64,000 bases of DNA from Rhizophagus irregularis (lineage: Eukaryota; Glomeromycota; Glomeromycetes; Glomerales; Glomeraceae): NCBI RefSeq assembly GCF_026210795.1, contig NC_089443.1, forward strand, positions 4,340,001 through 4,404,000. Direction: 5' to 3'. The position numbers and the translations under genes are program-made. This document shows, one piece after another, positions 1 to 64,000 of the stretch; the first letter of the stretch is position 1, and each line of letters begins with the position of its first letter. Under the pieces are notes generated by a model. It did not search any database. It saw only the letters and a list, made by a program, of their open reading frames with translations, and was not told the origin of the DNA.

Positions 1-89
1 TAAATTTTTGTTTATTCGTGAAAATTTTACAAAATTTTCTTAAATTGGTAACATGAATCATATGACTAACATTTAACCTTTTCCTTTAG

Positions 90-268
90 CTTCCAAGAAG
101 AATGAAAATCCTAAACCTATAAGGCATCTTAGCGGATCGATCCAATTATTTGAAAATTTGAAACGTTATTTAAATAATAAACAAAAGAATTCGGATGATA
201 TCAATCCGTCGACAAAAAAGTTATCCCAAAATTTCAACAACGATAACCAGCTTAACCAATTGTATTAA
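90..268 (+). CDS. Terminal exon of an unrecognised gene (5' part outside window)
   Basis: An AG acceptor at 88-89 follows a pyrimidine-rich run and a CTAAC branch-like motif at 65-69. From 90 the frame (two bases, then codons) stays open for about 58 codons to TAA at 266-268. The residues are polar and Lys/Asn-rich with no recognisable domain, reading SKKNENPKPIRHL near its start. The body of the gene would lie left of the window. Function unknown; the exon call rests only on the splice-site context and the open frame. Confidence 0.4.
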
Positions 269-1399
269 GATGAGACAACAAAACTTATAATGCACACAAA
301 ATTTTTTAATCGGAACCGGAGTCTTGTAAATACGGAATGACGAAATTTTTTCAGTTAGATATAGACATGATTAAGGCACTTTTTATATAATAGACACTTG
401 CGTATTAATTATATCATTGTGTATTTGTAAATCATGTTAAATCAAGTTTTCGTCGGGGAATTCTCCGTATCATATGTTAAATATATTTATTATTCAACCC
501 TTTCTTTAGACCTACTTTTTCATCATTAGGTCTTTTGTATTATAGTATTATATAGAAGGATATTTAAATTCATTTTTAATCAAGAGCTATTCTAAAAATA
601 ACAAGATTAAACAAGATATAAAACATTGCATATATATATATATACTCGTTTCTTTGGTGAATTTAGTGAAATGTGTTTTGTGTTGGAATTCCTACACGAG
701 TTGGGACTCCAAAGTACCGGATTAATTAATTGAATTGATCGTCACGCAAGAGAATTGACTCTGGGGATAATGATATACCACAATTAAAGAAGTCAAAATA
801 AAATATATCCAACTTCTTGAGACAATAAATATTTATAGGATTCTTAGAGAAAATTATTTATTTTTACACTAAATTTGGAGCGTCTCAAATTTATGTGATT
901 ACTGGTGTAATGTATGGGTAAAGTGCGTAAGCGCATCGTCCCTATATTAATAGATATGTAATATGATGAAGGATATTAACCATCACGAATAGGTAAATAA
1001 TTCATATTAATTGGAGTATAACTTAGTCCTCGTAATTTAGACCCTTAGTAGTATAATCTATTTCGGTATTGGAGTTTCGATCTCCTATATTGTTACTTTA
1101 ATAAAAATCATTTTTTTATTATCTATATTTAAATTGTAAACAATATTTCGAACACACGATCGAATTTTAAAAAGTAAATATTAAAAAGTAATACTTACGG
1201 ACCATGATCATGGGAATATGTTTATAGAGTTCCAAAACCGGCTTTCATCTTCAGTTTGACCCGTTTAGCCTGGAGATGATTTCGCGAATTATAATAATAT
1301 GCACGTGACTAATATCACATGACTAATCCCGTCTATATAACTGTACATTTGAATGCATTTCGCTGAAGGGATGTTTCATCGAAAGTACATTTCATCGAA
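269..1399. other. Intergenic stretch, nothing recognised
   Basis: AT-rich DNA with a (TA)n run near 630-645. A T-arm-like motif (GGAGTTTCGATCTCC, about 1066-1082) is present, but no complete tRNA fold could be traced around it. No ORF or clear repeat. Confidence 0.4.
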
Positions 1400-3072
1400 T
1401 CCATTTTACCGAGAACCACTCTGCAGACGGTGATGACTGATGTCCATCCTCAAACTCCTCATAAGCTTTCTCTTCTATCGCTTCCCATTCCATCTCTTCT
1501 CCACACTGTTTAAATATATCTTTTAATTCCTCAACTTTGGTATCACCAATTTCAAGAATTTACGTTCCTTTGATGATAATTTTGATCCAGCTTTGTTCTC
1601 TTCAAAGAAAAGCGGTAATAGTTCAAACCGTTGGTATGGAATTTTCTCCTCTTTTTTCTTTCCATTTCTTTGTTTGTTCCACCTCTTCTGTCGTTGAAAC
1701 GTTACCTTTTTGTAGTTTCTTACCCGTTACCTTATTATCTTCCTTAACTTCGTCATCTATTCCTTTCCTAAATCTATTAATCGTGTCCACTACTGCATCT
1801 TCAGTTATTGGCATCAATTTTCCTCCATCATCAACTGTACGACCTTTGTTGATATTTTTTTGTATTTTGATACTTACTAATGCCATCCAATTCAGAAAAA
1901 ACTCTTTGAGGTGGCGTTTCGAACTAGGGATTGGAACCGTCCAAAAAAACCTTAACCGGTTAAAAACCGGTTAACCAAGGGTCTTAACCGGTTAATAACC
2001 GGTTAATATTAAAAATATTTTAAAAACTTTTTTTACTGCAAATTGTACCAATTTTTGATTTTACTTGCATATTTAGTTATAGGAAGACTATATATCACTA
2101 AAATTATTATAAATAAATAGAAAAAAATTCGGCATTAAAACTTCAAGTTTAGGAACACGTGGCCGCAATTTACATATCTCTGGGCCGCATTATATAAATC
2201 TGACTAGGATTATGATAAATATAGTTTTAACCGGTTAACCGATTTTCAAAATCCTTTAACCGGTTAACATTAACCGGTTCCAATCCCTATTTCGAACAAA
2301 GGTTCTATCAAATTTTCTTCATCGTGCTCGTCTTGCCTCTCTTCCGTTCTCTTCTTATCTTCTCTTTGTAACTACTCTTTCTTATTTTGTTTCTTCTCTC
2401 CTCTATATATCTCCTTTAAATTCCTAGACTTCCAAATCTTTTCTATAGTTATACCGTTTGCTACTATCGATTATTCCACCGCTTGTTTCATAGATTTTTG
2501 ATCCTCAAGAGTTAAGATATGCTATAATTTTCCAATTTTTTGATATTTTAATAATCTTAGAAAATTTACTGATTGACGAGTCTTGATTAATTCTTTTGAC
2601 AAACTCGTACGCGTTATTTTTACATTCTTCCATCTCCTCAACGGTTAAATCTTTTGTTAATTTTCAATGATCACGATCCTTCCGCTCTTTATTAAACCGT
2701 GCTTTCACCCTATACCACCTGATCCAATATTTGTTAATACCAATACTGAAAGAATTGTTGATTCAAAATTGTCACTTATTAAAATATTTTTCTCTAACGG
2801 ATTTAGATTTGTATTAGACCTTCACTTTAATCCTAAAAACTTTTCCTAATTTCGAAAATTCTTTAACTATATCCAACTATATCCAATACTTCGGTATGTC
2901 GTAGAAAAATAAGTCACGTGATTTTTCTTTATCTGGTCTACCAAAATCGGAACATCTCCTTTTTCTTTGTTGATGTCTTTTTTGTTCAACGAAGATCTAG
3001 TTTTATTGAGTTGTTTCCCAACTCATTCTATAATTTCTTTGTTCGCAACATATCCTTATTTAGTTTGTTCAC
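1400..3072 (-). pseudogene. Decayed mobile-element-type ORF, downstream part (RRM/LINE ORF1-like, tentative)
   Basis: On the minus strand coding-like segments appear in several frames with stops between them. From about 2900 they read DIPKYW, then RFNKERKDRDHWK, then LTVEEMEECKNNAYEFVK near 2600; an acidic Lys/Glu-rich stretch follows near 2320-1440. The last part includes an 87-codon open stretch at 1886-1623. The segment order resembles the RNA-binding-type first ORF of LINE-like elements in glomeromycete genomes; that is recalled from family style and unverified. The ORF is interrupted at 1925-2289 by a MITE and cut at 3073-3080 by a large fold-back element, continuing at 7165. Several frameshifts and stops make it non-functional. 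Confidence 0.35.
1925..2289. mobile_element. 365-bp hAT-type MITE
   Basis: Terminal inverted repeats begin TAGGGATTGGAACCG at 1925 and end with the complement at 2289. Both sides carry the exact 8-bp duplication TTTCGAAC (1917-1924 and 2290-2297), the usual size for hAT transposons. Several AACCGGTT palindromes lie just inside both ends, as subterminal transposase-binding repeats do in hAT elements. It has no coding capacity and interrupts the minus-strand pseudogene: the reading GAACCTTTG/TTCGAAA rejoins cleanly when one duplication copy is removed. Confidence 0.85.
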
Positions 3073-3080
3073 CTTTTGTC

Positions 3081-6000
3081 TAGTGTTCCGAAAGGGTCGA
3101 ATCGGGTCGGGTTTGAGGATGTATTCGAGTATAAAAACCAACCCGTACAAATACCCAGGTTAATATTTATATGACCCGACCTCTGACCCGACCCGATATA
3201 GTTTAACCCCCGGATAACCCGGGTCCAAATAAAATTTTCAGATGTTCAGCAAAAACAATTATTTATTTTAGTAAAATTTAAAATATATAACTTTATTAAA
3301 TCCTCCTTACGCCCAGCCTGATTTCAAACACATACACACGTGATTTGTATTGTATTTGACTTTAGATTGCCAGTTCCTCCAGAAAAAATCTTCAACTGGA
3401 ACACTTGCAATTACAGGTAAAAAAAATTTAACCAATTTTAATATTATTCAATGATTACAAGATAATCTCTTGCCATTGCTGCTAGGTGTGAAATTGTGAA
3501 TACTCTATTTAACTACGGTATATATTTTCATAATGAATTAATAAAATCTAATAAATTATATGATACTAATATTATTAAGCATATACCTTCCATCATAGTA
3601 GAACATCTTAATTTCGATCTGCTTAGTGTTCTGAAAGGGTCGGGTCAACCCCGGGTCATTTGACCCGACCCGTGTTTAAAATCCGAATCAGGTTTATCAT
3701 TATTTGACACGAGTCTTATATTCAACCTGACCCGTCGGGTTAGGGTCACACCTTTGCTTGACTCAGGTTGACCCGGGTTGTCCAGGGTTTAATCAAATAT
3801 TTATATTTAAAATATTTACGAACATTTATGTTATACGATTTTTAATTTCTAACTTTGTTTCTTCGAAAGCGAACTTATTTAAGAAGTCTATAACCCTTGA
3901 GCAGATCGAAATCAAGATGTTCTACTATGATGGAAGGTATATGTTTAATAATAACTAGTATATTTTGTTAGATTTTATTAATTCGTTATGAAACTATACT
4001 AGTAAAATATATAAAATATAGTAAAGTATTCACAGTTTCACACCTAGCAGAAATCCCTATAAAAAAATTGGATACGTTTTTTATAAAGTTTTTATACGAT
4101 TTTTTTCCTTAGAAATAACGTATTATAATAGGATACGGAAAAATGCACAATTCCGTATCACTAAAAATATGGTTTGGATACGGAATTTGCACGGAATTCA
4201 TATGGAATTTACATGATTTGATCACTGATTTTATCACGAAATTTATACGATTTGGTCACTGAATTTACTACTTGTATTAGTTTACTAAAATTATATTTAC
4301 ATAAATCTAATTTTACTTTATTAAATTAAATAAAAAATAAAAAATAAACAAAATACAAATACATTATGAAAATTCCCTCCTTATTAAAACCACCTATTGC
4401 AACCAAAATTATCTATAAGTTCAGGTTCATTTGGAGTCAAACAACCTAAAAAAAAAACAAAAAAAGAAACATAAGAACGTCTAACTTAATTGGAAACAAA
4501 ACCCCCCTTCATATAGTAACTGCAATTGTCCAAGTCACCAAAGGTAAGCATTCCTACAAAAAAAGAAAGAGAACTCCAGAATGTCTGACCTACATAAATG
4601 AAAAGAATTATGAAACATCTGATGAAAAAGAAACCAAAACAACAAAATAAATCCAAAACTGACCTACAAAAAAAGAAGACTCTGAAGCAACAAAACTGAA
4701 ACAACCTACAAAAAGAAAAGAATCTGAACCCAACTTACAAAAAAAAAAAAAGAAAATTTGAACTGACCTAAAAAAAGAAAAAAATCCTGAACAATCCTAC
4801 AAAAAAGAAAGGACTCCCAAACTGATCTACAAAAAAGAAAAAAGAAACTGAATCTTCTCACAAAAAAAAATCTGCTGGCCTATGAAATAAAAAAAGGGAT
4901 AAATATAAATTAAAAAGAAAGGGGAATAAAGAAATCAAAAAAAATATTTTTTTAAAAAGAGAGTAACGAAGTTAGGAAAGTTAAAAAAAATTTTTTTTTT
5001 AAAGGGAGGACGTCAAAGTTAGAAAAATAAAAAATTTTTTATAAAGAGGAAATAGAAATAGAAAGAAAATGTTTTTTAAAAAAAGAAGAGTGGGAATAAA
5101 AGAATAAAATCAAAAAAAATTTTTTTTTTAAGGAGAGTGATGAAAAAAAAATTTTAAAGTGAGGTACGAAAAAAAAAATTTTTTTTTTAAAAGGGGTGAT
5201 AAAAAAAGAAGAAAAATTTAGAAAAAATAACAAAAGAGAAGGAAGGGAAAGACAGAAAGGAAGATCAGAAGATCAAACTCATCAAAGTAAGGGTTTATAT
5301 AAAAACAAAAAACGTATCATAACAAAACAATAAACAATCACGTGATCTCGTGTTATGATACGAGATTTTTGTAAAATTATTTTCTAAAAATATTAAGTTT
5401 AAAAATTCCGTATACATTCTGTATGATTAATTTTTTCTGTATACATTTCGTATACATTAGTTTTTTTAAAAAATGTTCAAAAATGAATTGCTTATTAAAT
5501 ATACGGAATTTGTATACGGAATCTATAGAAACATACATAAAATGTATACAAAACGTATCCTTTCCGTATACATATTTCTTATAGGGAATGGTAAGAGATT
5601 ATCTTGTAATCATTGAATAATATTAAAATTGGTTAAATTTTTTTTTTTACCTGTAATTGAAAGTGTTACAGTTGAAGATTTTTTCTGGAGGAACCGGCCA
5701 AAAGAAGCAATCTAAAACCAAATACAAATCGCGCGTGTATATGTTTGAAATCAGGCTGGGCGTAAGGAGGATTTAAAAAATTATATATTTTAAACATATG
5801 AAAATTTTATTTAGACCCAGGTTATCCGGGGGTTAAACTATATCAGGTCGGGTTAGAGGTCGGGTCATGTAAATATTAACTCGAGTATTTGTACGGGTTG
5901 GTTTTTATACTCGGGTCAAGTTCGAATACATCCTCAAACCCGACCCGACTCGACCCTTTCGGAAATCTAGATCTGCTCAAGGGTTAAATACTTTTCTAGA

Positions 6001-7156
6001 CTTTCACTTTCCAAGAGTTAATTTCTCAGCCTCACTCATTTTAAATACAAACAAAGTTAAGAAATTAAAAATCATGTAATGTAGTGCTCCTACCGGGTCA
6101 GATTCAGTCGGGTTTGAAGAATATATCTGACTTGACCCGGTAAAAATAGAAATGATCCAATTTTAACCTGACCCGAGTATATTTAATTCGAATAACCTGG
6201 GTTAGACCCGAAATTTTCATTGGATAATATACTGTATGCTTAGTAATATATCAAAAATATTTTTTCAAATATAATTTTTTCAATAACGCAAGGTAATTGA
6301 TTTACAAGATGATCATATAGGTCACACAACTTTTTGTTATTAAAACTAAAGCTAAGCACGAATTTAAAGATATCTTCAATTTCCTGTTTATTTATTGCTT
6401 TATATTTGAACTATAAAATTGAAATTATATCACTTCCTTTAACAGAAATTTGACTATACTTTATATCTGCCAGGACTTTAAACACATGCATGCTCTAATT
6501 CTATCTGCTTTAAGACTACATCTTTTTGCAGCTATCAAATTGGTTCCACTGAAAACTATTGGAATGCTGGTTGCTTTATTAATCATCAAAATCAACTTAT
6601 TAGTTAATGTAATGTTAATAATTAAAATAATAATTTATACACATACCCAAAATTGCGAGGTGTCTCTAGCAATTTTCGCTAAGTGAGGATATACTACCTC
6701 ATTTATCTAACAAAATTATATAACGTAATCAATATTAATGCGTAATCGATATGTGATCAGTGATTTTAATGATCATCTGAGTCTAATTCAGGTCAAAACT
6801 CGAGTCAAGGAAATGAATGACCCAACCTGACGGGTCAGGTCATGCGGGTCACAGATTATTAAAATTGTTAGTACTGACCCGATTTAAAATTTACTCAGAT
6901 TGAATTATCCAGATTAGACCCGAATTTTGCAAAGCACTAGTGTAACGTAAACGTTTTGTAAATATTTTAAATATACTGTAAATATCTGATTAAATCTGGG
7001 TCAACCGGGTTAACCCGGGTCAAGCAAAGGTGTGACCCTGACCCGACGGGTTGGATTGAATATAAGACTCGTGTCAAATAATGATAAACCTGATCAGATT
7101 TTAAACACGGATCGGGTCAAATAACCCGGGTTTGACCTGACCCTTTCAGAACACTA
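3081..7156. mobile_element. 4.1-kb composite fold-back element with hAT-type ends
   Basis: The ends read TAGTGTTCCGAAAGGGTCG (3081) and the complement of TAGTGTTCTGAAAGGGTC (7156). They are flanked by the perfect 8-bp duplication CTTTTGTC (3073-3080 and 7157-7164). Inside are several nested inverted arms rich in GACCCG/CGGGTC: 3081-3480 pairs with about 5585-5970, 3627-3840 pairs with about 6950-7156, 3485-3625 pairs with about 3890-4055, and shorter GGGTC arms lie at 6085-6210 and 6790-6930. The interleaved arms imply elements of the same family inserted into each other, or one element rearranged. No transposase is present, so mobility would depend on enzymes supplied elsewhere. Confidence 0.75.
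4440..5290. repeat. A-rich low-complexity core of the fold-back element
   Basis: Long runs of A broken by short motifs such as CCTACAAAAAAGAAA recur with irregular spacing. ORFs here are Phe/Lys-rich artefacts of the composition. This is the loop between the inverted arms of the 3081-7156 element. Confidence 0.6.
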
Positions 7157-7164
7157 CTTTTGTC

Positions 7165-7700
7165 TTACCATAAAATGCTCTCTTTTTAATCCATCTATTG
7201 CACTAATTCTTCCTTATTATTCGTGCTTTTTCTTCTATAATTTTCCTTATTTGTCTTCACATTCCTGGTCTTCTTACGTGCCTGCCGCAGTCATTCTCAC
7301 AATTTCTCACAAGTCTACTTATTTCGGCAGTATATATGTCAAAGGATGTTCTAGCACAACTTAATATCAAAGCTTTAATAGTTATTCTGTAGCCTTTGTT
7401 ATTAGCTTGATAAAACTTCCTTCTATCCCGTTAAGTTCCGTATCTTGTTTAGCACTTTCCGTAAGCATTATTTTACCCTGAGAGTAATATTTTCTGATAT
7501 AAAGTTTTTATTTTCTTTTATAAACCTATGTCTATATTCTGTAAAATTGTATACTGACTTCATTTTGATATTGTTTTTGTGTGTTTGCTTAATAAAATTT
7601 TGGTTTAAACCACTTTTTTTCGTTGCTCCTTCCACTAAATTTTTGGTTGAAGTGATCAGCGGTCCTGCTTCTATTGTAGTTATAAATAAATCAGGAGGTG
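7165..7700 (-). pseudogene. Upstream continuation of the minus-strand pseudogene
   Basis: After the fold-back element the minus strand again shows coding-like pieces, including GPLITSTKNLVEGATKKSG from about 7675 and NFTEYRHRFIKENKNF near 7530. They are broken by stops. A diverged copy of about 7490-7680 occurs in the same orientation at about 11787-11950, so this is repeated DNA. With the 1400-3072 block it forms one ancestral ORF split by the 4.1-kb insertion. Confidence 0.35.
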
Positions 7701-7724
7701 TTCATGAATATCGAAATTATGGGG

Positions 7725-8220
7725 GAGATACGAAGGAAGGAAAGAATAAAAAAAGCAAAAAAAAATGAAGAGATGAAAAAAGAACAAAAAATGGAGAAGG
7801 AATGAAAATGAGATAAACAGGAGACAAAGTAAAAACCAAACCCATAAAATAAAGAAGAAATAAAGTTAGTAGGGAACGGAAATTACATGTAATAAATAAA
7901 CGAAAACAAAAAGATAAAAAACATATCTTAGTAGTTGCATAGAAAAACCAAAAGATCTAAAAAGAGTGAAATACAAAATGTAAGAAACGAAATATAAGAA
8001 TGAAATAAAAAATAAGAAACAGCCTAGTGCTGGATATATATACCTTAATTGCAAAACCAAAAGAACTAAAGGACCTAAAAAAAATGAAATAAAGTTAATA
8101 GGAAACAAAATGCAAAAAGCAAATGAAAAAAAAAAGAAAGAAAACGTACCTTGAGTGTTGTGCAAAGGAGCGAAAAGGCCTAAAGAAAAAAGATTATCCA
8201 AGTACGTTTAAAAAAAAAAA
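7725..8220. repeat. A-rich low-complexity stretch
   Basis: Purine-rich DNA with degenerate repeats containing AATAAAGTTA followed by GGGAAC or GGAAAC, about 170-230 bases apart. Minus-strand ORFs are Phe-rich composition artefacts. Confidence 0.5.
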
Positions 8221-9205
8221 TAATAAACATAAGAAATGATCAGCACATTAATTGGCCAATAAAATTTAAATGAGGTAATATCACCGGGTAAATTATATAA
8301 AATTATCACCCTAGGTGAAAAATTGCTAAATCACCCCGGGTGAAAATTAGTTATAATCTTTATCTAATATGTTAATAAATATAAAATTTAAATTCAAATG
8401 GATTTTTTTTTTTGAAAAATAAAATTTTTTTTAATTGAATGACTCATTATTTTATACTGGACATTATAAATTTTTTATATATCGTAAAAACCTGAAACAA
8501 AAATCAATCAACATGATCTGTTCATCTTAGCGCACCAATTAAAGTCAAATTTTGTACTATAAAGGAAATTTGATCAATGAATGCTGCAATGTAAAACTTA
8601 ATTTATTTTTTTAATTTAATTGGTGTATATACGCATAGAATTAACAATTTATTTTCTATATAAACAAGAGGTCATTTTCATGGGGAAGCTTGACATGCTT
8701 TTAAAAGATCTTTTAAGTGAAAGTTATTGTAAAAAAAAATGACCAATTTATAAATATGCAAATTGTTGATCTCTCCTTTATAAATAAGCTTCGTTAAAAT
8801 AAATAAATTTTTTAATCTAGCTTTTTCTTAAAATAAAATGAATAAACAAATGATTTTTTCTATTTATAATGAGTAAATTAAGTATAGAGAAATGGCAGAT
8901 TTTGGTTTATTATAAGTTAAAATAGTAAAAATTTAAGGGAATTACTAAACGTGATCTGGGCAATTATCGCTTGGGGTTTTTTTCCAAATACAGTATGTCA
9001 CATAATGTACAATATAGAGTTTATTAAACGGCTGATGGCTGATTTTTAACAGCTAATTTTTGATCGGCTAAACTTAAAATTTTATTGCAAAAAAAAAAAT
9101 TTTACAAACATATTTATTTAAAATTCAAAATAATCTTATCTAATGAAATTTTATTTGCAAATATTAAAATTTAAGTTACACATTTACGATTTTAAAAGAA
9201 AAAAA
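8221..9205. other. AT-rich stretch with short palindromes only
   Basis: Holds three spaced copies of a TCACC(C/G)GGTGA-like motif at about 8280-8350, one of them a palindrome (TCACCCTAGGTGA). No gene recognised. The part from about 9080 is repeated in inverted orientation near 16410-16500. Confidence 0.4.
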
Positions 9206-9239
9206 TCACCGTATTTTTAATGAAGTGATACAAATAAAA

Positions 9240-10005
9240 GAAATGATAGCAATAAATAAAAAGATAAGTAAATTACAATGATCAAGAAGAAAGATGCTAA
9301 TAATAAAATGAAATAACAATAAAGTAATGGAAAGTAATAGAAGATGAAAAGGAGTAGAGTAGTGAGAAGTGATAGGAAACGAAAAGGAGAAATATGGCAT
9401 GATGGTAGATGAAGAGGAGTGATGGAAAGATGAAGGGGAGTAATGGAATACGAAAAGGAGTGAAGATGAAGAGGCGTGATGGGAAGATGAAGAGGAATGA
9501 TGGGAAGATGAAGAGGAATGATGGGAAGATGAAGAGGAATGATGGGAGACGAAAAGGAGTGATGGGAGACGAAAAGAAGTGATGAGAAGATGAAGAGGAG
9601 TGATAAGAAATAAAAAGAAATGATGAGAAGATAAAGAGGAGTAATGGGAGATAAAAAAGATTGATAGGATACTAAAAGAAGTAATAAGAAAATGAAGAGA
9701 AGTAATGGGAGACAAAAAGAAGTGATGGGAAGATAAGGAGTGATGGGAGACGTAAAGAAGTGATGAGAAGATGAAGAGGAGTGATAAGAAATGATGAGAA
9801 GATGAAGAAAAGTAATGGGAGACGAAAAAGATTGATAGGATATGAAAAGAAGTAATAAGAAAATGAAGAGAAGTAATGGGAGACAAAAAGAAGTAATGGG
9901 AAGATGAAGAGGAGTGATGGGAGGTGATGAGAGATGAAAAGAAGTGATAAGAACTGAAGATGAAGAGGAGTGATTGGAGACGAACGAAAATAATAGTGAT
10001 GAAAA
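9240..10005. repeat. Minisatellite of about 20-bp GATGAAGAGGAGTGATGG units
   Basis: About 750 bases of degenerate tandem units alternate GAAGATGAAGAGGAGTGATGG-like and GAGACGAAAAGAAGTGATGG-like versions. The minus strand gives a Ser/His/Phe-rich open frame (9206-10009) that is simply the translated repeat. The same block with its flank (about 9080-10005) recurs inverted at about 14700-15190 plus 16407-16500. Confidence 0.8.
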
Positions 10006-10139
10006 TCAATGTTATACTTTAATTCCATGTTCTTCAAAAGTAAAATAATGTGATAAATATAATTTATTATTAACTAATTAATATAATTATTGTATATTAT
10101 AATTGTTATAACAAAGTTTTTAATTAATTTATTCTATTA

Positions 10140-11785
10140 AGGTTATCCACATACTCACAATGGGGAAGTCATGCGTGGAACTATAATTGAACAAAAATGC
10201 AATGTTAAATTCATTAAATTTATACCATACGATTTGGTTGCATGTCTCTATATTGCATTAGTATGCATAGGTACGCATAATCACCCATCACCACCACGGC
10301 ACTGCCTGAACACACTGTTAAAGATGAATTACAATCCATGATTCAAAATATTATCTCGTCAGATGATAGTGTAATGCCACATTCAATTATAACAGGTAAG
10401 TTTTTAAATATTTATTAATATAACAGCAACCATATAAATACTATTAAGGCAACTTTTGATAAAGATGCGTTAGCAGAGATACATGCATTTTCAAACAATA
10501 TAGATAAGCTTCAATCTCTAGTTGCAAAATGTTATAAGAATATGCATAGCGTTCAATACAAAAAATTTGATATATATAATTATGTGCGTTGTATTGGTAA
10601 GTACTCACTTCTAGCTAGAGGTTCATCAGTTAGCATCATTAATCCCATCTATTTAAGAAGTTTATAATTGTCTTAAAAAATAGAAACTTAGTAATGATGA
10701 TTGTATCATGAGGAATTTTTTATTGTTATTAGTTTTGTTTTAATTTTTATAATTTAATAAAAAAGCTTGATTATTAATTTGATAGATTGGGCCAAATATT
10801 ATTGTCAACTCTATGTCTCTATGTCTTAGCATTATTAAATAAACATGATTCAAATATAGAAAATGAAATTTGTGAGTGCCATGCAAATAATACAAATATT
10901 GCTGAAGCAGCACATACTCAAGCCAATCGGAAAGAAAAACAGTTAAAAACTTCTTACAGCAATCATGTGGCAATTTTTTTATTTTTAAATTATAATTTAT
11001 TTTTTAAATTTTTGATTTTTTAAATCTTTACTTTTTATTTAGAGTAGGCGTTTGGATGAAAGAATTTTTAAAATAGCAGAAACTCATGATAGGTATGGCA
11101 TACCTTATACTAGAAGAGATAAAAGTGAAATTAAAGACAAACAAGAGCTATGATGCGAAAAAGTAATGACTAATGAGTAATAAGTAGTGATTTATTTATT
11201 AATTTAAAATTTACTTCATTCATATGAATTTAATAGGCAGAAAACAAAAAGAAATATTCAAAGAATCAAAAAGTCTTTATTTTCTAGGATCTAATACTTA
11301 AGGTTTTATTTCATAAATCTATTAATTTACACAATTTTTTTATTGTACTAGAAAAAGTTCCAATACAAGATATAAGCAATCAAGAAAAGCCAGAAAAAAG
11401 GGGAGTAAAATAAAAGGCAGCAACAAGCAGAAATATAAAAACTAAAAAAGTAGAGTTGATGTTATTGAAATTAATAGTGATCAAGAAAATGAAGATCAGG
11501 AAACTAGGACCCCGAAATATATATGTAGAGGTCAGGTCCAGAAGTGGTCCAAAATACGCATTCTTTCAGGGCCGGAATTACAATAATTTCAGCCATTATC
11601 TAAATTAGGCAATATTATTTTGGCTGGGATTATCCATAAAAGGAATGATCTACATGATTTTTTTGACTCATTATATGCAAACTCTGACCTGACCCTTTTA
11701 TGTATATTTCGGGGTCCTAGGAAACTGTTTCTCTTCCCTTTTGTGATATTGAACCTCGAAAGTCGTAAAAGAAAAGGTTTTTACT
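10140..11785 (+). pseudogene. Decayed MULE/FLYWCH-type transposase-like gene
   Basis: Coding-like pieces in order: an N-terminal part with C-x5-13-C then GTHNHPSPP (10140-10310), typical of the C2H2-like FLYWCH/FAR1-type DNA-binding module of Mutator-like transposases; an exon-like piece NTIKATFDKDALAEIHAF (about 10437-10590) ending at a GTAAGT donor; ENEICECHANNTNIAEAAH (about 10860-10915); RRLDERIFKIAETHDRYG (about 11046-11100); and an acidic tail reading DVIEINSDQENEDQ (about 11460). The pieces lie in different frames with stops, so the gene is dead. A MITE at 11506-11718 interrupts it, and reading resumes as ETVSLPFCDIEPRKS after it. No DDE core survives, so the MULE assignment is tentative. 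Confidence 0.45.
11506..11718. mobile_element. 213-bp MITE with 8-bp target duplication (hAT-type)
   Basis: Inverted ends AGGACCCCGAAATATA (11506) and its near complement ending 11718. They are flanked by the exact duplication AGGAAACT (11498-11505 and 11719-11726). Subterminal GGTCAGGTC/GACCTGACC motifs are inverted. It sits in the acidic tail of the MULE-like pseudogene; removing it restores an open reading through the junction. Confidence 0.85.
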
Positions 11786-11786
11786 C

Positions 11787-11955
11787 TCTTTTATAAACCT
11801 ACATTTATATTCTGTAAAATTGTATGCTGACTCCATTTTTGTGGTTATTTTTGTATATTTGTGTAATAAAATTTTTCTTTAATAACACTTTTCTGTCTCC
11901 AGAAATTTTTGACTGAAAGATCAGCGGAAAGAGTTCCTTCCTTGTGACTTATGTG
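11787..11955 (-). repeat. Second copy of the 7490-7680 pseudogene segment
   Basis: Shares the order TTTTATAAACCTA, then ATTCTGTAAAATTGTAT, then TAATAAAATTTT, then GATCAGCGG with 7490-7680 in the same orientation, with scattered substitutions. It truncates the 3' end of the MULE-like pseudogene. No independent function. Confidence 0.6.
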
Positions 11956-12149
11956 ATATTTTGCGAAATGCCAAATATCATCGTCCCTGAACCAGGTATT
12001 TACACACAAAACATTCAAGAATTATGAAAATCTATATATCACAAATTTTATTATATTTTATCTTGTTTATATTTTTTTTTGTAGCAAGATGTAGCACAAA
12101 ATTTCATTTTGGAGATAAAATAGTTTACTATTTTTAGTCACATCTTTTG

Positions 12150-12544
12150 TCACCTTAAAATTAAGCCGTGCTGGGATTTTTTGTGTAAAAAAATTTTTTT
12201 AGGACTTAAAAATTTTTTCGTGTTTTTTTAGTCTTTTTACTCAATTACAAATAGAAAAAGCTTATGTATATAAAAATTTTATGTTTTGTGTCTCTTTTAT
12301 AATGGTTTTATAGTTTTTTTTTATAAAATTAAAATTGATTTATTTATATTATAGTATTATTTTCTTTCATTAGTAATTATCACTTTATAATAATTTGTAA
12401 TTATTAAAAATATGCTAAAAAAATTTATTTTTTGTTGAAATATCAAGGAGTATGTAATAAAAAACTACAATATTTTATATAAATAAATTTTTTCAAAAGT
12501 TTTTTTACATAAGTAAAACCTATTCCAGATTAATTTTGAGGTGA
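12150..12544. repeat. Possible AT-rich MITE (inverted ends TCACCTYAAAATTAA)
   Basis: TCACCTTAAAATTAA at 12150 is matched by the complement of TCACCTCAAAATTAA ending at 12544, and the similarity continues inward through a GTAAAAAAA block. No clear target duplication is visible. Confidence 0.4.
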
Positions 12545-13209
12545 ATGACGTAACGCGTGCGGATAAAAGATTTCACCATGTGATCCAATATGCTCATAAA
12601 CATATATAGTCCTTTCACTCCTTTGCTTTGCTCTGGACAACTCTCCACTCTTCATTCCGGAGTACAGACAATTGTAATTTTTTTTTAAAAAAATTGTTTC
12701 AAAAAAAATAAATAAATAAAATCTCTTTTTCTTTTCAAATCATCGAGGACTGCGCTTTAAAATATACATTTTACAACAAAACACCAACAAAACAAAACTC
12801 TAAACCTAACTGCTTTAAACCTGTTATTCCTTCTATTTTTTTTAACAGATCATCATTTTTAAAAATCCTCAAAGTTATTAATTATATTTAATAAATTAGA
12901 TTTAAACTTGATTATTTAAATTAAACATACCACATCAAGATAACCTATCTCCTTCGCCAGAAACTACCAAAATACATATCAGAACAAAAAAATCTAATAA
13001 CTATAAAAAAATATAAAAAAATACAGAAACTAAAACTATAAATAATAAAGCCCATCCTTCCAGAAAAGTCTCGTAGTTACAACTTACAACAAAAACTCTT
13101 TTACCACACTACGATGACTGCCGCATTCGTGTTGTTTATATTTATATCAGGACATTTTTTAAGTTGTCTGATCTCTATTTGTCACACCCACCCATAAAGT
13201 GTTATGTGT
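12545..13209. other. Unassigned stretch
   Basis: A-rich DNA without a convincing ORF or repeat. Confidence 0.4.
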
Positions 13210-13589
13210 CACCAACTATGGCAAGCAGTAGTGGTTAAAAGTGTGTAGCAAAACATAGCGTGTACACGCTACAAAACATAGTGTATACACGTTATCTTTT
13301 ACGGTGGGTTACCCCTGTTCTGTTGGATTAATCTGTTAATTTCAGGATAACCCGCCATAAAAAACAGCATGTATATGCTATATAATTTAACGTGTATACG
13401 CTTTATATTATAATGGTTTATTAATTTATTTTGGACCAAATTTTAAAATTTTCGAATACCCGCCGCTTCACATATCAGGTACCTGCCGCTTTACAAATCA
13501 GGTACCTACCGCTTCACATATCAGGTACCCGCCGCTTTACATATTGGGTAAACGCTATTTCACATATCAGGTACCCGCTATTTAATTTT

Positions 13590-14690
13590 TTTTTAAAAAA
13601 TTTTTTTTTTTTTTGGCTTTTTTTATAAACAAATTTTGTAGAGAATTTTTATTTTTAATATAGGCAAAGGCTTTGTTTAATAGAATTTCATTGGGAATTT
13701 TTTTAATAAGAAGATTTTTTTTGATAAAAAATTTCGTTAGAAAATTTTTTTCATTAATAGGGACATTTCTGAGTTTTTTTTTTTGATGGATAATTTCGTT
13801 AAAAACTTTTATTTGATAGAAATTTCATTGGAGAATTTTTTTTAATAAGATTTTTTTTTTTTTGACGTATACTTAATTTGTTGGAGCAATTTTTTTTAAC
13901 AGGAGAGATTTTTTTGATAGAGAATTATTTGAGATTTTTTTTTTTGTAGAAAATCATTTGAAGAATTTTTTAATAGAGAAGATTTTTTTTTATAGATAAT
14001 CTCGTTAGAAAATTTTTTAACAAGTGAAATTTTTTTTGATAGAGAATTTTGTTACAATTTTTTTTTTAATTGAAGGAGTTTTCCTTAATAAAGAATTTCT
14101 TTTAGGAATTTTTTTAATAGGTGAAAGTATTTTTTGACGGAGAATTTTATTAGAGAATTTTTTTTTAATAGGGGGATTGTTTTTGATAGAGAATTTCATT
14201 AAAGAATTTTCTTAAATAGATTTCGCTGAGAATATTTTTTTTTTGATAGAAATTTCATCATAGAATTTTTTTTTGATAGATAATTTCGTTAGTGTAAATT
14301 TTTTTAACAGGGAGATTTTTTTTGATAGAGAATTTCAGTAAAGATTTTTTTTTTTAATAGGAGAGGAGTTTTTTTTTTGGTATAGAAATTCTTTTGAGAA
14401 TTTTTTTTAATAGGTGGTAAGAATCTTTGAATTTTTCTTTAATTGGGATATTTTTTTTGATTGAGAATTCATTAGAGAATTGTTTGTTGAAAAATTTTTT
14501 TATTTTTTTGATGGAGAATTTTGTTTAGAAATCTTAATAGAAAATTTTATTGAAAATAGTTTTTTTTAATAAGTGTATCGAGAATTTTGGCTTGAAAATT
14601 TTTTTTAATAAAGAATTTCATTAGAGATCTTTTTTTTTATAAAAAATTGATTGAAAATTTATTGGAAAATTTTTTATTAAATTTACAATT
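13590..14690. repeat. T-rich degenerate tandem repeat
   Basis: Units of about 40-60 bases such as TTTTTTTGATAGAGAATTTCGTTAGAGAA repeat with many changes (never exactly). It forms part of the core of the 3.6-kb fold-back element. Confidence 0.6.
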
Positions 14691-14699
14691 TTAATAAAT

Positions 14700-15190
14700 T
14701 TTTACTTCTCTTCATCTTCCAATCACTTCCTTTCATCTCCCATCGCTCCTTTTCGTCTCCCATCACTCCTCTTCATCTACCATCACTCCTTTTCGTCTCC
14801 CATCGCTTCTTTTCGTCTCCCATCACTTCTTTTCATCTCCCATCACTTCTTTTCGTTTCCTATAATTCCTCTTCATCTTCTTTTTGTCTCCCATAACTCC
14901 TTTTTATTTCTCATCACTCCTCTTCATCTCCCATCACTCCTTTTTATTTCCCATTACTACTCTTTGTCTCCCATCACTTTTTTTCGTCTCCCATCACTCC
15001 TTTTCATCTCTCATTATGTCCTATTTCTCCTTTTTGTTTCCTATCACTTCTCATTACTCTTTTTTACTCCCTTTCATCTTCTATTACTTTCCATTACTCC
15101 ACTGTTATTTCATTTTTTTATTAGCATCTTTCTTCTTGATCATTGTAATTTACTTATCTTTTTTATTTATTGTTATTGTTAATTTTATTT
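14700..15190. repeat. Inverted copy of the GATGAAGAGGAGTGATGG minisatellite
   Basis: Reads CCCATCACTCCTCTTCATCT in tandem, the complement of the 9240-10005 array, followed by the same flank (TCTTGATCATTGTAATTTAC). The matching flank is split by the 15200-16398 element and resumes at 16407. Confidence 0.75.
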
Positions 15191-15199
15191 GTACACTTC

Positions 15200-16398
15200 T
15201 AAAGCTCCGAACGGGTCGGTTTGGTCCGGATTATAGATGGTTCGGATTAGAGCCGAAATCCGTAAGAACCGAACCGAAAAACCGGCAGTTCGGTTCGGTT
15301 TAATCCGATTTTTATAAAAATGCGAAAAATCGAATAGCTGGCTATCTAGTGATCGTATAAAGTCGAGCCATATATTATTGAATTCGTCTCGACGAGACGC
15401 GTCGAATGGTGGTAAGAACATGCCTCTAGCATCGATAGAACACACGTTAACTCACGCTAAATGATTTATCAATAATTAGAATTAGCAAGCTATCTATTGG
15501 TGCTAGAGACATAATCTTAGCACCATTCGACGCGTCTCAGTGAGATGAATCCAATGAATATAAATTCGTTCGTGTACGACCACTGGATGGCGAATAATAT
15601 CAAGTTTCGCATTTTTTTAAAATTTTCGAGCGTTAAAAATTAAAAATTCCGATACATGAATTTATTCGTCTTCCAATGGTCATACAAATATGAATTAAAA
15701 CTCATTGGATTCGTCTCGATGAGAAGAGTCGAATGGTAGTGAGATCATGTCTCTAGCATTAATAGATCGTAAGTTAATTCACGCTAAATAATTTATAAAA
15801 AATTGGCATTATCAAGCTATCTATCGATGCTAGAGACGTGATCTTACCACCATTCGACTCGTCACATCGAGACGAATCCAATGAGTCCTAATTCATATTT
15901 GTATGACCATTGGAAGACGAATAAATTCACGTATCGGAATTTTTAATTTTTAACGCTCGAAAATTTTAAAAAAATGCGAAACTTGATATTATTCGCCATC
16001 CAGTGGTCGTACACGAACGAATTTATATTCATTGGATTCGTCTCACTGAGACGCGTCGAATGGTGCTAAGATCATGTCTCTAGCACCAATAGATAGCTTG
16101 CTAATTCCAATTATTGATAAATCATTTAGCGTAGGTTAACATGTTATCTATCGATGCTAGAGACATGATCTTACCACCATTCGACGCGTCTCGTCGTGAG
16201 GAATCCAATGATATATTGCTCGACTTTGTATGATCACTAGATGGGCGGCTATTCGATTTTTCGCATTTTTATAAAAAATCGGATTAAACTGAACCGAGAC
16301 GCCAGTTTTTCGGTTCTAATACCCGAACCGAACCGAACCGAATTTTAAGCCGGTTTCGGATCAGTTCCCCGGTTTATCCCGAACCATTCGGAGCTTTA
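15200..16398. mobile_element. 1.2-kb near-perfect palindromic fold-back element (hAT-type ends)
   Basis: Starts TAAAGCTCCGAACGG and ends with the complement of TAAAGCTCCGAATGG. It is flanked by the exact 8-bp duplication TACACTTC (15192-15199 and 16399-16406). The whole element is one long inverted repeat centred near 15800. Each half contains modules bounded by TCTAGCA/TGCTAGAGAC and GACGCGTC, and these are themselves partly palindromic. Subterminal GAACCGAACCG repeats lie inside both ends. No ORF of note; it must rely on a transposase supplied in trans. Confidence 0.85.
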
Positions 16399-17317
16399 TA
16401 CACTTCAATAAAAATAAATATGGTGATTTTTTTCTTTAAAATCGTAAATGTGTGATTTAAATTTTAATATTTGTCAAATAAAATTTCATTAAATAAATAA
16501 TTATCATTATTGATGTTTATCAAAAGTTAATATGCTGACTGCCAGTTCTTATAACGGGTACCCGCCATTTCTTATAACAGGTACCCACCATTTCTTATAG
16601 TGGGTACCCACCCTTTATTATAGCAGGTACCCGCCATTTCTTATAACAGGTACCCATTTCTTATAATGGGTACCCATCATAATATATAACGTATATAACG
16701 CTATGAAATATAGCATATTAAACGCTATTTTTTGCAACAGGTTACCCTGAAACAGACAGAACAGGGGTAACCCACCGTGAAATGTAACGTATATGCACTA
16801 CAAAACATAGCGTATACACGCTATGTTTTGCTACGCACTTTTGACCATGGCGGCTTTCCATACACTAACTCACCATAAACGTATCTATATAGTGGCATTT
16901 TTGCATTACTTGCATTATGCCACCACCCGCAGCCATCTTTAAAAATCAAAAATTACTCAAACTTTTTATATGTCCACCTTCTTACTTCATAACAAAATTT
17001 GAAATGAGCACTATTGTACTGGTGCTTGATACTCTCAAAAGAAATGTGAAAGTGAAAAAAACAAATATTAGTTTTTTAGCTAATAATGATCAACAAGAAA
17101 GTTGTATTTTTATAATTTAGTGATACCATCGATGTAATGATGTAACGTCATCATAACGTCATAACGCCTAATTAAATATATTTGGAACTAAAACCTGAAA
17201 ATTGGTATCTGCATTTTGCATAGATAATATTACACAAACACTATATATGCTCGAATAAAGGAGTTTAATTATTTTTACCCTATTTTTTAGGAAGAATTCC
17301 AATAAAATTATTTAGTA

Positions 17318-20300
17318 ATGGCTCAAAGTAACGAAGGTAAAAGCATATAATATGAATATAGATATTTAATACAAGTCGAAATTATTCTAAAATTTTTTCA
17401 AACCAATTTGCAACATAATGAAACTAGTTTCAAAAATTGAGAAAGATAAAGGTAAGAAAATTACTTAATAGCTTGCTAATTATAAACGTATAACTATTTC
17501 TAAAAATTATTTTTACTATATTAACTATATTAGCTTGTAAGTAATAGATTATCTTATAATCGGAATGATAAATGATAATTAAATTACTTCTATTATTTTA
17601 TATAACTAAATAACTTATTTTATTATTTAATATTATTATAGTTGGTAAGTTAATAGCAATTTTTTTATTGTATTTTACATGATATTTTAAATAACTAAAT
17701 TTTCTATTAATATAATTGTTTAATAATTATGGTACTAATATTATAGAAAGTAAGTAATTAATTTTATATTAATTTAAAAGTATTATATATAATTTAAACT
17801 AATAATAATATTTATTTAAATAATTAGATTGTAAGTTACTGTATATATAATATATTTAATTTTTATATACAATTATCTAATTGATTATAATTACTTTACT
17901 TTATAATTATTATTAATTAATAATGTTACAGGGTGTAAGTTATTTATTTAGTCTATTATATTTATATAATATTTACATATAATTTAAACTAACTAAATTC
18001 TTTATTTAAAAAATTATTTTCTAATTTCTTTTAGTTGGTAAGTTATAAGTTATTTATTTAATTCTATTATATTTATATAATATTTACATATAATTTAAAC
18101 TAACTAAATTCTTTATTTAAAAAATTATTTTCTAATTTCTTTTAGTTGGTAAGTTATAAGTTATTTATTTAATTCTATTATATTTATATAATATTTACAT
18201 ATAATTTAAACTAACTAAATTCTTTATTTAAAAAATTATTCAAATATTTTAGCATGTGAGTAATTCTATTATATTTATATAATATTTACATACAATTTAA
18301 ACTAACTAAATTCTTTATTTAATAACTTAGTTCGTAAGTTATTTATTTAATTCTATTATATTTATATAATATTTACATATAATTTAAACTAACTAAATTC
18401 TTTATTTAAAAAATTATTTATTTAATAATATAGGGAGTATGTTATTTATTTAATTCTATTATATTTATATAATATTTACATATAATTTAAACTAACTAAA
18501 TTCTTTATTTAAAAAATTATTTATTTAATAATATAGGGAGTATGTTATTTATTTAATTCTATTATATTTATATAATATTTACATATAATTTAAACTAACT
18601 AAATTCTTTATTTAAAAAATTATTCAAATATTTTAGAACGTAAGTAATTCTATTATATTTATATAATATTTACATATAATTTAAACTAACTAAATTCTTT
18701 ATTTAAAAAATTATTTATTTAATAATATAGGGAGTATGTTATTTATTTAATTCTATTATATTTATATAATATTTACATATAATTTAAACTAACTAAATTC
18801 TTTATTTAAAAAATCATTCAAATATTTTAGATTGTAAGTAATTCTATTATATTTATATAATATTTACATATAATTTAAACTAACTAAATTCTTTATTTAA
18901 AAAATTATTTATTTAATAATATAGGGAGTATGTTATTTATTTAATTCTATTATATTTATATAATATTTACATATAATTTAAACTAACTAAATTCTTTATT
19001 TAAAAAATTATTCAAATATTTTAGAACGTAAGTAATTCTATTATATTTATATAATATTTACATATAATTTAAACTAACTAAATTCTTTATTTAAAAAATT
19101 ATTTATTTAATAATATAGGGAGTATGTTATTTATTTAATTCTATTATATTTATATAATATTTACATATAATTTAAACTAACTAAATTCTTTATTTAAAAA
19201 ATTATTAAAATATTTTAGATAGTAAGTAATTCTATTATATTTATATAATATTTACATATAATTTAAACTAACTAAATTCTTTATTTAAAAAATTATTTAT
19301 TTAATAATATAGGGAGTATGTTATTTATTTAATTCTATTATATTTATATAATATTTACATATAATTTAAACTAACTAAATTCTTTATTTAAAAAATTATT
19401 TTCTAATTTCTTTTAGTTGGTAAGTTATAAGTTATTTATTTAATTCTATTATATTTATATAATATTTACATATAATTTAAACTAACTAAATTCTTTATTT
19501 AAAAAATTATTCAAATATTTTAGATCGTAAGTAATGCTATTATATTTATATAATATTTACATATAATTTAAACTAACTAAATTCTTTATTTAAAAAATTA
19601 TTTATTTAATAATATAGGGAGTATGTTATTTATTTAATTCTATTATATTTATATAATATTTACATATAATTTAAACTAACTAAATTCTTTATTTAAAAAA
19701 TTATTCAAATATTTTAGATTGTAAGTAATTCTATTATATTTATATAATATTTACATGTAATTTAAACTAACTAAATTCTTTATTTAAAAAATTATTTTCT
19801 AATTTCTTTTAGTTGGTAAGTTATAAGTTATTTATTTAATTCTATTATATTTATATAATATTTACATATAATTTAAACTAACTAAATTCTTTATTTAAAA
19901 AATTATTCAAATATTTTAGAACGTAAGTAATTCTATTATATTTATATAATATTTACATATAATTTAAACTAACTAAATTCTTTATTTAAAAAATTATTCA
20001 AATATTTTAGAACGTAAGTAATTCTATTATATTTATATAATATTTACATATAATTTAAACTAACTAAATTCTTTATTTAAAAAATTATTCAAATATTTTA
20101 GATTGTAAGTAATTCTATTATATTTATATAATATTTACATATAATTTAAACTAACTAAATTCTTTATTTAAAAAATTATTTATTTAATAATATAGGGAGT
20201 ATGTTATTTATTTAATTCTATTATATTTATATAATATTTACATATAATTTAAACTAACTAAATTCTTTATTTAAAAAATCATTCAAATATTTTAGATTGT

Positions 20301-23300
20301 AAGTAATTCTATTATATTTATATAATATTTACATATAATTTAAACTAACTAAATTCTTTATTTAAAAAATTATTCAAATATTTTAGATTGTAAGTAATTC
20401 TATTATATTTATATAATATTTACATATAATTTAAACTAACTAAATTCTTTATTTAAAAAATTATTAAAATATTTTAGATAGTAAGTAATTCTATTATATT
20501 TATATAATATTTACATATAATTTAAACTAACTAAATTCTTTATTTAAAAAATTATTAAAATATTTTAGATAGTAAGTAATTCTATTATATTTATATAAAT
20601 ATTTACATATAATTTAAACTAACTAAATTCTTTATTTAAAAAATTATTTTCTAATTTCTTTTAGTTGGTAAGTTATAAGTTATTTATTTAATTCTATTAT
20701 ATTTATATAATATTTACATATAATTTAAACTAACTAAATTCTTTATTTAAAAAATTATTTTCTAATTTCTTTTAGTTGGTAAGTTATAAGTTATTTATTT
20801 AATTCTATTATATTTATATAATATTTACAACTAACTAAATTCTTTATTTAAAAAATTATTTATTTAATAATATAGGGAGTATGTTATTTATTTAATTCTA
20901 TTATATTTATATAATATTTACATATAATTTAAACTAACTAAATTCTTTATTTAAAAAATTATTTTCTAATTTCTTTTAGTTGGTAAGTTATAAGTTATTA
21001 TATACTATTTAAAATTTAAATTTATTAATTATTTATTATATTAAAATCTTACAATTTTATTCAGAGTAAGTATAATTAATATTATTTAATATTTAAATTT
21101 TTTTAATTGTAAATTTTATTTTAAATTTTAAATTTTAATATAATTTCATTTTTATATTTAAAGATTTGGTACTAGTGGAAGTAAAATTGTGGATCAATTT
21201 ATTTCCAAAAATGAATTAAAATGGATTCCTTATAATACCTTTAAAAATATTGAATATCTTGATAAAGGAGGATTTGGTACTATATATGAAGCTGAATTTT
21301 ATAGTATTAAAGTAATCCTTAAATCTTTTAATCATCTTAATAATTTAGATGAATGTTTAAATGAATTTTTAAATGAAGTATGATTAAATATTATTTTTTT
21401 TTAATACTATGATTTAGTTATACTAATTTACTAATAAATATTATTTATTATAGTGGAAAATTATTGATTCATATGAAATTATTAGAATATATGGATTTAC
21501 AAAAGATCCAGATACTTTGAATTATGTATTAATAATGGAATATACAAATAAGAATAGTTTAAACAGATGTTTAACAGAAATAACAAAAAATTGGGAACAA
21601 AAATTATTTTGTTTATATCAAATTATTAAGGGGCTTAATAATATTCATGAAAAAGATCTTATTCATTATAACTTTCATAATGGTAATATTTTATGTAACA
21701 AATATGAAGGAAACATATATGGAATTTTTATTAGTGATTATTTAGGATTATATCAACTTGCAAAATCTTTTTTAAAAGAAAATGATATCTTTGGAGTTTT
21801 ACCATTTATAGCACCTGAAATTTTAAAAGGTCAACCTTATACTCAAGCTAGTGATATATATAGTTTTTCTATAATTATGTGGGAATTTACATCTAAAATT
21901 CTACCATTTAATGATAAAGCACATGATCTTCAGCTTGCTTTAAGTATTTGTAAAGGTGAACGTCCTGAAATTATTGAAAATACTCCACAATGTTATATAG
22001 ATTTAATGAAAAAATGCTGGGATGAAGATCCATTAAAAAGGCCATCTTCTAAAGAAATTTTAAATATTATTGAAAGTTGGATTTTTCGTCCTGAGAATAA
22101 GAAAATTGAAGATATTAATGAAGAATTAAAAAGCAATATTATGGAATTTATAAATGCACCAATTGAGCATAATAACCTTATTGTAGAATCTCATCCAAAA
22201 GCATGCTATACAAGTCATTTATTTGATTTTACTAGTAAAGAATTAAATGAAATTCTAGAAGGTTCTCAAAGATTTCTTGAATTAAAACAAAAATATCAAA
22301 GTTCTCAAAATGAATTACAAAATATTCAAATGGAATTAGTTAATTTACAACAAAACTCAACTTTACAAAAAGATGAATTTGCAAAAAAAGTAAGTACTTT
22401 ACAAATCCAAATTACAAATCTTCAAAGTGAAAAACAAGCTTTAAATAGTAAACTGACTGAACAGTTAAAGCAAAACAGTCAGTTAAATCTAGAAAAAAAT
22501 AATCTGCAAGAAGAATTAAAATCTCAACAAAATCAATTTAAAAATCAACTAAATCAATTTCAAATTGGTTATAAGCAAATAGAGGAAGAAAATCTTAAGT
22601 TAGAAAAGATTGCTGAAACTTATTATCAAAATTCTCAAAATGAGTTAGTTAATTTACAACAAAGGAATTCTCAAACAGAAGAAGAAATTCTTAAGTTGGA
22701 AAGTGAATTATTTGATTTACAACAAAGAAATTTTAAATTTGATCAAAATAATCAAAATCTGAAGCAAAGGAATTTTGAATTTGAGCAAAATAATCAAAAT
22801 CTGAGGCTTAACTTAGCTAAACAGATTAAAGAATTTGCAGAAAGAGAAAATATTTTACAAATCCAAATTATTGACCTGCAAAATGAGAAGCAAAACTTAA
22901 CTGGCAATTTAACCAATTTAACTGAACAATTGGAACAAAATAAACTAACTAACCAGCAAGTTCAAGATCAAATCAGCCAGTTAAAGCAAGAAGAAACTAA
23001 ATTGCAAGAAAAATTAGCTCAAACAGAAGCTAATATTCAAGAATTAAAATCTCACAAAGAAAGCTTAATCAAACAAAAGGAGCAATTAGAAGTTAATTAT
23101 GAACAAATAAAGCAAGAAAGAATCAGATTGCAAAATAGAATAAGTGATCTTTTACAAGATCAAAAGCTTACTACTGAATTGAAAGCCAAGTTAGAAGAAG
23201 AAATTTCTCAATTGGAACAAAAATTAATCGTTGAAGAACAAATCAAAATGCAATTAACTCAAGCCTTACAGATTAAAGAAAATAGAATAAATGAATTAGA

Positions 23301-24024
23301 ACAAAGGCTGATTAATCTTGATCAAGAGCGTATTAAAAAGTTACAAGATAAAAGAAAAGAATTGAGTGAAATTGAAAAGGAATTATTAAATAAATTAACT
23401 AGTGGAAAAAATACTAAAGAAATTCATAAAGAAAAAGAAGCTAAACAAAAAGAGATGAATGAACTCCAACAAGAATTATTAAGAACTTCAACTTCTTATA
23501 ATGTCAATAGAAAAAATCAAGTTTTCAAACAAGTCAATAATTTTCTGAAAGTTAAGGGTAGATTCTTAACTTTACGAGAAGAAGCTATTAAAAAACTACA
23601 AAATTGCTGTAATAATCTAGAAAGTTCTATTAATAAGGAAAGAAATACTATTGGTTCTATTAGAGATATAAAAATCTCTAAATTGACTGATAAATATACT
23701 AAAGAATTTCAGAGTATTTTAGTAAAATATAATGATGAATTTTTAGAGTTGAACAAAAATTATTGTTTCTTAAAGAAAATTGTTCAGGAAAATAAAGAAT
23801 TGGAAGTTAGCCCTAAAATTGAAAATATTCTTAATTTGAATTCTTTTAATCTTGATAAATACAAAATTTTTAAATTTGCTACTAATTCTCAGGAAGGAAC
23901 CAGAATTCAATTAAATTCTAATATGATGAAAGAAGATATAAATTCATTAAGAAAGAATTTGAATGAATTGAAATTAGAATTAAACCAAGAAAAAAAAGTA
24001 TTAAAAAATTTAGCAACAGTTTAG
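17318..24024 (+). CDS. Protein pseudokinase-like gene with a microexon array and long coiled-coil tail
   Basis: Proposed model: exon 1 17318-17336 (ATG, MAQSNE), exon 2 17428-17451 (24 bases), 36 exons of 3 bases, one exon of 1 base (A, 21065), kinase exon 21164-21377, last exon 21454-24024. The exons total 2937 bases (978 residues) and stay in frame. Residues about 78-340 form a tyrosine-kinase-like domain: glycine loop DKGGFGTIY at 84-92, likely Lys104, then IAPEIL, SDIYSFSIIMWEF and CWDEDPLKRP. The catalytic HRD is HYN (193-195), so Asp is replaced by Asn, and the DFG position reads SDYLG (Asp217). This predicts little or no phosphotransfer. Residues about 390-960 are Gln/Glu/Lys/Leu-rich heptad coiled coil, suggesting a dimerising scaffold. 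The kinase exon has no upstream ATG in frame, so it needs the 5' exons. Kinase identity is firm; the 5' structure is inferred from splice sites. Confidence 0.8.
17534..21065 (+). repeat. Intron/3-base-exon array (36 triplets plus one single base)
   Basis: Each triplet follows a TAG or CAG acceptor and precedes a GTAAGT, GTATGT or GTGAGT donor. Triplet starts: CTT 17534, TTG 17642, AAA 17747, ATT 17828, GGT 17932, TTG 18035, TTG 18146, CAT 18253, TTC 18331, GGA 18434, GGA 18537, AAC 18637, GGA 18731, ATT 18831, GGA 18925, AAC 19025, GGA 19119, ATA 19219, GGA 19313, TTG 19417, ATC 19524, GGA 19618, ATT 19718, TTG 19813, AAC 19920, AAC 20011, ATT 20102, GGA 20196, ATT 20296, ATT 20387, ATA 20478, ATA 20569, TTG 20665, TTG 20776, GGA 20876, TTG 20980; single A 21065. 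Introns are 75-108 bases. From 17935 to 20979 they share a nearly identical core (ATTATATTTATATAATA ... ACTAACTAAATTC). Those at 17452-17931 and 20983-21163 are unrelated in sequence but keep the same spacing. Confidence 0.75.
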
Positions 24025-24229
24025 ATTTAACCATATTGATGGATTATAGTACAGTTCATAAAATAGCTATTGATTCATTGAAATGAAATTAAGTATAGTA
24101 TTTACCAAATATATGAATATATATTCTAGAATTTATTGAACATTAATAGTTCTAGGAATTTTGAGATTTTTTATTAAATTATAACTGTATTTTTATATTT
24201 TTTTTTTGTTTTTTTTATCAATAAAGGAT

Positions 24230-24235
24230 CATTAA
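24230..24235 (+). terminator. AATAAA poly(A)-signal candidate of the kinase gene
   Basis: AATAAA lies about 206 bases after the TAG stop at 24022-24024, just after a T-rich run. It is the first clear canonical signal downstream. Confidence 0.4.
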
Positions 24236-26862
24236 ACTTTTTGAAATTCTTTATATAAGTCATTTAAATAACCATTTATATAGTAAATGTTTTATACTTA
24301 TATTTAAATTAAAAATAAATAAAACATAACTAGTATATAATATATAAGAACCATTTTATTTTCCATATCAATTCACCAATTAAAAAGCCAATGTGTTTTA
24401 TTTAAAAATATTATTACATAGATATACTTGATAAAAAAAAATTATACTGTATGTATGGCTATACTAATATTTTTGCAATAGATTCTTTCTTTGATAAAAT
24501 AGTTTTCTTGTTGAATCTCATTAGCAACTAAAATTGATTTTCCATAAAAGCCTTCCTTTCATTTTACTCAAATTTTTATGCTTGTTCCATGAGATTTTTT
24601 TTCCTAAAATAAGAATACCTGATTGTAATCTTTGTTAAGCAAGATTATTTCTATTGAAATTGTATATATCAAACCAAAAATTAGCCTTAAATAATAAGTA
24701 ACTTAATATAATGCATATCCAAATTCTCAATGTACCTAACCTGACCTGGCGTACTTTAGCACACATATCCTAAATATACTATATGCAATATGATGGAATG
24801 TTTATTTTCGTTTTTCTTCATGAATTTGTCAACTAGAGCAAATTGAGTCAGTGTAGAATTTGAGATTATTTGGTTAAGGTTATCTCAAGGTTTTTGATTT
24901 CGTGAGTATTGAGTAATAATAAGAGTTTCTCTGTGTACATAGTTGTACTTATTTTGGTCATAAGTACTAAGAGACTAGTCAATTTAGTTTAGAATAATTA
25001 ATTATAAGGGCGAAAGAGATGAGTTTTTAAAATGTTTACTTGCTAAGAAAAAGTTTGCCCATTTCCTTAATAGTAAATCCGTTGCAAACAAAAAATTCTT
25101 TGATGTTATTTTATTGAATTGTATTGGTATTAATAAAATTTGTACTTTTATTCTATTCTCTTACTTTGGAAGAATCTGCAATTTAATTTTATGATGAATA
25201 TTAAAAATTTAAGAACTATATAAGATTGATCTTATGAGCATCACTTTTGAAATTAATTTTATTGGTAAGCAAATGTAATTTATTAATTGTGATTAGAAAA
25301 TATCTACTGTATAACCTAAGATATCTATACATACTTTCAATACTACTGATTTTTTAAAATAAAAAATTTTTCTAATAGGATTACATTAACAAATAAAGAA
25401 ATAATTGTATGACTATAACAGATAGATAATTTTTTTTTTTGGATTTTTTCCAATAATTACCATTTAATTTGACTAAAAAGTGAAATTTTATTCAGAATAA
25501 TATTCTTTTTAAATTTGTGATTTTAACTTGAAAAAAAAAGAAAAAATATTATTGAAATTTGAAATTGGGTTAATAATTTCAATATAAATAATATACATTT
25601 GGCACAAACAGTCATTTTTTGATAGATTACATATGATTATTAAAATTTATAATTAAATGTTATCATTATTATTGTTGTTGTTATTATATTTACTTGGTTT
25701 TATAATTCAATAAAATGAATAAAATGAAATCCTAATATTTAATCCTATAAAATTTTATCCAAACACTTTATTATATTCTGCAAAATAAGATTACAATATT
25801 TTTATGTGAATTGGCTAAAAAATAAATGAGAGAAGCTTATAATATATGGATAGTTCAAATTTAATATCTTCTATATTATGACAGTATTTAAAATCTTGTT
25901 ATTATGTTTAATGTACTAAGTAAATGATTTTTAGAAGCAAGTTTAGCTAATAAATAATAATGTATAATTTTCCAGTTTCTTCTCAAAGGTTATCAATTAT
26001 GTATTGTGCATATTTTCTTTTTTATTTTGAAAGTTAGGATTCTTAACATTAATAATATCTTTTTTTTTAAAAAAAAATGATATTTTTTAAAATTTCTTCA
26101 GAAAAGAATTTAAAACTTATTGTACAGATCTTTAAAATAAAGAAACACCATTAAAAAAAATAAACATTTTCATAAAAGTATTCTTTATCGAAGCAAAGCA
26201 ATACGGTACATAATTATTTTCTTTATGAATTACGCAATATACCATACCAATAGCTATAACACACTTTTTAAACAAAAAATATAGTAAACCAAGTCTAATT
26301 TAATTTCTTAGTATCGCAATTTTTTAATAAGAAAAAATGTTCATTCTATTTGATACAAACCAGTTTTACTCATAAAATATATATTGTTATTCTCTAGATC
26401 ATAATTACTTCAACTGGTTTATAATCAATAAAGATATTGAGGTTAAAATAATGAGACAATAATATTATTTTATTTTAAGATTTTTTTTTGGTTATGTAAT
26501 ACTACTGTTTACGAAAGGTGCATTAAAACAAAAAGGAATTATTTTTGCAAGATTTACAAAAATAAACTTGGATGTCAAAACGTTATATTGGTAAAACATT
26601 TAATTATTGGTTATAGATAGTTAATAAGTTAATTATACAGTATATATCCGAGACATAATTAATTGTTTGAATGAAGTTTATTAATAAACATAATTAATGC
26701 TTTATACCTGTCAACCTCAAAAAATCAATATAAAGGATCGAAACTTATAATTATTTGGATATTTATGTCTTGATTTGGCAAAAAAAAGAAAAAAAAAGAA
26801 AGTGGAAGTGAATTCCAACAAGATTTCATGATGGTCCAAATATGTTTAGAAAACGATTAATG
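24236..26862. other. 2.6-kb AT-rich intergenic DNA
   Basis: Many homopolymer runs; no open frame, RNA gene or clear repeat seen. Confidence 0.4.
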
Positions 26863-27049
26863 AAATATCCACCCCATTCAACCGATCAACAAAGGTTCTA
26901 ACCTTACATTTCATGGTTATATCCTTCGTGGTCCGCCCATGGTTTTAACCCATGTCCGTGATATACTTTGACTTGTCATGCTGTGTCATAGAAACAAATC
27001 ATGCTAATTAATTAATCCAACAATATATGATTATACTCACTTATAGTCA

Positions 27050-28325
27050 TATACGGACATTAATGTCCATGATATTTGTTGATGATGCTCCTTGTCAGAT
27101 ATGGCTGTGATATTTGTTGTCAATTGCTCATGATGATACTCCTTGTCAGGTACGGACATTTATGTCTGTGATATTTGTTGATGACACTCCTTGTCAGATA
27201 CGACCATGATATTTGTTGTCAATTGCTCATAATGATGCTCCTTGTCAGGTACGGACATTTATGTCCGTGATATTTGTTAATGATGCTCCTTGTCAGATAT
27301 GGTCGTGATATTTGTTGTCAATTACTCATGATGATACCCCTTGTCAGGTACAGACATTTATGTCCATGATATTTGTTGATGATGCTTCTTGTCATATATG
27401 ACCATGATATTTGTTGTCAATTGCTCGTGATGATACTACTTGTCAGGTACGAACATTTATGTTCGTGATTTTTGTTGATGATGCTCCTTGTCAGATACGA
27501 CCATGATATTTGTTGTCAATTGCTTATAATGATACTCCTTGTCAGGTATGGACATTTATGTCCGTGATATTTGTTAATGATGCTCCTTGTCATATACGAC
27601 CATGATATTTGTTGTCAATTGCTCATGATGATACTACTTGTCAGATACGGACATTTATGTCCGTAATATTTGTTGATGATGCTCCTTGTCATATACGACC
27701 ATGATATTTGTTGTCAATTGCTTATGATGATACTCCTTGTCAGGTACGGACATTTATGTCCGTAATATTTGTTAATGATGCTCCTTGTCATATATGACCA
27801 TGATATTTGTTGTCAATTGCTCATGATGATACTACTTGTCAGGTATGGACATTTATGTCCGTGATATTTATAATAACCTTTGTCAAGCACAGACATTTAT
27901 GTCCATAATATTTATGATAACCTTTGTCAAGCACAGACATTTATGTCCATGATATTTATGATAACCTTTGTCAAGCACAGACATTTATGTCCATGATATT
28001 TGTGATAACCTTTGTCAAGCACAGACATTTATGTCTGTGATATTTGTGATAACCTTTGTCAAGCAAAGTCCATGATTTTTGTTATACTTATGATAATCTT
28101 TGTCAAATACAGACATTTATGTTCGTAATATTTATTATACTTATCTTTTGTCTTATGATAACCTTTATCAAGCACAGACATTTATGTCCGTGATTTTTAT
28201 TATACTTATAATAATCTTTGTAAAGCACAGACATTTATGTCTGTGATATCTATTATGCTTATCCTTTGTCTTATGGTAGATAACCTTTGTCAAGCACAAA
28301 CATTATTTATGTCCATGATTTTTGA
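27050..28325. repeat. Left GGACATTTATGTCC tandem array
   Basis: Two unit types alternate at about 110 bases per pair up to 27860: GATGATGCTCCTTGTCAGATACG and TTGTTGTCAATTGCTCATGATG units, each carrying GATATTTGTTG. From 27860 a shorter unit (GATAACCTTTGTCAAGCACAG) repeats. Most units contain the palindrome GGACATTTATGTCC or a one-base variant. Confidence 0.8.
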
Positions 28326-30397
28326 TTTTTTGCACCCATCTATCCAGTAATTTAATTATAAATAAGACAATTTTATAATTTTTGACTGCATATTCATTTA
28401 CCAACTTCATTAATAAATATTTTATATCACCTTATAACTATAAAAAAGGCAATTTTTTTTTCAAGATTAATTTGGCCAGGTTTAAAATAATTTTGCACAG
28501 CAAAATTTGTCAGAATTATTTGGCCAGAATTATAAAATGGACATAAATGTCTGGTTTGCAAATTTGACCAGAATTATAAAAATGAACAGTTTTTGTAAAT
28601 TTGGCCGGCATTATGAATATAGATATTTTAATCCTTATAGAAAGTTTTTTTGTTAAATTTATACCAAATGGACTCAGTTTAAAATTAGCTCAAATTTATG
28701 CAAAAAAATAATCCAAATTTAGTTTATAAGGTAACTTACCATAATCCAGTGATCATAGAAAAATAAATTATAGCTTGTTAGCTTTGTCTCATCAAGATAA
28801 GTTAAATATTTAAATAGTGGTTTCTATCATTAATAGATGGGAAGTTATTGAATGCATTTAGAATTATTTAAGAATACAAAAAAATTCTTTCAAAAAAATG
28901 TTAATATCTTATTATTTATTATTAATCCTAAAGGTATAAATCCACCATTTAATACATCTCAATACAATCCAATAAGCTGTATACTATCTTTTTACAATCA
29001 CTTAATGGCAAGTTAATGCAATTTAACTTTTAGCAATTTGGTATATTTAACCAAAAATAAATTATTTTTATTGTATCTAGATAATCAATAAAAATTAGAC
29101 ATATAAAAAGATATTTATATTGTTTTTATTATTTATTTGACATATGAAAGTATATATGTGATATCATGTTTTATAAACATTATATGAACATTTTGTAAAA
29201 ATTTATAATTGATATGATAATTTACCAATTACTATAATTTTATTATTAAGTTCACTTTAATATAACATATTTATATTACATTATAAATTTATAGTAAAGA
29301 AAATGTATAACAAACTTTACCAATTATTATAATTTATTATTTTGATTGCTATAAAGTTTATTTATATTATTATATAAGTCAGTATATCTATGAAAGTTAT
29401 ATAAACATATTTGTTTAATGCAATTTAACATTTAAAAATAATTTGTTTTTATTTATTAATATTAAATACAAATTACTTAAAAATTGCCAGAATATTAGAT
29501 CTTTTAATTATTTTTTAAAAATTATCTATTAAATAAAATATTGATTTTTTTTTTGTTTTTTATTTACTCTTTTTATTAGATCTAAAAATTGTCAAAATAT
29601 TTAATTATTAATACATTATATATGCATAAAAGTTATATAAACCTATTTATGTAATTTAACAATTAATATTGATTTTATTTTGATTTTATTTATTTTTTTA
29701 TTTAATTCAAATTATTTTAAAAATTGTTAAAAAATTAAATGACTTGGCTCTTTTAATTATTAATATATTACATGTCTATTAGAAGTTAAATAAACATACC
29801 TATTTAATGTAATTAGTATTTATAAATTATCTTATCAATATAAAACTTTATTTATTTATTTGTTATTAAACACAATTTATTTTAAATATTGTTAGAAGAA
29901 TTTTTCTATCATCAGGGTGATCACTAGTGACTGAAATTATGATGATTGAAGTTAGAAATTGGAGTATTATTTTATAACAATTAAAAATGAATTATAGTAA
30001 TTGGTAATATTATATCAATTATAAATTTTGTAAATTTTCTTTACAAAATTTACATAATATTTATAAAACACAATGTTTATATATCTTTATATTTCAAATA
30101 AATAATAAAATAATATCTAGTATATCTTTTTTATTGAATATATTGAATATCAAAATACAATAAAAAAAAATGTCTAATATTTGGTTAAATACACTAAAAT
30201 GCTAAAAGTTAACTTGGCATCAAGTAATTACAGAAAGATAAAATATAGCTTGTTGGATTATTTTTTGAGATATCTTAAATGGTGGTAGTTTCATACCTTT
30301 AGAATTAATAAATAATAAGATATTAACATTATTTATTGAAAGAATTTTTTATATTCTTAAATATTTATAAATGCTAATAACTTTTTATTTAATGATA

Positions 30398-30705
30398 AGG
30401 CCACACAAATTCAAATTTTCAGTTCACTTCACTCAGCTGGGTCACTTTTTCAAATTTCAATAAAAAAAAGTTAATATATAAAAAATTTATCACGTGATCA
30501 GGACGTAATTTTATTGGCGGGTAAGTTTATCATACGGCTGAGAACTTCTAGAGTGAAAATAAATTCCTCCCTTCTAAAAGTCAACCAATCAAATGTCACG
30601 ATTATATATATAAACTTTTTTTACTAATAAACAATAAACCTGGGTCCCCAGGTCGATTTTAAATTTCAATGTTACGTGAACTGAAAAATTGAATTTGTGC
30701 GGCCT
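30398..30705. mobile_element. 308-bp MITE-like insert
   Basis: Inverted ends AGGCC(A/G)CACAAATTC and GAATTTGTGCGGCCT; the similarity continues into TTTTCAGTTCAC/GTGAACTGAAAA. It breaks the symmetry of the surrounding palindrome, so it came later. No clean target duplication could be set. Confidence 0.6.
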
Positions 30706-31109
30706 AATAGAAATATGAAATTGCCACATTTAATATATCTTAATAAGATAAAGCTAATAAGCTATAATTTATTTATTTATGATCACTGGATGATTAGTTA
30801 AAATATTTACGTTCATAATGCTGGCCAAATTTACAAAATGGACATAAATGTCCGTTTTTATAATTCTGGTCAAATTTGCAAACCAGACTTTATGTCCATT
30901 TTATAATTCTGTTCAAATAATTTTGGCCAAATTTTGCTGTGCAAAATTATTTTAAACCTAGTCAAATTAATGTGTAAACTTGAAAAAAAATTGCCTTTTT
31001 TATAGTTATAAGGTGATATAAAATATTTATTAATGAAGTTGGTAAATGAATATGCAGTCAAAAATTATAAAATTGCCTTATTTATAATTAAAATACTGGA
31101 TGGTGGGTG

Positions 31110-31985
31110 CAAAAAATCAAAAATCATGGACATAAATAATGTCTGTGCTTGACAAAGGTTATTATAAGACAAAGGATAAGCATAATAAATATTACAGACA
31201 TAAATGTCTGTGCTTTACAAAGATTATCATAAATATAACAAAAATCACAGACATAAATGTCTGTGCTTGACAAAGGTTATCACAAATATCATGGACATAA
31301 ATGTCTGTACTTGACAAAGGTTATCACAAATATCATGGACATAAATGTCTGTGCTGCTTGACAAAGGTTATCATAAATATCATGGACATAAATGTCTGTG
31401 CTTGACAAAGGTTATCATAAATATCACGGACATAAATGTCTGTGCTTGACAAAGGTTATCATAAATATCACGGACATAAATGTCCGTACCTGACAAGTAG
31501 TATCATCATGAGCAATTGACAACAAATATCATGGTCGTATATGACAAGGAGCATCATTAACAAATATCACAGACATAAATGTCCGTACCTGACAAGGAGT
31601 ATCATTATAAGCAATTGACAACAAATATCATGGTCGTATCTGACAAGGAGCATCATCAACAAAAATCACGGACATAAATGTCCATACCTGACAAGTAGTA
31701 TTATCATGAGCAATTGACAACAAATATCATGGTCGTATATGACAAGAAGCATCATCAACAAATATCACGGACATAAATGTCCGTACCTGACAAGGAGCAT
31801 CATTATGAGCAATTGACAACAAATATCACGGTCATATCTGACAAGGAGCGTCATCAACACAGACATAAATGTCCGTACCTGACAAGGAGTATTATCATGA
31901 GCAATTGACAACAAATATCACAGCCATATCTGACAAGGAGCATCATCAACAAATATCATGGACATAAATGTCCGTATATGACTAT
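31110..31985. repeat. Right GGACATAAATGTCC tandem array
   Basis: Complement of the left array: TGACAAAGGTTATC units first, then TGACAAGGAGCATCATC and GAGCAATTGACAACAAATATC units. It is shorter than the left array (fewer repeats). Confidence 0.8.
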
Positions 31986-32179
31986 AAGTGAGTATAATCA
32001 TATATTGTTGGATTAAATTAATTAGCATGATTTGTTTCTATGACACAGCATGACAAGTCAAAGTATATCACGGACATGGGTTAAAACCATGGGCGGACCA
32101 CGAAGGATATAACCTAGACACTTGAGACATGAAATGTAAGGTTAGAACCTTTGTTGATCGGTTGAATGGGTGGAAATAT

Positions 32180-33330
32180 CACTAGTCAAAATAAGAAATT
32201 GTGGTCATGTAACTTTTGGCTAAATTTCAAGCCAAAGTGATTCAATTTCGACTGACGTGCACCAGCAGTTATGTTTTTTGTAGAATTTATGTAATGTCTA
32301 CAACCCTATATACTGTATATCCAATATAAATTTTTTATAAATTTTTTATATAAACTTTTATATATCGTATTTTTTATTTGATTTTTATTTAAAAATATTA
32401 TAAATATTTTCGTTAATATACTTTTGTGATCTATTTATAATTTGTCGTCAAAATTATTATGAATTCAGTTAAGTATGTGTAACACATGATAAATTATCGT
32501 ATTATAAAGTTTATAATGTTACGGATTTAGAAATTTGGCTTATTTGTTATATACTAGACATATGAAACCAAATGAAACAATTATTCTGAAAAGTCAAAGT
32601 GAAAGGAAAACAAAATAAATTATTTATACTAAACTCAATAATATTTAACTATTGCAACAAACTCTATTAATCATAAAAAAGTTAATTAATGCATAAAAGC
32701 AAGTAAGAAAAAAAATTGTATCATCCATTCAGAAATAATAACTTTATTGGGACAATGAAAAACTATCTTACAGGATCTTTTTAGTCATGGGCGTTAACAA
32801 TTTATAACCATAATAAAAATTATTTGTTTTATCCTTCAACCTTTTTTATGAATATTAAATTAAGTAAAATTTATTTACTTTATACAATATAATAATGCTT
32901 CAAGACTTAACATTTACATTTGATGTATAATACGTCATATTCTTATTAATGCATACTAACTATAACAAGTAATGAAGAAAGATAAATAAATACAACATAA
33001 TCTTAATATTATTATTATATTTAGTATTTCTAAGGGAGGGCCAATTTCAATAATTAACGAAAACATAATTTCGAAATAATAGATAATGAATTAGTGAACT
33101 CAAAAGTCAAAACCTTACAAATTAAATGATATCTACTAAGGTGGAAATATAGATAAGTGAAAACTACGTGAAAAAAAAAATGATTTTATTAAACTCTGAT
33201 AAGTTAAATTTCCATGTGACATAACCAAATTGTCAAGGTAGGAGTAAAATTTGTATGGTTATTTAATTTCTGATCAAGAAGTTTAAGTTCAAGTTAAACA
33301 ATAGTAAGTAATCTTTATAAAATTTTGAGG
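32180..33330. other. AT-rich stretch, nothing recognised
   Basis: No ORF, RNA gene or inverted repeat was found; contains only dispersed homopolymers. Confidence 0.4.
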
Positions 33331-33336
33331 TTCTGC

Positions 33337-33344
33337 TATATAAA
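33337..33344 (+). promoter_or_regulatory. TATA box candidate
   Basis: TATATAAA lies about 58 bases upstream of the ATG at 33402, a spacing that fits a short 5' leader. Confidence 0.4.
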
Positions 33345-33401
33345 CTCTTCTATCATAAAATTTTTCTTCCTTAACAATTCAGTCACATTAAGAAATTTTT
33401 A

Positions 33402-33626
33402 ATGACAGACAAATTAAACAAATTTAAACTGATGTATTCACCTTTATTGTCTTATCATTCTGTTGCACTTCCTAAAACCTTAAATGGAATTACAAAAAAG
33501 AGAAATTTGACAGATTTTACCAATTACGTAGAGAAAAGAGGTTTTCAGAGTTCATATAGAAATATGAGAGATATTGCTGAAACATCCGTGATCCAGTTTT
33601 TTTCAAAGCAAAACATCAAGTTTTAA
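33402..33626 (+). CDS. Small hypothetical protein (74 residues)
   Basis: ATG at 33402 to TAA at 33624-33626, preceded by a TATATAAA box at 33337. The predicted product is basic and soluble, starting MTDKLNKFKLMYSPLL, with a middle part ITKKRNLTDFTNYVEKRG. No signal peptide, membrane segment or domain is recognised. Codon content looks more protein-like than the surrounding AT-rich DNA, and the upstream box supports it. It could also be a chance ORF or the first exon of a spliced gene. Function unknown. Confidence 0.4.
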   Translation: MTDKLNKFKLMYSPLLSYHSVALPKTLNGITKKRNLTDFTNYVEKRGFQSSYRNMRDIAETSVIQFFSKQNIKF

Positions 33627-33893
33627 TGTATTATAGTTATTGGATGGGTAAAAATATCAGTTGTTGTTTCTAATAAGTTATAATTGTTTTTAATACAACT
33701 GAAATAACATTTCATTAGTTTCTAAATTAAATAGCATCTCTCTATATTTCATACTAATAATAAATTCAATAATAACAATAGAAATACTTTAAAGGCCATA
33801 GAGTTTTTATTCCATAAATAATAATCATCGATTAAAAAATTATTACCATTTAAGCATCATCAAATTGTATAAACAAGAAATTTGGGATATATA

Positions 33894-34014
33894 CTTGTTA
33901 TTCCATGGGTATCAATGAATAACTGAAATATTCACCGATGCCTTGAGGGCCCCCGAATGGAGGGGAGCATCGGTGCATATGGAGTATTTATTAGATACCC
34001 ATGGAATAACAGGT
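33894..34014. repeat. About 120-bp imperfect hairpin
   Basis: Arms ACTTGTTATTCCATGGGTATC and GATACCCATGGAATAACAGGT, with inner matching blocks CACCGATGC/GCATCGGTG and a GGGCCCCC core. A second, weaker pair (ACACCGATGGATTTTATAC and AAAATCCATCAGTGTATAC) follows to about 34115. It probably represents a small fold-back element. Confidence 0.6.
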
Positions 34015-34114
34015 TTATCTCATTGTGTATGGCGTATACACCGATGGATTTTATACTTTTTTATACTTTTTTTTATACCGGTGGAGTAATTTACAAAAAA
34101 ATCCATCAGTGTAT

Positions 34115-36740
34115 ACATAATACCGATGGGATATTTTTATTTGATCAAATTTGAAGATCAATTAATTATTCACATCCAGAGAGACAGACTATCTCACAAA
34201 CAGCGAAAAAGACATTTATATATAATGTTAATATAATAATTAGCAAAATCATTCGTTTGGTGATTGATGAAAAACTCCATGATATGAATGACAAAATTGT
34301 TTTGGTTGATAAGCTATTTTACAGTTACCATTGCAAGTGTATAAATCTTGAGTCTATTTAATGAATTTATGTTTATACTATATAAACATGTCAAAATGTG
34401 TACTCACCATCATGCTCGGTAGGTTTCGGAATAGCAGTTTGAAAGCTATAAAACTAAAATTGAATAATTCGGGTTTGTACTTATGTTTAAATTACTAATG
34501 AATATATTCTTACTTGTTATAAATTTTTTTTTAGGATTTGAAGATCTCTTATTAGCTTGACTTTAGATAATTAATTTTCTGCCTAAATTGTTAGAGTAAG
34601 AGAGACTTCTTTTCTACTTTTAATAATTCTTTGAGTCATTTCTTTTATGGGTCATGATTAATAATTATAAATCTAAATTATTCAATTGTGCAAGAACTGA
34701 AGTTATTATCAGCAAATTTGACCTTTCAGGGAAATATGATAATAACATGAATGGAATATATAAAAAAACACTACTTGTGCTATTTGTGTGCTTATATGCT
34801 AATAGGCCGTGTAAAGACCTTAATCTCTCAATAGTTAAAATTTGGTTTTTTTTTAAAAAAAATGTTTGTAATTTCATTAGGTAAGTTTGTTGTAATAACG
34901 ATCGTACTACCTTATTGTTTATTGACATGATCAGATTGCATTAACATTTATATCATATTGTCATTAGAATAAATAAAATAAACTAATAATATACTAAATA
35001 AGAACCTCAAGCGTTGATTAAATAATATCATATATCTTAGTTTGGCAAGAAGTGAATTAACAACGGTCCTTGAGCATAACTGATTTAATTTCACGTGATT
35101 TACATGATCTGCATGTTTAAATTCGTATATGCAAAAAAAAAGTATTTAAATATTAATTCCTAAAAAGAATTATAAATAATTATTTTTATTATACAATATT
35201 CTCAACTTAGAAAGATATTTATTATTATTTGATTGGTAAATAACAAATTATCAAATTGGTAAAATTGTTCTTTTTTAGATATTTCCGTGAAATCTATTAC
35301 CCTTTTTTGGATACCGACTAAAATTATCATAATTCCGGCCTTTATATATTTTGGTGTCCTTGGTAAATCAAACAAAAGCTGCTGATATGTAATTTTGGAA
35401 TGATCATTTTTAATCGTTAAATTTAAAAGAGATAATCTTAGATATATAATTTATAATTATTTATTTATCTAGTGATCCAAATTCTGACTTAATCTGTATT
35501 AATAAATATTTTAGAGTTTCTTCCTGATTGAACGCAAAGCTCAATTCAAGATTGGTATATAAGAAATCAATAGTCAAAACTAAATAGAATGAAAGAATCG
35601 AAATTCAAATAAAACAACGTGAAATAATGAGTACTATACTCACTACTAATACCAAGGTGCTTAGCAATTTGACGAGTTGTCAATTATTTGTCATCTAATA
35701 TAAAATAATTGTCCGTAAAATTGGACTTGTTTATTTTTTATTATTTATTTCATCATTGATCATTTAGTAAACTTGAATCACGTGACAATCAGAACGAATC
35801 TTGTGAAAACAGCTGTAATGGCTGTGTAAGAATTATCGGCGTAATGGCTGTAAAAGAATTAACAAAGTAATAGACTCATCTAGTTTCGTTCTATGATAAT
35901 CTCTCAAAGTGGGTTGTGTAACCTCCCGCAGTCAAGTAAAAATTGGTCACGAAAAAAAAGTATCATTATTAAATGAATTTATATATTATATTATTCATTT
36001 ATTCAAAAAAATCATCATGACAATAACAGAATTACTTTCTTTTTTTTTTTAGCAAATAATTGTTTTTTAATATAATGTAAATACCCAACGAATATACCAG
36101 TTTATATTTAAAATAAAGTTTTAATATCTACTTAGTCAAATTGTTAATTATAATAAAAATAATATACATAATTGAAAATTTTTAAAAAAATTCAGAATTC
36201 GAAATACTTTTTAAATTTCTAGGGAGAAATCGGTGAAAAAAAAAAGCGTGAGGTAATTGTGGCTACCTTGCTTTGTAATTCGAGTTTGGTTTAATTATGT
36301 TTGATTTAATTATGAATTTTTTTTATGAAATCTTTTTCAAATGAAACATAATAAAAACATTCAAATCTTTATTACTAGGGAATAATAAATAACTAAATAA
36401 TAATCATGAACAAAGAAATTTCTTTTAATAATTTATTTATATTAAAATGTTTTTTTTCCCTCCCTGATCTTATTCTCTTACCAAAACGCACGATTAACAA
36501 ACTTTGTACAGTACATAATCAGAATTAAGCCTTTTGAACGTATTATGTTAAATTCATTTTTTTTTTTAAAAAAAAAAGAATATTTTTAAATTCTTAATTC
36601 TTTTTATTGTTTCTTGCGTTTCACATCATAAAAGGAATTATAGCTCACATGACATGGCTAAAATGCGCGCTGGTTACTATTTTATTTGGATCGTTGTGTA
36701 ATGAAAAAAACACAACATATTTGTTATATTATACATTATC
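34115..36740. other. 2.6-kb AT-rich stretch without recognised genes
   Basis: Two overlapping open frames near 34650-34930 on opposite strands have no recognisable product. The rest shows only AT-rich runs. Confidence 0.4.
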
Positions 36741-36742
36741 AT

Positions 36743-36897
36743 TATCGCCATTTTCAAAATGGTGTGGGTAGTTTATTTGTGATATATTCGGATAGTAATA
36801 TTCGTCCGGTTTTCATCTGCCGGCATTCGTCCAGCATTCGTCTTCTTTTTTTCTTATTCAAATATAACTGAATACACCATTTTGAAAATGGCGATAA
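36743..36897. mobile_element. 155-bp MITE-like inverted repeat
   Basis: Left arm TTATCGCCATTTTCAAAATG (36743 on), continued by GTGT, is matched exactly by its complement ending at 36897. Between them is about 110 bases with repeated ATTCGTCC motifs. No definite target duplication. A 61-codon ORF across it is a by-product. Confidence 0.65.
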
Positions 36898-37199
36898 TCT
36901 AACTTTATTATATTACAAAAAAAAAAAATTTTTTTTTTAGCCTTATCAAATTTTTATTTAAAAATTATAATTGGTCGAAAACAGGTTTGTTTCATGATAC
37001 GGTTTTGGCTTAATTAATAATAAAAATAATAATATTTTTGCAACTTACTCGTAAAAATGAAACATTATTGCGAAGAATTCTAAATAATTTGTTCATAAAT
37101 TAATTTTCCACATAATTTACAATCTATTCTACTTTCAATAATTTTTTTCATAATCACAAAATCTATTATTATTTGTATTATTTGTATATTTTATCAAAG

Positions 37200-37944
37200 A
37201 ACAAAATTGTAGTGCAAATTTTTCTGAGTATAAGCTATGTTCAAATTGCTATAAAATTTCTTTTGAATGTGTTAAATCAACTTTGATTGAAAAAACCATT
37301 CCAATTCTTCATTTACCATGGTGGGATGCTTATAATCAATGTATAGTTTGTAATAAACTCCTTGAATTCGAAGGTGATTGTCAGAAATTGTGTTCAAGCT
37401 GCTTTATATTTTATACTGGATGTAGATATTGTTTGACAACAAATATTATTTTTGGATATACAAACCAATCTAAATGTAGTAAATGTAAAAGAATTTTTAT
37501 TATTGAAATCAGTGGAAATTATAATATTGACAAATTTTTATATTTTACAAATGTTGATAATAATGATAAATATAATGAAATTTCTAATTATGTTAATAAT
37601 ATTAACAAAAATTCTAATCCGTTAAATATATATGGTTTTATTCGATATGAGTTTGATTATCACTCTACAAAACCGAAAATAAAATGGGTTTCATATTCAC
37701 AAATTAATATTTTAAAAAAAATAGCAGAAGGAGGATTTGGTATTATTTATAAAGCTTTAATTAATGGTGACGTTGTTGTTATAAAAAAAATTTTAATTTT
37801 CTAAATGAGGTAATTAATTTTCAAAATTTATATTTTTAAAAAATATCTATATAATATACTAATTTGAACTATGAAATTTTAGTTAAAATCACTTTATCAA
37901 TGTTATGATAGTAAATTTGAATGTATTATTAAATGTCATGGTAT
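37200..37944 (+). pseudogene. Protein kinase gene, 5' part (Cys-rich module plus kinase start)
   Basis: An open exon starts after an AG at 37198-37199 and runs to a GT donor at 37810. It first encodes Cys pairs (CSNC, CIVC, CSSCF, CRYC, CSKC), consistent with zinc-binding ribbons, around LPWWDAYNQC. It then reads WVSYSQINILKKIAEGGFGIIYKA, a kinase glycine loop. At 37782-37789 a run of eight A's puts the frame into a stop (TAA 37802); a ninth A would give KKNFNFLNE before the donor, so one base is missing or misread. The next exon (37883) encodes LKSLYQCYDSKFECIIKCHG and is cut at 37944 by Gypsy A. The remainder is at 60767-61850. The first exon was not found. Confidence 0.75.
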
Positions 37945-38406
37945 TGTCATGTGATCGTCATGTGCCACTCCGAAATTGATCGATGTTGCAAATGTTTAAC
38001 TTGATTGACATGTCGGACATAATTAATATGCCGAACATGATTAACATGTCGAACCTAATCAACATGTTGGTTATGATCAACGTATTGAACATGTTAGTCA
38101 TATTATACATAGTAAATATATTAAATTTCTTCTTATATGTATAATTTATTATAAATATAGGTCAATTTTCTTGTTGTAAAAAAGGAGGGAATAAATAAAG
38201 TTTTCATTTTTAAGTTATAAAGTGACAGTTTTTATCAAGTGAAATCCTTTATTCGTGTTTGGAAGTATATGCCGACGTACAGCGCTATACAACACGTCTG
38301 ATCGGATAAATTTTGATATATTGTTTGTCTATACATTACATAAACCTTCTGCTACCTAACCATACAAATTGCTTAATAATTTTAAGCGTAAAGAACTGAT
38401 ACAACA
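37945..38406 (+). repeat. Gypsy A 5' LTR (462 bp)
   Basis: TG...CA ends. Carries five tandem-like GACATG/GAACATG blocks (about 38007-38094), four of which are missing from the 3' copy. An AATAAATAAA signal lies near 38190. Confidence 0.92.
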
Positions 38407-38409
38407 AAT

Positions 38410-38425
38410 TGGTGCCTTCTGCCAG
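38410..38425 (+). promoter_or_regulatory. Primer-binding site of Gypsy A
   Basis: TGGTGCCTTCTGCCAG starts four bases after the LTR end. TGG matches the CCA end of a tRNA and the rest would pair with its acceptor and T stem. The tRNA was not identified. Gypsy B has a similar TGGTGCATGTTCTGA in the same position. Confidence 0.65.
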
Positions 38426-39369
38426 AATTTCTGATCCCTACCTTTAATCCCCTTTTATGTTCCAAAACCATTTTGATCGTAATACTATACACGACGCTAT
38501 ACATAGACAGTTAGGGCTAGATAACGTAACCACCTATCATCGTGACCTTTCGTGTAATAACTGTTACCCATCAGAAATTCCCTTAACACCCACTTTTCAG
38601 CACTTTTTGGACTGGATTTCTTCCAACTATCCAGTTGTAGAATACACCCGATACACTCAACAATATTTTGAAGAGGTTGCGTATTCGATTACTAACACAG
38701 ATATCGATAACGCTATACATAACCTATTGTTCAGCATCCGATACGCTGATATAGAACCAACAATAGATTATACTCTATTGCGTCAGGACCTTATCAACAC
38801 CTATAACTTAACTAACGGATTTTAACAGGACCCTAACGAAGTCCTTTATCAAGTCAGTGAGACTACCACCTCACCAGAACCTGAAGCTTTAAGTGATACT
38901 ACATCCGAAAATTCCAAGGAAAATATTCCCCATTTACATATTCCCCTACCACCTATATACAACACACCGAATAATCCAGCTCCAGTAATCCCACAAGTGA
39001 TTAACATGGCACAACCTAACCAACAGGACTTTCAGCAATTACGCGCAGCAATTGCTGCATTGACCCAAGCATTACCTAACACCAACAATGCTTTGGCCGG
39101 AAATACACAGGCCATTGCCAACCCGCCTAGACGAGAAGGAAAGGTGGCCGAGTTGCCATATTTCTATGGTGGCAACCAGGACCCAGTTGCGTGGTTAGAG
39201 GATTTCACCAGATCCTATAATGCAAATGGTATTGCAAATGTACGAAAATTGGAAGTCGTACCAGCATACCTAAAGGGAGCTGCTTCTACTTGGTGGAACG
39301 CCAACCAAGCATTGCCGAATAATGATCTGAACAAGATTGTTGCGTGGACTGGCAATAAAGATGTGTTCG

Positions 39370-39530
39370 CAATACCCTAATTGCGGATTAATTGCGATTT
39401 GCGATATTGCGGAACATTGCGGATTTTGAAGAATAATTATTCGCAAATCCGCAATCGCAAATAATCCGCAAATCTGCAAATAATCTGCAAATCCGCAAAT
39501 AATCCGCAAATAATCCGAATAATCTCAAAA
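39370..39530. repeat. Left subterminal TTTGCGGAT array of the hAT element
   Basis: TTGCGGA repeats on one strand turn into TCCGCAAAT repeats (about 39430-39520). hAT transposases generally bind subterminal repeats of this kind; the array is matched by the right-end array. Confidence 0.75.
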
Positions 39531-39916
39531 ATTATGATTGACTGTAGATCATCTTCACATGATCATTTTTTTTTTGTAAAATATTCCCACCGAAGCGAAA
39601 AATTTTCTCGCCAGAATACGGGAATATTATTTCCAAAATCCAATTAAAATAATAATAATATATCAGATTATTCAGCCATAATCAATACATTATTTTAACA
39701 ATTATATATATCATTGTATCAAAACTCATTCTATCAAACGTATCACAATATACAATTACGTATCAAAACAATCGCATTATCAAATGTTATTATTTGATCA
39801 ATTAAATAAATATCAGTTTTTACAGTTTTTAGTACCCCAATTGCTTTCTTCCCTCTTCATTTTAAAAATAAAAAATAAAGTATCAGCTTTTAAAATATTG
39901 AATAAATATATTAGAA

Positions 39917-42110
39917 ATGTCAAAAACACCCTGTTCAGTTCTCAATTCAAAAATTCGCAGGAAAAAAGTTTATTTACCCGACGACGATGAAAGCTTAATT
40001 TCAACAGCACTTTCTCTTGTTTGGACAAAGACGGATAAAAAAATTGATTCGTGTACTTTTGAGCAAGATAGAGTAAGAATGTCATATAAAAAAAATGAAG
40101 GTCGTATATATTTTGATCTGGAGGAATCATTGTCAAATTTTACATTTATCGATAAGGTATATGATAATTTTGTCCCCTTCCCCTTTATTTTGTTTCTGTC
40201 TATTTTTCGGTTTTGGACAACTTTGTCCACTTTTTTTCGTCTCTGGACAACTTTGTCCATTTTTACTTCACTTTTTTTTTTCGTCTGGACAACTTTGTCC
40301 ACTTTTTTTTCGCTTTTTTTTTTCGTCTGGACAACTTTGTCCACTTTTTTTTCACTTTTTTTTTTTCGTCTGGACAACTTTGTCCACTTTTTTTTCGCTT
40401 TTTTTTTTCGTCTGGACAACTTTGTCCACTTTTTTTCGCTTTTTTTTTTCGTCTGGACAACTTTGTCCACTTTTTTTTCGCTTTTTTTTTCGTCTGGACA
40501 ACTTTGTCCACTTTTTTTTTCACTTTTTTTTTCCGTCTCCGGACAATTTTGTCCACCTTTTTTTTTCATCTTTTTTTTTTGTCCCTGGACAACTGTAATT
40601 TTATTTTTATTTTTATTTTTGTTTTTTCAGGATAATCTGGCTGAACTTCAGCATTACAAGTCTCTATATGAATTATATAAAAGTAAATACGAATTAGTTT
40701 TGAATCATAATGTTAGCTTAGAGGTAAAGTATAAAAATGATATTAATTTTTAATTTATAAAATTTATATCTTACCTTTTCTTTGTTAATTTCTAATAATA
40801 GAACAAATTGCAAAAGTACTCTACTCCAGTAATGGCGGAAAATACGCGTTCAAGTGACACAGCTGGTACAGCTGATACTGATTCTAATGTTGATGAATCC
40901 TTAAAGCAACTGTTAAATTATTCAACACCCGAACGTTCCCTCTTTGAATCTTCAACATCAACTCCTCGCTCATCATTATATCGCGAGTCTAATAACTCGG
41001 AACTTGCCCGCGTTATAAACTGTGATTTGGCAATGAACAATCTCACAACTTTTGATATAGCAGAAAATATTTGGGCAAATTTAAATCTGCGATGTATTGA
41101 AAAATTTGGTAACCAAAATCACATAAAAAATAATATTACTATTTCAGATATAACGTGGGCCAGCATGACATTGCCAGCTTATCGCAGCTGGAATGCGATG
41201 AAAGATTATTTTGATTATATTGATAGCTGGATGACAAAAATTAATAATTTCTGTAAGTCATATTTGTCAATCATTTGATTACAAAACTTTATAATAATTT
41301 ACATCTTAATTTTATAGGTAATAATAATTCTAAGACTGCTGATATTTCAAATTCAGACTCTATAATTGGAGAATCAAGCTACCATAAAAGTACTGAATTG
41401 AATTCACCTCTACAAGCGCCACAAGTAACTAATGAAAGTGCCGAATTGAATTCACTTTCGCAATCGCTACCGGTAGCTAATGAAAGTGCCGAATCGAATT
41501 CCCCTCCACAAGCGTCACCTGTAGCTAATAAAAGTGATGAACTGAACGCGCCTCCGGTAGCTAATGAAAATAATGAATTGAATTCACAAGCGTTACCGAT
41601 AGCTAATAAAAGCGCCGATAATGAAAGTACCAAATTGAATTCATCTATACAAGCTCCGCCGGTAGCAGTACCAGAAAAAGTATCAGTAGAAGCACCGTCA
41701 ACAAAGGCACCAGTAAAATCACCCACATTGAAATTAGCAGAAAAAGTACCCGGTGCAGAAGTGTTTGTAGTAGTAGAAACACAAACTTCAAAAATGAAAA
41801 CGCCGGTGGAATCACAAGCATTAGTTTCAGAAGTGTCAGAAGAATCTCAAGAACTAGCATCTACATCAACATCATTAGTAAAAAAACGTAAACTTAACTG
41901 TGTTGAAATTTCCTCGGATGAGGATGTTGATGAAAGTGACCATGATGATAAAACTATTATGAAAGAAGAAAAGTTGAATTCTGCCCAAATCTTTTGTTTA
42001 AAAAGGGAAAGAAACTACGTGATATTTTGTTAGCATCAAATGATGAGCAACTCGTTACCTCAGCACCATCAAAAACTTCTGCGATATTCAACGCCTTGGC
42101 TGAATTGTAA
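39917..42110 (+). pseudogene. Accessory gene of the hAT element (unknown function, frameshifted)
   Basis: Four exons in one frame: 39917-40156 (MSKTPCSVLNSKIRRKKV), 40631-40723 (Leu/Tyr/Glu-rich, coiled-coil-like), 40802-41252, and 41318 onward, with GT-AG introns. The large first intron holds a minisatellite. The last exon contains six or seven repeats around NESAELNSPPQAPPVA and a Ser/Asp-rich nuclear-localisation-like stretch (KKRKLN, then SSDEDVDESD). The frame breaks at an A run (about 41999-42004); a shift gives [15 protein letters not shown] and stop at 42108. No catalytic domain recognised. As in other hAT elements with a second gene, it could assist transposase or DNA binding; that is a guess. 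Confidence 0.6.
40200..40600. repeat. GGACAACTTTGTCC minisatellite inside an intron
   Basis: About nine units of roughly 42 bases, each TTTCGTCTGGACAACTTTGTCCACTTTTTTTTCGC with variable T runs. It lies in the first intron of the accessory gene, whose GTATAT donor (40157) and TTTTTTCAG acceptor (40630) bound it. Long ORFs in all frames here are artefacts. Confidence 0.85.
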
Positions 42111-42678
42111 ATGGCTGAAAAAATTACAGTTGTCGACGAGAAGTCCGCTATGGACAGAATTAATCAATGGAAAAAACAGGAGTTATGTTGTGAAAACCTT
42201 GTGATAGCGGCGGAGTCTTTCAATTTGCTACATTTAGCATCATTAGTTCAAATTTATGATGATCTTTCAATGCTTGCTGAAAGATTAGAAATTAAAAATA
42301 CAAAATCCTGGGTGATCTCTTTTATGCGAAGTAAGCTTAATATCGATCAAAAAGCCGAACAGAGAAATAGGTTGGGGTGCGACAGATTGCGCAAGTTATT
42401 TAATGATGGAATAACACCTGCGCAGCTTGCGCAAGCAGGTTGTCGCAAGTGTGATTTTTTTGTAAAGCAAAAATATTATGATATATTTTTGTCTCAAATT
42501 CCCGCTTGACAATCAATTACTTCAAGCCAACCAGATAAACGTATTTCTGAAATTATGTCGAATCAAGATTTCACCATGCAAGAAAGAAAAAGTGATGTTG
42601 TATTTAAATTGAGTTTAAGCGAAGAATTCAGAGATTTAAGGGAGAAGTTTAAAGGAAGTGAGTATATCGAATGGGCAT
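42111..42678 (+). pseudogene. Second accessory ORF of the hAT element, with an in-frame TGA
   Basis: ATG at 42111 directly follows the TAA of the preceding gene. The frame reads MAEKITVVDEKSAMDRINQW and ends at TGA 42507-42509, but remains open in the same frame (SITSSQPDKRISEIMS) to TAA 42676-42678. The TGA looks like a mutated CGA. It may be the C-terminal part of the preceding protein. No family recognised; Cys pair CRKC near the end of the first part. Confidence 0.5.
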
Positions 42679-42884
42679 AATACAGATTATTATTTTTATT
42701 AGTTATAATACAGATTATTATTTTTATTAGTTATAATACAGATTATTATTTTTATTATTTAGATTAAATTGCAGAACGTAAAATTAGGTATACGCAGTAG
42801 ATTATGAAATGCAAATTGCAAAATTTTTATTACAATTAAAAAGTTTTATTTTGGGATTTATAATTCTTTTTTAATATTATGTAA

Positions 42885-43235
42885 AGTGGACAAAATTGTC
42901 CAAAAGATATATTACGTAAGTTGGGATAAATAATTGTACGCAGCATATAAGATATAACAAATGATTTAATTCTAAAAAATAAAAATATATATTACGCGAG
43001 TTGATAAGTGGACAAAATTGTCCAAAAAGGTATATTACGAAATAAGTGGACAAAATTGTCCAAAAAGATATATTACGAAATAAGTTGACAAAATTGTCCA
43101 AAAAGATATATTACGAAATAAGTGGACAAAATTGTCCAAAAAGATATATTACGCGAGTTGGGATAAATAAGTTGGACAAAATTGATATTTACGCGAGTTG
43201 AGATAAATAAGTGGACAAAATTGTCCAAAAAGATA
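42885..43235. repeat. GTGGACAAAATTGTCC minisatellite
   Basis: Seven or eight units of about 37-45 bases (AAAAAGATATATTACGAAATAA spacer) sit between the accessory gene and the transposase gene. They may overlap the transposase promoter. Confidence 0.8.
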
Positions 43236-43518
43236 GATCAACTTTATAATATTTAGTATAAAACGTACGTATTTTCAAAGTTCAAACTTTATCTATTTTT
43301 TTTTTTGGAAAATACTTTAACTTACTTTTTCTGGTTAACCGAAATTCATTAATATTCTCAAAATGTAACTATGTAAGTACGTGACTCAACATCCCTGAAT
43401 ACTCCTGAATTTAAAACCGAATTGTTGTTGACGAAATATTTCGCGCTTATTTTCATCATTTCATTTTTCGTTAGTCATTTATTTTAATATTTTAGGTTCC
43501 TAATTTTTCTTTGATAAA

Positions 43519-45889
43519 ATGACAAGTTCAGAACCTTCAGAAAATCCAAGAAAAGGACATCGTTTTACGGAGATGTGGAATGGACATATGATAAAAGGAG
43601 TACAGAGGACAAGAGGGCACTACGCTGCGACATGTAGCTATTGTAACTTTTATTGGAAGGATGGGAAACCTCACGTTTTACGTGAGCACTTGGCAAATCA
43701 TTGCCGAAAATGTCCGCAAGAAGTGTCATTACAGTTCGCAAAAATTGTAGGTAATGAAATAGCAGAGAACGAAGAAGATGATGAAAGCGACTCAGAATTA
43801 ACAACTAAAAAACAAAGGCTCAATGATGGCCAAACATCCATCTGATCTTTTTACAAGAATAAAGAGTTAGAAAAAGGATATAGTGATGAAATACATCGTT
43901 CAATAACGAAAGCATTCGTAATGTGCAATATTCCTTTTAGCATAATTGAAAATCCTTGGTTTATCGATTTGATCAAAACTTTACAACCAGGATATGATCC
44001 TCCCTCAAGGCAAGTTTTGAGTGGTACTTTATTAGAATCTGAAACATCTCGCGTAAATATACGCATTATGAATGAATTAAGTGCTGACAATAACTTTACT
44101 ATTGGTAAGATTTTTAATTTAAATTAAAATGAAGAAATTTTTGTAAAATATTGACAGTTTTGATATGTATTTATGTTCATTAGCGATGGATGGTTGGACC
44201 GATCCACACGGGAATAGCCTTTGGGCATTCATGTTAATGACTGGGTCAATAAAAGAATATCTTTTAAGTCTTGAGGATCTTTCAAATATTCGCCATACAG
44301 GAGAGCATTTATCTAACGTTATTGAGGAAGTTATCAATAAAGTGGGAGCCAAAAAGTTTGTTGCTATTGTGTCAGATAATGGCTCGAATGTTGCAGCAGC
44401 ACGTAAGATAATTGCCAACAATTACCCAAATATCATTAATGTGCGATGTATCGCGCATTGCGTAAACCTGATAAGCACGTCTATTGTAAAAATAGATGAA
44501 GTTAAATATATAGTGAGATGTGCAAATATTCTCACAAAATATTTTAAAAATTCTACCCTTGGTTCATCATGGCTCAATGAAGCAATCAAAAGTAAAAATA
44601 TTGAAGGCGGAGGGCTGAAGACTTACGTAGAAACAAGATGGACGACTGTCTATGAATGTGTACATTCTGTGTGGAGATTAAAAGATGCTTTACAGCACGT
44701 ATGTTAATAAGATGAATTATTTTTTTTTTAAAAAAAAAAAATTTAATTTTATTTAAATTAGGTTCTGGAAAATCACGAACACAAAATTTCAAATCAAGCT
44801 ATTAAAACTATTTTGAAAAAACGAGGGTTTTTTGATGATGTTCGCGTAATATCAGAAATTCTTAAACCGATAAAAGAGGCAATTCTTATGCTTGAAAGAA
44901 CGTATACTACATTGGCAGATTGTTACCTTTATCTCCTTAGAATTGCAACCTTTTTTAAACAAATGCCAATGAATGATTACCGCTCATTAAAGAATTCTTG
45001 TATTAAAGCCTTCAATGAGAGGTAATATTCAAAATAATTTTAGTTTAATAAAAAACTAAATAATGAAGTAATCAAATTTCTTTAATAGATACAAAGAATT
45101 TGATGAAGATATTTACTTATTGGCTTTCTTTCTCCATCCGCAATATAAAGGTATTACTAATATAAGAAAAAATAATTAAATAAGATAAATAATTTATTCT
45201 TTATAAATATTGTAGGAGCGGGTATCCACAATACTCAATTTGAACGTATCCAAAAAACTGCGCTTAATATTTGGAAGAATTTGGGTCATAAGAAAACTTC
45301 TGGTTTAGAACTTAAGGCACAGCTTCGCAAGTATTTGGACCAAGATAACCCTTATAGCGCACCATATTCAAATAATGATGGGCCTTTTCAGTGGTGGAAC
45401 TTAATAATTGATGGGCGCAGCTCATTATCTCGTCTTGCAAAAATTGTTTTTTCAATAACGCCACATTCAGCCAGCTGCGAACGCCTTTTTTCAGCCCTTG
45501 GATGGATGTTTGGTAAAAGGAGAACAAATCTAAATGTGCAAACCATCGAATGTATGTCCAAAATTTATACTCATAATATTCATTCACTTTCAAATAGTAA
45601 AAGATCCTTGAATCACATTGGAAATAGCATATCAAATGACGATGTTCAAAAAATGATAGATAATTTATTTGAAGAGGGAGACATATTAAATGAGAATGAA
45701 GATGAAGAGGAGGAATATGAAGAGCCACCCAATATACAAAAAGAAAGTGTTGACGAGATGTTAAATATCGAACAAGTGATAGATTTGGGACCGTGGGTGT
45801 ATATTGAATCTTCCGAGATTCCATTCATGTTTAATAATAAATATGATAGTGATAATGACGACGACTGGAATCCAGAAGAGATTGTTTAG
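43519..45889 (+). pseudogene. hAT transposase (BED finger, RNase-H-like core, C-terminal hAT domain), one premature TGA
   Basis: Cut-and-paste transposase. Exons: 43519-44104, 44184-44698, 44762-45021, 45089-45150, 45216-45889; all four introns are GT-AG and in frame. Exon 1 has a BED zinc finger (CSYC then H and H-x-C in REHLANHCRKC). Catalytic acidic residues are visible: first Asp in MDGWTDP (exon 2 start), second in VSDNGSN, Glu in PHSASCERLFSALGW of the hAT dimerisation domain. The C-terminus is acidic. A single in-frame TGA (43843-43845) breaks exon 1; a CGA-to-TGA change would explain it. An alternative start after the stop would lack the BED finger. The element may be recently inactivated. 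Confidence 0.9.
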
Positions 45890-45984
45890 TAATAATAAAT
45901 TGTAATAAAAACAATTTTATTTTGTAATTACTAATAAAATATAAACAATAAAAATAATGATGATCCTCTACTCGATAAATAATA

Positions 45985-46280
45985 AAAAGTGGACAATTTT
46001 GTCCATTTTGTAAACTCATGAATCATGTTAATTTAATCTTCGCAATTAAATATAACCAAATTTATTTATATACTAAAAAGTGGACAATTTTGTCCATTTT
46101 GTAAACTCATGAATCATGTTAATTTAATCTTCGCAATTAAATATAACCAAATTTATTTATATACTAAAAAGTGGACAATTTTGTCCATTTTGTAAACTTA
46201 TGAATCATGTTAATTTAATCTTCACAATTAAATATAACCAAATTTATTTATATACTAAAAGTGGACAATTTTGTCCACTT
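45985..46280. repeat. GTGGACAATTTTGTCC tandem repeat
   Basis: Three nearly identical units of about 92 bases plus a partial one. Each starts AAAAGTGGACAATTTTGTCC and continues with TAAACTCATGAATCATG. The motif is the reverse complement of that at 42885-43235, so the two arrays face each other across the transposase gene. Confidence 0.85.
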
Positions 46281-46284
46281 ATTC

Positions 46285-46590
46285 ACAAATTTGCGATAAT
46301 GTAAATTATTTGCAGATTTGCGGATTATTTGCGATACTATGCGGATTTGCGGGTTATTTGCGGTACTATAAATTATTTGCGGGTTATTTGCGGTACTATA
46401 AATTATTTGCGGGTTATTTGCGGTACTATAAATTATTTGCGGGTTATTTGCGGTACTATAAATTATTTGTGGGTTTGCGGTTATTTGCGGATTTGCGGAT
46501 TATTTGCGGGTTTGCGAATTATTTGCAGGTTTGCGAATTACTAAGCGCAATTGATTTCCAAAACCCGCAATATTGCGGATTTTGGAAATC
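46285..46590. repeat. Right subterminal TTTGCGG array of the hAT element
   Basis: Units GCGGTACTATAAATTATTT and GCGGGTTATTT repeat in tandem, then TTTGCGGGTTTGCGAATTA. Mirrors the left array. Final part AACCCGCAATATTGCGGATTT forms a short hairpin before the terminus. Confidence 0.8.
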
Positions 46591-47334
46591 AATTGAGGAC
46601 CCATCTTTAACTGGCAACAATAACAATACGGATTTTATATTGAATTTCCCTGCCGCCTTCAGAACGCAAACCTTGATCAAAATCTGGACCACGGAATTGG
46701 AACAAAGAAGACAGCAGCCCGGCGAAGACGTAAACACATACGCCGCTGCTCTACAAGAATTATATAGAAGGGTGGAGACTAACGCCTTCGCATATCCAGA
46801 AGCTATTAAAGCTCGTAAATTTGTAAACGGGTTGTTGCCTGACTTGTACATCACCGTAAAACCACATAACGATCAAACCTGGAACGCTGCAGTAGACAGA
46901 GCGAAGGCCTATGAGTTAACCCATCAAGACCAACATGCGGTAAACGCCTATCTTAATAAATTCGCTCCTGCAGGCACTAATACTCAAACGGAAGACCTAT
47001 ACAAAGCCATTCAGGATTTGACTAGACAGGTACAACAGTTGAGTACCGGAAATAGGGGATATAGGGGAAACAATTATCGAAATCTGCAGCAAGTGACGCC
47101 ACAGCTGCAACAATCGTTAAATAGAAGGATTGTTTGTTACTCTTGTGGACAGCCTGGGCACATAGTAAGGAATTGCCCTGACCGAAATAACAATACGACA
47201 TCAGTCGCAAATAATGGTGAAGGAAGATCTAATCCTCAACCAACTAGTGTGGGCAATTCCAACAATAATCAACTCGCCCAATTACAACAATTACTAGCCC
47301 AATTAGTCCCACAAGAAACTGATAAGGATCAGTC

Positions 47335-47341
47335 TTTAAAC
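47335..47341 (+). promoter_or_regulatory. -1 ribosomal frameshift heptamer at the Gypsy A gag/pol junction
   Basis: The gag frame reads TCT TTA AAC TAG, so TTTAAAC fits the X XXY YYZ rule exactly and stands directly before the gag stop. In the -1 frame translation continues LEGVPHESE and runs open to the Gypsy B insertion at 47522, then in the same frame after it (56040 onward) into the protease. A downstream stimulatory structure was not worked out. Confidence 0.75.
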
Positions 47342-47521
47342 TAGAAGGCGTACCTCATGAGAGTGAGAGTACAAGCCAACATACAATTCCCTCAAACCTC
47401 ACATTATTAGAAACCTATCCCGCCACCAGAACTACGAGGAGCAAGGCAAGGTTAAATCCTTTGGAAGGAATAGCAAAGGATAAAACGTTAGAAGAGGATG
47501 AAGCTCAGATACGGGTTACGC

Positions 47522-48583
47522 TGTAAACGGCCAAATTTCAAGCATGAAAAGATGATAAAATTCAACCACCAAATGTAATTGCCAAATATTAAGAACGAAC
47601 AAATTGATTATGAATTGACGTAGATGGATAAATAATTAGCCGAAAAGGATAAACATTTAGGAAGAGTAATGATCTACATGATGTAATATTTATCAAATGA
47701 TTGACAAAGAACCAATAGGATAAATAGAGTTGATCAATTGGGGCTTAGCAATCTTTAACAATAAGAACAATTAGAAAGAATAATTATAAGCTACAAAAGA
47801 TAGATTATAAGCAAAACACATAAAGCAGATTGAAAGAACATATAAAATAATGTCAGAAAGGTTAAAGAACATAAAATAATATAAAAGATAATATAAAAAG
47901 ATTATACAAAGATATTATAAAAGATAATATAAAAGATAGCATATTAAAAGATAGCGTATTTAAAATATAAATAGCATATTAGAAAGATAGTTTAAAGATG
48001 GTATGTAAAAGAACATAAAAGATAGTATATAGATAGAATAGAAAGTAGCATAAAATTTGTATAAAAAGAGAACGGAATTCAAAATAATTCCACAGTTCTC
48101 ATCCACAGAACTCAATAAAAATATAAGTTTCATTTAATTATTTGTTAATGAAGTTTAATGTTAATTAAAGGTAATAGGTTCGCCCTAAACTTTAATTAAT
48201 GTTCACTTAATTAATTTTAATTAAACAAATGAAAATTTTAAGATGAATTAAATATATGTTTTTGAAAAGTAATAATTCGTAGCGAGAGCTATCGAAGTTT
48301 GAAATTAAAGATAAAAAGTGGATATAATTTGGGGAAAATTTAGAGAAGTTAAATTTTATTTTATATCGTTTAATGTTTTATATTACTAACGCTATTTATG
48401 TCATGAACCAAGAATGTTGTTATATGTTGTTCGTTGATTTTGTTGTTCGTTAATTATGTTGTTGATTAATTGTTTGCTCGTTTAATTGTTCGTTCGTTCA
48501 TTTATTCGTTCGTTCGACCATGAGAATGCCCGTTTGATGTGGCAACTCTGTAAATTGATGACAGAGGGAAATGGGGGATCTCA
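47522..48583 (+). repeat. Gypsy B 5' LTR (1062 bp)
   Basis: TG...CA ends; internal AAAGATA-type repeats (about 47870-48050) and CGTTCGTTCG repeats near the end. Followed at once by TATGGTGCATGTTCTGA, the probable primer-binding site. Confidence 0.92.
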
Positions 48584-50281
48584 TATGGTGCATGTTCTGA
48601 GAAAGGAAATGATCATCATCACATGATTATTATTATAATGAATATGAAAATTTAATTTCGTTAGTAAGTCACTGATAGGTATTATTAATCAATATTTTAT
48701 TTTTAGAATTTATTTTTAGATTTCAGGTTTTGACAAGTTCAAAAGAAACCAATAAATCAATGAGGATTTAACGAGTTAAAAACTTAAAAAGGTGAAAGAT
48801 TGGAGTTTGAAGTTGTGCAAGTAATCATTTAATCGATAGAAAGCACAAGAATATTTCTTTCGGGAATAAAGTACCTGAGAAATTTCATAAGGAGATGTGG
48901 AAGTGAAAGATGAATTTTGGAATAAAGATTAATAATGGGAGAACACCAATGTATTATCCGGGGTTCATCTGTGTGGTATGGGTTACCTCTGAGTTTGAAT
49001 TTTGGATAAATGCTCGAGATTGGAAAATTTTTATTCTTCGACATTAAAGATTATAACGTATGGGTTACGTCAAATCTGGATACCCAGCTCAATAATGCAC
49101 AAATTGCTTTGGGGACGGGGAATGAAGATTGTAAAGACACCTACTATCAAGAAACATTGAATGGATAAAATGGGACAAACCTGTAAACTATCATGCTTTT
49201 ACCCAATGGGAAAAAGATAGAGATAAGCCCAGTATAGGTCCACCAATTTGAGGAAAGATAAGTTGGTTTAGATGAGTTTTATGGATAGCTGATGACTTTT
49301 GAAACTGGATTTCGGAAGATTAGATTCACCCATTAAGAGACGAGTCGGCCAACGAAGGAAGAAAAAATGGATACGTTGTATTGTTAGGGCAGTGACATTT
49401 ATTACGTAATATCTATTTACTATAAGTCCATACTCCTCCACCTCCATGTAATATGAAAAATCTTATGTTACACTTATATGTTATATGACCTTTAAATACC
49501 CTCCCACTCCCTAAAATATTACATAATAAATGTCACTGCCCTTACAGGTCCTAGGCTACATTTCAGATGAGGGTTCCTGGTGTAGTGTGCTAGGTCACGC
49601 TTTCAATACAATGTTCTGTTAAAAGAAGATAAAATAGAAGGATATTTACACATTAACGAGCCGTATAACGAATATTACGTGCAGTATTTAATAATAGAGT
49701 AAAATCCGAAAAGAAGGACATTTATTTAAAAGAAGAATATTTATTTGAAAAAGAACATTTATTTGAAAAGAACGACATTTTGTGTATCATAGATTAATTT
49801 ATATAATATAGAATATATAGAGCAAGAAGGAATTATGTGGACGATAAGAAAGATTGGAAATTCGCAAACCTTAAAAGTTATGAAAATTTTGGAGTTTGTG
49901 ATATGTGAAATTATGGATCTTGGTGACGAAAAGATGTGATAAGTGAAATTATGAATCACGGTGATGAAAAGATGTGACATGTGAAATTATGGATATCGGT
50001 GATAAAAGATAAATTTTAAGGGCACAGTAAAAACTTCCGCAGTCTGAGGAGATCGTGGACTTAGAATAATTTTTGAAATTTTGAGGCGCAGCAAAAATTA
50101 ATAATAGAATATGGAGTAGTAAATATATAAATTTGAAAGATGGAATCTAGAGATTAAAAGAAACAATCTATTTAAAGATAAAAGAATGTTTAGAAGATTG
50201 AAAATAGAAACGATAAGAGTGAAATATATATATAAAAGGAGGTGAGATTTTAGTTAAGATTCTGGATGAACGATTACAACG
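48584..50281 (+). other. Gypsy B untranslated leader (1.7 kb)
   Basis: Contains the primer-binding site at its start, no long ORF, and a Tourist-type MITE at 49387-49541. Unusually long for a leader; it may hold packaging signals or decayed coding DNA. Confidence 0.5.
49387..49541. mobile_element. 155-bp Tourist-like (PIF/Harbinger-type) MITE
   Basis: Inverted ends GGGCAGTGACATTTATTA, flanked by TTA on both sides (49384-49386 and 49542-49544). A three-base TWA duplication and GGGC-type ends are usual for PIF/Harbinger elements. Confidence 0.75.
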
Positions 50282-53200
50282 ATGGAATGGTACGAAATTT
50301 GGAGGGTTGATTACGAAAATCACAAATTAAGACATGATGAAAATATCGGAAATGTGGATATAGACGAATTAAGAGGAGAAAATATAACATGTGAGATATG
50401 TTATCCGACAAGAGATACACCAGAAGTTTTCAAGAAATTTTGGAAAATATTGCAAAAATTTGAATATACGATAAAAGATTATAATGCAGAAACTATAAGA
50501 GCATTACTGAATTTATTAAGTATAGATAGTGAAGAAAGAAATAATTATACAAAAGGAAGGACTAGAGATGCATTAGATGTAATAGTCGAATCAATAAGAT
50601 ACTTGAAACAACCAGTATTAAGAGAGAAAGGATTAAAAATAATAATAATAGTGATCGTGAGGGATTGTATAGAAAATGATAAAGAAGATGAAACAATGGA
50701 CAGATTGATAGGGAATGAAGAATTAATAAGATATGGTTATATTTTGGAAGATTGAGATGTGAATATAAGATTTAGGGAATTTTATGAATGGTATAAAGAA
50801 GCTATAACAGGTTTTATAGAATGTAAAGATAGTACTATTAGCAGATACAAAAATATATTATATGAAGAGGCTGAATTAAAAGAAGATGAGTCAACAGAAA
50901 AGATAGAAGCGTTCAAACAAAAGATTAGATTAATGTTACACACAATGCACATAAGAGTTCGTGAACATGGTTGGGGAATTAGCAAAGAAATAGTTGAAAA
51001 AGTTTATGATAAGATTAGGGGGTTTGAACAATTAAATATAGATGAAACAGATAGTGATGACACACCAAGAAGCTATACTATAACAGAAACAGACGATGGG
51101 GAAGAAGAAAATTTACCAATTAGTAAAAATGAAGAAATGTCAGATGAGGAATCTGATGAATCTAATGAATCTAATAATGTTGAAGAAACAGAAACAACAA
51201 AGATATTCGAAGAAATAATTAGAATGGATTTGAAAAGAATGGGTTATGATGTAGAAATGACAGAAATTGAAAGAATAAGAAAATTTGGAGTAACCGCAAA
51301 GATAATAACGACATACGAATTTATGAAGAAATATTTAACAATATGGAAACTTGAAGATGAAGAATTAGATGAACAAATATTACAATGGAGAGTTGAAAAT
51401 ACAAAAGAATGCGAAAGATGTGAAGTTGAAAGATTAAAGAAAGAATTTAAAATCGGAAAAGAAACTTGCATAGAATGTGAAAAAGATATTGGAAAAGAAA
51501 ATCCAGCAGATGATGAAGAGGAAGTGGAGGAGGATATAAAAGGACCTGAAATTGGCTCAAGTAAAAAACCAAAAAGTAAAGAGAAAAATAAAAAATTAAA
51601 GGAAGTACCTATAATACCAATAATACCAGCACCACCAATAAAACCAAAGATAACAATGGCAGCATCAAGAGATGAAGTCAGAGCAGATTTAAGAGCATTA
51701 ACGATTACTACGCATGGTCATGATATTGGGGCAGACTGGAACCATTTAGTACCACCACCAGTAACATTGACAGGATTACAAGGAGAAGTTCAAGCGAATA
51801 CTAATGCAATAGGAAATTTAAACGCAAATAGGGGAGCTATTGTGGAAATACCAGCATTTTATGGTACCAGTGGAGAAGATCCAGAAGAATGGGCAGATAA
51901 ATTTGAGGAGACATTTATAGCGAATGGTTTAGGGAACGATGATGCACAAAGATTTAGAATAGCAAAAGCGAAATTAATGGGAGGAGCAGCAGATTGGTTA
52001 AAGACTGAAGGAGTAAATATTGTCGATTGGAATGTTAATGGAGATCATAATTTAAGATTAAGAGTGAGAATAATTGGAAAGTATGCAAATGATGAAATTA
52101 AAGATAGATGGCTAGAACAATTAGAAAAGATTAGACAGGGAGACGAGAATGTAACTCAATACCTTACGAGATTTAAATATATGTTAAAAAGAGCGGGAGG
52201 TGATGCAGCAGTAGCGGCAAATCAGCAAAAGAGAATTTTTAATAGAGGATTAAAACCGGACTTTACCAAAGATGTGGTAATGGGAAATCCAGCAGATTTA
52301 AATGCAGCATTTCAGATAGCAAAGAACGTAGAAAGAGGTTTAGAAGCATTAACAGATAAATTACAACCAAAAGAAATTAATGATGAACAGAGAAGACAAG
52401 AACCTACTGTTCAAGGGAATGTAAGGAATAATAAAGAGGTAAGTGTAGATGAATTAGCGGACAGCTTTGCGAAGTTACAAATTAAGATGTTAGAAGATGA
52501 GAATGAAAGATTAAGAAATTTAGCGAGTCAGAGTTATAGGCGATTGCCACAAAGAAACCAACCAATACAAAGAAATCAACCAATTCAAAAAAATCAATTA
52601 TTCCAAAAAAGGGTACCGACATGCTTTACATGTGGTAGAGCTGGTCATTTTTCAAGAGAGTGTCCAGAGAAAAGAAGGAATGTAAGAGTGAATATGATGG
52701 ACGAATATGATGACCAAGAAGAATACGATTATAATGGATATGAATACGAGGAACCGCAATATAACGAAATGTACTATGCACAAGGTTATTACGATGATTA
52801 TGAAGATAGAGAATTAAATTATTATAATGAATTATACGCAAAAGATAACGCAGTAAAAGGAAAAAGAGCAAGATGGGTAATGGAATTACAACAATATAAT
52901 TTTGAAGTAATACATAGATCAGGAAAAGAAAACATGAACGCCGACGCGTTAAGTAGGTTATTAAAGATAGTAGAAGACCAACCAGTAATAGTAATAATCG
53001 ATGGAGTAGATGGATTAGGAAAAACAAGTATAGTACAAAATTTAATTAAAGAATGGGAAAAGCAAGGATTAAAAGTAAGATTCAACACTTATAAGAGAAG
53101 AAAAAAAGATAAAGATGAATTTTATGAATCAAAGATGGAGACAGAATGGAAATTCAGAAAAGAAGTAGTAGAACAAATAAACAGAAGTATGTTAGAATAT

Positions 53201-53611
53201 GATGAAGATACAGATATAATAATTTTAGACAAATCACCATATTGTGAATATTATTATCAAAAGACGAAAAGTTTTGACAGAGGATTAATTACTCCACATG
53301 GAAATCATGAGATGGAAAAAGAAATATTCAGATTGAAAGAAACAATAGATAAATCAATAGTGATATTTTTAGAAAAAGATGGTGACGTATGTTGGAAAAA
53401 TTACATTGGAAGGGAAACAAAGAAAACGGAAAAATTATCATATCCAACATTAAAGAAGAATGAATATTTGGACATGGTTAAGATGTTTGGAGAAAATCAG
53501 AGTGTGTACAAAGATACCAAAAGATACAGTCGAGTAAAAGTTAAAAATGACAATAGTAGCTGGAGAAAAGTATTTAAGGAAGTGGAGAAATGGAGAAGAG
53601 CACAGGACTAA
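50282..53611 (+). CDS. Gypsy B gag fused to RNase H remnant and P-loop dNMP/nucleoside-kinase-like domain
   Basis: ATG at 50282. One in-frame TGA (50753-50755) separates the first 157 residues from a 950-codon open stretch in the same frame. In the second part (numbered from 50759) residues about 360-520 form a retrotransposon gag domain (EIPAFYGTSGEDPEEWADKF); a CCHC knuckle CFTCGRAGHFSREC lies near 622; RARWVMELQQYNFEVIHRSG and NADALSRL (about 700-735) are the C-terminal end of a Gypsy RNase H. Directly after comes VIIDGVDGLGKTS (P-loop, near 745), then LDKSPYCEYYY (like the DRS motif of deoxynucleoside kinases) and a lid-like CWKNYIGRETKK. Protease, RT and most of RNase H are deleted in frame. 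The enzyme assignment is by motif only; nucleotide supply for reverse transcription is a plausible role. Confidence 0.72.
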
Positions 53612-53671
53612 AAATATAGAACACATAACGAAAATAACAAATTTAGAAGTAGAATAAATTAAGGAAATATT

Positions 53672-54898
53672 ATGGAAGAAAATAATTACAAAAGAATAAT
53701 AAACAATATCGAAAAAGAGAATAAATACGAATTGAAAGAGGGAATTTTATATAGAGTGAAAGGACAAAACAAATTTAGAGTAATCAGGGATTATGAATAC
53801 GAGGGATTGATGTACATGATGCATGATAATGAATTATCAGGGCATTTTGAAATGGAAGCGACATTAGATAGAATAAAAGAAGACTATTGGTGGAAAAATA
53901 TGAAAGAAGATGTAGAAGAATATGTAAGAACGTGTTGGAATTGTCAGATGAGAGGAAAACCAAGAGGAAAGAACGAATTAACGTCAATAAAGATAAATGA
54001 ACCATTTGAAATGATTGGGATAGATATAGTTGGACCACTAAAAGAGACAGAAAAGGGGAATAAGTACATTGTAGTAGCAATGGATTATTTTACAAAATGG
54101 CCCGAGGCCGCACCACTAAAAGAAGCTACAGCAAAAGAGGTAGTAGAATTTATTTGGAGAGACATAATTTGTAGACATGGATGTCCAAAGAAAATAATTA
54201 GCGATAGAGGGACTCACTTTAACAATAGAATGATGGAAGAATTAGTAGAAAGATGTGGGATAAATCATAGATTAAGTACACCATATAGGCCACAAACAAA
54301 TGGTTTGGTCGAAAGATTCAATAAAACTTTATGCGAAGGATTAGCCAAATTAGGAGAAGAAAATTGGGATAAACATATACCATCTGTACTATTTGCATAT
54401 AGAACAAAGAAGCAATCATCAACGAAGATTAAACCTTTTTATGCGACATACGGAAGGAGAGCAAAACTACCATTAGATAAAGATGAAAACAAGATAACAT
54501 TAGCTGACAGAGTAAAAACATTAATCGAGGAGCTACCAGTAATAAGAAGGAAAATAAAAGAGAACGTGGAAGAAGCTCAAGAAAAACAAAAACAACAACA
54601 TGACAAAAGAGGAATTAGAAAACCTAAATTTGAAATAGGAGAAAAAGTATTATTATATGAAGCGTGGAGAGAAAAACAATGGTCTGGAAAATTACAGAAC
54701 AAATGGAAAGGACCATATTTAATTCACGAAGAATTTGGAAATGGGGCTTATAAACTCAAAGAATTGGACGGAAGAATACTAAAGACACCACAAAATGGAG
54801 AATGGTTAAAGAAATTTTATGATCGAGGGAGATTTATATCAAAAATAGTAATTAAAGGAAAAGAGGTATTCGATAAGACCCGAGTTCAATTCGATTAG
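53672..54898 (+). CDS. Gypsy B integrase (408 residues, intact)
   Basis: Inserts element cDNA into the genome. Residues about 50-92 hold an H2C2 zinc-binding motif (HDNELSGH and CWNC). The DDE core follows: Asp in IGIDIVGP, Asp in ISDRGTHF, Glu in NGLVERFNKTL. The C-terminal part ends with KGPYLIHEEFGNGAYKLKEL, a GPY/F-type module; no chromodomain seen. In the same frame as the preceding ORF but separated by two TAA codons, so it is translated from its own ATG or made from a different RNA. About 40% of its residues look shared with the Gypsy A integrase by eye, so the two elements are related but distinct. Confidence 0.92.
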   Translation: MEENNYKRIINNIEKENKYELKEGILYRVKGQNKFRVIRDYEYEGLMYMMHDNELSGHFEMEATLDRIKEDYWWKNMKEDVEEYVRTCWNCQMRGKPRGKNELTSIKINEPFEMIGIDIVGPLKETEKGNKYIVVAMDYFTKWPEAAPLKEATAKEVVEFIWRDIICRHGCPKKIISDRGTHFNNRMMEELVERCGINHRLSTPYRPQTNGLVERFNKTLCEGLAKLGEENWDKHIPSVLFAYRTKKQSSTKIKPFYATYGRRAKLPLDKDENKITLADRVKTLIEELPVIRRKIKENVEEAQEKQKQQHDKRGIRKPKFEIGEKVLLYEAWREKQWSGKLQNKWKGPYLIHEEFGNGAYKLKELDGRILKTPQNGEWLKKFYDRGRFISKIVIKGKEVFDKTRVQFD

Positions 54899-54959
54899 AA
54901 TTATTATGGATAAGACACGAGTTCGATTCTATCAAAGTCATTTGTGAGGTCACAAATAG

Positions 54960-54974
54960 CGAAGAGGGGGATAA
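54960..54974 (+). promoter_or_regulatory. Polypurine tract of Gypsy B
   Basis: GAAGAGGGGGATAA immediately precedes the 3' LTR, the normal place for the plus-strand primer. Confidence 0.75.
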
Positions 54975-56035
54975 TGTAAACGGCCGAATATCAAGCATGA
55001 AAAGATGATAAAATTCAACCACCAAATGTAATTGCCAAATATTAAGAACGAACAAATTGATTATGAATTGACGTAGATGGATAAATAATTAGCCGAAAAG
55101 GATAAACATTTAGGAAGAGTAATGATCTACATGATGTAATATTTATCAAATGATTGACAAAGAACCAATAGGATAAATAGAGTTGATCAATTGGGGCTTA
55201 GCAATCTTTAACAATAAGAACAATTAGAAAGAATAATTATAAGCCACAAAAGATAGATTATAAGCAAAACACATAAAGCAGATTGAAAGAACATATAAAA
55301 TAATGTCAGAAAGGTTAAAGAACATAAAATAATATAAAAGATAATATAAAAAGATTATACAAAGATATTATAAAAGATAATATAAAAGATAGCATATTAA
55401 AAGATAGCGTATTTAAAATATAGATAGCATATTAGAAAGATAGTTTAAAGATGGTATGTAAAAGAACATAAAAGATAGTATATAGATAGAATAGAAAGTA
55501 ACATAAAATTTGTATAAAAAGAGAACGGAATTCAAAATAATTCCACAGTTCTCATTCACAGAACTCAATAAAAATATAAGTTTCATTTAATTATTTGTTA
55601 ATGAAGTTTAATGTTAATTAAAGGTAATAGGTTCGCCCTAAACTTTAATTAATGTTCGCTTAATTAATTTTAATTAAACAAATGAAAATTTTAAGATGAA
55701 TTAAATATATGTTTTTGAAAAGTAATAATTCGTAGCGAGAGCTATCGAAGTTTGAAATTAAAGATAAAAAGTGGATATAATTTGGGGAAAATTTAGAGAA
55801 GTTAAATTTTATTTTATATCGTTTAATGTTTTATATTACTAACGCTATTTATGTCATGAACCAAGAATGTTGTTATATGTTGTTCATTGATTTTGTTGTT
55901 CGTTAATTATGTTGTTGATTAATTGTTTGCTCGTTTAATTGTTCGTTCTTTCGTTTATTCGTTCGTTCGACCATGAGAATGCCCGTTCGATGTGGCAACT
56001 CTGTAAATTGATGACAGAGGGAAATGGGGATCTCA
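54975..56035 (+). repeat. Gypsy B 3' LTR (1061 bp)
   Basis: Same ends as the 5' copy; about eleven substitutions and one G indel by eye, indicating a recent insertion. Confidence 0.92.
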
Positions 56036-56039
56036 ACGC

Positions 56040-57067
56040 AATTTCATCTGATAAAGAAACAACCTATAAAGACTGCGGAGCCCAGAAGAACGGTATTACA
56101 AAAAAATACCAAGAAGAAACCCACCACTACCGCTCTGATCAATAAAATGGTCGAACCCTATACTCCGCAACAGTTTTTCGACCAGGTAGCCAACATCACG
56201 AATGGACAATTGTTGGCGATGAATCCTAAGTTTGGTCTAACGATAGCAAAACAGCTACAAAAACCGGTCATACGAAAGAAAGATGAGGATTCTGAGAAAA
56301 TTCAAACCAAAAACACTGTTAATAATGAGACGCCAGAAGACAGAGGTATAGCGGAACTACAAGATTTGATGCAGGCGAACACATCAAGTAACAGCAAGTC
56401 CTCCGCCTTATATTGTGATGCCTCGATCAAACATATACAATTTCCATTGATCTTGGATTCTGGATCCGCCGGTAGTATTATCTCCCTGTCTTTGTTAAAA
56501 AATCTAGATATGGAGATAACTAAAGCATCAAAAACGGTGATGGTAAACGTAAATGGTGAACGGCGAAGACCACTAGGAGCCGTATCAGATATTCCTTTAA
56601 AAATACACGATCAGATCATCCCTATGGACGCTATTGTGACTGATGCTGATTCTTACGCAGCAATAGTCGGTAATGACTGGTTGCGAAAAACTAAGGCCAT
56701 CTTGGATTATGATAATGATACTATGACAATTAAATGGAAAGGTGATGTAATTAAAGTATCAACCGAATGTCGGGAGACGTCACATCACATCATCAGTATC
56801 GAAGTACCGGATATAGAACCCGATAAGGAACCAGATGATGAACCGGATGATGAAGCTATTGAAGATTCTGATGAAGAATACGAGAGTGAAGATGAAACCA
56901 CTCAAGAGCAGCTATACTGTCATATGCAGTTCATCACCCAAAAGGAAGCCCAGGAAATCGAAGATGGACTAAGGGGAACGGCTCTGATCGAAAACGATTA
57001 TTATTACCAGTATAAAGAGATCGAGATGGGAAATTTCCATACCAGAACTTTGGATGAGAACCAGTAA
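56040..57067 (+). pseudogene. Gypsy A pol, linker and aspartic protease
   Basis: Continues the -1 frame of 47335-47521 after Gypsy B. A basic linker (KKQPIKTAEPRR) is followed by a retropepsin: active site LDSGSAGSII near 56456, and the second conserved part AIVTDADSYAAIVGNDWL near 56630. An acidic stretch (DKEPDDEPDDE) follows. Stops at TAA 57065-57067, followed in frame by CAG CAA and the RT, so the stop is probably a mutated CAA. The product would cleave Gag-Pol. Confidence 0.88.
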
Positions 57068-58438
57068 CAGCAATTTCATGAATTCATAAAAAAATATAAT
57101 AATCTGTTTGCGTGGAACTCAAACGATTTCGGTCGAACATCAGTGGTTACACACACTATCGATACCGGAGGTGCGACCCCCATCAAGCAAAGATTTTACC
57201 GGACGTCACATCAGAATCAGTTGTTCATCAAAGAGGAAATACAACGACTCTTGGAGGCCGGTCTAATTGTGCCATCAAGTAGTCAATGGACTTCTCCCGT
57301 GGTTGTAGTAGAAAAAAAGAACGGGAAGAAGCTCCTTTGTGTGGATTATCGGAAACTCAACAAGGTCACTAAAAAGGATTGCTATCCTTTACCACGAATA
57401 GACGATATGTTGGAGACATTATCAGGATCTCGATGGTTCTCGTCCTTAGACCTTGCCAGTGGCTTTTGGCAGGTCGAATTGGACCCAAAAGATCGAGAAA
57501 AATCAACGTTCATCACCAGGTTCAGGACGTATAAGTTTACTGTGATGCCTTTTGGCCTCTGTAACGCTCCCGCAACCTTTCAACATCTAATGGATATGGT
57601 GTTACAAGACATTCTTTGGCAGTTCACGGTAGTATACATCGACGATATTAATGTAGGGTCGAAAACCTTCGAAGAGCATTTGGTGCATCTGGAACAGGTT
57701 TTCTCACGTCTAGAGAAGGCCGGTTTAAAATTAAGTCCTGAGAAGTGTTTCTTTTTTAAAGAAGAACTTCCTTTCCTAGGACATGTGGTGAGCCGAAAAG
57801 GCATCCATACCGATCCTGAAAAATTACGCACCATCAACGAATTTCCCATTCCGAAAGACTTAACGCAATTAAGGGAATTCATTGCGCTGGCCTCGTATTA
57901 CCGGAAGTTCGTGAAGAACTTCTCGTCTATCGTTGAACCGTTGAATAGGTTATTAAAGAAAAATATCCCGTATATTTGGGATAAAGATCAACAAGCCGCA
58001 TTTGAAAAATTAAAGACTTGTTTAACAACGCCACCTATATTGGCGTATCCTGATTTCGAAAAACCGTTCTTGTTATATACTGACGCCTCTACTTTTGCGT
58101 TGGGCGCAATATTATCCCAAAAGGATGACGATAAAAAAGAACGCGTCATTGCTTATGCGAGCCGGACTCTAAATAAGCATGAACGGAACTATAGTGTCAT
58201 GGAACTGGAGTGTCTTGCGGTTATATGGGCCGTCAAGCACTTTCATCATTATTTGCACGGACAACGATTTACCGTTGTAACTGATCACGCCGCTTTAAGG
58301 TATTTAATGAACATGTCGAACCCTGTTGGTAAGCTCGGAAGATGGTTGATGACTCTTAACGGATATGATTTGGAAATAGTTAACCACCCCGGAAAACAAC
58401 ACACCAACGTCGATACACTAAGCCGAATAAGAGTTTAA
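57068..58438 (+). pseudogene. Gypsy A reverse transcriptase and RNase H
   Basis: Same frame as the protease. Starts FHEFIKKYNNLFAW; RT motifs in order: VEKKNGKKLLCVDYRKLN, SLDLASGFWQVELD, MPFGLCNAPATFQ, catalytic VVYIDDINV (about 57635), LGHVVSRKGI. RNase H acidic residues are present in YTDASTFALGA, NYSVMELECLAV and VTDHAALRYL, and the end reads NVDTLSRIRV before TAA 58436-58438. All key residues are intact; only the upstream TAA separates it from gag-pol. Enzyme for cDNA synthesis of Gypsy A and possibly, in trans, for Gypsy B. Confidence 0.92.
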
Positions 58439-58549
58439 TACAACCCATATTTTTTTATATATATACACACCGGATTAACGCATTTTTTTTTTGACACCAC
58501 TTAACGGACTTCCCATTATTGATTTAACGGAATGGATACCACCACATAT

Positions 58550-59783
58550 TATTCATTAATACGATTTTTGACGGATTTATCATTACCAACAGACATGACG
58601 AAAAAACAACAAGATGCAATAAGATGAAAAGCCCGATACTTTATTGTATTGAATGATCAGTTATACAAAAGAAATAAAAACAACCCAAATAGACCTATTA
58701 AGGTTGTGAAAGAAAACGAAATTGGAGAAATTTTACATTTTACCCATTCAGATCCGCTGGCCGGACACTTTTCCTTGGACGAAACCTATAGGCGAGTAAA
58801 GGTTCGCTATTACTGGCCACAGATGTACGAAGATGTTCGTAGATATGTATGAACTTGCGACGAGTGCCAAAGAAGGGAGGAAATCGACGTGTAGAACCTC
58901 TACACCCGATCAAAGTTGGAATGCCTTTTGACAGGATAGGCATAGATATCGTAGGACCCCTTCCCACAACAAAGAAAGGCAACAAGTATATAGTTGTTGC
59001 CACTGAGTATCTTACCAAATGGCCCGAGGCACGAGCCCTTCCTGATGCAAAAGCTTCTTCAGTTGTGTCTTTTTTCTATGAAGACATAATCTGCCGCCAC
59101 GGGTGCCCAAAAGAAATACTAACCGATCGTGGGTCCCATTTTGTTAATGAAATGTTGGATTCATTATGTGATGAGCTTGGGGTAAAACATCGATTATCAA
59201 CTGCCTATCACCCCAAACAAATGGTCTTGTGGAGCGTTTTAATAGGACATTGTGTGAGGCGTTGGCGAAATTTTCAAATGAAAATCATGATGATTGGGAC
59301 ATGTATGTGTCCTCTGCCTTGTTTGCATATCGTGTAAGAAAGCAAAGCACCACGCGTCACGAACCATTTTATCTCATGTATGGAAGAGATGCTGTTCTAC
59401 CTGTAGATTTTGCAGTAAAGACTATGCAAGCTGAACTGCATGAAGGAGATTCACAAGATGATTTATTGGCTAGAATACGCATGCTTACTGGAAGAGTCAC
59501 AGAAGACAGATTGATGACTCAAGACGCCATATATGAAGCACAACAGCAGCAGAAGCAGCGTCATGATGAAAATCTTGTGAGAATATTTTACAAGATTGGT
59601 GATCTTGTATTATTATATAAAAGTCAGCTGAGGGGAAAGAAAAAGCTGCAAGACCGTTGGAAGGGTCCTTATTATATTCACGAGGATTTGGGGAACGGAG
59701 TTTACAAATTAAGGACATTACAAGGAGACATTTTAAAAACCCCAGTAAATTTGGAACGTTTGAAACTTTACAATCAATGGTGA
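58550..59783 (+). pseudogene. Gypsy A integrase, degraded
   Basis: Order as in Gypsy B: H2C2 motif (HSDPLAGHF, then CDEC), DDE core (IGIDIVGP, TDRGSHF, and Glu in VERFNRTL after a shift), GPYYIHEDLGNGVYKL near the end, stop 59781-59783. Damage: TGA at 58627 and 58852 (both probably CGA), one missing base near 58877-58883 in a G/A run, one missing base near 59214-59220 in CCCC/AAA. Single-base losses in homopolymers could be sequencing errors; the two TGA codons could not. Confidence 0.85.
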
Positions 59784-59932
59784 TAACGTAATGCATATAT
59801 GTACATAATGTATTACAAATAATTAGACCGAAGATCATTTTTTTTTGGGGATTAATATGTTTAATGTTTAATGAAAAAACATATATATATACATTTTTTT
59901 TTATCATTTTTTTTATTATTTTTATTATTAGT

Positions 59933-60358
59933 ATGGAACCCTATCAAAGTATCCTAGAAGATTTACTACAAACAACTCCAGTTGAAGTGACACCTTTTCC
60001 ACTTCCCTATAAACCTAATATGAAGCCTGAAAGAAAATTTGAAATTCTTTGTGATGCTTTGAACCGGATTAAGCATTTTAACAATCGGCTTTTGCTCCTT
60101 GTTCACTTATATTATTTGGGTCGATTTTTGGAAAAAGAAACTGAGTCCAGTGTGCAGCGCAGTTACTTTGTGCGACAGTTAACTGCACATTACAGGACCT
60201 CTGCTACTAGGATTTTTTATATTTTCGAAATTCCAGGAGCCAAACAAATTATGAGAACTAAAAAGACCAACGTATCATTGCTGAGAGAACTTAACACTCA
60301 AGAATATCAAGGTTTAGTTCTACAAGCTTCGGAAATTTTCAACGGAGTTGAAAATTAG
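59933..60358 (+). CDS. Extra ORF of Gypsy A between integrase and 3' LTR (about 141 residues)
   Basis: ATG at 59933 (an earlier in-frame ATG at 59879 would add a hydrophobic Phe/Ile-rich leader that looks non-coding), stop TAG 60356-60358. Soluble, mixed charge; starts MEPYQSILEDLLQTT and includes KPERKFEILCDALNR. No membrane segment, so not an envelope-type protein. It ends just before the purine tract. No family recognised. Intact, although integrase upstream is broken. Confidence 0.6.
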   Translation: MEPYQSILEDLLQTTPVEVTPFPLPYKPNMKPERKFEILCDALNRIKHFNNRLLLLVHLYYLGRFLEKETESSVQRSYFVRQLTAHYRTSATRIFYIFEIPGAKQIMRTKKTNVSLLRELNTQEYQGLVLQASEIFNGVEN

Positions 60359-60369
60359 GGAGGGGATGA
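60357..60369 (+). promoter_or_regulatory. Polypurine tract of Gypsy A
   Basis: AGGGAGGGGATGA abuts the 3' LTR. Confidence 0.75.
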
Positions 60370-60762
60370 TGTCATGTGATCGTTATGTGCCACTCCGAAA
60401 TTGATCGATGTTGCAAATGTTTAACTTGATTGACAACGTATTGAACATGTTAGTCATATTATACATAGTAAATATATTAAATTTCTTCTTATATGTATAA
60501 TTTATTATAAATATAGGTCAATTTTCTTGTTGTAAAAAAGGAGGGAATAAATAAAGTTTTCATTTTTAAGTTATAAAGTGACAGTTTTTATCAAGTGAAA
60601 TCCTTTATTCGTGTTTGGAAGTATATGCTGACGTACAGCGCTATACAACACGTCTGATCGGATAAATTTTGATATATTGTTTGTCTATACACTACATAAA
60701 CCTTCTGCTACCTAACCATACAAATTGCTTAATAATTTTAAGCGTAAAGAACTGATACAACA
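60370..60762 (+). repeat. Gypsy A 3' LTR (393 bp)
   Basis: Matches the 5' LTR except for three substitutions and loss of 69 bases covering the GACATG-type blocks. Confidence 0.92.
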
Positions 60763-60766
60763 GTAT

Positions 60767-61850
60767 CACAAAAGATCCTATAACAAAAGAACTTATGTTT
60801 ATAATGAAATATGCAAATGGAGGGGATTTACATAATTATTTACAAGAGAATTTTACAGAGATTACATGGAAGAAAAAATTGCACATTTTGTGGCGAATTT
60901 CAGATGGGTATTTATAACTTAATTTAATTAATAATGATTTTGAAATTATTTAAATAAAATTTTATTAATAATCAATTTTTTATTTTAGACTTCAAACTAT
61001 TCATGAAAAAGATTTCGTACATCGAGATTTTCATAGTGGAAATATATTGATTGAAATAATTGAAAATGATTCATGCAAAATAGATCAATATCTAATCGGA
61101 GATTTAGGATTATCACAGCCTGCAAATGACATTCCACATGATAGCAGTATATATGGAGTAATACCTTATATTGCACCAGAAATATTTAAGGGCGTCAAAT
61201 TTTCTAAATCATCTGATATTTATTGTATGGGCATGATTATGTGGGAATTAACAACTGGTTGTAAACCTTTTGATAATGTTGAACATGATATTGATTTAAT
61301 TTATAAAATTATTGATGGAAAACGGCCTAATATTACTGACGACACTCCCGAAGATTTTGCTAATTTAATGAAAAGATGTTGGAATCCTGATCCTAAAATG
61401 AGACCTTCAGCAACTGATGTTTGTGAAATTTTTAATTCTTGGTCAAATATGGGAATGGATGCCGAATATTTTAATCAAGCTGAAGAAATAAGATTAGAAT
61501 TTATAAAATTAAAAATGCTTGGACCAGATTTTAATGAAAAACCTCATCCAAAAGCAATTTATACAAGCAGATCATTAAGTTCTTTAACCGGTTCACCTTC
61601 AATTTTAACGTTTAATACGAAACCAAGTATGTAATCATTATTTTTTATATAAATTTGGACAATATTACAACATTTTAAAATTTAATAATTATTATCATCT
61701 TAGATAATAGACTTATTGAAGAATCAATCAACAATAAAGGTATTAAGTTATTTTTTTTAATCTGTACATTAAGGAATTTATTAATTACTTGATTTTTTTT
61801 CTTTAGAATATATTACAAAAGAATATGAGTTTGATATAAACGAAATTTAA
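60767..61850 (+). pseudogene. Protein kinase gene, 3' part (after Gypsy A)
   Basis: Resumes the interrupted exon (GITKDPITKELMFIMKYANG). Exons to 60907, 60989-61626, 61704-61739, 61807-61850, GT-AG introns in frame. Kinase motifs are complete: HRDFHSGN catalytic loop, GDLGLSQP (Asp of DFG), YIAPEIFKG, SDIYCMGMIMWEL, CWNPDPKMRP. The tail reads EYITKEYEFDINEI and stop at 61848-61850, with HPKAIYTSRSL before it, as also seen in the 17-24 kb kinase (HPKACYTSHLF). Before the insertion this would have been an active Ser/Thr or Tyr-like kinase. Now an RNA from the upstream part would enter the LTR. Confidence 0.88.
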
Positions 61851-63583
61851 AGGTACAATTAAAAGTTTTCTAGATTTCAGAAGTAATTCAATAAATCCAA
61901 GGGAAACAAGATGCAACTGAAGATTTTACTAAATAAAATTTTTTATCATTTTTATTCTATTTTATTTATTATATTTCTTTTTTGAAAAAAAGGAATGCAT
62001 ATTAAAGTTAATAACAATGTTAACACAGAATCTTATGAATAGAAACTTTTGTAATTATGTTCTGCATTTATTAAGTTATTTATTTATTTTTCTTTTTTGA
62101 TAGAACATTTATTTATTAATACAATTACTATTCGTTGAAATTAAGATTATAATTACGTCTAAATTGTAAATCTTAAAATACTCATTAGTTGCGATAATAT
62201 TAACATCTTATGCATTTTTTTATGTAGTAAATGTAAATAAATAATAAGTAGTAAAGTTATAACTTTTCAGATAAAACTATTTGTACACGTGAATGTACAT
62301 AGCTTTTCTCGTATACGAACCAATTCATGATAATAAAACTATAAAACACTTTTTGACTGAATATGTAAATACAGTAAATACTTTTGAATTAATCATCAAT
62401 TTTACAGCAAAATTTCTAATTTTTCTATATTACTTTCATTAATTAATTTTACAAAAACAATAATAATTGATAATGGTTCTTTTGTACCAAGTTTTAATTT
62501 ACAAAGGCAAGAAGTTGTATTTTAAGATCTGTCATATTTATTTTGAATTCAAAAGTATCACTGTAATTAAATTCCAACAAATAATTCTCTTGATTACGTT
62601 ATCTCAATCCTCATCATCATAATGAAATAATCAGATTCTAACGAATAGTTCTCTTAATTCATCAGGAAATTTTTAGGTAGATCAATCCACCAAAAGTTAG
62701 TTTAGAAATACGTGGAATTTTACACATTGAATTGTGTGAACTAGTATCCGCACAGAACCACACATTTCATAATAGAAATATGTGGATTTCTGAGATTTTT
62801 GTGCATCGTAAAATTTCATTGAAAATTCGTAGAATTCTTTAGTGGAATAAGTGGAATTCGTCTGAAGATACTACTGCGGAGTTCAAGAAATTACTAAATA
62901 ACACAGTATAACAGTGCTAGTTAAAAACATACTAAATATACTAATATAAATTAAATATAGAGAATATAGAACATGCCTTATTAATATATAATAAATTTTT
63001 TTTTGTGGCTCAAAGAATAAATATAAGATATAATCTAGATAATTGTTCAAAAAAAATTAAATAGTACAGTGGTTAGATCGTGAGATACGGTATATTAATA
63101 GTTGTTTGGTTCAGTCCTGAGGCAAGAATAAATTAATATAATCTAATTAAATATTATCCTATATTAATCCATATGTGACGACCTTGAACTCTGTAAATCC
63201 ATTCAACATGTTTCGAATGTTTCGTCAGAGGGTAACTTGAAATTTCCATGATGGTTCCACATATAATTCTCTGCAGATTTTAAACGGCAAAAACTTCCTG
63301 ATGCATGTTATTGTTACCCCTATCTTTATCATCATAATTAGATTCTAATGAATAATTAATTCTCTTGATTATCAATACCCATACGTTTGGCTACAAAAAT
63401 TTATTGCAATACTAGGAAAACTTTCAAATTTGCTTTTTATTTACTGCATTTACATATTTAATAAAGAGCTAATATCTCAAAATAGATTGCATCAACAAAA
63501 AATCATGTATTAAACAATTATATGGACATGTAAAAGAAATTTTTTAATTTTATTAATAAGAATATGAGTACATACTGACTAGT
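61851..63583. other. AT-rich intergenic DNA
   Basis: No gene recognised apart from the tRNA-like motif pair below. ATTCTAA(C/T)GAATA...TTCTCTT(A/G)ATT blocks occur near 62570, 62635 and 63345, suggesting dispersed repeat remnants. Confidence 0.4.
63062..63117 (+). ncRNA. Pol III A-box/B-box pair (tRNA-derived repeat?)
   Basis: TAGTACAGTGG (63062-63072) fits an A box and GGTTCAGTCC (63108-63117) fits a B box, 35 bases apart. No complete acceptor stem was found, so a tRNA-derived SINE or decayed tRNA is likelier than a functional tRNA. Confidence 0.3.
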
Positions 63584-63835
63584 CTAAATATTATATTCAT
63601 CATCAACAAAATCTGTAACTTTAAATTTCTTAATAACGCCTAATTTAGTATATTTATTAATTATTTCAATATTTTCATCATTTTTATCTAAGCTATTTTC
63701 TTCATCATATATAACAATTACTAAAGAAAGTGATTTTTGTGGTACACGATTTGTCCAATTTACGAAAAAGGATTCTAATTCTTCTGGAAGTAAATTAAAT
63801 CGTACGGTAAATATAGATTCAGAACTTGATAACTT
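63584..63835 (-). CDS. C-terminal exon of an F-box/LRR-like protein (partial)
   Basis: Minus-strand frame open from 63835 to TAG at 63586-63584. Reads FNLLPEELESFFVNWTNRV, then LSLVIVIYDEENSLD, then ENIEIINKYTKLGVIKKF. This resembles the C-terminal part of the large F-box-like families of glomeromycete fungi (a leucine-rich-repeat tail ending LINKYK..GVIKDF); the resemblance is recalled, not searched. The upstream exon boundary was not resolved and the rest lies beyond the window. The plus strand is also open here (see findings). Confidence 0.5.
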   Translation of the reverse strand, partial: KLSSSESIFTVRFNLLPEELESFFVNWTNRVPQKSLSLVIVIYDEENSLDKNDENIEIINKYTKLGVIKKFKVTDFVDDEYNI

Positions 63836-64000
63836 TCAGGTACATTATAAAATTTTAAAATATATAATTATAAGTATTTTATTAATATTCTTTGATCTAT
63901 TATTTTAGAAAATGATTATTGATTGGGCAAATAAATTTATTAATTTATTTACACCAATTGCAGATACTGAAATGAAATACCCAAAACTACACAATTGGCA

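Follow-up and report, generated by a model that had tools for sequence, protein, structure and literature searches.

Rows of codon-sized exons have been reported in the NACHT-ANK (nank) NLR genes of Tuber melanosporum, to which passages in three papers citing Iotti et al. 2012 (pmid 22289772; citing papers PMC4986451, PMC9815663, PMC10197012) ascribe 3-bp or codon-sized mini-exons; one of the three speaks of 'dozens' of them. The micro-exon genes (MEGs) of Schistosoma, as outlined in a passage of PMC10526429, encode secreted proteins and have 10–20 exons of 6–81 bp (3–81 bp according to the abstract), mostly 15 bp, with introns of 0.1–5 kb. Isolated ultra-short exons are also on record, with 1-nt exons in plant APC11 and VPS55 (PMC8831610, PMC4674806) and in Fusarium CYP621A (PMC12940212), and a 3-bp exon in Drosophila homothorax (PMC7392893). 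These cases, as the cited passages give them, show that exons of 1 and 3 nt can be spliced, but they are described as single exons whereas those of Rhizophagus form arrays.

The arrays of Rhizophagus resemble the Tuber genes, so far as the citing passages describe the latter, in having dozens of codon-sized exons, in belonging to an expanded fungal gene family, and in a proposed diversification of a recognition domain. There are several differences. First, the Tuber genes are ascomycete NLRs whose variable part is C-terminal and, in these accounts, diversified by alternative splicing. Second, the Rhizophagus genes belong to the Glomeromycotina, and their array encodes the N-terminus of a kinase-like protein, ahead of the kinase domain. 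Third, the arrays carry a signature of full inclusion, with diversity encoded in the genome through classes of repeat unit. With Schistosoma MEGs, whose exons are mostly multiples of three according to the same passage, they share rows of very short exons and variable proteins, but differ in having 3-bp exons, introns mostly of 75–110 nt, and up to 120 exons. An earlier note on this DNA knew of no description of dozens of three-base exons in a row, a claim that the Tuber accounts do not support: codon-sized exon arrays have been reported before, and Rhizophagus adds an unrelated gene family in another phylum, with the array before a predicted pseudokinase. A literature search, with most subscription papers outside its reach, found no paper on microexon arrays in Rhizophagus.

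Layout of the gene and its relatives

The window (the whole 64,000-nucleotide stretch of Rhizophagus irregularis DNA analysed) contains an open gene of 978 codons, composed of two leading exons, 36 triplets, a 1-base exon and two kinase exons (Table 1). The earlier note had listed 36 successive 3-base exons with consensus sites and introns of 75–108 nt, and all 36 were found, each of the form AG-NNN-GT(AAG/ATG/GAG)T. Their phase-1 joining gives AFENWFVAF...YYNIVGIE and runs on into FGTSGSKIVDQF without a stop, so that the reading frame given in that note stayed open when rebuilt. Two parts had been left unstated there, the 24-base exon 2 ahead of the triplets and the 1-base exon, without which the kinase frame is not reached. 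The region 17300–17460 has at least 40 matches in the same genome.

Table 1. Features of the array gene (positions within the window)
Feature	Position	Strand	Remarks
Exon 1	17318..17336	+	ATGGCTCAAAGTAACGAAG = MAQSNE + 1 base
Exon 2	17428..17451	+	24 nt, ..VSKIEKDK + 1 base
Microexon 1	17534..17536	+	CTT; many paralogs have CTC at the first position
Microexon 2	17642..17644	+	TTG; same position in many paralogs
Microexon 3	17747..17749	+	AAA; same position in many paralogs
Microexon 4	17828..17830	+	ATT
Microexon 5	17932..17934	+	GGT
Expanded array, microexons 6–36	18035..20982	+	3 nt each; within tandem repeat structure
Microexons 6–21, first bases	18035, 18146, 18253, 18331, 18434, 18537, 18637, 18731, 18831, 18925, 19025, 19119, 19219, 19313, 19417, 19524	+	
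Microexons 22–36, first bases	19618, 19718, 19813, 19920, 20011, 20102, 20196, 20296, 20387, 20478, 20569, 20665, 20776, 20876, 20980	+	last triplet 20980–20982
1-nucleotide exon 'A'	21065..21065	+	turns phase 1 into phase 2; many paralogs have AG-N-GTRAGT at this site
Kinase exon 1	21164..21377	+	starts FGTSGSKIVDQF...
Kinase exon 2 and long tail to stop codon	21454..24024	+	tail Q/E/K/L-rich, coiled-coil-like as judged by eye

The 978-aa protein matches PF07714 and PF00069 over residues 80–326 (114.5 bits for PF07714, against a curated cut-off of 23.1) and no other Pfam domain, and thus has neither NACHT nor ankyrin domains. The aspartate of the HRD motif is replaced (IHYNFHNGN), and the product is predicted to be a pseudokinase. 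The gene shares its kinase family with the wider Rhizophagus kinase-like (PF07714) expansion, including the coiled-coil-like or second-kinase tails; the array branch differs in its N-terminal microexon array and in loss of the HRD aspartate, which is absent from 14 of 15 models (L029 retains it, LIHCDFHDGN).

The same architecture is present in all 31 loci examined in the R. irregularis genome, with 3 to 120 called triplets per locus and at least 11 in 29 of them; the totals include two loci with low counts, L020 (6 triplets) and L038 (3 triplets). Relatives about 75% identical at exon 1 also carry arrays, and the pair ATT GGT, microexons 4 and 5 here, lies close to the array start in 24 of the 31. 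In calling the first 20 arrays, clusters with fewer than five strict sites and sites less than 55 nt from the previous one were left out, and gaps were filled using a relaxed donor list; for L029–L041 donors were limited to five hexamers, and a site had to lie at least 60 nt after the previous one. For 12 of 28 loci an open model was obtained that begins at the ATG and links exon 2, the triplets and the 1-base exon to the kinase. In 15 of the other 16 some part was unrecognised by the patterns used or lay outside the stretch; in L028 every part was found, yet the called triplets did not join open.

Public gene models either skip the array or treat it inconsistently, and the proposed segment is absent from the 18 that were inspected, drawn from 120 listed of 1112 matches. 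The proteins covered by the search with the window protein were about 234–745 aa long, where a full-length model would have about 960–980 aa, and none of the annotated proteins of about 204–649 aa has three 5-residue words in common with residues 1–46 of L026. Two of the 18 models, P0002 from R. irregularis (MKKIGGNGNNNNNNNNLIF...) and P0009 from R. diaphanus (MLKILIGGLIIIGGIGILLIGLIPL...), string together triplet-like residues in the wrong phase. Because both skip the first kinase exon, we interpret them as gene-prediction output and rejected them as transcript evidence; the start of P0009, used as a query, matched P0009 alone. A search of the same genome for intronless copies of the spliced N-terminus left residues 1–20 uncovered among the 150 scored of 3369 candidates; some matches begin at residues 21–42, at about 48–68% overall identity, and the strong ones correspond to the kinase exon.

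Repeat structure, stop codons and variation in the arrays

A large part of the window array is tandemly repeated (91–194 bp by TRF, with units of about 91–111 bp). This repetition is recent, and the 36 units are accordingly not 36 independent events; the first five triplets fall outside the main repeat. The sequence AGNNNGTAAGT occurs 27 times on the two strands of the window, against 1.23 expected and at most four in dinucleotide shuffles, and 26 of these copies are inside the array. In arrays of at least eight triplets, the nearest AG is exactly 3 nt upstream of 831 of 877 strong donors and 1 nt upstream of 33. CTAAC is present in 595 of 872 introns, compared with one of 872 when the reverse strand is read. 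In some units the donor is weak or has been lost, or introns have merged, and RNA structure predicted across two units is ordinary (z 0.11).

In phase 1 the codons straddle the exons, and stop codons are almost completely avoided where neighbouring triplets meet. The 940 close junctions of all 31 loci contain one phase-1 stop, where shuffling the triplet order predicts 43.1 and yields no fewer than 27 in 2000 permutations. The 20 arrays give none in 741 adjacent junctions (32.4 expected), and the ten loci obtained after the test was devised none in 185 (7.8 expected). The last three loci alone (L039–L041) are weaker, with two in 80 against 5.7 expected, and 108 of 5000 permutations are as low. 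One of these is a real adjacent stop (L040, ATT to AGA, across a 90 nt intron); the other, in L039, is apparent, spanning two missed weak units (gap 290), and is not among the close junctions but is the only stop among 66 wide ones. Junctions are non-independent owing to tandem duplication, and with each locus-pair type counted once the result is still 0 of 177 against 125 of 461 (before L039–L041). There is no avoidance in phase 2, where 158 stops against 122.0 expected exceed every permutation of the 31 loci. The effect can be followed inside a single unit class whose flanks are the same, in which exons of the form AA. and AT. occur 0 and 36 times after T-ending exons, and 142 and 92 times after others. 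The earlier note's reading of the triplets as real exons joined in phase 1 draws its support from this family-wide signature, and the triplets are very probably constitutive exons that undergo translation and diversification.

It might instead be that alternative splicing is central, triplets being taken or skipped combinatorially to give many isoforms per gene. There is precedent in the claim made for T. melanosporum NACHT-ANK genes in passages of the papers citing Iotti et al., and the frame would survive the use of any subset of 3-nt exons, or loss of the whole array. However, junctions that skipping would create, between triplets at distances of 2–8, show no stop avoidance (32 against 31.2 expected at distance 2, in the 20 arrays), in contrast to adjacent ones, which suggests that full inclusion is the selected main product. 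We therefore regard a central role for alternative splicing as unlikely, although minor isoforms are compatible with the data, since only 32 of 721 single skips create a stop.

Variation within the units is concentrated in the exons. Among copies of the commonest unit class, 0.48 differ at exon base 2 and 0.42 at base 3, as against about 2–3% for the intron; the mean for the intron is 0.016 in sixty 88-nt introns, or about 0.020 without 17 positions that are fixed by the choice of introns, and it is uneven, two positions varying at 12% and 23%. At base 2, where just 10 of 280 are G or C, the variation is almost wholly between A and T and is non-synonymous in phase 1. These data bear on a second explanation, that the array is one long intron containing a minisatellite of splice-like motifs, with exons 1 and 2 joining the 1-nt exon or the kinase exon directly, or transcription starting near 21100. 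The 91–194 bp tandem repeat and the handling of the array in public models would fit it, but an untranslated repeat has no reason to avoid T-AA, T-AG and T-GA across 90-nt introns in one phase, nor to concentrate its variation between AG and GT, and we think it very improbable. Least credible of all is that the triplets serve as recursive-splicing or stepping points in the removal of a long intron, with three-base coding as a by-product: each acceptor is directly adjoined by a strong donor, and an intron of 3.7 kb would stand out in length against the gene's two ordinary introns (91 and 76 nt), but coding constraint and exon-specific variability sit in the exon bases, and with 3 to 120 called triplets per locus there is no fixed distance to cross.

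Proposed splicing and diversification of the variable segment

We consider it highly probable that the array genuinely codes for protein: its triplets would be separate exons, included as a rule, and their phase-1 translation would form a variable segment before a predicted pseudokinase. The exons, their phase, the translation signature, the family and the exon-specific variability can be read from the DNA itself. Sequential splicing would proceed by ordinary intron definition, freeing each of the 36 triplets from neighbours some 90 nt away; the signals used would be a GTAAGT or GTATGT donor and a branch point, CTAAC, roughly 42 nt away from a TTTTAG or TATAG acceptor, and the window triplets would yield a variable segment of 37 residues.

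The middle of the intron is common to the units, and unequal crossing-over or conversion there may add, remove or reorder single codons, leaving the frame unaffected while selection would work on the exon bases. Since the first base of a triplet is, in phase 1, the second base of a codon, the unit classes act as residue-type cassettes: polar residues would come from A.. units, hydrophobic ones from TT. units, and W, R or G from GG. units. The likely role of the product is as a hypervariable recognition segment made by shuffling such codon cassettes, perhaps serving as an interaction surface. More tentatively, and with some doubt, we propose a genome-encoded diversification of receptor-like pseudokinases, in which intron-bounded codons (polar, hydrophobic, W/R/G) might recombine in shared intron cores, exon bases might be under diversifying selection, and hypervariable N-termini, roughly 10 to 120 residues long and normally fully spliced, might serve recognition of non-self or of partners.

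The coding signature, which is independent of RNA, indicates that rows of up to 120 successive three-base exons are very probably within the reach of a spliceosome, and such arrays put the lower limit of exon recognition to the test. They would be a further case of fungal codon-sized exon arrays, in another phylum and another gene family. That these arrays, like those of Tuber, occur in an expanded family of possible receptors suggests that variable protein segments have been reached by this route more than once.

Structure and product of the window gene

The earlier note had described 36 successive triplets with consensus splice sites, and all 36 are confirmed: each is preceded by AG and followed by a GTAAGT, GTATGT or GTGAGT donor, and the introns separating them are 75–108 nt long. 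The sequence AGNNNGTAAGT is found 27 times in the window, against about one occurrence expected by chance, and 26 of the 27 are inside the array. The spliced model is open for 2937 nt, stop codon included, and encodes 978 aa, with a Pfam kinase domain at residues 80–326 and a tail that resembles a coiled coil on visual inspection. The HRD motif lacks its catalytic Asp (IHYNFHNGN), and the product is therefore a predicted pseudokinase; the same residue is replaced in 14 of 15 compared models of the array family. Among the matches listed, the top protein matches are Rhizophagus kinase-like proteins.

Parts of the window gene model (window positions)
Feature	Position
Exon 1	17318-17336
Exon 2	17428-17451
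Microexon array, 36 triplets	17534-20982
1-nt exon	21065
First kinase exon	21164-21377
Second kinase exon	21454-24024

Elsewhere in the window, 37154-37804 and 60972-61634 (+ strand) are apparent halves of one kinase-like gene about 23 kb apart, comprising an N-lobe with KIKWVSYSQINILKKIAEGGFGIIYKALINGDVV and a C-lobe with an intact HRDFHSGNIL. Retrotransposon-type open frames are located between them (e.g. 53663-54898 and 57068-58438), and the gene looks to have been split by insertions. There are also long tandem repeat arrays at 27052-28323 and 31182-31976, apparently in opposite orientation and about 3 kb apart; their units (GGACATTTATGTCC / CTCCTTGTCAG, and the reverse complements of these) are related.

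Avoidance of stop codons between triplets

In phase 1, as the earlier note had proposed, each codon straddles two triplets, so that a triplet ending in T must not precede AA., AG. or GA. The junctions support this reading. First, the initial 20 arrays contain no phase-1 stop at 741 junctions, compared with a mean of 32.4 and a minimum of 20 when triplet order is shuffled within arrays, and stop counts for triplets 2 to 8 places apart are near expectation (32 versus 31.2 at distance 2; 33 versus 26.5 at distance 8). Second, ten later-fetched loci have none at 185 junctions (7.8 expected), and three further loci have two at 80 (5.7 expected; as low in 108 of 5000 permutations), of which the apparent stop in L039 spans two weak-donor units missed in triplet calling (gap 290) and that in L040 is a true stop between adjacent triplets, ATT to AGA. 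Third, across all loci, with introns of up to 125 nt, there is one phase-1 stop at 940 junctions versus 43.1 expected and a minimum of 27 in 2000 shuffles, while phase 2 has 158 versus 122.0 expected, above every shuffle. Finally, within one unit class with identical flanks, the exon after a T-ending one is AT. in 36 cases and AA. in none, while after exons with another last base it is AA. in 142 cases and AT. in 92; with each locus and pair type counted once, the comparison is 0/177 versus 125/461 (loci before L039–L041).

An untranslated repeat would not produce such avoidance at adjacent triplets. Moreover, because the products of skipping show no stop avoidance, the junction sequences indicate that splicing normally retains the called triplets.

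The 18 public protein models inspected are inconsistent over the array, and the proposed segment is present in none. One from R. diaphanus (P0009) resembles triplets chained together but read in the wrong phase, a hint of arrays in that species too. The spliced start of a paralog has no match among annotated proteins of about 204–649 aa, all shorter than the full-length model.

The array family and its variable exons

The R. irregularis genome contains at least 695 matches to the array unit, at least 40 to the exon 1 region and at least 45 to 20985-21380 (the 1-nt exon and first kinase exon). The 31 loci compared, window included and adjoining stretches merged, are a non-random sample, chosen because they resemble the unit, exon 1 or the kinase exon. 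At least 11 triplets are called in 29 of them, with a maximum of 120 (L016+L017 is one locus, its count adding up three separated arrays), and predicted variable segments reach about 120 residues. Even relatives with about 75% identity in exon 1 have the opening triplets CTC TTG AAA ATT GGT or variants in common, ATT GGT is close to the array start in 24 of 31 loci, and the 1-nt exon recurs ahead of the kinase exon in other loci. Pattern-based exon calling gives a complete open model from ATG to kinase in 12 of 28 loci; in 15 of the other 16 some part is unrecognised by the patterns or partly beyond the stretch, and in L028 every part is detected yet the called triplets give no open join.

Several relatives differ in organization. 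In L018, L023, L028 and L012+L013 a second kinase domain starts (KIAEGGFGIIYKALINGDVVAIKK or near) after the array and pseudokinase, and this tandem pseudokinase-kinase arrangement, as in public model P0001, replaces the window-gene-type tail. The divergent L029, L034 and L037 have a longer exon 2 (120, 99 and 120 nt) coding short repeats of EFEGSGSEEFKGSDSE type. About 37 kb from the window gene, the − strand of C15:4318300-4320700 holds L030, a relative with a short array of 11 triplets without phase-1 stops; its kinase exon continues into sequence that is unrelated, and an intron of 372 nt contains non-unit-like sequence. A match to the array part of a mixed query, from residue 24, at C28:1530076-1530342 (−) in the same genome has a 146-aa open frame without stops and is possibly a relative with an unsplit N-terminal part.

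In 193 units selected by the flanks ATTTTAG and GTAAGTAATTC, exon bases 1, 2 and 3 are off consensus in 4, 48 and 42%, and intron positions near the exon, outside those flanks, in about 3%. Sixty introns of exactly 88 nt vary by 1.6% on average (about 2.0% once the 17 positions that are constant through the way these introns were picked are set aside), with two positions at 12 and 23%. Exon base 2 is A or T in 270 of 280 cases and G or C in 10, and in phase 1 these A/T alternatives change the amino acid. The two other unit classes have less triplet variation (TTG 36/44, GGA 64/76). Either there is diversifying selection on exon bases, or old alternatives are kept by selection while introns are homogenised; in either case, in our view, it is the protein that is under selection.

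Known systems and a proposed mechanism

The earlier note knew of no account of dozens of 3-base exons in a row, but codon-sized mini-exons are already reported in the expanded NACHT-ANK family of Tuber melanosporum (PMC4986451, PMC9815663, PMC10197012), where they number dozens (PMC9815663) and are alternatively spliced (PMC4986451, PMC9815663, PMC10197012, after Iotti et al. 2012); the category is thus not new. The Rhizophagus arrays differ in phylum, gene family and position in the protein, in the evidence that all their units are included, and in the anatomy of their unit classes. The exons and introns of Schistosoma MEGs are described as longer (PMC10526429), and single 1-nt exons are recorded in plants (PMC8831610). 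Our literature search found no report of such arrays in Rhizophagus.

Array introns carry near-consensus donors. Among the 877 strong donors of arrays with at least 8 triplets, 831 have their nearest AG exactly 3 nt upstream. CTAAC is present in 595 of 872 introns, mutually related rather than independent cases, at a median of 42 nt from the acceptor (reverse strand, 1/872). Intron definition works without exon recognition, and a 3-nt exon is therefore possible if neighbouring introns are spliced in succession; removal would be sequential, since 3 nt should be too little room for two spliceosomes. Since each triplet starts at the second codon position, residue type is set by the unit class: by the codon table and base counts, A.. 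gives polar residues, TT. hydrophobic ones and GG. W/R/G. Unequal exchange in the shared intron middles could insert or remove entire codons without shifting the frame, and the variable segment, by analogy with fungal NLR genes, may form a recognition or docking surface.
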